Positions 1 through 44,562 of a stretch of DNA of 44,562 bases are shown here, piece by piece. Both the position numbers and the translations under genes were made by a program. The stretch covers positions 1 through 44,562 of the forward strand of contig JAITIC010000183.1 of NCBI GenBank assembly GCA_031279635.1, in the 5' to 3' direction. The first letter of the stretch is position 1; every line of letters starts with the position of its first letter. The DNA comes from Treponema sp. (lineage in GTDB: Bacteria > Spirochaetota > Spirochaetia > Treponematales > Breznakiellaceae). The notes beneath the pieces are model-generated. The model saw nothing but the letters and a program-made list of their open reading frames with translations. It made no database searches and was not told the DNA's origin.

Positions 1-207
1 AGTTGGCTTGATATCGCCGAAATCGAACTGTCGGCACTTGCGGCTCAATGTCTCGGTACTCGCCGGATTCCAAGTATTGAGTCCCTCAACAAGGAATTGT
101 CCTCGTGGGAAGCACGGAAGAATGCCGGACAAAAGGGCGTTGATTGGCACTTTACTACCGACAACGCACGCACCAAACTAAAGCGGCTCTATCCAATAAT
201 TGTGTAG
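1..207 (+). pseudogene. IS630-type transposase, C-terminal fragment (runs off window start)
   Basis: Frame 1 is open from base 1: SWLDIAEIELSALAAQCLGTRRIPSIESLNKELSSWEARKNAGQKGVDWHFTTDNARTKLKRLYPIIV*, typical of an IS630/DDE_3 C-terminus. Confidence 0.7.
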
Positions 208-262
208 TTTTAGATGACACAGAGTACTAGTCATGCTTCTCGTAGCCAAGATGACAGGTCAA

Positions 263-348
263 TTAAGCTTCCATGGTTCGCTTGATCAGCGCCTTGGTAA
301 GCTGTTTCATGATTCCCTGTGGCCCGTGGAAATCGTCCAGGCCGTGGT
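263..348 (-). pseudogene. IS256-family transposase N-terminal scrap
   Basis: Minus-strand reading GLDDFHGPQGIMKQLTKALIKRTMEA* resembles the IS256 N-terminal motif (GxxxQLTKALxERxMEAE) and ends prematurely. Confidence 0.4.
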
Positions 349-356
349 AGACACTG

Positions 357-910
357 TCAGAAAAGGAGTATTTTGAGAAATGCAATAAAGATAAAACCTA
401 AAAAGTTTATGTCCGATTTCTCATACCGAACTGCCAATCGACGGTTCTCTTTCAGTTTCCCACATATCCTCTCTATCAGTCCACGCTTCTTATACACCTC
501 TGGGGCGTAGACTATCTCTTCTTTCCGGTTCCTTCTCCCCGGTAGTACCGCCGTGTTATTGTCATCGTCGTGCTGTCTATTATGACTTCGTTCAATACTA
601 TCCCTTCTTCCTCCTGGAGGCGTAATAAAATCTTTGCCCATAATCCCCGTTTGCTTCCCCAGGAAAACCGGTCATAGAGCACATGCCAATAACCGTACTC
701 CTCAGGTAAATCCCGCCAGGGACAGCCGGTCCTCAGAATATATAGGATCCCGCACAATACCTGGTAATGGGATATTTTGGGCGGACGCCCTTTCCAGATG
801 TACGCCTCTTCAATGATGGGCAGAACCTTCCGGTTAAACTCTTCTTCACTTATCGGATACACGCGCTTGTTTTCCTCCATATGCCTTCCCCCCCGCCGGT
901 ATCCTACCAT
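357..910 (-). pseudogene. IS5-family (IS427-like) transposase with internal deletion and frame change
   Basis: ORF 512-910 gives the N-terminal part (PISEEEFNRKVLPII...GCPWRDLPEEYG...VIIDSTT); ORF 357-641 gives the C-terminal part (LPGRRNRKEEIVYAPEVYKKRGLIERICGKLKENRRLAVRYEKSDINFLGFI). The central catalytic region expected between them is absent. Confidence 0.75.
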
Positions 911-949
911 AAGTTGCCTTGTATTTCAACCTTTTCTACAGCGCCTGGT

Positions 950-1940
950 GTTCTGTCCAAGACGAATACCAATATAGTAGACAAAAGAGCAAGAACATGA
1001 TACACCGGATACATGAAAAGTTTACTGCCCAACTTAGCGCCGGAAGACAAAATAATTATGGAAAAATTATTAGCATCCGGTACTATAGAGCGGTACGCCG
1101 CCGGTCAGCGAGGCGATAAAAAAACAGGTTTGTACAGCAGCGTGCACGGAAAGGCCGAAGGACGTGACCCATTGGAGTACCCACGCGCTGGCGAAACGCT
1201 TTTCGCCGGGCAAAAGCACGGAAAACAATATCCTGAGAGAACGGGGGATAAGACCGCACCTGGAAAAGGAGTTCCGGTTTAGTACTGACCGGTACTTTGC
1301 GGAAAAACAGACCGATGTGGTAGGATTGCATATGAATCCGTCTGACAACGCGATAGTTCTGTGTGTGGACGAGAAGTCGCAAATACAAGCATTGGAGAGA
1401 AGCGCCCCGTTGTTACCGCTCCTGCCGCATGTTCCGGCAGGACACAGCGCTGACTATTATCGGCACGGGACAACGACCCTGTTTGCGGCGCTGGATATGC
1501 TCACCGGAAACGTAAAAGAGGAATGCGTTTCAACGCATAACAGCACAGATTTCATCGGGTTTCTTAAAGAACTGGACAAAGAATGCAAACCGGGGAAGGA
1601 ACTGCACATCATAGTTGATAAGTACTCTGCGCATAAGTCGAAAGAAACGAAGAAGTATCTTGAGGGAAAGACTAAACGGTTTATGTTGCATTTTATACCG
1701 ACCCATTCATCGTGGTGTAACATGGTAGAACGGTGGTTTGGGGAACTGACGAATAAAAGGATACGGCGGGAGAGTTGGGAATCGGTAAAGCAATTAATAG
1801 CGGCGATAAGGAGCTATATTGAGAGTTGGAACCAGTCGAGCCGGGTGTTCAAATGGACGAAACCGGCCGATACAATCCTTGCCTCCATTGCTAAAGTGAA
1901 GGAAAGTTATAATGTCGTCTAATGTCTTGGACAAGACATT
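950..1940 (+). mobile_element. Degenerate IS630-family element
   Basis: 10-bp inverted repeat TGTCCAAGAC at 954-963 and its complement GTCTTGGACA at 1924-1933 flank the IS630 transposase remnants. Confidence 0.65.
1013..1922 (+). pseudogene. IS630-family transposase, N-terminal HTH region partly deleted and frame-shifted
   Basis: 1013 frame gives LAPEDKIIMEKLLASGTIERYAAGQR; 1164 frame gives THWSTHALAKRF...VDEKSQIQALERS...RHGTTTLFAALDMLTG...IVDKYSAHKSKE...HSSWCNMVERWFGELTNKRIRR (DDE_3 signatures). Confidence 0.8.
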
Positions 1941-2032
1941 AGATATTGTTGCCTACCGTTTGCTCAACGATATAAGCCATAACATCCTCCCATGTAGTTG
2001 TATATATTATAACTACAAAGAAAGGAACTGTC

Positions 2033-2225
2033 GGTGTCCAAAAAGAGCAAAAGAGTGAAAAAACGCTTTTTTCGGGGCGATACAAGGAACTGGAGATGAT
2101 TTTGACTGGTTTTTGGCGGGAATTCGAATATCCATCGGACGCTAAACCGGAACTCCGCCTTTTGCGGGGCGGCGCTCCCCACTGTCAACAAGCTAATGGA
2201 ATTGGCACATCCCCATCAACAGTTT
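2033..2225 (+). pseudogene. Possible frame-disrupted transposase/integrase N-terminal fragment
   Basis: SKKSKRVKKRFFRGD in one frame continues as RYKELEMILTGFWREFEYPSDAKPELRLLRGG in another. Resemblance to IS-type proteins is from memory only. Confidence 0.3.
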
Positions 2226-2364
2226 AATTTGTGATTGTAATGGAAATGTGGTTTTTCAAGAACTTAACCACGAAGGGCAAAGGACACGAAGGAAAGAGAA
2301 AAAAATTACTGACCCCCCTTGTGTTCTTTGTGGTTAGAATTTCCGTTAATTCGAGGAGAAATGA

Positions 2365-3216
2365 ATGGCACAGATACTGAAAGGTAAGGAAGTAGTTGAC
2401 TCCCTTGTGGCAGGCATGAAAAAAGACGTGGAGACGCTCAAGGCTAAAGGCATTGTCCCTGCCTTGGGGATAATCCGCGTGGGAGAACGGGCCGACGATA
2501 TTTCCTACGAAAAGGGCGTAACAAAAAGATGTGATACGGCGGGCGTGGTGGTAAAACAATATGTACTGCCCGTGGACGCTCCGCAGCGGCAATTACTGGA
2601 CGTTATAAATACGGTAAACATCGACAAGAATGTCCACGGCGTACTGCTCTTCCGGCCCCTGCCCAAACACATTGACAGCAACGCGATACGCGCTGCGCTC
2701 CTGCCCGCGAAGGACGTCGACGGCATTACCGACGGTTCCCTTGCGGGGGTGTTTGCCAACACCGGCCTGGGCTTTCCGCCCTGTACCGCCGAGGCCTGCA
2801 TGACCGTGCTCGCCCATTACGGCATCGACATTACCGGCAGGCGCGTAACGGTGGTGGGGCGCAGCCTTGTAATCGGCCGCCCCGTGGCAATGATGCTTAT
2901 GCACAAAAACGCCACGATTACCATTTGCCATACAAGGACAAAGGATCTGCCGTCTGTTGTACGCGAAGGTGAAATTGTAATTGCCGCGGCGGGGCAAAGC
3001 GAATTTCTTACCGGAGATTTCTTCAGGGAAGGGCAGATCGTAATTGACGTGGGTATTCATGTAAAAAGTGACGGCTCTCTTTGCGGCGATGTAAAATTCG
3101 CCGAAGCCGAACCCATTGTAAAAGCGATTACGCCCGTGCCAGGCGGCGTCGGCGGCGTTACAACCTGCGTTACTATTAAACATGTAATAGAAGCGGCGAA
3201 GAAGGCGGCCGTTTAA
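2365..3216 (+). CDS. folD: Bifunctional methylenetetrahydrofolate dehydrogenase/cyclohydrolase
   Basis: 283 aa; GxxxDDxSYEKGVxKRC, KDVDGIT, PCTAEACM, VVGRSxVIGRPVAMML, PVPGGVGGVTT motifs; AGGAG upstream. Confidence 0.93.
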   Translation: MAQILKGKEVVDSLVAGMKKDVETLKAKGIVPALGIIRVGERADDISYEKGVTKRCDTAGVVVKQYVLPVDAPQRQLLDVINTVNIDKNVHGVLLFRPLPKHIDSNAIRAALLPAKDVDGITDGSLAGVFANTGLGFPPCTAEACMTVLAHYGIDITGRRVTVVGRSLVIGRPVAMMLMHKNATITICHTRTKDLPSVVREGEIVIAAAGQSEFLTGDFFREGQIVIDVGIHVKSDGSLCGDVKFAEAEPIVKAITPVPGGVGGVTTCVTIKHVIEAAKKAAV

Positions 3217-3308
3217 GTTAATGGTAATCGTAGACGTTGTATGGAAGAGAGAAACAACCGCACATACGACTAGAAATTTATAATCACCGGTGATACAATC
3301 AGCAAAGT

Positions 3309-4595
3309 ATGAAAGTAACACTCCCTTATCTCAACACTACTTTTCCCCTGGAATTTCCCGATGAGAATCTCCTTGCGATAGCCGAACCCAACGCGTTTAA
3401 CGCATCGGGAAGTACCGAAGAAATACTTGCCGAAGCTTTTGCCTATACCACGGGAGAGGGAAAGGGCACGGGGCAAAGCCTGGATGCATTTCTTTCGGGA
3501 TGCGAAAAACTTCTTATACTGGTTAATGATGCTACAAGGCCTACACCGACAGAAACCATACTTAAAAGCCTTCTACCGGCCATAAAAGCCGCGGGTATTG
3601 ATTGGAAGAACTGCACGATCCTGGTGGCTGCGGGCGCTCATCGAAAACCTTCCGAAGAAGAATACAGGCAGATATTGGGCATTTATTATAACTCCCTGCG
3701 GAACAGTTGTATTGCCCATGACGCCCGCAATGACGCCGAAATGCTTGACCTTGGAAGTACCAGAAACGGAACTCCGATTTTATTGAACAAGCGCCTTTTT
3801 GAAGCCGACCGCATCATTGTTACAGGCAGTGTAGAGCCTCATTATTTTGCAGGCTTTACCGGCGGCCGCAAAGCCTTTCTCCCGGGAATCGCCGCCTACA
3901 GAACTATTCAGGAAAATCATAAACAGGCATTGTCCCCCGCGGCCCGCTCCCTTGCCCTGGAAGGCAATCCGGTTCATGAAGACATGATGGACGTCCTTCC
4001 CCTGATCAAGGCGCCGGTTTTTTCAATTATGACGGTGCTTGATAAAGATCAGGGAGTGGCGGCCGCAACAGCGGGGGACCTTATAGGTTCCTTTTTGGGG
4101 GCGGTTGATGTTGCGAAGAAAATTTTTAGTGTTTCCGTGCCGGCAAAGGCGGACATTGTGGTATCAGTTGCAAAGTTTCCCATGGACATCGATCTTTACC
4201 AGTCCCAAAAAGCCATTGATAACGGCGCCGCCGCTCTGAAAGACGGCGGAACTCTTATACTGGTTTCTTCCTGCCGCGACGGCATAGGGGATGAGGCCTA
4301 CGCCAACTTGCTCTCTTCCGCTTCAAGCCCGGCGGACGCACTGGCCAAAATCCGCGAAGGCTATAAGCTGGGGTACCATAAGGCTGCCAAGATGGCGGCT
4401 GTTTCCGAACGCGCCGTTATAAGCGCAGTGTCTGAACTGAGTGAGGAACGCCTTAAGAGCATGTTTATCCACAAAGAAAAGACGCCCCAGGCTGCTCTCG
4501 ATGAAGCCTTCCGGCGGGCAAGGGCAGGAGGCGTAGCGGTTCCGCGGATAACGATACTGCCTGACGGCTGTGTGACAGTGCCTGATCCTTCCTGA
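3309..4595 (+). CDS. LarA-family nickel-dependent racemase (DUF2088)
   Basis: 428 aa; VNDATRPTPT, AAGAHRKPSEEE, VEPHYFAGFTGGRKAFLPGIAAYRTIQENH are LarA-family motifs. Confidence 0.85.
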   Translation: MKVTLPYLNTTFPLEFPDENLLAIAEPNAFNASGSTEEILAEAFAYTTGEGKGTGQSLDAFLSGCEKLLILVNDATRPTPTETILKSLLPAIKAAGIDWKNCTILVAAGAHRKPSEEEYRQILGIYYNSLRNSCIAHDARNDAEMLDLGSTRNGTPILLNKRLFEADRIIVTGSVEPHYFAGFTGGRKAFLPGIAAYRTIQENHKQALSPAARSLALEGNPVHEDMMDVLPLIKAPVFSIMTVLDKDQGVAAATAGDLIGSFLGAVDVAKKIFSVSVPAKADIVVSVAKFPMDIDLYQSQKAIDNGAAALKDGGTLILVSSCRDGIGDEAYANLLSSASSPADALAKIREGYKLGYHKAAKMAAVSERAVISAVSELSEERLKSMFIHKEKTPQAALDEAFRRARAGGVAVPRITILPDGCVTVPDPS

Positions 4596-4605
4596 ACGCC
4601 AATCC

Positions 4606-6009
4606 TTACATCTTATGACAGCAAAGCCCTTCCACATCGTGGGCGGCTTCCATGATCATCTCATTTATAGTGGGATGGGCATGAATAGTGTCGGCCAATT
4701 CTTCGATGGTGGCTTCCGCCCGCATGGCGGCGGCGATTTCACCTATCAAGTCGGTGGCTCTGGGGGCCATGATATGGGCGCCCAGTATTTCTCCTGTCTC
4801 ACTATGGGTGAGAATTTTTACAAAACCCTCAGTGGAATTCATGATGATGGAACGGCCGTTGGCAATGGCGGGGAAACTGCCTGTTTTGCAGGGCAATCCA
4901 GCGGCCTTGACTGCAGATTCAGTCATGCCTACAGAGGCGATTTCCGGATTGGTATATACACAGGCCGGAATAATATCGTAGTGCATCTTTATATTCTTGC
5001 CGGCTATATTCGAGGCGGCAGCCATACCTTGGGCGCCGGCGACATGGGCAAGCTGCACTTTTCCGGTGATGTCTCCTATGGCATATATATTTGGTACATT
5101 GGTGCGCAGGTATTCATCCACCGTAACAAAACCTTTGACCGCTGTTACACCGGCCGTTTCAAGTCCCAGGTTTTTTGTTACCGGCCTGCGGCCTGCAGCC
5201 ATTATTACAATAGCCCCTGAAGCTTCCTGTTTGCCGCCGCCCTCTTCGTAAGTACAGGTCAGAAAGGAACCCGAAGTTTTAATATCACACAGTTTTGCCG
5301 GGGTGTGAATTGCTACTCCCCGTTTTTTTAAGATCTTGTTCATGGTATCACAAACACTGTCATCCATGCCGTTGAGGATCTTCGGCAGCATTTCTACTAT
5401 TGTAACTTTTTTCCCCAGAGAGGATAGCAGGGCAGCAAATTCAATGCCGACAACTCCGCCGCCAATTATTACTACGGAGTCGGGGATTTCCTTAAGGGCG
5501 AGGAAGGCATCGGAATTGATCACACCGGGAAGATCGGAACCGGGTACCGGAATGGAAACAGGCTCTGACCCTGTTGCTAAAACAATGGAAGCGGACGCAT
5601 ATTCAGAAGCGGAATTACCGCCTGTAGAGGGCGTAACGCTGAATGTTGTGGGACCGGTCAACGCTGCCGTTCCCTGTATCAAGGTGATCTTCCGGCCTTT
5701 TATAAGGCCTTCAATCCCTTTGCGCAGTCTGGTAATGATCATGTCCTTGCGGTTTGCAAGGGCGGCATAATCGACAGTAATACTGTTTGTAACAAGCCCC
5801 AGTTCTTTACCATGATTTGCAACTTCATCATAGAGTTCCGCCGTATGGAGCAGGGCTTTGGTGGGGATACAGCCCCGGTTAAGGCATGTTCCCCCCAGTT
5901 CACGGTTTTCGACCAGGGCGGTCTTAAGGCCAAGCTGGGCGCAGCGTATAGCACAGATATAACCGCCGGGGCCGCCCCCTATTACTGCCGCCTGAAAAGT
6001 TTCAGTCAT
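4606..6009 (-). CDS. lpdA: Dihydrolipoyl dehydrogenase (E3)
   Basis: 467 aa; GGGPGGYICAIRCAQLG, GGTCLNRGCIPTKALL redox motif, HAHPTINEMIMEAA C-terminus. Confidence 0.95.
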   Translation of the reverse strand: MTETFQAAVIGGGPGGYICAIRCAQLGLKTALVENRELGGTCLNRGCIPTKALLHTAELYDEVANHGKELGLVTNSITVDYAALANRKDMIITRLRKGIEGLIKGRKITLIQGTAALTGPTTFSVTPSTGGNSASEYASASIVLATGSEPVSIPVPGSDLPGVINSDAFLALKEIPDSVVIIGGGVVGIEFAALLSSLGKKVTIVEMLPKILNGMDDSVCDTMNKILKKRGVAIHTPAKLCDIKTSGSFLTCTYEEGGGKQEASGAIVIMAAGRRPVTKNLGLETAGVTAVKGFVTVDEYLRTNVPNIYAIGDITGKVQLAHVAGAQGMAAASNIAGKNIKMHYDIIPACVYTNPEIASVGMTESAVKAAGLPCKTGSFPAIANGRSIIMNSTEGFVKILTHSETGEILGAHIMAPRATDLIGEIAAAMRAEATIEELADTIHAHPTINEMIMEAAHDVEGLCCHKM

Positions 6010-6901
6010 GGACTACCTCTTTAAGGATTTCAACAATATGTATGGTGCTTTCAGCAATATGTACCCCCGCCGCACGAAGGGCTTTTTCTTTGTTCTCCGC
6101 GCTGCCCTCTCCGCCGGCGCCTACGATAGCTCCGGCGTGGCCCATATTTTTTCCCTTGGGCGCATTCTTGCCTGCAATAAGGGCAATAACAGGTTTCGTC
6201 ACATGCTTTTTGATATATTCGGCGGCAATTTCTTCTTCACTGCCTCCAATCTCACCGATAAGGACGATGTATTTTGTTTCGGGATCTGCCTGAAAATCGG
6301 GAAGAATGTCTGCAAAAGCGGAACCCGGGATCATGTCGCCCCCTACGCCAATGCAGGTGGATTGTCCTATGCCGCAGGCAGTCATCATCATCACTGTTTC
6401 GTAACAGTTGGTGGCGCTCCTGGACATTACCCCCACAGGGCCGGGTGTGTAATATTTGTGAGCCATAAAACCGGCCTTGCATTTTCCCGGAGAGATGATG
6501 CCAAAACTATTGGGACCGAAAAGCCGGAGTCCCTTCTGCTTGGTTACATAGTAGCACTTCATCATTTCGTGGACCGGTGTATGTTCAGAGATAGTCATGA
6601 TCACAGGAATTCCCGCATCCGCCGCTTCATAAACCCCGGCGGGGGTAAATTTAGCGGGCACAAAGATCACGGTTGCATTGCAATTTGTTTTTTCCGCCGC
6701 TTCCCGAACGGTATTGAAAACCGGTACTGAAACAGTTTTTCCCTTGATGTCAAAATTGACATTCTGGCCGCCCTTGCCGGGAGTAACTCCTGCTACAACT
6801 TTTGTGCCGTATTCAAGCATGGTCTGGGTGTGAAAATTTCCTTCACGGCCTGTAATGCCCTGTACAAGGAGTCTTGTGTTTTCATCAATAATAATACTCA
6901 T
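6002..6901 (-). CDS. sucD: Acyl-CoA (succinate-CoA-type) ligase, alpha subunit
   Basis: 299 aa; LVQGITGREGNFHTQTMLEYGTKVVAGVTPGKGG and GHAGAIVG (phospho-His) motifs. Confidence 0.88.
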   Translation of the reverse strand: MSIIIDENTRLLVQGITGREGNFHTQTMLEYGTKVVAGVTPGKGGQNVNFDIKGKTVSVPVFNTVREAAEKTNCNATVIFVPAKFTPAGVYEAADAGIPVIMTISEHTPVHEMMKCYYVTKQKGLRLFGPNSFGIISPGKCKAGFMAHKYYTPGPVGVMSRSATNCYETVMMMTACGIGQSTCIGVGGDMIPGSAFADILPDFQADPETKYIVLIGEIGGSEEEIAAEYIKKHVTKPVIALIAGKNAPKGKNMGHAGAIVGAGGEGSAENKEKALRAAGVHIAESTIHIVEILKEVVHD

Positions 6902-6902
6902 C

Positions 6903-8060
6903 TCAAGCTCCCTTTCTGATCCGGTAAATGGTATCCACTGAATTGGGAATACCTTCGGCTATGGTGATGGGAAGACCCGATTCGGCAACAATTTTTGCGG
7001 CCTCGTCTTTGTTGGTTCCTTCCATACGGAGTATCAGATTTTTCCCGGATGCTTCTTTTTTTGACATGGCAAGGCAGGCGCCTTTGGCGACTTCATCGCA
7101 ACGGGTAATGCCGCCGAAAATGCAGATGAAGACCGTGTCGATTTGAGAACGGCCAAGCATAATGCGCACTGCCTCCGCAATACGTTCAGAAGTTGCGCCG
7201 CCGCCCAGATCCAGGGCCGCATGAATCTTCATTCCTTTTTTTGAGATAAGATCAATACAGCTCATGAGCATACCTGAACCGTTGGACATAACGCCAATGG
7301 CGCCGCTTTCATCAATAGGAATAAAAAGGAAGTTGACCTTTTTGGCCTCAATGACCTGGGGATCTTCCTGGAGTTTATCCCTAAAGGCAGTGATATCAGG
7401 CAGAAGGGGCAAGGCGTTGTCGTCCACTTCCACCTTACCGTCCAGGGCGGTTAATCTGCCGTTTTCGTCGACAGCCAGGGGGTTAATTTCAACCAGCATG
7501 GTATAATAGTCAAAAAACATGCGGTACAGTTTTTCTACCATTTCTTTAAGCTGATGTTTGTACTGTTTATCAGCGCCGGTTTTATCCAGGGCATAATTAA
7601 TCACATAATCCTGAACTCCCCTTAAAGGATCCAAGGGAACCTTGGCTATTTTTTCCGGGCTGGTTCTGGCAGTTTCTTCGATATCCATGCCGCCTACGGG
7701 GGAAAAAATCAGAAGAGGCGCTTTGGAGCAGCGATCCAGCATAATTGAAAGATACCATTCGGTTTTGATATCCTTTTTTTCAAGCACCAAAAGTTCATTG
7801 GCCTTATGCCCCCGTATATCCATGCCGAGCATTTCTCCGCAGAGTTTGGCGGCTTCTTCAACCGTATCGGCGAATTTGACGCCCCCGGCCTTGCCCCTGC
7901 CCCCAATCTGAACCTGGGCCTTTATAACCACGGGAAAATGTAATCCCGCATTTTTAATCTTTTCCGCTGCTCCCTCCTTAGCGTCAATGACGATGCCCTT
8001 TTGAATTGGAACAGCGTATTTATCCATTACGGCCATGGCCTGGTATTCCAGCAGTTTCAT
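6903..8060 (-). CDS. sucC: Acyl-CoA (succinate-CoA-type) ligase, beta subunit
   Basis: 385 aa; MKLLEYQAMAVMDKYAVP, KAQVQIGGRGKAGGVK, LVEINPLAV, LDLGGGATSERIAEA, IFGGITRCD. Confidence 0.88.
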   Translation of the reverse strand: MKLLEYQAMAVMDKYAVPIQKGIVIDAKEGAAEKIKNAGLHFPVVIKAQVQIGGRGKAGGVKFADTVEEAAKLCGEMLGMDIRGHKANELLVLEKKDIKTEWYLSIMLDRCSKAPLLIFSPVGGMDIEETARTSPEKIAKVPLDPLRGVQDYVINYALDKTGADKQYKHQLKEMVEKLYRMFFDYYTMLVEINPLAVDENGRLTALDGKVEVDDNALPLLPDITAFRDKLQEDPQVIEAKKVNFLFIPIDESGAIGVMSNGSGMLMSCIDLISKKGMKIHAALDLGGGATSERIAEAVRIMLGRSQIDTVFICIFGGITRCDEVAKGACLAMSKKEASGKNLILRMEGTNKDEAAKIVAESGLPITIAEGIPNSVDTIYRIRKGA

Positions 8061-9409
8061 CCAAAAATTTCCTCGTCGCTGGGCTGATTCCAGTTTGGTT
8101 TGACATAAGCGATACGGGATTTATTGAACAGGTGATAGTAGGAGAGATTTTCGCTTATGGAATTATTTCCCCAACTGCCGCAGCCCAGGGTGGTGGTAGG
8201 AGAAAGAGAATTCTGGAAAGCACCGCCGTTCATACTGGTACAGATCTGGTTTACGAGGATACGGGAAACAGGAAGTTTAAGGCCCGCATATTCAATGCGC
8301 TGCTTGTTATTGGACTGCACGTCCACTGAATGGCCCGCGCCTTCGCAGAGCAGATTCGCGTGTGCAATATCCACCGCTTCTTCCCAAGTATTGTATTCGT
8401 ATGCGGTCATCACAGGGCACATTTTTTCGCGGGAAAGGTAATCTTCTTTTCCGTATTTTTCAGGCTTGAGGATAATTGCCCTGGTCCCTGCGGGGATATC
8501 AACACCTGCCAGTTTGGCGATGGCCTGGACAGACTGACCGACTGAATCCTTATTAATCTGGCCGTTGGGGAAAAGTGCTTTTCTGAATTTATCCACCAGC
8601 GCAGGATCGTCAATATAAAAGGCGCCGTTTTTCACAAAGGCGTCGATCACTTTTTTAAAATCCTTCTTGGCGGCAACGATGGTCTGGGTACCGGAGCAGA
8701 TAATCCCGTTATCAAATATGCGGCTCTGGATCATTTTTTTTGCGGTTTCTTCAATGTCCACGTCATCATCCACGAGACCCTGCACATTGCCGGGGCCGAC
8801 GCCGAAGCTGGGTTTCCCTGAAGAATATGCGGATTTAACCATGGCGGCGCCGCCTGTAGCTATTACCACATCTACCGATTTCATCAGTTCTGTACTCAGC
8901 TCGATGGTAGGTTCTTCAATAACAAGAAAGATATCCCGTGGTACGCCCATTTTGTCCAATTCCGCATAATAGAGTTCCGCAAGGCGGGCGGCGCATTTTT
9001 TGCCCCTTGGGTGAGGGGCTATAATGATGGAGTTGCCGCCCTTTACGGCAAACATGGCGTTGCACATGGGCGTAACGATGGGATTGGTACAGGGAGTAGC
9101 GGCGCCGATAACGCCCATGGGTTTTGCTGCCAGGGCAATGCCGGCCTTTTCATCGTATTCCAGTATGCCTACGGACTTTTTGCCTTTAAGGCCGTACCAG
9201 AGCAGGCGGGCTTTCCCCTTGTTTTTGGTGATCTTGTCTTCATAGACCCCCATACGGCTTTCTTCGGCTGCCATTTTTGCAAGTGGTTCCGCGTTATCGT
9301 AGACAACCTTTGCCAGCATACGGACTACAGAGTCTATTTTTTCCTGGGAATACCCGGCAATGACAGCCTGGGCTGCCCGTGATTTTTTAACAAGTTCTGC
9401 GATTTCCAT
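8057..9409 (-). CDS. CoA-acylating aldehyde dehydrogenase (Clostridium kluyveri SucD / SauS-like)
   Basis: 450 aa; YDNAEPLAKMAAEESRMGVYEDK, TPCTNPIVTPMCNAM, IAPHPRGKK, YSSGKPSFGVGPGN, FDNGIICSGTQ (catalytic Cys), GCGSWGNNSISENLSYYHL. Confidence 0.88.
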   Translation of the reverse strand: MEIAELVKKSRAAQAVIAGYSQEKIDSVVRMLAKVVYDNAEPLAKMAAEESRMGVYEDKITKNKGKARLLWYGLKGKKSVGILEYDEKAGIALAAKPMGVIGAATPCTNPIVTPMCNAMFAVKGGNSIIIAPHPRGKKCAARLAELYYAELDKMGVPRDIFLVIEEPTIELSTELMKSVDVVIATGGAAMVKSAYSSGKPSFGVGPGNVQGLVDDDVDIEETAKKMIQSRIFDNGIICSGTQTIVAAKKDFKKVIDAFVKNGAFYIDDPALVDKFRKALFPNGQINKDSVGQSVQAIAKLAGVDIPAGTRAIILKPEKYGKEDYLSREKMCPVMTAYEYNTWEEAVDIAHANLLCEGAGHSVDVQSNNKQRIEYAGLKLPVSRILVNQICTSMNGGAFQNSLSPTTTLGCGSWGNNSISENLSYYHLFNKSRIAYVKPNWNQPSDEEIFG

Positions 9410-9439
9410 GTTTCGCTCCTTAAAACAAAATTATTTGCG

Positions 9440-9470
9440 CCGGTTTCAGAATCAGGTGTTTTGAAACCGG
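9440..9470. repeat. Intercistronic hairpin (CCGGTTTCA / TGAAACCGG, 13-nt loop)
   Basis: 9-bp perfect inverted repeat between the SDR (9511) and the aldehyde dehydrogenase (9409). Confidence 0.6.
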
Positions 9471-9510
9471 GAATATTACCATGCGCCGGAACAGCTTCCG
9501 GGCTCATCCG

Positions 9511-10251
9511 TCATATCATTGAAATTCCGCCGTTCACATCTATGCAGGCTCCGGTTATGTACGAAGCGTAATCACTTGCCAGAAAGAGTACGGCGCCGGC
9601 CACATCTTCCCCTGTGCCTATGCGGCCGAGGGGCACAGTCTTTGGATCATAGCCGTAGGTCGTGGTCATTTCGGTGGTGATAAGGCCGGGGGAAACGGTG
9701 TTTACCCGTATATTATTCGGCGCCCCCGCCTTGGCGAGGCTTTTGGTAAGGGTCAGTACCGCCGCCTTGGAGGAAGGATAATCGGGAGTTACCAGAATAC
9801 CCCCTCCCCGGGCAGCTTGAGACGAAAGGTTGATGATACAGCCGTCCTTCTGTTTTTCCATGACACGGAAGGTTTCCCGGCAGATGAAGAACAGTCCTTT
9901 CAGGTTAATGTCGAAGGTAAGATCCCACTGTTCCTCATTTACCGAATAGATGTTTCCCATGCGGGAAATACCCGCGCAGTTTACCACGATATCAAGGCGT
10001 CCCATCCGTTTTACCGCTTCGGCGATAAGAGCGGTGTCCGCTTCCTCCTTACGGAGATCGGCGTCAAGGCAGACGCTTTTAACGCCGGTTTCGTTTTCAA
10101 TCTGAGATGCACTATGCAGAAGATTTTCCTTGCGCACATCGGTCAGGGTCAGCCCGCCTATTTTGTGACGGGCGAAAATCAGGGCGCAGGCCGCGCCAAT
10201 ACCCCCGGCAGCTCCGGTGATAAGGGCGGTTTTATTTTCAAGGGTAAACAT
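9511..10251 (-). CDS. SDR-family oxidoreductase
   Basis: 246 aa; ALITGAAGGIGAACA, NCAGISRMG, YPSSKAAV, NTVSPGLI, ITGACIDVNGG. Confidence 0.9.
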   Translation of the reverse strand: MFTLENKTALITGAAGGIGAACALIFARHKIGGLTLTDVRKENLLHSASQIENETGVKSVCLDADLRKEEADTALIAEAVKRMGRLDIVVNCAGISRMGNIYSVNEEQWDLTFDINLKGLFFICRETFRVMEKQKDGCIINLSSQAARGGGILVTPDYPSSKAAVLTLTKSLAKAGAPNNIRVNTVSPGLITTEMTTTYGYDPKTVPLGRIGTGEDVAGAVLFLASDYASYITGACIDVNGGISMI

Positions 10252-10262
10252 TCGCTTTCCTC

Positions 10263-11609
10263 CTACAGCAGCTTATAGGGATTTTCAAGGTAGTCTTTTA
10301 CACGGGCAAGGAATTCTGCCGCGGGCGCGCCGTCAACAACGCGGTGATCATAGGAAAGGGTCAGCTTCATCACCGGGTGAATTTCAACAGCACCCTGAAC
10401 GGCCACCGGGGTATCTTCAATCCTGCCTACGGCAAGTATTCCCGCTTCGGGGGGATTGATGATGGCGGCGAATTCCTCCAGGCCGTACATCCCAAGGTTG
10501 GAAATGGTAAAACTGCCGCCCGAATAATCATCAGGGGCAAGCGTCCCGTTTCTGGCTTTTTCGGCGCGTTCTTTTATTGCCGATGAAAGTTCCCGCAGGG
10601 TTAAAAGATCGGCGTCCTTTACCACCGGAACGATAAGGCCTTCGCCAAGGGCTACGGCAACTCCAAGATTGACAAAATCCTTGCGCCATATTCCTTCGGG
10701 GGTAAGCTCGGCGTTCATGGCGGGGAAGTCCACAAGGGAACGTACACTGGCAAAAGCGATAAGATCGTTGTAGCTTACCGCCTTTTCCAGAGCCGTTCGT
10801 ACCCTGACCGCTTCGTCCATACGCACACTGATACGGTGAAAGGTTTGGGCGTTTTCATTCTGGCTTTGCTTCATGCGTTCCGCGATGATCTTCCGCATGC
10901 CCTTTAGGGGGATAATATTTTTTGCGCCCGATGCGGAAAGCCGGCGGGCTTTTATGACATCGCCGCGCATGATCTTTCCCCTGGCTCCCGTCCCCTGTAC
11001 CAGTGAAAGATCCACCCCTTCCAACCCCGCCGTTTTTTTGGCAAGCGGGGAGGCGGCTGTTTGGGACACCGGGGAAACACCCGCGTTTTTTGCGGTGATA
11101 ATATCGCGCTCCACGATCATGCCGGCAGGGGCGGAACCGCGGATATTTTTATAATCTATGCCGAATTCCCGCGCCCGCATTTTTGCCCGGGGAGAAATAA
11201 AAATTCCCCCGCCGGTTCGGGGAACAGGACCAGAAGCGGAAGCCGCCGGAACGCCGCCGTCCGCCGAAGCGGCGCCCGGCATCATCCCAACGCCTGCGGA
11301 AAGTCCGCCTGCCGAAGGCGCGGTCTGTCCCCCGGAATCAAGTTCCGCAAGAATACCGGAAATATCTTCGCCGGGATTTCCCACTATGGCGATCACCGCG
11401 GTTATGGGCCGTGTGTCCCCTTTACCGGCTATGATTTTAAGAAGCGTTCCCGAAACCGGGGCGTTGATTACAATGGTTAGCTTGTCGGTTTCCATTTCAA
11501 ACAAAGGCTGGCCCTGAGTAACTTTTTCACCTTCTTTTACCAGCCATTCGAGTATGGTTCCCTCGGTCATCTGCAGGCCCTGTTTGGGCAGGATGATACG
11601 TTCCGCCAT
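10263..11609 (-). CDS. 2-oxo acid dehydrogenase E2 (dihydrolipoamide acyltransferase)
   Basis: 448 aa; lipoyl domain FEMETDKLTIVINAPVSG; peripheral-subunit-binding domain ISPRAKMRAREFGID; catalytic LSYDHRVVDGAPAAEFL. Confidence 0.92.
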   Translation of the reverse strand: MAERIILPKQGLQMTEGTILEWLVKEGEKVTQGQPLFEMETDKLTIVINAPVSGTLLKIIAGKGDTRPITAVIAIVGNPGEDISGILAELDSGGQTAPSAGGLSAGVGMMPGAASADGGVPAASASGPVPRTGGGIFISPRAKMRAREFGIDYKNIRGSAPAGMIVERDIITAKNAGVSPVSQTAASPLAKKTAGLEGVDLSLVQGTGARGKIMRGDVIKARRLSASGAKNIIPLKGMRKIIAERMKQSQNENAQTFHRISVRMDEAVRVRTALEKAVSYNDLIAFASVRSLVDFPAMNAELTPEGIWRKDFVNLGVAVALGEGLIVPVVKDADLLTLRELSSAIKERAEKARNGTLAPDDYSGGSFTISNLGMYGLEEFAAIINPPEAGILAVGRIEDTPVAVQGAVEIHPVMKLTLSYDHRVVDGAPAAEFLARVKDYLENPYKLL

Positions 11610-11620
11610 GACGTCTCCTT

Positions 11621-12604
11621 CTACTTCAGATGCAGGCTTACTTTCGCCGCCGCGACAATATCGTCTACCTGCGGGACTACTGCGTTTTCCAGGTCGAGGT
11701 TAAACGGCAGGGTACACATTTTTGAACCGACCCGTATCGGCGGGGCATCCAGATATTGAAAGGCTTTTTCGGTTACCAGTGACGCGATTTCCGCTCCCCA
11801 GCCCATGGTTCTGTGGGCTTCGTGAACCGTTACCAGCCTGCCGGTTTTTTTCACCGATTCCACAATGGTGTCTATATCCAGAGGGACTAAAGTCCGGGGA
11901 TCGATCACCTCGGCGGAGATTCCGTCTTTTTCCAGGCGTTCCGCCGCTTCCAGGGATTTTCCACGGTAGAGAAAAGAGCCGACAATGGTAAGGTCTTTGC
12001 CTTCCCTTACGATGTCGCATTTGCCGAAGGGCAGGGCGAATTCAGGATCATCGCTTACTTCCCCCTTCATCGCGTACATGGCTTTGTGTTCAAAAAAGAG
12101 AACCGGATTATCGTCCCGTATGGCGGTGCGGAGCAGACCCGCGGCGTCGGCCGGAGACGAAGGGCAGACAATCTTTATGCCCGGAATATGCATCATCATG
12201 GATTCCACGGACTGCGAATGTTGGCCGCCGTTACCCCGCCCTATTCCCTGCTGGCCGCGTATTACCAGGGGCACCTTTACCTTGCCGCCGAACATGTACC
12301 GCATTTTTGCCGCCTGATTCAGCACCTGATCCATAGCGAGGTAGAGAAAGTCCATGTACATCAGTTCCACAACCGGCCTCATGCCGACGCTGGCGGCGCC
12401 TACGCCGGCGCCCACAAAGGTATTTTCCGATATGGGGGTATTGCGTACCCGATCTTCCCCGAATTCATCAATAAGGCCGCGGGTACAGCCGAATATACCC
12501 CCTTGTTTGGCGACATCTTCTCCCATGACGAACACTTCAGAATCGCGGCGCATTTCTTCGGCCAGTACATCCCGTATGGCCATTGCGTAGGTTTTAATAC
12601 TCAT
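11621..12604 (-). CDS. 2-oxo acid dehydrogenase E1 beta (acetoin/pyruvate type)
   Basis: 327 aa; MGEDVAKQGGIFG, RVRNTPISENTFVGAGVGAA, HSQSVESMMMHIPGIKIVCPS, EAHRTMGWGAEIAS. Confidence 0.92.
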   Translation of the reverse strand: MSIKTYAMAIRDVLAEEMRRDSEVFVMGEDVAKQGGIFGCTRGLIDEFGEDRVRNTPISENTFVGAGVGAASVGMRPVVELMYMDFLYLAMDQVLNQAAKMRYMFGGKVKVPLVIRGQQGIGRGNGGQHSQSVESMMMHIPGIKIVCPSSPADAAGLLRTAIRDDNPVLFFEHKAMYAMKGEVSDDPEFALPFGKCDIVREGKDLTIVGSFLYRGKSLEAAERLEKDGISAEVIDPRTLVPLDIDTIVESVKKTGRLVTVHEAHRTMGWGAEIASLVTEKAFQYLDAPPIRVGSKMCTLPFNLDLENAVVPQVDDIVAAAKVSLHLK

Positions 12605-13590
12605 TTCGGTTCGCCTCCCTCTACATACATACCGTCCATCACATGAGCGGGGTCCGGATTGGGACTTGCGAGGGCAAATTGGGCGGCTTCCGCAACTTCC
12701 TTTTGCACCCGCGCGTCAATGGCTGCCAGTTCATTTTCAGCGGCGACGCCTTTTTCCAAAAGATATGTACGAAACCGTTTGATTGGACATTTTTCCATCC
12801 ACGCCGCCACTTCTTCCCTGGTGCGGTACACTTCAGGATCGCCTGTCCAGTGACCTTTCCAGCGGTAGGTTTTCGCTTCGATGAGGGAAGGACCTTCCCC
12901 TTTCCGTGCCCGTTCAAGGCACTGCGAAAAGACATCCAAAACGGCGATAACGTCGTTTCCGTCAACCACGATGCCCGGCATTGCATAGCCGGCGGCCCGG
13001 TCCGCTATATCCTTTACCGAAGTGGATTGGCTGACCGGAACGGAAATGGCAAACCCGTTATTTTCACAGACAAATACCAGCGGCAGTTTCCAGACCGAAG
13101 CGAGGTTGAGTGATTCATGGAAAGTACCCTGGTTGGACGCGCCGTCGCCGAAGAATGTTACGGTAACGCGGTCGGTTTTGTGCATTTTCTGGGCAAGGGC
13201 GCCGCCTACCGCGATAGGCAGCCCGCCGCCGACTATGGCGTTGGCCCCCATATTTCCCTTTGCAAGATCGCAGATGTGCATGGAACCGCCGCGTCCATGG
13301 CAAAATCCGGTTTCTTTTCCCATTAATTCGGAAAAGGCGCTTTTAAGATCGCGGCTTTTGGCGATTCCGTGGCCGTGTCCCCGGTGAGTCGAGGTAATGT
13401 AGTCCCCGTCGTTGAGCAGGGAGATAATAGACGCGCATATCGCCTCTTGCCCTATACACAGATGTACCGATCCGCGAAGCTTGTTTTCCTGAAAAAACTG
13501 AAAACTTGTCTCTTCGAAAAGACGGATCTGCTTCATTACCAGGTAAATATCCAGCAAAAGCTCTTTGCTGTATGTCTTTTCCTGTTTCAA
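12601..13590 (-). CDS. 2-oxo acid dehydrogenase E1 alpha (TPP-dependent); TTG start proposed
   Basis: GQEAICASIISLL, HRGHGHGIAKS, GRGGSMHICD, GDGASNQGTFHESLNLA. The longer ORF to 13842 overruns the divergent gntR; AGGAGG sits 9 nt before TTG (complement 13588-13590). Confidence 0.9.
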   Translation of the reverse strand: MKQEKTYSKELLLDIYLVMKQIRLFEETSFQFFQENKLRGSVHLCIGQEAICASIISLLNDGDYITSTHRGHGHGIAKSRDLKSAFSELMGKETGFCHGRGGSMHICDLAKGNMGANAIVGGGLPIAVGGALAQKMHKTDRVTVTFFGDGASNQGTFHESLNLASVWKLPLVFVCENNGFAISVPVSQSTSVKDIADRAAGYAMPGIVVDGNDVIAVLDVFSQCLERARKGEGPSLIEAKTYRWKGHWTGDPEVYRTREEVAAWMEKCPIKRFRTYLLEKGVAAENELAAIDARVQKEVAEAAQFALASPNPDPAHVMDGMYVEGGEPK

Positions 13591-13626
13591 ATAATTAATC
13601 CTCCTCGTAATGAACTTGACAAATAC

Positions 13627-13655
13627 ATTATAACAGACTAAAACTGGTATTACAA
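13627..13655 (-). promoter_or_regulatory. Sigma70-like promoter of the E1 alpha operon
   Basis: Minus strand: TTGTAA (13650-13655), 17-nt spacer, TATAAT (13627-13632). Confidence 0.6.
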
Positions 13656-13685
13656 TATATAAATTGGTATTATTTACAAACCAAT
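13645..13685. promoter_or_regulatory. Putative FadR/GntR operator region (TGGTAT, ATTGGTAT, ACCAAT half-sites)
   Basis: TGGTAT 13645-13650, AAATTGGTAT 13661-13670, ACCAAT 13680-13685, overlapping the -35 of the divergent operon. Confidence 0.5.
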
Positions 13686-13697
13686 CAGGAGGATAGC

Positions 13698-14399
13698 ATG
13701 TTTGGACTTTTACAGCACAAAAGAATATCTGAAGAAGTAGTGGATATGATAATCCAGCGTATACGTACCGGCGACCTTGAAGTAGGGCAAAAACTCCCCC
13801 CTGAACGGATATTGGCTGAGGAAATGGGGGTAAGCCGTACATCCCTGCGGGAGGCCCTGCGCGCGCTTGAAAGCATGGGGTACATTCATTCCGTTACCGG
13901 CGGGGGCAATTATGTCAATTCGGTGTCCCTTGAACATGTTTTATCACCCCTTTCGGCCATGGTTGCCCAGGACAAAAATCTGGCTTTTGACATTATTGAA
14001 GTACGGCGGCACCTTGAGGTACACATGGCCGCACTGGCCGCTAAAAACGCCACTAAACAGCAGGTGTCTCAAATTTTCGGTTCCATCCTCAATATGCAAT
14101 CGGAAATTGAGGCCGGCGGCAACGGCGTACTCGGCGACAACCAGTTCCATCTTGAGATTGCCCGTGCTTCCCAAAACAAGGCGTTTGCGATCATTGTGGA
14201 GTTGATCGCCGAATTGTTGGCCGAATCACGCAAGGCAACCCTGGACATACCCGGCCAGCCTGTGAAAAGCATTGACGATCACATGGTTATTTTTGAGGCT
14301 ATCCGGGCCGGAGATGAACAGAAGGCCGCGGCGGCAATGTCCGAACATCTGGTCAAGGCCCAGAACAACCTCATAAAATTTAGCCAGGAATCGCAATAG
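13698..14399 (+). CDS. FadR-type GntR transcriptional regulator (FCD domain)
   Basis: 233 aa; wHTH LEVGQKLPPERILAEEMGVSRTSLREALRALESMG; C-terminal FCD-like helical domain with H/D/H residues. Confidence 0.9.
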   Translation: MFGLLQHKRISEEVVDMIIQRIRTGDLEVGQKLPPERILAEEMGVSRTSLREALRALESMGYIHSVTGGGNYVNSVSLEHVLSPLSAMVAQDKNLAFDIIEVRRHLEVHMAALAAKNATKQQVSQIFGSILNMQSEIEAGGNGVLGDNQFHLEIARASQNKAFAIIVELIAELLAESRKATLDIPGQPVKSIDDHMVIFEAIRAGDEQKAAAAMSEHLVKAQNNLIKFSQESQ

Positions 14400-14416
14400 C
14401 CCGAACCGGAGAACCG
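14380..14416 (-). pseudogene. Remnant C-terminus of a cyclase-family gene (GSPVRAIAIPG*)
   Basis: 24 nt at 14393-14416 identical to 15423-15446; frame continues to a stop at 14380-14382, paralleling GSPVRAIAILD* of the intact cyclase. Confidence 0.7.
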
Positions 14417-15394
14417 CTACTTATCCTCAATGCGTATGCGGACATGGAAGGCGCGTTCCTCTCCGGGCGCGATAAATTGCAATTTTCCCTCCTGTCTCAT
14501 TTTATCCCGCCCAAGGGCATGACAATTACCGGGTTCAAAACCAATGACATAATCTCTCGTTTTAAGCAGCTTCCACTGAACCATGTAGGGGAGTTCATTG
14601 ATATCGAAGGAAAGGGTAATGCCTATTTTCAAATCGGGGTTGTATAGCGAAGCCTTGCCTTCTTTTTCAAAGAAGTGATAATAGCACTGCTCAATGAAAT
14701 CGTCCGACGGGGGAGTTAATTTGTCCCATTTGTCAAGGTTTTTGGCGGCAATCTCGTTAAAGGGATGTTTTTCCTTTGAGAAAATCTGCATTACCGCCCT
14801 TTCGGTCAGCATGGGATACCCAAAATTGATGTGGTAAAGCAGCATCAACGGGTAAGTTTCCGTTCCCTTGTTTTTTACCTTGTCGGTAATTTCCAGATAA
14901 TTTTCGGAAAGGGACAGGGCAATCTCCCGGTTTAATTCCAGCTTCTGGTGGAACATCCAGGCGTTTAATATAAGGGCGCGTATTTTTATTTTGCCGTCCT
15001 CAATAACCGAATAGATATGTTCCGCGGGCGTGTGGGAAATATCCCCGTGGAGGGGAACTTTTTCGCCGCTGTCCTCGCAGGGAAAACCAGCGGACGTTAA
15101 TCCGCAGGTTGTAATAAAACCGGCAGTGAAAGATTTAAGAAAACCCATGCCCGCGGGTTCAATATCGTAATACTGGGGGGCGACATAACCACAGGGGGCA
15201 AAGTAGCCCAGGTTAACCCCCCGGTACGAAATTCGGGATATATCGGCGCAACGATCCGCGGCAACAGTGAATTCAACACCGCGGCCGTTTTTCGCTTCCA
15301 GCAGACGCATTCCGTCACCCTTGCCGCCTATAAGCCGGTGTTCCTCCACGCCGTATAACTGGCTTTGATGTCCGTAATATGCTTCCTGATTCAT
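14417..15394 (-). CDS. DUF4432 aldose-1-epimerase-like protein
   Basis: 325 aa; VAADRCADISRISYRGVNLGYF, TCGLTSAG, PLHGDISHTPAE, LLYHINFGYPML. Confidence 0.8.
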   Translation of the reverse strand: MNQEAYYGHQSQLYGVEEHRLIGGKGDGMRLLEAKNGRGVEFTVAADRCADISRISYRGVNLGYFAPCGYVAPQYYDIEPAGMGFLKSFTAGFITTCGLTSAGFPCEDSGEKVPLHGDISHTPAEHIYSVIEDGKIKIRALILNAWMFHQKLELNREIALSLSENYLEITDKVKNKGTETYPLMLLYHINFGYPMLTERAVMQIFSKEKHPFNEIAAKNLDKWDKLTPPSDDFIEQCYYHFFEKEGKASLYNPDLKIGITLSFDINELPYMVQWKLLKTRDYVIGFEPGNCHALGRDKMRQEGKLQFIAPGEERAFHVRIRIEDK

Positions 15395-15409
15395 GCTTTT
15401 CTCCTTGCT

Positions 15410-16051
15410 TTAATCCAAAATGGCAATAGCCCGAACCGGAGAACCGTCACGTCCCTGCAATTTGAGGGGAAGGGAATAGAAGGTAAACAGCGTATTTGCG
15501 GGAAGCTGTTCCATTTTGGACAGTCCTTCGACAATCAGAATCCCCGCGCCGAGCATTTTAACATGGACATATTTCCAGTCGGTTCCGTTCGGCGTCGGCA
15601 TATCCATGCCCACAATGCCTGTCTTTTTTTCCACAAACCAGTCGGCGAGGGACGTCGTAACAAAAGGGAAACCCGAGAAAAAAGATTGATCGGGGAATTT
15701 TTTATCCCAGCCGGTATGCAGCAATACGCTTGCCCCCTCGTCGATAAACTTTTCATAGGGTTTCAGATCGGAAGGTTCAATAGGATCTCCCGGTTTTTTG
15801 GCCGTAAGATCAACCTTTACCGCCCGCACGACGCAGCGATCAAGAGAGACCTCGTCAATACATTCGCCATTTTTGTAAAAATGTTTGGCCGCGTCCATGT
15901 GCGTACCCTGATGGGTCGAGGTGGTAAGCCGCGACAGGTTATAGCCAAGGGTATCCAGAGAACAATGCCACGACAGAGACATCTTTGGATCCATGGGCAT
16001 GGTCGGAGCGCCGTCAAACATGGGCGCGGTCAGATCGATAATCTTACTCAT
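15410..16051 (-). CDS. Cyclase-family (kynurenine formamidase-like) hydrolase
   Basis: 213 aa; STHQGTHMDAAKHF metal-binding HxGTHxDxxxH motif. Confidence 0.85.
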   Translation of the reverse strand: MSKIIDLTAPMFDGAPTMPMDPKMSLSWHCSLDTLGYNLSRLTTSTHQGTHMDAAKHFYKNGECIDEVSLDRCVVRAVKVDLTAKKPGDPIEPSDLKPYEKFIDEGASVLLHTGWDKKFPDQSFFSGFPFVTTSLADWFVEKKTGIVGMDMPTPNGTDWKYVHVKMLGAGILIVEGLSKMEQLPANTLFTFYSLPLKLQGRDGSPVRAIAILD

Positions 16052-16090
16052 ATAAATCCCCCATTTGAGAAAGCTAAAGAAATCCTGAAC

Positions 16091-16891
16091 CTATTCGCTG
16101 CCGGCAAAGCTGGCTGTTTTACCGAGCCCTTCGGGGCCCATTGCCAGATAACCTGAATCGGCGAAAAGATCATGCCCGGTTATGGCTGATGCGTCGTCGC
16201 TGAGAAGGAAGGCCACGGAAGAAGCGATCTGTTCCGGTTCCTGAAGCTTTTGCAGTATGTGGTATTCTTCCCATGCCTTGGGCGTACTTTCCCAGCTTTT
16301 TTGGGGAGTAGCTTTCAGAACCTCGTCGGTTTTTACCCATCCGGGACTGATGCAGTTTACCCGTATGGCCGGCGCAAGATCCAAAGCGGCGCAACGGATC
16401 AGTTGTTTAACCGCTCCCTTGGCGGCGTTGTATGTCCAGCGCTTCGGCTGGGCAATGTGGGCTGAGATACTGGAAACGCAGACAATGGCCCCTTCTTTTT
16501 TCCGGCGCTGTGTGGCGAATTCCGCAATCATCCGCGCGTAGGCGGCGGGCCCGGCCATAAAAGTATGTATCCAATCTTCGTATGTCGCGTCTATCGCCTT
16601 TGCCGTAAAGGGGAACGCGTTATTGACCAGAAAATCAAGCTCGCCAAAAAGGGATCGTCCCCTGGCGATGAGCGTTTGCGGCGTATTTTTATCCTCCATA
16701 TCGCAGGCTATAAAAGCGACTTTATCGCCGTATTTTTTGCTGAATACATCAAGGGTAGCCTGTCCTGTTTTTTCATTCCGTCCGCAGAAAAGAACTTTTA
16801 CCCCTTCTTCAAGCAACCGTTCCACTACGGATTTGCCTATGCCTCTGGAACCACCTGTAACAATGGCGGATTTTCCGTTTAAACCTTTCAT
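16091..16891 (-). CDS. SDR-family oxidoreductase
   Basis: AIVTGGSRGIGKSVVE, VNNAFPF, YNAAKGAVKQL, NCISPGWV; start chosen at ATG 16891 preceded by AGGAAG. Confidence 0.87.
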   Translation of the reverse strand: MKGLNGKSAIVTGGSRGIGKSVVERLLEEGVKVLFCGRNEKTGQATLDVFSKKYGDKVAFIACDMEDKNTPQTLIARGRSLFGELDFLVNNAFPFTAKAIDATYEDWIHTFMAGPAAYARMIAEFATQRRKKEGAIVCVSSISAHIAQPKRWTYNAAKGAVKQLIRCAALDLAPAIRVNCISPGWVKTDEVLKATPQKSWESTPKAWEEYHILQKLQEPEQIASSVAFLLSDDASAITGHDLFADSGYLAMGPEGLGKTASFAGSE

Positions 16892-17012
16892 ATATGTCTT
16901 CCTGTCCTTGAGAGTATAGGGTAAGGGAACTTCCAAAGACGTGAGCCGTAGAAGTCCCTAAAACTATTGCCCCCGGAAATACCGAAGGCAATAGCCGGCA
17001 ATGCCGTATTTT

Positions 17013-18053
17013 TTAGTACACGAAATCCTGTAGGTTGTTTTTGTCAAAAAGTTTGGGTCTCGCGATGGTGAAGATCTTACCTGTGGGCTGAATCGTGATG
17101 GTACCCAGCTTGCCGGCCTGAAAACTGGCACCAGGGCCGGGGGTGAAGCCCTTGTTGACTTCGGCATCCACCATATATACGCCCAGGTAACCTTCGGCGG
17201 GGGGATCCCAGAGCTGGAAGCCCGGTGAGGAACCGTCAACTATAAATTCTTTCATTTCGGAAGGCAGGCCCAGGCCGGTAACCTTTATCCGGTTCGCGAT
17301 ACCCCTGGTCTGAATTACCTTGGTGGCGGCGGCGATACCCACGGTGGTAGGCGCGATAACGCCCTTCAGATTGGGCCACTTGGTGATGAGGGCTTCCATT
17401 TCGGTGGTGGATTTTTCCGGCTGATCATCGCCGTATACCACTTCTACCAGCTTCATATTGGCGAATTTTGGATCGTTCCTGGCCAAAATAGCCCTCATCG
17501 AATCTATCCAGGTGTTCTGATCCGGAGCGTCGGTGGTAGCGGAGAGAATGGCAAATTCGCCCTCGCCGTTGATGAGGCCGTGGAGCAGATCAAGCTGCGC
17601 TTGGCCGACGGTAGACATATCGCACGGCTCAATGGCCACGTCGCGGTGGGCTTCGCTGCCGGGGATGTCTTGGTTGATGATGTAGATACGGGTACCCCTC
17701 CGGCGGGCATCGTCAAATGTCGCGTTCAGGGCATCATTGGAATTGGCCGCGATAAAGATCGCTTTGGCCCCGTTCTGTACCGCCGCTTCAACGTACTCGA
17801 TCTGGCTGGTAGCCTCCGGGGTAGCCGGGCCGGTAAAGATGAAATCGTACTTCGTCTGAGCAGGGTCCAATTCCTTCAAGGCCTCATCAAACCCAAGGCG
17901 GATTGCCTCAAAATAAGGGTTACCGAGATTTTTGGGAATAAAATATATCTTTGTCTTCCCGCTTCCCGCCTGTCTACCGCCGCCGGCAAATACGGCGCCC
18001 GCCGCTATAATGAGGCACAAGCCCACAAGCAGCACTTTCTTCGCTAAATTCAT
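17013..18053 (-). CDS. Rhamnose-type ABC transporter substrate-binding protein
   Basis: 346 aa; signal peptide; FIPKNLGNPYFEAIRLGFDEA, TGPATPEATSQIE, ILSATTDAPDQNTWID, APTTVGIAAATKV, VTGLGLPSEM are RhaS-like. Confidence 0.82.
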   Translation of the reverse strand: MNLAKKVLLVGLCLIIAAGAVFAGGGRQAGSGKTKIYFIPKNLGNPYFEAIRLGFDEALKELDPAQTKYDFIFTGPATPEATSQIEYVEAAVQNGAKAIFIAANSNDALNATFDDARRRGTRIYIINQDIPGSEAHRDVAIEPCDMSTVGQAQLDLLHGLINGEGEFAILSATTDAPDQNTWIDSMRAILARNDPKFANMKLVEVVYGDDQPEKSTTEMEALITKWPNLKGVIAPTTVGIAAATKVIQTRGIANRIKVTGLGLPSEMKEFIVDGSSPGFQLWDPPAEGYLGVYMVDAEVNKGFTPGPGASFQAGKLGTITIQPTGKIFTIARPKLFDKNNLQDFVY

Positions 18054-18111
18054 ATTTCCTCCAAAAGTAATATGAAAATAAGCCGGACCATTAACAGATC
18101 CGGCGGATTCC

Positions 18112-19113
18112 CTATTTATCCTTCAAATCCCGCAGCAGACCGCTGATGTTTGGGATTATTATGGATGCCAATAATATCAAGCCCATGACGAACATTTGCC
18201 GGTCCGAAGTGATATTGGCTACAATCAAACCGGTTTTGAGGATGATGACCATGATCACCGCGGTAAAGGTTCCTATAATACTCCCCCGGCCGCCGTTGAT
18301 GTCCGCGCCTCCAAGAAGCACCATGATAACCACGTCGATTTCAGCGTTGAGGTTCATGTCGTAGCGGACCAGAAGAAGCCGCGACATGGTCAGAATGCCG
18401 CATACGGCGGATACCATGCCGGACATGATAAAAAGCCCAACCTTGACATGCTTTGTGTTGACCCCGCTGTAGATGGCCGCCTGTTCATTCGCCCCTATGG
18501 CAAAGACCTTCCTGCCGAAACTGGTCCGGTGAAGCAGGAGATAAAATCCAAAACTGACCAGAATAAAAATTAAAAGGGTGATGCCGAAATTCGCGTTCCC
18601 TATGGTAAAGACGTTTTTCTTTTCAAAACTGTTGAACCACTGGGGAAAGGAGCCAAGACTCTTGTCGCCGATAAATATCTGCGATACGCCGCGGAAAAGA
18701 TTCATCGTACCTATGGTAACGATCATTGCCGGCAGTTTGAGATACGCTATGAGTCCGCCGTTAATGGCCCCGCAAGCCGCGCCGGTGAGGACCCCCGCCG
18801 CGATGGCAAGACCCATGGGAAGCCCCCCGTGAAAACAGAGGGCGGTAACCGTAGCCGAACAGCACATCACCGCGGGAACCGAAAGATCGATCATCCCCGC
18901 GGTAATGATCAGCGTCATGGTCAGGGCGGTCATTCCCAACTCCATGTACCGGGTGGAAGTACGCAGAAGGTACGCCAGATCCCTGAAACTGGCGGAAAGC
19001 GACATACTGACTATTAAAACGACAATGAGGAGCGCGAAGGGAACCATTTCACGGCGTACCAACAACTGCCGTAACATGACATTTTTATTAATATTTTTTT
19101 CTCCGGTGCTCAT
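18112..19113 (-). CDS. Sugar ABC transporter permease (RbsC/RhaP/Q type)
   Basis: 333 aa; multi-TM, LITAGMIDLSVPA, LGGADINGGRGSIIGT. Confidence 0.9.
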   Translation of the reverse strand: MSTGEKNINKNVMLRQLLVRREMVPFALLIVVLIVSMSLSASFRDLAYLLRTSTRYMELGMTALTMTLIITAGMIDLSVPAVMCCSATVTALCFHGGLPMGLAIAAGVLTGAACGAINGGLIAYLKLPAMIVTIGTMNLFRGVSQIFIGDKSLGSFPQWFNSFEKKNVFTIGNANFGITLLIFILVSFGFYLLLHRTSFGRKVFAIGANEQAAIYSGVNTKHVKVGLFIMSGMVSAVCGILTMSRLLLVRYDMNLNAEIDVVIMVLLGGADINGGRGSIIGTFTAVIMVIILKTGLIVANITSDRQMFVMGLILLASIIIPNISGLLRDLKDK

Positions 19114-19114
19114 A

Positions 19115-20137
19115 TCACTTCCTTAATGCGTTTTTTTCGCCTGCTTTTGTTCTGGACTGTATGATGGATACACTCCGATCCACCAGCAGCGCGATAACGA
19201 TGATAAATCCATAGCTGAACCGCTGTACCGTTCCGGGGATACCGACCATGGCGATCATGGTGTTGACTGTTCCCAGAAGCATACAACCCAGGACGACCCC
19301 CGGCACCGTACCTTTGCCGCCGGAGACGCTGACGCCGCCTATGATGGTGGCGGAAATGACGACGAATTCCAGGCCGTTGCCGGTATTGTTCGGATTTACA
19401 TAACCGAAGCGCGCAGCGGACATCATCGCGGTAATGCCGCACAGTACACCGGTTATGACAAAGATGATGAATTCGGTCTTCTTACAGTTTATGCCCCGCA
19501 GGTGGGCCGCCTCCCGGTTGGACCCTAGAGCGTACACTTCCCGGCCGAAGTGGGTATATCGCAGTACCAGGAAAAAAATCAGGGCGATTACCAAGGCAAT
19601 CAGCACCAGCCAGGGAATTAAAATTTCCCCGATGGCGATCCCCTGAGAGACAATATTGCTCATGCCGTCCGGCAGTTCATAACCGGTAACCATTTTACCG
19701 CGGGATATGATGTAGGTAAGGCCGCGGTAGGCGTTTATCGTGCCCAGTGTCACGATGATTGCGGGAATTTTCAGGTACGCGATAAGGAAGCCGTTAAAAG
19801 CCCCGCAGAGGCAGCCGACCAAAAGGGAAACGGCGATGCCGGTCCAAAGGGAAACGCCGAAATCGCGGAACAGGATACCCGCCACCATGGCGCTTAGAGC
19901 CACCGCGGAACCTATGGAAAGGTCAATATCGCGGACAATAACAACCATCATCATGCCTACCGCCATGGTCAGGTTGAGGGGCATCCACAGCAGGATGCTG
20001 TTAATAACACTGGGCAGATGCTGGGCGGTGAACAATTCCGGCCTCGCGATTCCGGAAATGAGGAATATCAAGACGATGATACCTGCCGTTACCAGCTCTT
20101 TTATATTGTTGTTAAGAAACCTCGTAAAGTTATTCAT
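19115..20137 (-). CDS. Sugar ABC transporter permease (RbsC/RhaP/Q type)
   Basis: 340 aa; multi-TM, IVRDIDLSIGSAVAL, IIGGVSVSGGKGTVPG. Confidence 0.9.
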   Translation of the reverse strand: MNNFTRFLNNNIKELVTAGIIVLIFLISGIARPELFTAQHLPSVINSILLWMPLNLTMAVGMMMVVIVRDIDLSIGSAVALSAMVAGILFRDFGVSLWTGIAVSLLVGCLCGAFNGFLIAYLKIPAIIVTLGTINAYRGLTYIISRGKMVTGYELPDGMSNIVSQGIAIGEILIPWLVLIALVIALIFFLVLRYTHFGREVYALGSNREAAHLRGINCKKTEFIIFVITGVLCGITAMMSAARFGYVNPNNTGNGLEFVVISATIIGGVSVSGGKGTVPGVVLGCMLLGTVNTMIAMVGIPGTVQRFSYGFIIVIALLVDRSVSIIQSRTKAGEKNALRK

Positions 20138-21651
20138 TACACCGCGCTCCGTTCCCTGACAGTCGAGGCCGCCGTCATTATTTTTTTACTGTCCAATTCT
20201 TCCCGCCTGAATTCCGCCGTGATATGCCCTTCGCACATGACGTAGACGCGGTCCGACAACTGGAGTATCTCAGGCAGTTCCGACGAAATCATCAGGATAG
20301 CCTTGCCCTGCTTTGCCAATTCGTTGATCAGCTTGTACACTTCCGCTTTTGCCCCCACGTCAATACCGCGGGTAGGTTCGTCGAGGATCAGAATATCCGA
20401 TTCGGTTAAAAGCCACTTCGCGATAACGACTTTCTGTTGATTGCCGCCGGAAAGTTCCCTGACCGCTTGGTTCGCGTCCCTCATCCGCACATTGAGGTAT
20501 TTTACATACCGATCGACCAGTTCATCTTCTTTTTTCTGCTGTATGAAACCGAGTTTTGAGATGATCCGTCTGAGGATAGCGAATGTCATATTGTACTTTA
20601 TATTGAAAGCCGTTAGCAGTCCGGTACGGGCCCTGTCCTCGGAGACCATGGAAACGCCCTTTTGCATGGCCTGTGAGGGATTCTTTATGCTTACCTTTTC
20701 ACCTTTAATGATGATATCTCCGGCAAGCGCCGGCTGAGTGCCGAAAATGGCCGAAGCCATCTCGCTGCGTCCCGCGCCCACAAGACCCGCCATCCCCACA
20801 ATTTCACCCCGCCTGACGGTAAGGTTAATGTCATAATACTGGCCGGGATAGCTTATCCCCTTTACCTCAAGGAGCACCTCGCCTATGGGAACGGTTTCCT
20901 TGACAATAAGTTCCTTGAAAGTCCGGTTTATCATCATGTGGACCAGCTTGTCCTGATCCGCTTCTTCTTTGTTACATTCACCCACCAGAACGCCGTCGCG
21001 GAGCACCGTTATCCGGTCGGAAATTTCCAGAATTTCGTCCAACCGGTGTCCGATGAACACAATCGCGTGCCCCTGTTCCTTGAGCCTTCTTATCATGGTG
21101 AAAAGATTCTCAACTTCCCCGCGCGAAAGGGCCGCAGTGGGCTCGTCCATGATGATCACCTTGGCATTCTGTGACAAGGCGCTCGCTATCTCTATCATCT
21201 GCTGATCGGCTATAGTCATTCCCCGGACCGGGTCCCGGCTCCGCATACGGACATTCAGCGTTTCAAGCAGGGCGTCCGTTTTCCGGTGCAATTCGCTCCA
21301 GTTGATGATGGGGGCGCCTTTTCCCCGCGTGTGCCCCAGGTAGAGGTTCTCCGTTACGTTGAGATCCTGAAAAGTCAGCGGCTCCTGATGGATCAGGGCT
21401 ATTCCCGCCTCCCGGGCCGCGTGCGGACTTTTGAACCGCATGGGAACGCCGCCGACCAGTATTTGACCTTCAAGAAAGGAATGAACCCCACTGATTATTT
21501 TAACCAGTGTGGATTTTCCGGCTCCGTTCTCGCCTATTAAGGCATGAATTTCACCGGGACAAATATCAAAATCGACATTTTTGAGAACACAAACACCGCT
21601 AAAAGTTTTGGTAATTCCCTTTGCACTTACGATTGGGGACTGCCCCGGCAT
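20137..21651 (-). CDS. Sugar ABC transporter ATPase, two NBDs
   Basis: 504 aa; GENGAGKST Walker A, two DEPT Walker B segments, LSGGNQQK signature. Confidence 0.93.
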   Translation of the reverse strand: MPGQSPIVSAKGITKTFSGVCVLKNVDFDICPGEIHALIGENGAGKSTLVKIISGVHSFLEGQILVGGVPMRFKSPHAAREAGIALIHQEPLTFQDLNVTENLYLGHTRGKGAPIINWSELHRKTDALLETLNVRMRSRDPVRGMTIADQQMIEIASALSQNAKVIIMDEPTAALSRGEVENLFTMIRRLKEQGHAIVFIGHRLDEILEISDRITVLRDGVLVGECNKEEADQDKLVHMMINRTFKELIVKETVPIGEVLLEVKGISYPGQYYDINLTVRRGEIVGMAGLVGAGRSEMASAIFGTQPALAGDIIIKGEKVSIKNPSQAMQKGVSMVSEDRARTGLLTAFNIKYNMTFAILRRIISKLGFIQQKKEDELVDRYVKYLNVRMRDANQAVRELSGGNQQKVVIAKWLLTESDILILDEPTRGIDVGAKAEVYKLINELAKQGKAILMISSELPEILQLSDRVYVMCEGHITAEFRREELDSKKIMTAASTVRERSAV

Positions 21652-21731
21652 ACTATACTCCTCATGCCCTTGTTTTGGAAATTATTTGGGTCTTCCCATG
21701 AATGATTCTTCGAGTCTTGTTCTTTGGAATC

Positions 21732-22058
21732 CTATTCAAGATAAAAAACCTCACGTAAATACTTTACCCCGGTACTGACATCGCCGTTTTCCAAGGGCGC
21801 GTCAATCATTTTTGAGGTAATACTGTTCCACCGTATGCAATCGGGATCGTTTACCATTTTGGCAAAGGCTTCGTTTATATTGCCGTCACACTCAAATTCG
21901 TAGATAAATTGAGTCCCGTTCTGAAAGATGGAATAATTCCTGAACCCCGCCGCTGAATGCGCCTTCATGATCTCCGGCCAGGGATTCAGGTGCATTTTTA
22001 CATATTCTTCCACACATTCCGGCTTGATATTCCAAACCCAGCAGTACTTTTTAGACAT
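21732..22058 (-). CDS. rhaM: L-rhamnose mutarotase family protein
   Basis: 108 aa; YCWVWNIKPECVEEYVKMHLNPWPEIMKAHSAAGFRNYSIF...RWNSITSKMIDAPL. Confidence 0.85.
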   Translation of the reverse strand: MSKKYCWVWNIKPECVEEYVKMHLNPWPEIMKAHSAAGFRNYSIFQNGTQFIYEFECDGNINEAFAKMVNDPDCIRWNSITSKMIDAPLENGDVSTGVKYLREVFYLE

Positions 22059-22122
22059 TTACATCCCCTCCCCCCCTAAAGCGGATAAACCATAACATAC
22101 TGAAAAACCTAGCATGCAGATC

Positions 22123-22150
22123 ATTATAGCATAAAAAAAATTATTAACAA
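22123..22150 (-). promoter_or_regulatory. Sigma70-like promoter of rhaM operon
   Basis: Minus strand: TTGTTA (22145-22150), 16 nt, TATAAT (22123-22128). Confidence 0.55.
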
Positions 22151-22196
22151 GCAAAATATTGGTATGTTTTTTGTACCGCATTGTCATACCAATTTA
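22147..22196. promoter_or_regulatory. Shared 50-nt element, copy A; contains ATTGGTATG-N18-CATACCAAT
   Basis: 47/50 identical to 26700-26749; 9-bp perfect inverted repeat. Confidence 0.75.
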
Positions 22197-22238
22197 CAGA
22201 GAGACGGCATATTTTCATCAGCTATAATGACGGAACGC

Positions 22239-22865
22239 TTAAGCCAGTTCCCTTACGTCAATGTTTTTGCCGGTTAGTCCTACATACGCGCCTTCGCCGG
22301 CTTCGGGAGACTCAGGATGGGCAAGCAGCCATTTATTACGTGCGCGGAGCAGTTTGTCCTCGGCGTTACCCGCGGTGAATGTGGGCAGATCGGTATTGGT
22401 CTGGCGCGGCAAAACGATAATGCTCCGGTAGGCGCCGTCCGCTATGGTTGGGGCGTAGTGCATTGATGTTTCGTAGTACAATATGCCCGTTCCTTTTGGC
22501 AGCGCAAATGCTTCCACTTGTGCAGTGTCGATCTTGCCGTCCCTGATATCCTGCTTCTTCGCAAGAAGCATAATAATATCATCGGTGGAAACGCAGGCTT
22601 CCGCGCCCCGGTGATATTCAAGGCAGTTCAGTTTCGTCGTAGCGCCGTTGCAGTAACCTATCTGTATGGGTATTCCTCCAAACAGGCGGTCCCTTAATTC
22701 GGGAAATATGGGAAGTGATTCCAGCTTGGGGTCGCTTGGGACATAGATAACCCCCTCTTTGGGTTTATCGGTATTTGCCTCAAGGGTATGTAACAGTTCC
22801 GAAAAATCATAGCCTTCCAGAACAACGCCGTAGGCTATAAATTCCCTGTCAAATACGGTTTTCAT
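22239..22865 (-). CDS. DUF4867-family protein
   Basis: 208 aa; family assignment from recalled resemblance (TKLNCLEYHRGAE...LPKGTGILYYETSMHYAP). Confidence 0.6.
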   Translation of the reverse strand: MKTVFDREFIAYGVVLEGYDFSELLHTLEANTDKPKEGVIYVPSDPKLESLPIFPELRDRLFGGIPIQIGYCNGATTKLNCLEYHRGAEACVSTDDIIMLLAKKQDIRDGKIDTAQVEAFALPKGTGILYYETSMHYAPTIADGAYRSIIVLPRQTNTDLPTFTAGNAEDKLLRARNKWLLAHPESPEAGEGAYVGLTGKNIDVRELA

Positions 22866-22985
22866 GTTTACTCCTTGCCTTGGGCGGCATGAACCGCCGT
22901 TGTTTAATCGGAAGCGCAGGGCGTACCCTGAGCATTTCTCCCTGACATGCAGGCGGAACTTTTCCGCCGTTTATTTTCCGCGGCA

Positions 22986-24479
22986 TTACGCGCCGGCCAT
23001 CATACTGTGCAGCACTTCGGCCCGGGTCGTTGTCCGGGGACTGAGTTCCGAGACAATCTCACCATGGCGCATGACAAGTATGCGGTGAGCCACCCCCAGT
23101 ATTTCCTCTATTTCAGATGAGATCAACAGGATGCTCATGCCTTCCCCCGACAACTGCCGCAGCTTCATGTAGATTTCCTGCTTCGCGCCGACATCGATTC
23201 CCCGTGTCGGTTCGTCCAGGAGCAATATCTGCTCGCTGCGGGATACCCACCGCGCCAATATTGCTTTTTGCTGATTGCCGCCGCTCAGGGAACCTATCAT
23301 GGCGGACATGCTCGCCGCCTTGATGTTGAAATCTTTACGGCATTGTTCCGCCGTCCGCTCTTCTTTGCGCCGGTTTATAAGAATTTTGAATTGATCCAGT
23401 ACCGCGACGGAAATATTTTTTGTTACGTCAAAATTGGCGAAAATACCTTCGTCTTTTCTGGATATGGGCATATAGGCGATGGAATGTTTTATCGCTTCGG
23501 CCGGTTTTCCGATTTCAATGCTGCCGCCGTTGATCGTTACCCGTCCCGGCGTCTTGCCGTAAATTCCGAAAAGGGAACGGGCGACTTCGCTCTTTCCGCA
23601 CCCGACCAGTCCGGTAATTGCGAGAATTTCGCCTTTGTTCAGGCTAAAGCTGACATCCTTAACCAATTTCCCGCAGGAAAGATGTTCAACGCGCATTATT
23701 TCAGCGGCCTCTGCATAATCAAAAGCTTCGGTATTGATGTTAAAATTGATATCCTGACCCAGCATTTCAAGGGTAATTCTGGATAAGTTGTATTCTCCGG
23801 CGGGGCCTTCCGATATTTTTTTCCCGTCCCGCAGTATGGTTATACGGTCGGACAACTGTTCCAGCTCTTCCATCTTGTGGGTGATAAAAAGAATGGACAG
23901 TCCTTTGATCTTTAATTTTTTGATAATGTCGTGGAGTATTTTTTGTTCGTCGTAGGAAAGGCTGGACGAAGGTTCGTCAAGAATCAATATTTTTGGTCCC
24001 TGATAAACGTTCTTTGCGATTTCAACCAACTGCTGCCGGGCAAGGCTGAGTTCATCAACATGGGCGCCGGCATTCAGCGGTATGCCGATGGAATCAAGAA
24101 ATTCCTGACATTTAAGGATGCCCGCCTTGCGGTCCACCAGTCCAAGTTTGCTTTTAAGGAACCTGCCCATCAGGATATTTTCGTAGATTGTCATTTTGGG
24201 AAACAGGTTCAATTCCTGATAAACCATGGCAATCCCGTTTGTTATTGCTTCTTCGGGATTCCGGAAATGAGTTTCGGCGCCGTCAATAAGAATCTGTCCG
24301 CTGTCGCAGGGGTATACTCCCAGCATGATTTTCATCAGCGTTGATTTTCCCGCACCGTTCACGCCGACAAAGGAATGAATTTCACCGGGATAGATATTTA
24401 TGGACACATTGTCGAGGGCAAGGGTCCCGCCGAATGTCTTGGTGATATTTTTTAATTCAATGATGGGTTTTACATCCAT
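22986..24479 (-). CDS. Sugar ABC transporter ATPase, two NBDs
   Basis: 497 aa; GVNGAGKST, LSGGNQQKAILARW, LLLDEPTRGIDVGAK. Confidence 0.93.
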   Translation of the reverse strand: MDVKPIIELKNITKTFGGTLALDNVSINIYPGEIHSFVGVNGAGKSTLMKIMLGVYPCDSGQILIDGAETHFRNPEEAITNGIAMVYQELNLFPKMTIYENILMGRFLKSKLGLVDRKAGILKCQEFLDSIGIPLNAGAHVDELSLARQQLVEIAKNVYQGPKILILDEPSSSLSYDEQKILHDIIKKLKIKGLSILFITHKMEELEQLSDRITILRDGKKISEGPAGEYNLSRITLEMLGQDINFNINTEAFDYAEAAEIMRVEHLSCGKLVKDVSFSLNKGEILAITGLVGCGKSEVARSLFGIYGKTPGRVTINGGSIEIGKPAEAIKHSIAYMPISRKDEGIFANFDVTKNISVAVLDQFKILINRRKEERTAEQCRKDFNIKAASMSAMIGSLSGGNQQKAILARWVSRSEQILLLDEPTRGIDVGAKQEIYMKLRQLSGEGMSILLISSEIEEILGVAHRILVMRHGEIVSELSPRTTTRAEVLHSMMAGA

Positions 24480-24555
24480 TCCTGATCCATCCTGTACCCG
24501 GCGTCAAAAAGAGTGACCGGAAAGATAAGTCTTTCCGGTCCGGGTTTACCAGGGA

Positions 24556-25656
24556 TTAAAAAGCGGTATTCGCAAACTGACTGACATACCGGTCGTGCTT
24601 CATGGGCGGCCAGGTATTGACGGCTTTAAGATCAGCGGCGCCCCAGCGGGCCGGATCGTTTACATTGGCCCTGGTAACGACAAAGGGTTCAAAGATTATT
24701 TCTTTGGGGATGCTTTTCCCGTGAAGATAATCCACGATGACCCTTGCGGCAATATCCGAATGTAAGGCGGCGTTGTGTTCAACCGCGACATCAAGATACC
24801 CGTCATTGATTGCCTTTATGCCGTTTTCGTCGGCGTCAATGGACGCAATGGTAATGTGGTTAGGATTGTCAACGGGATAGAGTTTTCCTATTTCCCTGAG
24901 GGCCTGAAGGACGCCGACGAGCATACAGTCTGACATAACGAAGATCGCGTTGGCATCGGGATGTTTGGAAAAGCCGTCTTTGGTTGCGATGTATGCGGCG
25001 TTGTTATCCCATTTTGCCTCGACTTTATAATCCAGCATTTGAATAACATCGCTGTTTTTGGCCGCCACATCCTCAAACCCCTGCTGCCTTTCACGGCCCA
25101 GCACGATCTCCAACTGGCCCATAATTGAAATGACCTTGGCGACCTTTCCTTCTTTGCGGAATTTGTCCGCGATGTATTGGGCCCCAAGACCTCCCAGCTC
25201 AAACTGATTGGACTGGATGTGGGTAAGAACTTCGCAGCCTGAGTCCGGCTTGACATCAATGGAAAGTACGGGAATATTCGCCTGATTTAGCTGCCGGATT
25301 GCCGGTACAACCGCGCCTGAGTCGGCGGGTTTAATGACCACAATGTCGGGCCTTGTTACCAGAAGATTCTGCGCCTGCTGCGCCTGTTCTTCTGGTTTCA
25401 GATCGCAACTTTGCAGGTTGTACCTGCCGCCGGCACGGGTAACAAGGTTGCCGAGAAATCCTGTACTTGCCGCCTGCCACGCACTGCTGACTTCGTTGGC
25501 AAGAAAGACGACCTGCGCCGGTTTACCGTTTATGACCAGCGGTTTGGCGGGATCATCAGCCTGAGACGAAGTTCCACCGCCCTGCGAGCCGCCGCCCGCA
25601 AAAAGGGGAATACAAATCGCCAATGTGCAGAGAAAAATAAACAGTACCCTTTTCAT
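24556..25656 (-). CDS. Sugar ABC transporter substrate-binding protein
   Basis: 366 aa; signal peptide, Peripla_BP_4-like (VIKPADSGAVVPAIRQLNQANIPVLSIDV). Confidence 0.88.
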   Translation of the reverse strand: MKRVLFIFLCTLAICIPLFAGGGSQGGGTSSQADDPAKPLVINGKPAQVVFLANEVSSAWQAASTGFLGNLVTRAGGRYNLQSCDLKPEEQAQQAQNLLVTRPDIVVIKPADSGAVVPAIRQLNQANIPVLSIDVKPDSGCEVLTHIQSNQFELGGLGAQYIADKFRKEGKVAKVISIMGQLEIVLGRERQQGFEDVAAKNSDVIQMLDYKVEAKWDNNAAYIATKDGFSKHPDANAIFVMSDCMLVGVLQALREIGKLYPVDNPNHITIASIDADENGIKAINDGYLDVAVEHNAALHSDIAARVIVDYLHGKSIPKEIIFEPFVVTRANVNDPARWGAADLKAVNTWPPMKHDRYVSQFANTAF

Positions 25657-25676
25657 GTTTCCTCCAGTTCCGTAGA

Positions 25677-26654
25677 TTAATCCTGTTTCCAGGTTTTTTT
25701 TATCGCGTCAATCGCGATAACAACAAAAATAATCAGCCCTTTTGCAATTTCCTGCATGAAAGGGGTTACACCGGTGATATTAAGGCCGTTGTTGATCATG
25801 GCGATAAGGATGGCTCCAAGTATCGTACCACCGACGCCGCCTTCGCCGCCGAACAGGGAGGTCCCGCCTATAACGCAGGCGGCGACGCAATCCAGTTCGA
25901 GGCCCGTGCCTATGGTGGAAGAAGCGCTCTGCAGGCGGGATATGACGAGGACCGCGCCAAGCGACGCGAAAAAGCCGCTGATAACATAGGTCAGTGTAAT
26001 GACACTGTCAGATTTTAGCCCCGCCAGCCACGCGGCCCGTTTGTTGCCGCCTACCGCGTAAACCTCGCGGCCATAGGTTGTTTTAAGCAGGATAAGTAAT
26101 CCGGCAAGCAGGCACAAGGCGAGCATGATGATCGGTATGGGAATAATGCCGAATAATCTGCCGTGGCCGAAAAAAGTTACTTTTTCAGGCAGATTTATCG
26201 TTTTACCGTTGGACATGGTCCTGGCAATGCCCCGGGTTATATTCATCATCGCCATGGTGGTAACAAAGGGGACCATCTTCAATTTTGTGATCGACAAGCC
26301 GTTGATAAGTCCTATAAATGAACCGATAGCCAGCATCAATAAACAGGCCAGGAGCCATTGTATTCCGGAATCTATCATCAACGCGCCTGAAATGCCGGTC
26401 AGTACCGCAATCCCTGAAACAGACAAATCAATACCGGCGCCGAGGATCACAAAAGTCATGCCTATTGAAACAATACCCGTAAGGGAAGCGGCAACGATAA
26501 TATTTATGAGGTTCAGGGGAGTCGCATATTTTCCGCCTGATGCGATTGAAAAAACAATGACAAAGGCAATAATAATGATAAAAAGAGTGCCTTTTTCCAG
26601 CCATGCCCGCTTATTCAGTCCAAAGCCCACCCCGGGTTTAGCAATGACACCCAT
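25677..26654 (-). CDS. Sugar ABC transporter permease
   Basis: 325 aa; multi-TM, ILGAGIDLSVSGIAVL, IGGTSLFGGEGGVGGTILG. Confidence 0.9.
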   Translation of the reverse strand: MGVIAKPGVGFGLNKRAWLEKGTLFIIIIAFVIVFSIASGGKYATPLNLINIIVAASLTGIVSIGMTFVILGAGIDLSVSGIAVLTGISGALMIDSGIQWLLACLLMLAIGSFIGLINGLSITKLKMVPFVTTMAMMNITRGIARTMSNGKTINLPEKVTFFGHGRLFGIIPIPIIMLALCLLAGLLILLKTTYGREVYAVGGNKRAAWLAGLKSDSVITLTYVISGFFASLGAVLVISRLQSASSTIGTGLELDCVAACVIGGTSLFGGEGGVGGTILGAILIAMINNGLNITGVTPFMQEIAKGLIIFVVIAIDAIKKTWKQD

Positions 26655-26674
26655 TTACATTCTCCTTGAGAATT

Positions 26675-26703
26675 ATTTTAACTTCGGTTTTTTAATAACA
26701 CAA
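26675..26703 (-). promoter_or_regulatory. Sigma70-like promoter of second sugar ABC operon
   Basis: Minus strand: TTGTGT (26698-26703), 17 nt, TAAAAT (26675-26680). Confidence 0.5.
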
Positions 26704-26749
26704 GCAAAATTTTGGTATGTTTTTTGTACCGTATTGTCCTACCAATTTA
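26700..26749. promoter_or_regulatory. Shared 50-nt element, copy B
   Basis: ACAAGCAAAATTTTGGTATGTTTTTTGTACCGTATTGTCCTACCAATTTA, differing at 3 positions from copy A. Confidence 0.75.
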
Positions 26750-26932
26750 GCCTTTTGTCCGTGTCGTCCCTGGTTTTTTCTCTTCTGTTGGTGTGGTTCG
26801 TGTGCTTAGTAGTTAAAAAATTGCTATACGTTTATCCTGGAATACCTTGGCTAATTCCTTCCCAAGTAGTAAGATAGCATATAAATCCCACTAAGCGGCA
26901 ATTAAGCGGTTATTATTCGGAGGGGTTGCTTG

Positions 26933-27703
26933 ATGAAAGAGGCGTCAAAAAGCGGACGGGACGGACGGCATTTTGAGCGTTCAAGCCGGGCTTTGGCTCT
27001 GGCGCGGAAAGAACTGCACTCGTACCTTAACGCGCCGGCCTTTTACGGCGCGGCGGTCTTTTTTCTGCTCTTTTGCTCAATATGGCTCTTCTATTTTCAG
27101 CGTTACTTTGCCATGGACGCCGCCACCCTGCGGCCCTATTTCGCAGCTTTTCCCGTGGCGTTCATTCTGGTTATTCCGGTGATCACCATGAAAAGCTGGG
27201 CCGAGGAACGGAAGACCGGCAGCGTGGAACTGCTCCTCACCATGCCCTTTTCCGAGTGGGATCTCGTGCTGGGAAAATTTTTCGCGGCGCTTGCGGTACT
27301 GGCGATGATGTTGGCCCTCACCGTTCCGCTGCCCCTGAGCCTGCGCGCCCTAGGGGACTTTGACGGCGGGATGATCCTCTGTGAATACGCCGGGGCTTTG
27401 CTGCTGGGTTCTTCCGCCGTCGCCCTGGGGCTGCTGCTCTCTTCGCTCTCAAAAAACCAGGCGGGCAGTTTTATGGGAAGCGCGGCGACGCTGATGGTGG
27501 TAATGCTTATCAATCAACTGACCTTTTCGTTTAACCTTCCCCAATGGCTCACCGAAGGAATCAACTTTATTTCCCTGACATTTCATTTTGAAAGTTTCTC
27601 CAAAGGGCTTATCGACAGCCGGGATCTCGCCTTTTTCATACTCAGCACGGCGCTGTTTTTATTCATCAATACCAGGGTAATTTTGATGAGGAGATGGGGC
27701 TGA
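26933..27703 (+). CDS. ABC-2 type permease, GldF-like
   Basis: RKELHSYLNAPAFYGAAVFFLLFC, VIPVITMKSWAEERKTGSVELLLTMP; multi-TM; GGAGGGG upstream. Confidence 0.85.
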   Translation: MKEASKSGRDGRHFERSSRALALARKELHSYLNAPAFYGAAVFFLLFCSIWLFYFQRYFAMDAATLRPYFAAFPVAFILVIPVITMKSWAEERKTGSVELLLTMPFSEWDLVLGKFFAALAVLAMMLALTVPLPLSLRALGDFDGGMILCEYAGALLLGSSAVALGLLLSSLSKNQAGSFMGSAATLMVVMLINQLTFSFNLPQWLTEGINFISLTFHFESFSKGLIDSRDLAFFILSTALFLFINTRVILMRRWG

Positions 27704-29319
27704 TGACAAGAAAACAGACCGCAATTTTAACGGTATTGTCGCTCATCGCCCTGGCGCTGGCCTTCCTCGTGAGCCGCCGCTTTTGGTTCCGCCTGGATTT
27801 TACGCGGAATAGGGCCTACACGATTTCCGAAGTGTCGCGTAACCTCCACAACGAAATACCGGATCAGGTCAGAATAACCTATTATCTTTCCGACAAACTG
27901 CGCTCCATGCATCCCATGCCGGGGGAGATTGAGGATCTCTTGAGGGAGTACGCCGCTTATTCCCGCGGGAAAATACGCCTTGTGGTAAGGGACCCGGTTA
28001 AAGCCCGGCTTGCCGAACAGGTGGAACGCCTGGGCATTCAGCCCCAGCAGATTCAGACCGTGGCCGAGGATCAGTCGAGTCTCGTTACGGTCTACACGGG
28101 TCTTGCCATTGAATACCTGGACACGATAGAAGTGCTGCCGGTGGTGTTTTCCCTTGATACCCTTGAGTATGATTTGACCAGCCGGATTCGCGCACTGGTG
28201 CGGGGCAGCGAGCGCCAAATCGGGATCATTGTGGGGGACAGTTTCCGCCGGTGGAACGAGGATTACGTTTACCTGAATCAGGCTTTTGCCGGGGCGGGTT
28301 ACAAGCCGCGGCTCATTTCACCGGGGGATGAGATTCCGGACAGTCTGCCGGCGCTGTTTGTGCTGGGAGGCGTTGAAGAACTGGACAACTGGGCCTTGTA
28401 CCGGATTGACCGTTATATCCGTCAGGGGGGAAAGGCGCTTTTCGCGCTGGACGGAATCTACGTGGATACCCTCGGCAGCCTTGAGGCGAGAAAACAAAAC
28501 GATCAGGGGCTGCTGGAGATGGTCGCCTCCTACGGCGTGACCGTCCGTCCGGAGATCGTCCTGGATCGGGCCGCCCTGACCCTGCAATACCGGACCGGAA
28601 GTCCCGGCGGGGGCGTGCAGTACCGGATTATTCGCTATCCCCACTGGATCGGGATTCTCCCTGAAAGCGGAAATCTTGAGCATCCGGTGAGCGCCCATTT
28701 CGGCGGCGTGGACCTCTTCTGGGCAAGCCCTCTGGAACTCCATTCGCCCGAAGGAGTGGAGGCGATTCCCCTTTTTACCAGTACCGGCGACGCTTGGGTG
28801 ATGCGGGATACTTTTTACACAAATCCCGACGCCGCCTACCTGTTTGAACGGGACGCGGTGCAAACGCGGGGGCTTAAAATACTCGGAGCGAGCCTTACCG
28901 GAACCTTTCCGGGCTGGTTCGCCAACGCGCCCAAGCCCGTAAGGGAGGGTTCGGAGGAGGAACTGCCCGATATGCCCGCCAGACCCAGGCCGTCGCGTAT
29001 CATTGTCATCGGCGACACGGATTTTGCCACCACTCTTATCAGTGCCAGCGGGGGGATGCAAAACCTGGATTTTCTGCTGCAGGCCGCCGACTGGCTGGGC
29101 AACGACGATGATATTATCGGAATCCGCAACCGTGAATCCCAGGCGGGCCGGCTTGACCGTATCATTGATCCGGAAAAGAGAATCGCCGCCATGCGCCTTG
29201 CCCAGTTTGTCAATGTGATCCTCATGCCGCTTTTGGTTATTTTTGCGGGCCTTCTCCTCGCATGGAGGCGCAGAGCGCGTTTCCGTATATCCGCAAAGGA
29301 ACATTCTGATGACGTATAA
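27703..29319 (+). CDS. GldG-like ABC-type auxiliary protein
   Basis: NRAYTISEVSRNLHNEIPDQVRITYYLSDKL; start overlaps stop of the upstream permease (ATGA). Confidence 0.82.
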   Translation: MTRKQTAILTVLSLIALALAFLVSRRFWFRLDFTRNRAYTISEVSRNLHNEIPDQVRITYYLSDKLRSMHPMPGEIEDLLREYAAYSRGKIRLVVRDPVKARLAEQVERLGIQPQQIQTVAEDQSSLVTVYTGLAIEYLDTIEVLPVVFSLDTLEYDLTSRIRALVRGSERQIGIIVGDSFRRWNEDYVYLNQAFAGAGYKPRLISPGDEIPDSLPALFVLGGVEELDNWALYRIDRYIRQGGKALFALDGIYVDTLGSLEARKQNDQGLLEMVASYGVTVRPEIVLDRAALTLQYRTGSPGGGVQYRIIRYPHWIGILPESGNLEHPVSAHFGGVDLFWASPLELHSPEGVEAIPLFTSTGDAWVMRDTFYTNPDAAYLFERDAVQTRGLKILGASLTGTFPGWFANAPKPVREGSEEELPDMPARPRPSRIIVIGDTDFATTLISASGGMQNLDFLLQAADWLGNDDDIIGIRNRESQAGRLDRIIDPEKRIAAMRLAQFVNVILMPLLVIFAGLLLAWRRRARFRISAKEHSDDV

Positions 29320-30328
29320 CAAAAAACTTTTTATTCATATAATGATAATCGCGGCGCTGGTTCTTGCGTATACCCTGGGCATAGTCTTTGATCCTGAAAG
29401 GACCGCTTTCGGATCCGACCTTCTTTCCTGGATAGATCCGCAGCTCGTTGACCGGATAGACCGTATCGCCATCGAAAGCGGCGGCGAAACCAAGGAACTG
29501 ATTCGTAAAAACGCCGGATGGTTTGTTTCGCATAACGGAAAAGACTACCCGGCCAGACAAATGCGGGTGGAGGTCTTTATCGATCTTCTTGCCAAACGCG
29601 CGCCCTATCCGGTCCGATCCTCAAACGCCTCGTCCCATGAACGGCTGGGACTTACCGAAAACGACGCTTCGCGGATTCTTGTATCGGGCGGCGTGGGGCT
29701 TCCGCTTTTGGACCTCTTGGTTGGGCAGGGGGATAATACCGGACAGGAAGTGTATTTGCGCAGGCGGGGCCAGAACGAGGCTCGTTCCGGCGAGGATGTC
29801 TTTACCTCCTACACCGAAAGTCCGCGCGCCTCCTGGTACAATCTGCGGCTCTTTCCGGAGAGCGAAAACGGCAGTCTGGATGCGGACAGCGTACAGCGCC
29901 TTACCGTCTACGCCGGGGCGCAAATGTCCGGCAATGAAGATGGTGATGGCTCAGACGCTGACGCTTATGGTGATACCGCCGCCGCGCCGGCGGAACTCCG
30001 CGTTTTTACCCGTAACGGCATGGAGTGGATCTTTAGCGGCATACACATCGCCGAGGCGGATATGAACAAGGTGGACTCTTATGTGCGGGGAATCCTCAAC
30101 GTCGAAGGGGATGATTTCAGCGATTCCGATGAAGGCGACCTCATGTTCAACCACAGCCGAATAACGCTGGAGCTGGAAGACGGCAGCGTGAAGACGGTGC
30201 GCCTCGGCCCGCCTGACGAAACAGGCCGCCGCCTTGCACGGGTTTCAGGATCGCCGTATACCTATTCCCTGGCGGGCTGGGCCGCCGAACGGCTGTTCAG
30301 GGATACTTCGTTTTTTGAGAAGCAATGA
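29309..30328 (+). CDS. DUF4340 domain-containing membrane-anchored protein
   Basis: N-terminal TM, IDRIAIESGGETKELIRKNAGWFVSHNGKDYPA; position after GldG. Confidence 0.75.
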   Translation: MTYNKKLFIHIMIIAALVLAYTLGIVFDPERTAFGSDLLSWIDPQLVDRIDRIAIESGGETKELIRKNAGWFVSHNGKDYPARQMRVEVFIDLLAKRAPYPVRSSNASSHERLGLTENDASRILVSGGVGLPLLDLLVGQGDNTGQEVYLRRRGQNEARSGEDVFTSYTESPRASWYNLRLFPESENGSLDADSVQRLTVYAGAQMSGNEDGDGSDADAYGDTAAAPAELRVFTRNGMEWIFSGIHIAEADMNKVDSYVRGILNVEGDDFSDSDEGDLMFNHSRITLELEDGSVKTVRLGPPDETGRRLARVSGSPYTYSLAGWAAERLFRDTSFFEKQ

Positions 30329-30615
30329 GTTGCCAAGAAAAGCAGAATTCCGGGAAACATTCTGTAAAAAGTGCCTGGCATTTCTCATAGACGGACCTCA
30401 CCGATCCTTATCCTCCTGATAATCTGCGCTGAATCTCCAGGAATCCTGGTAATTGGGCGGGTTCGCGGTAAAAAAAATGCCATGCGTGTATCCTGAGAAG
30501 GGAACGGGCCTGGGAAGGCGCGGTTAAGCCGAATTACCGCCGCGTAACGTAAAAACTTGTAAAATAAATTCCGGTATGATAGTATTGCTTTAAGATGGAT
30601 ACAGGAGTCTGATAT

Positions 30616-31902
30616 ATGAAATTATCCCGTTGTTATTTGCCGTTTATCATGACAGGCGGAATTTGTTTGTTCTCCTGCGCAGCTACCGCTTCCGTTTTGG
30701 TAACCAGGCCGCCGTCGTGGGATACCGCCGCCGTTAGCCGCATAGCCGTCGATTCTTTCAGCTCCGGACGGGGGAATACAGAACGCCAGCTTGCCCAGTT
30801 TTTGACAACGACCGCCCTTAAAAATATTCAGGATACCGGAAAATTCATTCTGGTTGATTATGCCGGAATTGCCGGAAAGGAACGTGCTGGTGAAAATACC
30901 GCCGATTACGCGGACGCGGTTCTTTCAGGCGCGATAAGCCGCTTTGACGTAAAAGACAGAACAGAATCGAACATAGGGAAAGACGAGCAAATTTACCATA
31001 CGTATTTTAGGGAAGTAAATTTTGAATTTTCATACTCAATGCGAAGAACCAGTGACGGCGTCATACTCGGTCAGGCCGTCAGGGGGGATTCCCAAACCCA
31101 AAGCGCGTCCGCTCAAAAAGATCTCCCCTCCGCGTATGAAATTGCCAGAACAATAGGGACGCGGCAGCTGGAGTACCTCAAGCGTGAAATAGCCCCCTGG
31201 CAGGTTTATGAAAAGCTGGTCTTTGAAGAGGACAAAACAAAAGATCCGCGCATGAAGAATGCCAAGGCAATGGTCAAGGCGAAAGATTTTCAGTCCGCCT
31301 ATGCCGTGTACAGTGCGGTGTACGCGGATACCTCCAATTTTGCCGCCGGTTTTAACGCGGCGCTGTGCACTGAAATCATGGGGGACATCGCCGGGGCGGC
31401 GCTGCAGATGCGGCGGCTTTGGGAAGGCAACGCAGACTCCAAAGCCCGACAAGAGCTTGCGAGGCTGCAAAAAAATATCGCCGATTTGGAAAAAGTCAGC
31501 GAGTACGGCGGCCAGGGCGACTCGGTTATCGACAGCGCCGTTAAGCAGATTTCCGCCGAATTGCTCAAAAAAATTCCCCGGGGAGCGAGGGTCTCTGTTA
31601 TAGGCTCAAACGGCCAAAACGCGCTGGATTATGCCGTTGATGAATTAAGCGCCGCCTTTGCCAACTCGGGAACCGTCACCGTGGTGGACCGCCGGCAAAT
31701 TAACGCGATCATCGCTGAGCAGCGTTTCCAGATGTCAGGCGACGTAAGCGACGCGACCGCCGTTTCAATCGGACACCTCAGCGGTTCGCAGATCATCATC
31801 TCCTGTTCGCTGACCGGCTCCGGCTCCCTGCGCCGCCTGCGCGTACGGGCCATCAGCGTGGAAAAGGGTGAGGTACTTTACGAGGCTTCACGGCAGGTAT
31901 AG
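30616..31902 (+). CDS. CsgG/LpoB-like lipoprotein
   Basis: Lipobox LFSC; N-terminal IAVDSFSSG... and C-terminal VVDRRQINAIIAEQRFQMSGDVSDATAVSIGHLSGSQIIISCSL. Confidence 0.75.
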   Translation: MKLSRCYLPFIMTGGICLFSCAATASVLVTRPPSWDTAAVSRIAVDSFSSGRGNTERQLAQFLTTTALKNIQDTGKFILVDYAGIAGKERAGENTADYADAVLSGAISRFDVKDRTESNIGKDEQIYHTYFREVNFEFSYSMRRTSDGVILGQAVRGDSQTQSASAQKDLPSAYEIARTIGTRQLEYLKREIAPWQVYEKLVFEEDKTKDPRMKNAKAMVKAKDFQSAYAVYSAVYADTSNFAAGFNAALCTEIMGDIAGAALQMRRLWEGNADSKARQELARLQKNIADLEKVSEYGGQGDSVIDSAVKQISAELLKKIPRGARVSVIGSNGQNALDYAVDELSAAFANSGTVTVVDRRQINAIIAEQRFQMSGDVSDATAVSIGHLSGSQIIISCSLTGSGSLRRLRVRAISVEKGEVLYEASRQV

Positions 31903-32203
31903 GAACCACCCCGTATTTATCCATGTCCACCTGGCCGTATTTCGACACTTCGACGCCCTCTGAGCGGAGCAGGGCCGCCTGTAGTTCCAGACCCTGGCCG
32001 GAATCCAGCGCTATACTGCCGTCGGCCCTGATCACACGATGCCAGGGGAGTTTTTCCTTCTCCGACAGGGAATGAAGCACCCGCACAACCTGCCGCGCGC
32101 CGTTGGGGAACCCGGCGGCCAAGGCAAGATCCCGGTAACAGGAGACCTTTCCCCTGGGAATTGAACGGATGGCTTTGACAATGGCAAGGGTAGACGAAAG
32201 CAT
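31853..32203 (-). CDS. MGMT-family alkyltransferase-like protein (ATL), PWHR active-site variant
   Basis: IPRGKVSCYRDLALAAGFPNGARQVVRVLHS...LPWHRVIRADGSIAL; Trp replaces the acceptor Cys of PCHR. Confidence 0.87.
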   Translation of the reverse strand: MLSSTLAIVKAIRSIPRGKVSCYRDLALAAGFPNGARQVVRVLHSLSEKEKLPWHRVIRADGSIALDSGQGLELQAALLRSEGVEVSKYGQVDMDKYGVVPIPAVKPRKVPHPFPR

Positions 32204-32271
32204 GATGTAGAAGAGTATACCATATTTCATATAGATGATGCATTGCCTCAAAATTAAGTAAAATTGGTAAA

Positions 32272-32290
32272 CCTCCGGCTTTGCCGGAGG
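32272..32290. terminator. Hairpin CCTCCGGC-TTT-GCCGGAGG
   Basis: 8-bp perfect stem, 3-nt loop; no clear poly-U, so terminator function uncertain. Confidence 0.4.
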
Positions 32291-32449
32291 ACTTAACAAG
32301 TTTGACTTTTACGGGAGTATTAAAAGTTTTCAAATTTATACAGAACTGGATCTTGTAATACACAACAAGAAGGTTTTTAAGAGATAGAAAAAATAGGGAC
32401 AAGTATGATGTTCCAGGATAAAGATAATTAAACACATAAATGAGTAAAA

Positions 32450-33042
32450 CGAGGGGGATGTCCAGGAAGTTTGTTGCTTCCTGGACATCCCTCGCATTTG
32501 CTTCCGTTTCGTTGAAACGGTACGCAAATGCCGCACTAAAGAAGCTGTCCGAATAAGTTTTTCAAACTTTTCGGACAGCCCCAACCTTGAAATTCGCAGT
32601 TTTGCAAGGCTGAAAGCCTGAAAAACTGCAAGAGCCAGTCCCAAAACCGTGCGCGTTAGCGCACAGTCAAATAGTTTTGGGACAGGCTCAAACGAATTTA
32701 AATTAAGCAGGGCAGAGGGGCAAACTCGGAAAGGCTAAAAGGGTGAGATAAAATAACAAACAACAAAAATCGTTTTGGGCGGTTCACGAATTCAAGCCCC
32801 CGGCTTTGGGGTATTTGACAAATTTCCCCTCGAACGAGCCCCCGATCCGACACAACCCAACGCTAAAGATACCGTAGGGCTTGCCCCGCGGAGGCTCATC
32901 GGAAGGTTCTCCCCTATTATTTAGTATCTGTCCACAAAGTCGGTTACTTTGCGGACAGACAATGCATTTTCTCGCCTAACGGCTGCGAAAATGCGTTTTT
33001 TAAGGAAGTCTGTCCATAATGTGTCTACATTATGGACAGACT
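32450..33042. repeat. Array of hairpins in the intergenic region (at least eight)
   Basis: Stems at 32450-32494, 32494-32531, 32544-32579, 32596-32629, 32632-32689, 32927-32959, 32963-32995, 33007-33042; see finding. Confidence 0.8.
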
Positions 33043-33068
33043 CTATTTAGGGATAAGCCCTTAATCTG

Positions 33069-33773
33069 CTACTGGGTGTTGTACTTGCGCATATCCGTTA
33101 TCAACTGCTTGGCCCGATTCTGGACCGGCTTGATATAGGGGCCCTCGGCGATGCGGAAAAGAATCTGTATGACGTTGGGGTCTTTGATGCCGTTGTTCTT
33201 TTCGGCGATTTTGGCAAAGGCGTCTATCGCGGAAAGGGCCAGAAGGTTGTCGGGGTTGAGTACGTCAAAGCGGCTGACAATCCATGTGATGATACTGACC
33301 GTTTCATCATTATCGTTCATACCTATATCACCCAGAGCCTTTATCGCTTCTTGCAGTACCATAGGTTCGTTGTCGACAAGGCATATCTTGAGCAGGGTGT
33401 CTTTCGCTTCAGTTGTTCCAATGTTGCCCAGGTATCTGACCGCCTGCCGCCGCACATCGGGGAAATTATTTACAAGCCGGCCGTTCTCCCTTGTCTTGTT
33501 CAGTATCCCCTCCATTGAGAGATACTCCAAGGCCTCGCAGATATCTTCGCCCTTGTTGCCGCGCTCAATAGCCTCCCTGATGTATTCAAGGGCCACCAAT
33601 TTTTGGTCCCTGCTGTCCGCCCGGCTGGTTTCCCGAATAACCATCAATTCGATGGATTCCTGAAGGTAGGACTCCTCAACCGACATCTCCTGATTGGAAG
33701 TCTGTGCCGCCACGGCACCCGCCACGATGAAGACCGCCGCGCACATGATGAAAAAACGCTTGACTGTTAACAT
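33069..33773 (-). CDS. Exported HEAT-repeat protein
   Basis: 234 aa; signal peptide; VRRQAVRYLGNIGTTEAKDTLLKICL, VLQEAIKALGDIG. Confidence 0.75.
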   Translation of the reverse strand: MLTVKRFFIMCAAVFIVAGAVAAQTSNQEMSVEESYLQESIELMVIRETSRADSRDQKLVALEYIREAIERGNKGEDICEALEYLSMEGILNKTRENGRLVNNFPDVRRQAVRYLGNIGTTEAKDTLLKICLVDNEPMVLQEAIKALGDIGMNDNDETVSIITWIVSRFDVLNPDNLLALSAIDAFAKIAEKNNGIKDPNVIQILFRIAEGPYIKPVQNRAKQLITDMRKYNTQ

Positions 33774-33792
33774 AATTGCTCCCTTTTAATTC

Positions 33793-34356
33793 CTAGTTAA
33801 TTATTATCCAGGTATTTTCCGTAGTTTCAAGATCATACAGACGCAGACGGCTGCCGTTGGGGGTTACCGTATATGCCTTTACCCTATGTTGTCCGACAAA
33901 TTCAATATCGTCAACCCTGTCGTTGGCCCGCGAGGGGACTACCACGTTGTTAAAATAATCCTGCGGGTTTTTGAGAACTATGTTCCTTGTTTTCATGGCC
34001 GGCTGTTCGGAAATAGCCGCGAGAAACTCTGGAGACGAAATTTTATCGAAGTATTCATCTGAAATGGCGGCCCTCCAGGCGTCGTAATTCCTGCCGCGGA
34101 TTATCTGGTTCAGATCCTCGATAAACCGCTGCACGTCAATCTTGGTGGAATTAAAAACCTCCTCGCTGACGGTGACAGGATCAAATACCGGCTCCTGTAT
34201 GACCGGAGAGGCCTCAACAACCGGAGCAGACGCCGGGGCCGGCGGGGAAGCGGAACTTGCTTCCGGCGGGACGGCCCCGCCTTGCGGCGCCGAAGCACAG
34301 GAAAAGAAGAGCGCCGGCACAAAGAGTAAAAACGCCAATATCTTTGACCTCACCAT
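33793..34356 (-). CDS. Putative lipoprotein of unknown function
   Basis: Lipobox FFSC after MVRSKILAFLLFVPALFFSCASAP; Pro/Ala linker. Confidence 0.65.
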   Translation of the reverse strand: MVRSKILAFLLFVPALFFSCASAPQGGAVPPEASSASPPAPASAPVVEASPVIQEPVFDPVTVSEEVFNSTKIDVQRFIEDLNQIIRGRNYDAWRAAISDEYFDKISSPEFLAAISEQPAMKTRNIVLKNPQDYFNNVVVPSRANDRVDDIEFVGQHRVKAYTVTPNGSRLRLYDLETTENTWIIIN

Positions 34357-34450
34357 ACCGTATATTTTATTGAATTTTTGGATTCCTGTCAAATATCTTT
34401 TTTAAATTCGTCCCCTTGACCAGCACCCCGCCGCCCGTTATGGTTAGCGT

Positions 34451-34942
34451 ATGTTGAAAGCAGCGTTTCCAGGTTCTTTTGATCCTCCGACTTTGGGGCA
34501 TCTTGACATTATCCGGCGGGCCGCCGCCATTTTTGACGAACTGGTAGTGGTGGTGGCGGAAAACCGCCGCAAAAAGTACCTTTTTTCCGCCGAGGAGCGG
34601 GTTTCAATGATCCGCCGGCTTGCGGCGGATCATAAAAACGTGTCGGTCACGGTATGCGATACCCTGATTGTCGACTTTTTGCAGAAACAGGACATCAAAC
34701 TGCTGGTCCGGGGCGTCCGCGGCACGGATGATTTTTCCTACGAATTTGAGCTTTCCATGATGAACAGGGCTTTGGATCCCCGGATAGAAACTATTTTTAT
34801 GACCACCGCCCCCGAATATTTCGTGCTCCGTTCCTCGTCAATCAAGGAATTGGCCTCTTTTAACGGCAATATCGCCGGCATGGTCCCTCCCCCGGTGGCG
34901 GAGGCGCTCATGGAAAAGTTCCGCCCCCACAACGGGGTCTAA
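34451..34942 (+). CDS. coaD: Phosphopantetheine adenylyltransferase
   Basis: 163 aa; AAFPGSFDPPTLGHLDIIRRA, VRGVRGTDDFSYEFELSMMNR, SSSIKELASF. Confidence 0.95.
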   Translation: MLKAAFPGSFDPPTLGHLDIIRRAAAIFDELVVVVAENRRKKYLFSAEERVSMIRRLAADHKNVSVTVCDTLIVDFLQKQDIKLLVRGVRGTDDFSYEFELSMMNRALDPRIETIFMTTAPEYFVLRSSSIKELASFNGNIAGMVPPPVAEALMEKFRPHNGV

Positions 34943-35026
34943 GACCACAATCGCCATATTTTTTTGTTTTTTCCCCGATTCACTAAAGCGCCTCCCATCT
35001 GCGCGCCATATATAGGGGCGGAGGAA

Positions 35027-36052
35027 ATGATGAAAATGAAGTATTTTTGCTTTCCCTTTGTGGGGATATGCACCCTGTTCCTTACGGTATGCGCCTGTTC
35101 CACAGGGGAGGCGGCGGCAAGCGCGGCCGGACAGATTCTGGGGGCCGGTTCCGAAGCGCCGGTGTTTCTTGCCTGTAAGGCGGCATCGGAAACCGAAATT
35201 GATTTTCAGTTTTCGCGGCCGGTGAAAGTGGTTTCACTGCGTTTTAGTCCCAGCCTTGCCTTTGATTCGGTGGAGAACGGAAGTACCGTTAAGGTAAACA
35301 TCGAGGGAAATACCACTCCGGGAGAACGGTTTACCGCCGATCTTTTGGTGGAATACGAGAAGGGGAATACCATCAACGTGCTGACCCCCCTCCGTACCCG
35401 GAACAACCGTGTTCCCGCGCTGCGGATCAACGAAGTGCGTACCGAGTATTCCAAACCCAAGGTGGAATTTATCGAACTTAAAATACTGGAGGCGGGAAAT
35501 CTGGGGGCGCTGCGGGTGTATGCCGCCGGGAATTACAAAAACCCGCTGATCTACGAATTTGCTTCGGTAGAGGTTACGAAAGGGGAATATGTGGTCCTGC
35601 ACCTGCGTACTACCGAAGAGACAAACCGGGATGAGTACGGAAAAAACCTTGGCGAATCAGGCGGCAGCGAAGCGGATGCCGGGGCTAGAGATTTTTGGGT
35701 ACCGGGCACAGCCAAGCTGCTGCATAAAACTGATGCAATTTATATAGTGGATCAGGATGATCGGGTGATTGACGCGGTGATGCTTGCCGAAAATCCCGAT
35801 CCCTGGTGGGGCAAGGAATATTTTGCCGAAGCCGCAGATCTTTTGTTCAAACAGGGGGCGTGGAAATCGGCGGAGGGAAAAATTGCCGGTCCCGCGGATT
35901 CGGTGAATGCCGGCGCGACCACCGCAACCCGGAGCATCTGCCGGGATGAAACCAAAGAGGACACCAATACCGCCGCCGACTGGTATATAACCGCCAGCAG
36001 CAACGCGACACCGGGGAAACAAAACAGCATCAAACGGTATGTTCCTAAATGA
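35027..36052 (+). CDS. Putative lipoprotein (possible lamin-tail-like domain)
   Basis: Signal/lipobox LTVCACS; LRINEVRTEYSKPKVEFIELKILEAGNLGALRVYAAGN; DAVMLAENP...ATPGKQN. Confidence 0.6.
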   Translation: MMKMKYFCFPFVGICTLFLTVCACSTGEAAASAAGQILGAGSEAPVFLACKAASETEIDFQFSRPVKVVSLRFSPSLAFDSVENGSTVKVNIEGNTTPGERFTADLLVEYEKGNTINVLTPLRTRNNRVPALRINEVRTEYSKPKVEFIELKILEAGNLGALRVYAAGNYKNPLIYEFASVEVTKGEYVVLHLRTTEETNRDEYGKNLGESGGSEADAGARDFWVPGTAKLLHKTDAIYIVDQDDRVIDAVMLAENPDPWWGKEYFAEAADLLFKQGAWKSAEGKIAGPADSVNAGATTATRSICRDETKEDTNTAADWYITASSNATPGKQNSIKRYVPK

Positions 36053-36057
36053 AGCTC

Positions 36058-36381
36058 TTAAATGAGGCTCTTGAAAAGGGCTTCAATGTCATGCTTGGGG
36101 ACGGCGCCGATTTTCTGCGCCGCCACCGATCCGTCTTTGTACAGGATCAGTGTGGGGATTGAGACAATCCCGTGCCGCCCCGCAAGCTCGTTTTCCTCAT
36201 CGACATTTACCTTGCCGACTTTGATCCGCCCCGTGTACTCTTCGGCAAGCTGATCGATCAGGGGACCGATCATTTTACACGGGCCGCACCAGGAAGCCCA
36301 GAAATCAATCAGCACCGGAACGGGCGATTTGAGCACTTCGGCTTCAAAATTGCCGCCGGTTATCGTAACTCCACCACTCAC
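36058..36381 (-). CDS. trxA: Thioredoxin (GTG start proposed)
   Basis: VLIDFWASWCGPCKMIGPLIDQLA, KVNVDEENELAGRHGIVSIPTL; GGGAGGAG precedes GTG at 36381. Confidence 0.92.
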   Translation of the reverse strand: MSGGVTITGGNFEAEVLKSPVPVLIDFWASWCGPCKMIGPLIDQLAEEYTGRIKVGKVNVDEENELAGRHGIVSIPTLILYKDGSVAAQKIGAVPKHDIEALFKSLI

Positions 36382-36578
36382 AGAAAACTCCTCCCAAATA
36401 TTTATAGATATTTTCAGTGTAGCGCATTGGACGGATTGCCGCAATAGCCGGAGGGGAAGGACCGGAATTCCGAATTCAACCGCAGACCGTCACAGACAGA
36501 ACGGGCAAAACCGGTATGATAGCATGTAAGCGCGGAAATTGCTCCCGGCTCCACTTTCCTCGTTTTCAGGCAAAAACA

Positions 36579-36610
36579 GGCTGTTCCAAAACTTCAGTTT
36601 TGGAACAGGC
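36579..36610. repeat. Isolated hairpin CTGTTCCAAAACT / AGTTTTGGAACAG
   Basis: 13-bp perfect inverted repeat (581-593 with 596-608), like the 32.5-33.0 kb array. Confidence 0.75.
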
Positions 36611-36666
36611 CCGTATGATAAATTATTCCCTTTGAAATTATAGGCACGCACAAGAGTGACGCAATG

Positions 36667-37317
36667 TCAGTCATTCTTTTGCGGACTTGCGCTCTGCGCC
36701 GCTTTACTTGCGGCGCGCGCTGCCAGTCCCACAGACTGTGTTCCCGCACCCGCGGGACGCGCCGCCGGGCCTGCGGGCTGTGTTGCTGCGCCTGCGGATT
36801 GTGCTCCCGGACTTGCAGGATGCGCTGCCGCTTTTACGGGCTGTCCTGCCGTTCTCCCGTCTTGCGCCGCCGCTCTCGCGGACCGGACCGCCTCACTCAC
36901 GGGTTGCGCCGTCTCATTTGCTTGTTTTGCCACACTCGCGCCCTGCCCCGCCGCACCCGCGGGATGTGCCGCAGCATTCGCGGGCCGCGCCGCCGTAACC
37001 GCGCCCTGTCCCACAGCGCCGGCGGCCCGTTCCCGAATCTCCGGCAAACTGAAAAACTTTATCCCCTCGCCGGGAAACTGTTCTTTGACTTTTGCCAGGG
37101 CGCGTTTTATCCCCAGGGCTTCTTCCGGTTCGCACCAGATAACCAGGGCGAAATTTTCCTCGGGCCAAATCGCGTCCCCCATTCGGGGACCAGAAGAACC
37201 GGCGCCCAGAATGTTGGGAAACTTGGTATAGTGCTTGCCTACCTGCTCTTTGGCAAAGGCTTCAAAAATATTTTCCTCAACCGAATGATTGGCCACTATT
37301 TCAACACGGATTATCAT
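36667..37317 (-). CDS. PII-like RND-transporter-associated protein with Ala/Pro-rich repeat tail
   Basis: About 95 aa N-terminal domain plus Ala-rich heptad tail; stop overlaps the RND pump start. Confidence 0.65.
   Translation of the reverse strand: MIIRVEIVANHSVEENIFEAFAKEQVGKHYTKFPNILGAGSSGPRMGDAIWPEENFALVIWCEPEEALGIKRALAKVKEQFPGEGIKFFSLPEIRERAAGAVGQGAVTAARPANAAAHPAGAAGQGASVAKQANETAQPVSEAVRSARAAAQDGRTAGQPVKAAAHPASPGAQSAGAATQPAGPAARPAGAGTQSVGLAARAASKAAQSASPQKND
36685..37035. repeat. Degenerate 21-bp coding minisatellite
   Basis: Consecutive 21-nt units, e.g. GGGCCTGCGGGCTGTGTTGCT, GCGCCTGCGGATTGTGCTCCC, GGACTTGCAGGATGCGCTGCC; one unit is 18 nt. Confidence 0.7.
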
Positions 37318-40300
37318 AGTTTCCCCTCCGGATCCGCAATAAGGGCGATTTCCGATCCCGTTATCTGATCCCGCACGGATTTTTTCTGCTGCCTGGCCCG
37401 CTTCTCTCCGGCGGCAATTCTTTCGCGCCGCTCCCTGGCCCTGACCATGCGCTCGTCGGACTTCTTATTCATAATGGCGTAAATCGTTGGCATGAGAAAG
37501 AGGGTCATCAGCGTACCGAAGGAAAGCCCCCCCAGGACCGTTTTGCCGATGGGGGCCGTCATTTCCGACCCCTCGCCGGGGAAGAAGGCCATGGGCACCA
37601 AGCCCAGAATAGTGGTGAGGGTGGTCATCAGGATGGGGCGCAGGCGGTTTCCGGCGGCCTCCACGCAGGCGTCGTGCAGTGAAAGCCCCCGCTTGCGCAG
37701 CAGGTTGGTGTAATCCACCAGCACGATGCCGTTATTCACAATGACGCCCATCAGCACCAAAAGGCCCACGGCGGTGAGGATGTTGAAAATCGTATTGGTG
37801 ATGAGATAAATCGCCACAATCCCGATTACCGAAAGGGGTATGGTAAAGATGATGATGAAGGGATCCCGGAAGGATTCAAAGAGGCTTGCCATGACCCCGA
37901 AAACCAGAAAGAGCGCCACAATGCAGATCAGCACAAAACGCTCTATCATCTTCATCATCTCCGCGTTGTCGCCGGCGTATTCGATGATCACGTCGTCCTC
38001 CGCGGGGATCTCCGCGGTGATAAGGGCCCGGACCTGATTTTCCAGCATGTTGAGTTTGGTGCCCGGCTTTGCCCCCGCGGTCACGTGGATCACCCGGCTC
38101 TGGTTCTCCCGGCTTATGGTCAGGGGCCCGGTGCCTTCTTTATAGGAGGCGAAACTGGACAGGGGAACCCGGCCGGCCACCTGGCTGTTTACAAAGATAT
38201 GATCCAGCGCGGGCCGGGTACTCCGGTCCGCTTCGGCCAGGAGCAGCACCACGTCGTAATCGTGGCCCCCGCTTTTGTACCGGGTGGCGGTGATGCCGTC
38301 CACCGCGGCCTTGATTTCGTTGCCCACGGTAAGGGTGTTGATCCCCAGGGCGTAGAGCCGGTCCCGGTCAAGTTCAATCTCTATCTGGGGAAGCCCGTCT
38401 TTCAGGTCAACCTGCGGCTCCGTAGCCGCCGGAACCCGGTCCCGGATCAGGGCGGCGATTTTTTCCGCAATGGCCTTTCCCTTCACCAGATCGTCGGTTC
38501 TGACGATGATGTCGATAGGGTTGCCGCTGCCCATGCTCATGCCGCTGCTGCTGAAGGAGAAGGACACGCCGGGGAACTCGTTGAAGTGGGCCCGCATTTT
38601 TATTTTGATGTCGTCGGCGCTGTCTATCCGCTGGTTGAAATCCGGCAGGCTGATCCGCAGGGAACCGGAATTGCTGCCGCCGCCCATGCCCATCATGCCG
38701 CCGCCCCCGGCGTTGACCACCATCCGTTCATAGCCCCGTATTTCCTTCTCCGCGATAACCTGTAACTGCCGTAAAACCGCCTCGGTCTCCGGCAAGGGGG
38801 TTCCCATGGGGAGGTTTGCCTGGATGGTAACCGAATCCGCGGCCTGTTCGGGCATAAAGACCCAGCCTATCCGGGGGATCATGAAGATGCTTCCCCCCAG
38901 CAGGGCCAGGAGGACCAGAATGACCGCCAGCTTGTGCCGGAGCACCCGGTTTACAGCGGCGCGGTAGGCCTGTTCCAGGCCGTGAAAAAACCGGTCAAAG
39001 CCCCCGTCAATTTTTGCCAGAATCCCTTTTAAGGGTTTCTGCTTCCGGGTTACCAGCGGCAGGTAATGGCTGGAAAGCACCGGCACCAGCACCACGGCGG
39101 TGAAGAGGGAGATGACCAGGGAGATAACCACGGTAAAGGCCAGCCCCGCGAACATTTCCCCCGCCATTTCCAGCATTCCCTGAAAAGCCACCAGGGGGGC
39201 GAATACGCAGATCGTGGTCAGGGTGGATGCCACGATGGCTACGATCATTTCCTGGGTGCCCAGCACCGACGCGGTGGCCAGCTTGGCCCCCTTTTCCCGG
39301 TAATGGTAAATATTTTCCAGAATAACGATGGAGTTGTCCACCAGCATACCGATACCCAGCACCAGGCCGGCCATAGTCATCATGTTCATGGTAAGGCCCA
39401 TGAAATACATGAGCATCATGGTAACCACGATGGACACGGGAATACTGATGCCGATGATTAGGGTGGGCTTGATGGAACGGAGGAAAATGAAAAGGATCAG
39501 CACCGCCAAAATGGCCCCGGAAAGGGCGGCGGAAACGACCTGGTTTAAGGAATCTTCGATCTGGTCGGTGGTGTTGAAAAGTTCGGTAATTTTGATGTCC
39601 TGGGGCAGTTCTCTGGTCATCCGCTCCAGGCGTTCCCGCAAATTCCGGGCGGTCTGGACGGAATTTTTACCGCTCTGCTTCTGGACCTGCATCATCACCG
39701 CGGGGACGCTGTTGACAAAAACGGCGCTGGTTTCATCCCGGAACCCTTCAACCACATCGGCCAGATCCCGGAGAAACACGCTCCGGGGCAGTTCAACCTG
39801 TCCGGTGGCGGACATGCCGCCGCCCTGATAGGAAATGACCGTATTGCGGATTTCGTCCAGGGAGGTATATTCCCCCATGGTGGTGAGGAGGTAGGAAAGC
39901 CCCCCCTCGGTGATGGTTCCCGCGGCGACCTGCATATTCTGGGCCGCCAGCATCTGCTGGATCTGGGTAACGGTGAGGCCGTAGGCTTCAAGCCGGGACT
40001 GGGGAATTTCCACCCGGACAATTTTTTGCCGCCCGCCGTTGACGCTGGCGGTGGCCACCCCCTGGGTCTGCTCTATCCGGGGGATGATGGTGTCTTCCGC
40101 CAGTTCCCGCAGTTCCTCAGGTGAACGGTTCCCCGTGACCATGAGGCCCATGATGGGGATCATTGAAGGATCGAACCGGAAGATCATGGGAGTATCCGCC
40201 CCGGTGGGCATATAACTCCTGACCCGTTCCAGCGCGTCCCGGACCGAATTGGAGGCGTCCGCCAGATCGGTCCCGTAGGTAAACTCCATCATCACCATAC

Positions 40301-40565
40301 TGGAACCTTTGGAGGATGTGGAATTGATATTTTCAAGGCTCGACACGCTGGACAGGGCCGCCTCCAGGGTCCGGGTAACCGACCGTTCCACTTCTTCGGG
40401 CCCCGCGCCGGTGTAGGATGTATAGACCACCAGGTAAGGAGGGTTAATTTCGGGCATCAGATCGATGGGGAGACTCACTATGGCAAAGATCCCCAGGCCG
40501 ATAAGCAGGAGAAATATGATAAATATGGTCGTGGGCCGTGAAACCGCGGTTTTCGCAAAACTCAT
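37314..40565 (-). CDS. RND efflux pump, AcrB/HAE1 family
   Basis: 1083 aa; FAKTAVSRPTTIFIIFLLLIGLGIFA, SIPVSIVVTMMLMYFMGLTMNMMTMAGLVLGIGMLVDNSIVILENI, PILMTTLTTILGLVPMAF. Confidence 0.95.
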   Translation of the reverse strand: MSFAKTAVSRPTTIFIIFLLLIGLGIFAIVSLPIDLMPEINPPYLVVYTSYTGAGPEEVERSVTRTLEAALSSVSSLENINSTSSKGSSMVMMEFTYGTDLADASNSVRDALERVRSYMPTGADTPMIFRFDPSMIPIMGLMVTGNRSPEELRELAEDTIIPRIEQTQGVATASVNGGRQKIVRVEIPQSRLEAYGLTVTQIQQMLAAQNMQVAAGTITEGGLSYLLTTMGEYTSLDEIRNTVISYQGGGMSATGQVELPRSVFLRDLADVVEGFRDETSAVFVNSVPAVMMQVQKQSGKNSVQTARNLRERLERMTRELPQDIKITELFNTTDQIEDSLNQVVSAALSGAILAVLILFIFLRSIKPTLIIGISIPVSIVVTMMLMYFMGLTMNMMTMAGLVLGIGMLVDNSIVILENIYHYREKGAKLATASVLGTQEMIVAIVASTLTTICVFAPLVAFQGMLEMAGEMFAGLAFTVVISLVISLFTAVVLVPVLSSHYLPLVTRKQKPLKGILAKIDGGFDRFFHGLEQAYRAAVNRVLRHKLAVILVLLALLGGSIFMIPRIGWVFMPEQAADSVTIQANLPMGTPLPETEAVLRQLQVIAEKEIRGYERMVVNAGGGGMMGMGGGSNSGSLRISLPDFNQRIDSADDIKIKMRAHFNEFPGVSFSFSSSGMSMGSGNPIDIIVRTDDLVKGKAIAEKIAALIRDRVPAATEPQVDLKDGLPQIEIELDRDRLYALGINTLTVGNEIKAAVDGITATRYKSGGHDYDVVLLLAEADRSTRPALDHIFVNSQVAGRVPLSSFASYKEGTGPLTISRENQSRVIHVTAGAKPGTKLNMLENQVRALITAEIPAEDDVIIEYAGDNAEMMKMIERFVLICIVALFLVFGVMASLFESFRDPFIIIFTIPLSVIGIVAIYLITNTIFNILTAVGLLVLMGVIVNNGIVLVDYTNLLRKRGLSLHDACVEAAGNRLRPILMTTLTTILGLVPMAFFPGEGSEMTAPIGKTVLGGLSFGTLMTLFLMPTIYAIMNKKSDERMVRARERRERIAAGEKRARQQKKSVRDQITGSEIALIADPEGKL

Positions 40566-40583
40566 ACGAATGATCTCCTTGTA

Positions 40584-41582
40584 TTAATTGGCGTTCAGGG
40601 ACTGAACCTGCTCAATTACATTGATCCGGGCGCCGTCGTCCAAAAGAGTCTGGCCCCGGATAACCACTTCTTCACCCGGCGAAAGCCCCTGCTGCACTTC
40701 CAGCACTCCGTCGATAAGTATACCCTGCGTAATGTTTTTTTTCCGGACCACCGGCGCCGCCGGATTAGCCCTGTCAACCGTGAAAACATACTGTTCCCCA
40801 AAACGGTTGACAACCGCCGAAGAGGGTATTTTCACAATGTTTTCCTTCCGCTCCGTGATGATCCGCACTTTGGCGAACATACCCGCCTTGAGCTTCGAGC
40901 CGGCGTTACTGACGTTAACCCGTATCTCCATGGTCCGGGAGGCGGGATCCACCGTGGGGGATACCTCGCTGATGCTGCCCTGGAAGATCTCCCCGGGCCA
41001 GGCGTCCAGGGTAATCTCGCAGGGCAGGTTCATCGCCATTTTCGAGATGAAGCGTTCCGCCACATAGACCCGTATTTCCAGAGCGCCGCCGCCCGCGATC
41101 CGGGCCAGCGGTACCGACTGGCTGATTGTCATTCCCACCTGGGCGGGCAGGGACACCACCGTCCCGTTGATGGGGGCGGTGGCGACGCTGACGCGGTAGG
41201 TCATTCCGGGCCGGGAGGGATCCACCTCGGCGATGGCGGCGCCCCTGTTCACCCATTGCCCCACGCTTACATACACGCGGGTTATCTTGCCCGCTGCCTC
41301 GGAATAGGTATCCACCGTGGAGCCGGCGATGATGTCGCCTGAAAGGGCGATGTAATCCTGTATCTGGCCCCGCACCGCGGCGGTGGTATTCACCGCGAAA
41401 ACCGGCGCTTCCGGCTGGGCTTGCGGCGCGCCTTCAGGACCGGCGGCCTCGTCGTTATTAAAGATTCCCCTTATCCGCTCGCAGCCGGAAAAGACCGTGA
41501 GTGAAAAAACCGCCGGCGCCGCAAAAACCGCGGCAAGAAAAGCCCGTCTTATATCGTTACGTGTAAATTTTGTTTTCATCAA
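40584..41582 (-). CDS. RND efflux periplasmic adaptor (MFP)
   Basis: 332 aa; GTVVSLPAQVGMTISQSVPLARIAG, TVDPASRTMEIRVNVSNAGSKLKAGMFAKV. Confidence 0.92.
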   Translation of the reverse strand: MMKTKFTRNDIRRAFLAAVFAAPAVFSLTVFSGCERIRGIFNNDEAAGPEGAPQAQPEAPVFAVNTTAAVRGQIQDYIALSGDIIAGSTVDTYSEAAGKITRVYVSVGQWVNRGAAIAEVDPSRPGMTYRVSVATAPINGTVVSLPAQVGMTISQSVPLARIAGGGALEIRVYVAERFISKMAMNLPCEITLDAWPGEIFQGSISEVSPTVDPASRTMEIRVNVSNAGSKLKAGMFAKVRIITERKENIVKIPSSAVVNRFGEQYVFTVDRANPAAPVVRKKNITQGILIDGVLEVQQGLSPGEEVVIRGQTLLDDGARINVIEQVQSLNAN

Positions 41583-42991
41583 TAATTACTTCCGGAACTG
41601 AGGGTTCCAAAGGGAACCCCGATGGAATATTCAAGGTCGATAAGACCGGTAAGATAGTTGAACTGCTGTTCCAGCATCTGTGTCCGCGCCTGTCTGAGGG
41701 ACAGCTCCGCGTTCTGCACCTCAAGCAGATCCTGCAGGCCCGCCCGGTACGCCTGTTCGGTCAGCCGGTATGTCCGTTCCGCCAGATCCACCGTCCGCTC
41801 CTGGGCCTTCGCGGTGGTTCTGGTTTGTTCCAGCGAAAGCACCGTATTGTAAATCTCAATCTCCGTTCCCCGGACTGCCTGGGCAAGGCCGATGCTGGCA
41901 ATCCTGATCTGATCGTCCATATCTTTAATGGCCTGAAAATCCGTGCTGAAAGGGAAAAGGCTGTGCAGTCTTAATCCCAGCGCGATGGTGAAAGAACCGG
42001 AGTCCTGCCAATAATCGCTGTTAACCCAGCTATCCTTCCAGGGGTCCCTGGTAAAGGCCGGGATGGCGTTCCAGCTTAACGTTAAAGTCGGCGTCAATCC
42101 GTAAATCAGCGCCTTCCGGGCGCTCTGGGCGACCTGGATTGTCTGCTTGAGTTCCTGAATGTCCGGTTTTCCCGACGCGGCTTTCGAGATCAGATCCGTC
42201 ATTTGCATAGTGGAAAAAGTCGGCGCCGCTTCAACGGGTATCAGTTCAAACCGGGTATCGTAGGGCAGCCCCAGGTCCATGGCAAAGCGGGCCATAACGA
42301 GTTTGAGCTGGTTTTCAGTCCGGTCAATGCTGGGCTTCATGTTTTCCATATTTACCTGCGCCTGGAGCAGGGTCAGTTCGGGGGCCAGCCCCGCGTTGTA
42401 ATTGTCCCGGGCCATTTCCACCCGCCGCCCGGCGGCGGCAAAATTTTCCCGGAGCAGGTCGATGTTCTCCTGTAAAAGGAGCATATTGTAATAGCTTTTC
42501 CGCACGTCCCGCTCAATCTGGGCCTTGGCCTTCTCGTAACTGATCAGCCCCCCCTCATAATCCAGCCTGAGCCGCCTCATGTTTTCAAACATCGCGGCGC
42601 TGATACTGACGGACATCTGAATTGAAGCGCCTATATGCCATTGGGGCAGCTCTTGCGTGACAGAAACAGGCATAAATGTGTTGGGATTGAAGCCTGCGGT
42701 GACAGTGGCACTGTTTTTTTTATTATCCAAAATCAGGCTGCCCCCCACGGTCACGCTGGGGACAAACTGATTCCACGAATAATCCGAAGCCCGCTTTTTG
42801 GTATCCGAACTGACCCGCGCGGATTCCAGGCTGAGGTTGTTTTTGATTGCCAGTGAAACCGCCTCGTCGGGGGTCAGGCGCATCGGCAAGGACTGCGCCG
42901 GCAGACCGGCGCTAAACACAAGGCTCAGCAGCACCATCAACACCGGCGGCAAACCTTTGTGCCCGCCGGTACTCCGTTTTTTGAAGTTCAT
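41579..42991 (-). CDS. TolC-family outer-membrane efflux protein
   Basis: LTPDEAVSLAIKNNLSLESARV; repeated coiled-coil segments; start chosen at ATG 42991 before signal peptide. Confidence 0.9.
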   Translation of the reverse strand: MNFKKRSTGGHKGLPPVLMVLLSLVFSAGLPAQSLPMRLTPDEAVSLAIKNNLSLESARVSSDTKKRASDYSWNQFVPSVTVGGSLILDNKKNSATVTAGFNPNTFMPVSVTQELPQWHIGASIQMSVSISAAMFENMRRLRLDYEGGLISYEKAKAQIERDVRKSYYNMLLLQENIDLLRENFAAAGRRVEMARDNYNAGLAPELTLLQAQVNMENMKPSIDRTENQLKLVMARFAMDLGLPYDTRFELIPVEAAPTFSTMQMTDLISKAASGKPDIQELKQTIQVAQSARKALIYGLTPTLTLSWNAIPAFTRDPWKDSWVNSDYWQDSGSFTIALGLRLHSLFPFSTDFQAIKDMDDQIRIASIGLAQAVRGTEIEIYNTVLSLEQTRTTAKAQERTVDLAERTYRLTEQAYRAGLQDLLEVQNAELSLRQARTQMLEQQFNYLTGLIDLEYSIGVPFGTLSSGSNY

Positions 42992-43110
42992 AACGACTCC
43001 TTCTTCCGGCCCGCGTAACGCGCGACCGATAATCCTTTGAACCTTCGGTTCCAGACGGCACTTACATTCGCTCCGTCTTATATTACGATTGCAAACAGCA
43101 TACTTTTTTT

Positions 43111-44334
43111 TCAACATTTTTTAAACCCTTTGATCCCCATAGCTGCAAAGCGGACCAAAGTCCTGATGTCGCTGTTCTGCACATTTCGCAAAGAGAGGCC
43201 GCCGCCCGGCCGCATCAATATGCTGACCAGGAGAAACAGTATCCAATGGGACGCCTGCCACTTTCCCTCTTCGCCTTCGGGATATTCCCCGCCCGGCAGC
43301 GTACCGATATCAACATCTTTGAAAACCCTGAAAAAATCCGGCTGCTTTTTTCCATGCCTGCCCAAGTCCAGCCTGCGGGTACGAATCCAGTCTATGGCAA
43401 CGAGGATCTCGGGCCGCGAGCGGAGGTACACGGCAATAGAAAAAATCCCCAGGTAGAACTGTTCCTGCGGCACGGCGGAAAGGGCGATCCCCTGCCGGGC
43501 AAAGGCGATAATCCGGACGAATTCGGTGATAAAAAGCTGGCGCAGCATGTCCTGCTTGTTTTTGAAGTGCCCGTAAAGGCTGCTCTTGGAAAGCCCCGAT
43601 CGGCGGGCTACCATGTTCATTGACGCTTTCCAGGGACCGGCCTCGGCCACCGCTTTGGCCACCGCCCTGAGCAGCGGATCACTCTCCACGTTTTGCACCG
43701 CCCCCGCCACGCGGCTTTCCAGTTCCTCATAATTCAGGCGGTCCAGCGCAACGCCACTGTGACCGAGGCCGCTCATTATGATTTCACTTACCAAAGCGAT
43801 TATTTTTTGAATCTCCTCCTCGGACGGAGACGCGCCGGAACGTTTGGCGGTTTTATGAAAATACGCCATAAAAAAAATCAAAGTGGCGAACGCCAACTGC
43901 AACAACAGGGGATCCCTGGTGTATTCCTCTTTTACCGCATGCTGGAACATCCCCAAATCCACACCCCGGTTTTTGAGAAGCTCCGCGGGGTTAAAGTCCT
44001 CCGTATTCCGGCCGTGCACATTCATCAGGGAAAAAATCAGGGCGTCGGCGTTCCGTGCGTAATACTCGGCAGTACTCCGGAATATGGTGGAAATGCCTTC
44101 GTTCCAGTCCTTGCTTTGCAGTGCCCGCTCATAGTCCGCCCGGATAAAACCAACAAAATCGTCAAAAAAATGCGCGGCCATGGCATCCATCAGTACCTGT
44201 TTACTCAAAAAATGGCGGTACAGAGCGGGCTTACTTACCTTCAATTCTCTGGCAAGATGGCTGAGACTGGTATTCTGGTATAAAGAGCGGCCCCACACCT
44301 TGAAGGCCGCCCGCACAATTTCTGTCTTCGTCAT
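43111..44334 (-). CDS. Tandem TetR-type regulator (two TetR HTH domains)
   Basis: 407 aa; HTH1 TSLSHLARELKVSKPALYRHFLSKQVLMDAM, HTH2 ASMNMVARRSGLSKSSLYGHFKNKQDMLRQLF. Confidence 0.88.
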   Translation of the reverse strand: MTKTEIVRAAFKVWGRSLYQNTSLSHLARELKVSKPALYRHFLSKQVLMDAMAAHFFDDFVGFIRADYERALQSKDWNEGISTIFRSTAEYYARNADALIFSLMNVHGRNTEDFNPAELLKNRGVDLGMFQHAVKEEYTRDPLLLQLAFATLIFFMAYFHKTAKRSGASPSEEEIQKIIALVSEIIMSGLGHSGVALDRLNYEELESRVAGAVQNVESDPLLRAVAKAVAEAGPWKASMNMVARRSGLSKSSLYGHFKNKQDMLRQLFITEFVRIIAFARQGIALSAVPQEQFYLGIFSIAVYLRSRPEILVAIDWIRTRRLDLGRHGKKQPDFFRVFKDVDIGTLPGGEYPEGEEGKWQASHWILFLLVSILMRPGGGLSLRNVQNSDIRTLVRFAAMGIKGFKKC

Positions 44335-44335
44335 A

Positions 44336-44355
44336 GTTAACGACCGGTCGGTAAC
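44336..44355. promoter_or_regulatory. Palindromic operator GTTAACGACCGGTCGGTAAC
   Basis: 20-bp inverted repeat with one mismatched pair, directly upstream of the double-TetR start codon. Confidence 0.65.
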
Positions 44356-44443
44356 TTAACTGTAATGATTCATGAAAAGAAAAGCAAGACGGAGGTAAAA
44401 CCGCAAAACAGGGCAAAAGCATTTAGTTTTTTACGTTTTAAAG

Positions 44444-44562
44444 GTAAGCGTCAATTTTACCCCGTTGGAGTAGTACCCGCCGGAGAAAGGTTGTAGGGCA
44501 GCAATGCGTCTATGTCTTCAGGGGTTTTCGCACCCGGAAGCCGGTCGAACACATAACACAGA
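44444..44562 (-). mobile_element. IS66-family element terminus with transposase C-terminal fragment (runs off window end)
   Basis: GTAAGCG terminal motif at 44444-44450; minus frame LCYVFDRLPGAKTPEDIDALLPYNLSPAGTTPTG* ending at 44457. Confidence 0.7.

Follow-up and report, generated by a model that had tools for sequence, protein, structure and literature searches.

The window analysed here is a stretch of 44,562 nucleotides from a draft Treponema sp. genome (3.1 Mb, 276 contigs, 91% completeness) whose assembly breaks at the repeats described below. Broken IS5-type and IS630-type transposase genes lie at the left window end (357-910 and 1164-1922), and an intergenic region at about 32450-33042 carries a dense set of hairpins (Table 1). 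An earlier note on this DNA had described five hairpins with a common stem base and a variable tip (class 1) and three opening with GCA (class 2), arranged as one array of paired units. The five are where it placed them, with a 15-bp perfect stem core and 7-nt loop at 32455-32491, one mismatch and a 26-nt loop at 32632-32689, one mismatch at about 32927-32959, and further stems at 32544-32579 and 33007-33042, and the three class 2 hairpins also exist. The shared stem base held in part, the first hairpin having ATGTCC and not CTGTCC at its base. The units are not pairs of a class 1 and a class 2 hairpin, each instead having a central hairpin between two end hairpins; what had been read as one array resolves into three elements, with family II lying within family III and family I separate, 234 bp downstream.

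The hairpins are genuine and well above chance expectation. Folding of the three units as single-stranded DNA gave z-scores of -11.2, -11.5 and -8.6, and none of 200 shuffles was equally stable. Further copies of the array units were confirmed, the pattern CTGTCC N8-38 GGACAG having 234 matches genome-wide (3.1 Mb) versus 11 for a reversed control pattern. Hairpins with a stem of at least 11 bp numbered 66 in 373 kb of the same genome, more than half of them derived from these families. Beside the neighbouring gene in the nearest relative (about 93% identical in that gene) the array is absent, which indicates that it represents insertions that have accumulated and not a conserved local feature, although the two genomes differ in synteny past that gene and the comparison is therefore not with an empty site in the strict sense.

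Table 1. Repeat features of the window
Feature	Position	Strand	Basis
Left 4-bp target-site duplication AAAC, family III	32447..32450	.	Matches 32690-32693; 4-bp duplications in other copies
GAG, first three family III bases, sole remnant 5' of the replaced stem-loop	32451..32453	+	Intact copies read GAG-GCTTTCCCAAAACTTCAGTTTTGGGAAAGC-AACC
Family II element, 129 bp, putative IS1182-type MITE, GGGGATGTCC...GGACAGCCCC, no target duplication	32454..32582	+	94-98% identical copies; IS1182 terminal repeat
Left end hairpin, family II	32455..32491	+	Perfect 15-bp stem, 7-nt loop
Central GCA hairpin, family II, homologous to subtype Ib (family I) hairpin	32494..32531	+	Alignment, folding
Right end hairpin, family II	32544..32579	+	Folding
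Rest of family III element (left stem-loop apparently replaced by family II)	32583..32689	+	Intact-copy alignment; GGCTC end, then AAAC
Central GCA hairpin, family III	32596..32629	+	Folding
Right end hairpin, family III	32632..32689	+	Alignment of intact copies
Right 4-bp target-site duplication AAAC, family III	32690..32693	.	Sequence
Degenerate family IV copy, stem-loop CCGTAGGGCTTGCCCCGCGG at 32872-32891	32820..32899	+	Same stem-loop is family II target elsewhere
Left 6-bp target-site duplication TATTTA, family I	32918..32923	.	Junction table
Family I element, 120 bp, likely ISNCY-type MITE	32924..33043	+	At least 39 further genome copies; boundaries, duplications
Left end hairpin, family I	~32926..32960	+	Folding, covariation
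Central GCA hairpin, family I	32964..32994	+	Folding, covariation
Right end hairpin, family I, 16 bp perfect	33007..33042	+	Folding, covariation
Right 6-bp target-site duplication TATTTA, family I	33044..33049	.	Junction table
Solo family III-type hairpin	36577..36612	+	Genome hairpin scan; duplication not found at this copy

Element families and related transposases

Element boundaries were set by aligning copies with their flanks and tabulating the junctions. On this basis we read the array as parts of three families of gene-less MITEs of 120-140 bp, which follow a common plan of an end hairpin, a central hairpin that starts with GCA and ends with TGC, and a second end hairpin. Family I measures 120 bp (subtype Ib, 130 bp), runs from GTGTCTGTCCACAAAGT to ACATTATGGACAGACTC and has TANNTA on each side; the flanking 6-mers were identical in 59 of 91 distinct copies from several genomes (shuffled mean 9.8, maximum 17). 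Family III, of about 140 bp (GAGGCTTTCCCAAAAC...GTTTTGGGACAGGCTC), had identical flanking 4-mers in 16 of 25 copies (shuffled mean 0.97, maximum 5). Target duplications were found at none of the nine family II copies.

BLAST of window pieces against the genome returned 39 or more additional copies of the right-hand unit (family I) and approximately 40 matches to the left-hand units, family II copies elsewhere in the genome being 94-98% identical. Many contigs of this assembly start or stop inside a family I copy (e.g., C36, C50, C123, C177, and C193), so the real copy number must exceed the count. Many other genomes of the family contain the same units. A genome assigned to another genus (G040; L174, L190, L210-L213) gave about 95 matches to the family I terminal repeat in forward and about 97 in reverse orientation, indicating that family I has spread across genera. 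Among the matches listed, the named records carrying the family I core were almost all Treponema or Spirochaetaceae MAGs, with isolate codes that we take to denote termite-gut samples. The core was found in none of the viral contigs searched. A literature search for Treponema REPs or MITEs gave nothing pertinent.

The IS1182 elements found in this genus carry GGGGCTGTCC at their ends; of nine ends examined, eight fold into a stem-loop. L150 encodes a complete IS1182 transposase of 529 aa (NF033551, E 9e-130) flanked by two GGGGCTGTCC end hairpins, and the IS1182 end GGGGCTGTCCAGGAAGTTG in L149 is identical over 17-19 nt to the family II copy L137:8821; the copy in the window differs from GGGGCTGTCCAGGAAGTTG by one base in the first 17. 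Family II shares with IS1182 both these terminal repeats and the duplication-free replacement of stem-loops considered below. For family I, an ISNCY transposase ORF (L201/L177) begins about 100 bp downstream of the terminal repeat (TAATTA followed by GTGTCTGTCTATAAAGT), which is also present near an ISNCY fragment in L172; L201 shows only one family I end at the ISNCY gene (contig edge), and no autonomous copy with family I ends was found in the draft genome of the window. L222, from a more distant relative, has an intact ISNCY element of 1,781 bp with TAGATA on both sides, in agreement with the TANNTA of family I. With its repeat beside an ISNCY transposase and a shared target duplication, family I is likely a MITE of ISNCY elements.

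An autonomous element with both matching ends was not found in the genome of the window (draft, 276 contigs, 91% completeness). Its PF01609 transposases were rejected as movers since their ends do not match, as were the IS5-type and IS630-type elements at the left window end; the IS5-type ends (GACACTGTYAGAAAAG) are, by eye, unlike all three families. A search with the family III terminal repeat in 20 relatives did not find a transposase for this family and returned only MITEs, solo hairpins, and one type of 420-bp element (G052). These elements of about 420 bp are numerous in G052 (L238, L267, L270, and L271), have GAGCCTGTTCCAAAAC as terminal repeat and 4-bp duplications, and are perhaps longer relatives of family III. 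In a single case (L268:836-1372, G060), an ORF that by eye resembles a Y1 transposase lies just within a GAGCCTGTTCCAAAAC repeat.

Insertion sites of family II

In the window, positions 32447-32693 read AAAC-GAG-(family II, 129 bp)-AACCTTGAAATT...GGCTC-AAAC, and intact family III copies read GAG-GCTTTCCCAAAACTTCAGTTTTGGGAAAGC-AACCTTGAAATT...GGCTC, with AACC directly after GCTTTCCCAAAACTTCAGTTTTGGGAAAGC. Comparison of the two places family II precisely where the left stem-loop of family III was, a replacement read from paralogous repeats and not from before and after states in one strain. The AAAC duplication of family III is intact at both flanks of the nested pair.

Three further family II copies (L088:6296, L137:8821, and L128:948) sit between AACGCTTAAGAYA and AGGCTCAT of a dispersed repeat, family IV. 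All 11 intact family IV copies in 893 kb of the same genome have exactly 20 nt between these sequences, namely CCGCGGAGCTTGCTCCGCGG or a close variant, which forms a stem-loop in nearly all 11, and the three copies that carry family II lack exactly this 20-nt stem-loop. Family IV, a frequent family II target, was also observed at L137:1545-1590 and L138:168. At a fifth site, family II copy L098:8164 replaces the 14-nt CAAGCTGCGCTTGC, a short stem-loop in intact paralogues, with a boundary that may be one base off. A stem-loop has thus been lost at five of the nine family II sites, including that in the window, and the remaining four have no recognised target. A second family II fragment, in L047, joins family III four bases inside the stem, a less exact fit. 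Another repeat of unclear nature, GTCTGGTTTAATACCCYAAGG-(CAAGC hairpin)-CAAGCTCTGCTCCGG, was noted at L128:814, L128:4222, L097:2027, and L096:3656, and a piece of it occurs in a relative (G024, L304).

Such insertion has been described for IS1272, a staphylococcal element of the IS1182 family with stem-loop ends, which takes a stem-loop of any sequence as its target and removes it on insertion without making a duplication (PMC5678879). We take the behaviour of family II to be this stem-loop-replacing insertion, here in a gene-less derivative. Unlike IS1272, family II is only 129 bp long, has no gene and has GGGGMTGTCCAGGAAGT as its terminal repeat, and end hairpins of other MITEs are among its targets.

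These could instead be ordinary MITEs that replace nothing, family II having been placed by homologous recombination or deletion and fitting exactly by chance. The many repeats in a draft assembly would allow for this, as would the four of nine family II flanks without a recognised target, but we consider it improbable: the boundaries coincide exactly with the stem at the window site and at three family IV sites, a small hairpin is fitted at the fifth, and the similarity at the II/III junctions is too small for recombination to have produced GAG/GGGG and CCCC/AACC. Insertion of this same kind is, moreover, what was reported for IS1272 (PMC5678879).

Stem covariation and solo hairpins

An alignment of family I (subtype Ib) with family II extends over the full length of both and includes a common core, GCATTTGCTCCCGTTT; the two are accordingly judged homologous. 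In the left stem, 6 of 16 pairs have changed on both sides between the two families. Across all stems, 12 double-changed pairs were observed versus 8.5 in shuffles, and 41 double-change cells versus 17.7, slid structures collapsing; within family I alone, 6 pairs were double-changed versus 1.5 in shuffles. The proposal that tip variation is compensated was thus borne out, pairing having been kept as sequence changed both within family I and between I and II, and the pattern of a constant base with a variable tip arises because these families are homologous with co-varying stems. Selection on the folded end and copying from arm to arm could each have kept the pairing.

Solo hairpins of 35-39 bp that have an element's outer ends and are bounded by a duplication on both sides were found for family I (n = 4) and family III (n = 11, versus a shuffled mean of 0.83). 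Examples of such bare, duplication-flanked hairpins are L119:11248-11282, L086:18490-18525, L137:2621-2659, and L128:3769-3806. They are possibly the smallest mobile units of the families, and may be either mobile as such or internal deletions of full elements.

Origin of the array and its wider meaning

We conclude, with a probability of roughly 0.86, that three MITEs (non-autonomous DNA transposons) make up the array, with one lying inside another, and that they are moved in trans by DDE transposases, family II by way of stem-loop replacement. Transposases of the IS1182 and ISNCY families would act in trans on the hairpin ends. With family II, the target stem-loop would be extruded and the transposase would join the element ends at its feet; the stem-loop sequence would then be lost, as proposed for IS1272. 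Each MITE would bring new stem-loops, so that elements could nest in each other and build arrays such as that at 32450-33042. The retained complementarity of the stems suggests a role in mobility for the folded end or for its copying.

The earlier suggestion of REP/BIME-like elements was correct insofar as these are non-autonomous mobile elements. Movement as single-stranded hairpins by RAYT, a Y1 transposase, is nevertheless very unlikely. The repeats are palindromic, intergenic, paired and numerous, as REP/BIME elements are, and the genome has three Y1_Tnp matches. None of these three genes adjoins the hairpins, however, which answers the call for a dedicated RAYT/TnpA_REP. The terminal repeats match DDE-type IS families, and the 6-bp (family I) and 4-bp (family III) target-site duplications are clear; to our knowledge, Y1 transposases make none. 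Least probable of all is a conserved structured RNA with regulatory or processing signals from this intergenic region, as also suggested before: the folds are very stable with compensating changes, but no Rfam family matched above its gathering score (the best hits were sub-threshold chance matches to microRNA hairpin models), the nearest relative lacks the array at this site, and the elements occur at many unrelated places with target duplications. The hairpins are likewise not terminators but parts of the MITEs.

As MITEs, these elements depart in form from their likely relatives. The ISNCY-type IS (NCBIfam NF033593) resemble family I in the TANNTA duplication (TAGATA, L222) and in the terminal repeat by the transposase gene (L201), but family I is gene-less, and its two ends are self-complementary, unlike the IS ends observed. 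Other short bacterial elements without genes, among them the RUP and Correia MITEs, have terminal inverted repeats and target duplications; the present elements differ in that their terminal repeats are hairpins in themselves, with a further hairpin between them.

Families I and II share a core and the left hairpin fold. A more speculative reading, which we hold only tentatively, is that stem-loops are the exchangeable unit of an element ecosystem, in which families I and II may have switched between two transposase families that differ in their target rules by changing only their end hairpins, a hairpin could act as a transposon end and as a target alike, and a duplication-flanked bare hairpin of 35-39 bp could be mobile alone. 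Stem-loop-replacing transposition has so far rested on one IS (IS1272) and few sites. With its many copies, its gene-less derivatives and the untouched duplication of the host element as an internal control, this clade makes a rule of "hairpin in, hairpin out" testable in bulk. Nested MITEs of this kind would explain dense hairpin arrays without any RNA function, and why the assemblies of these genomes break at hairpins.
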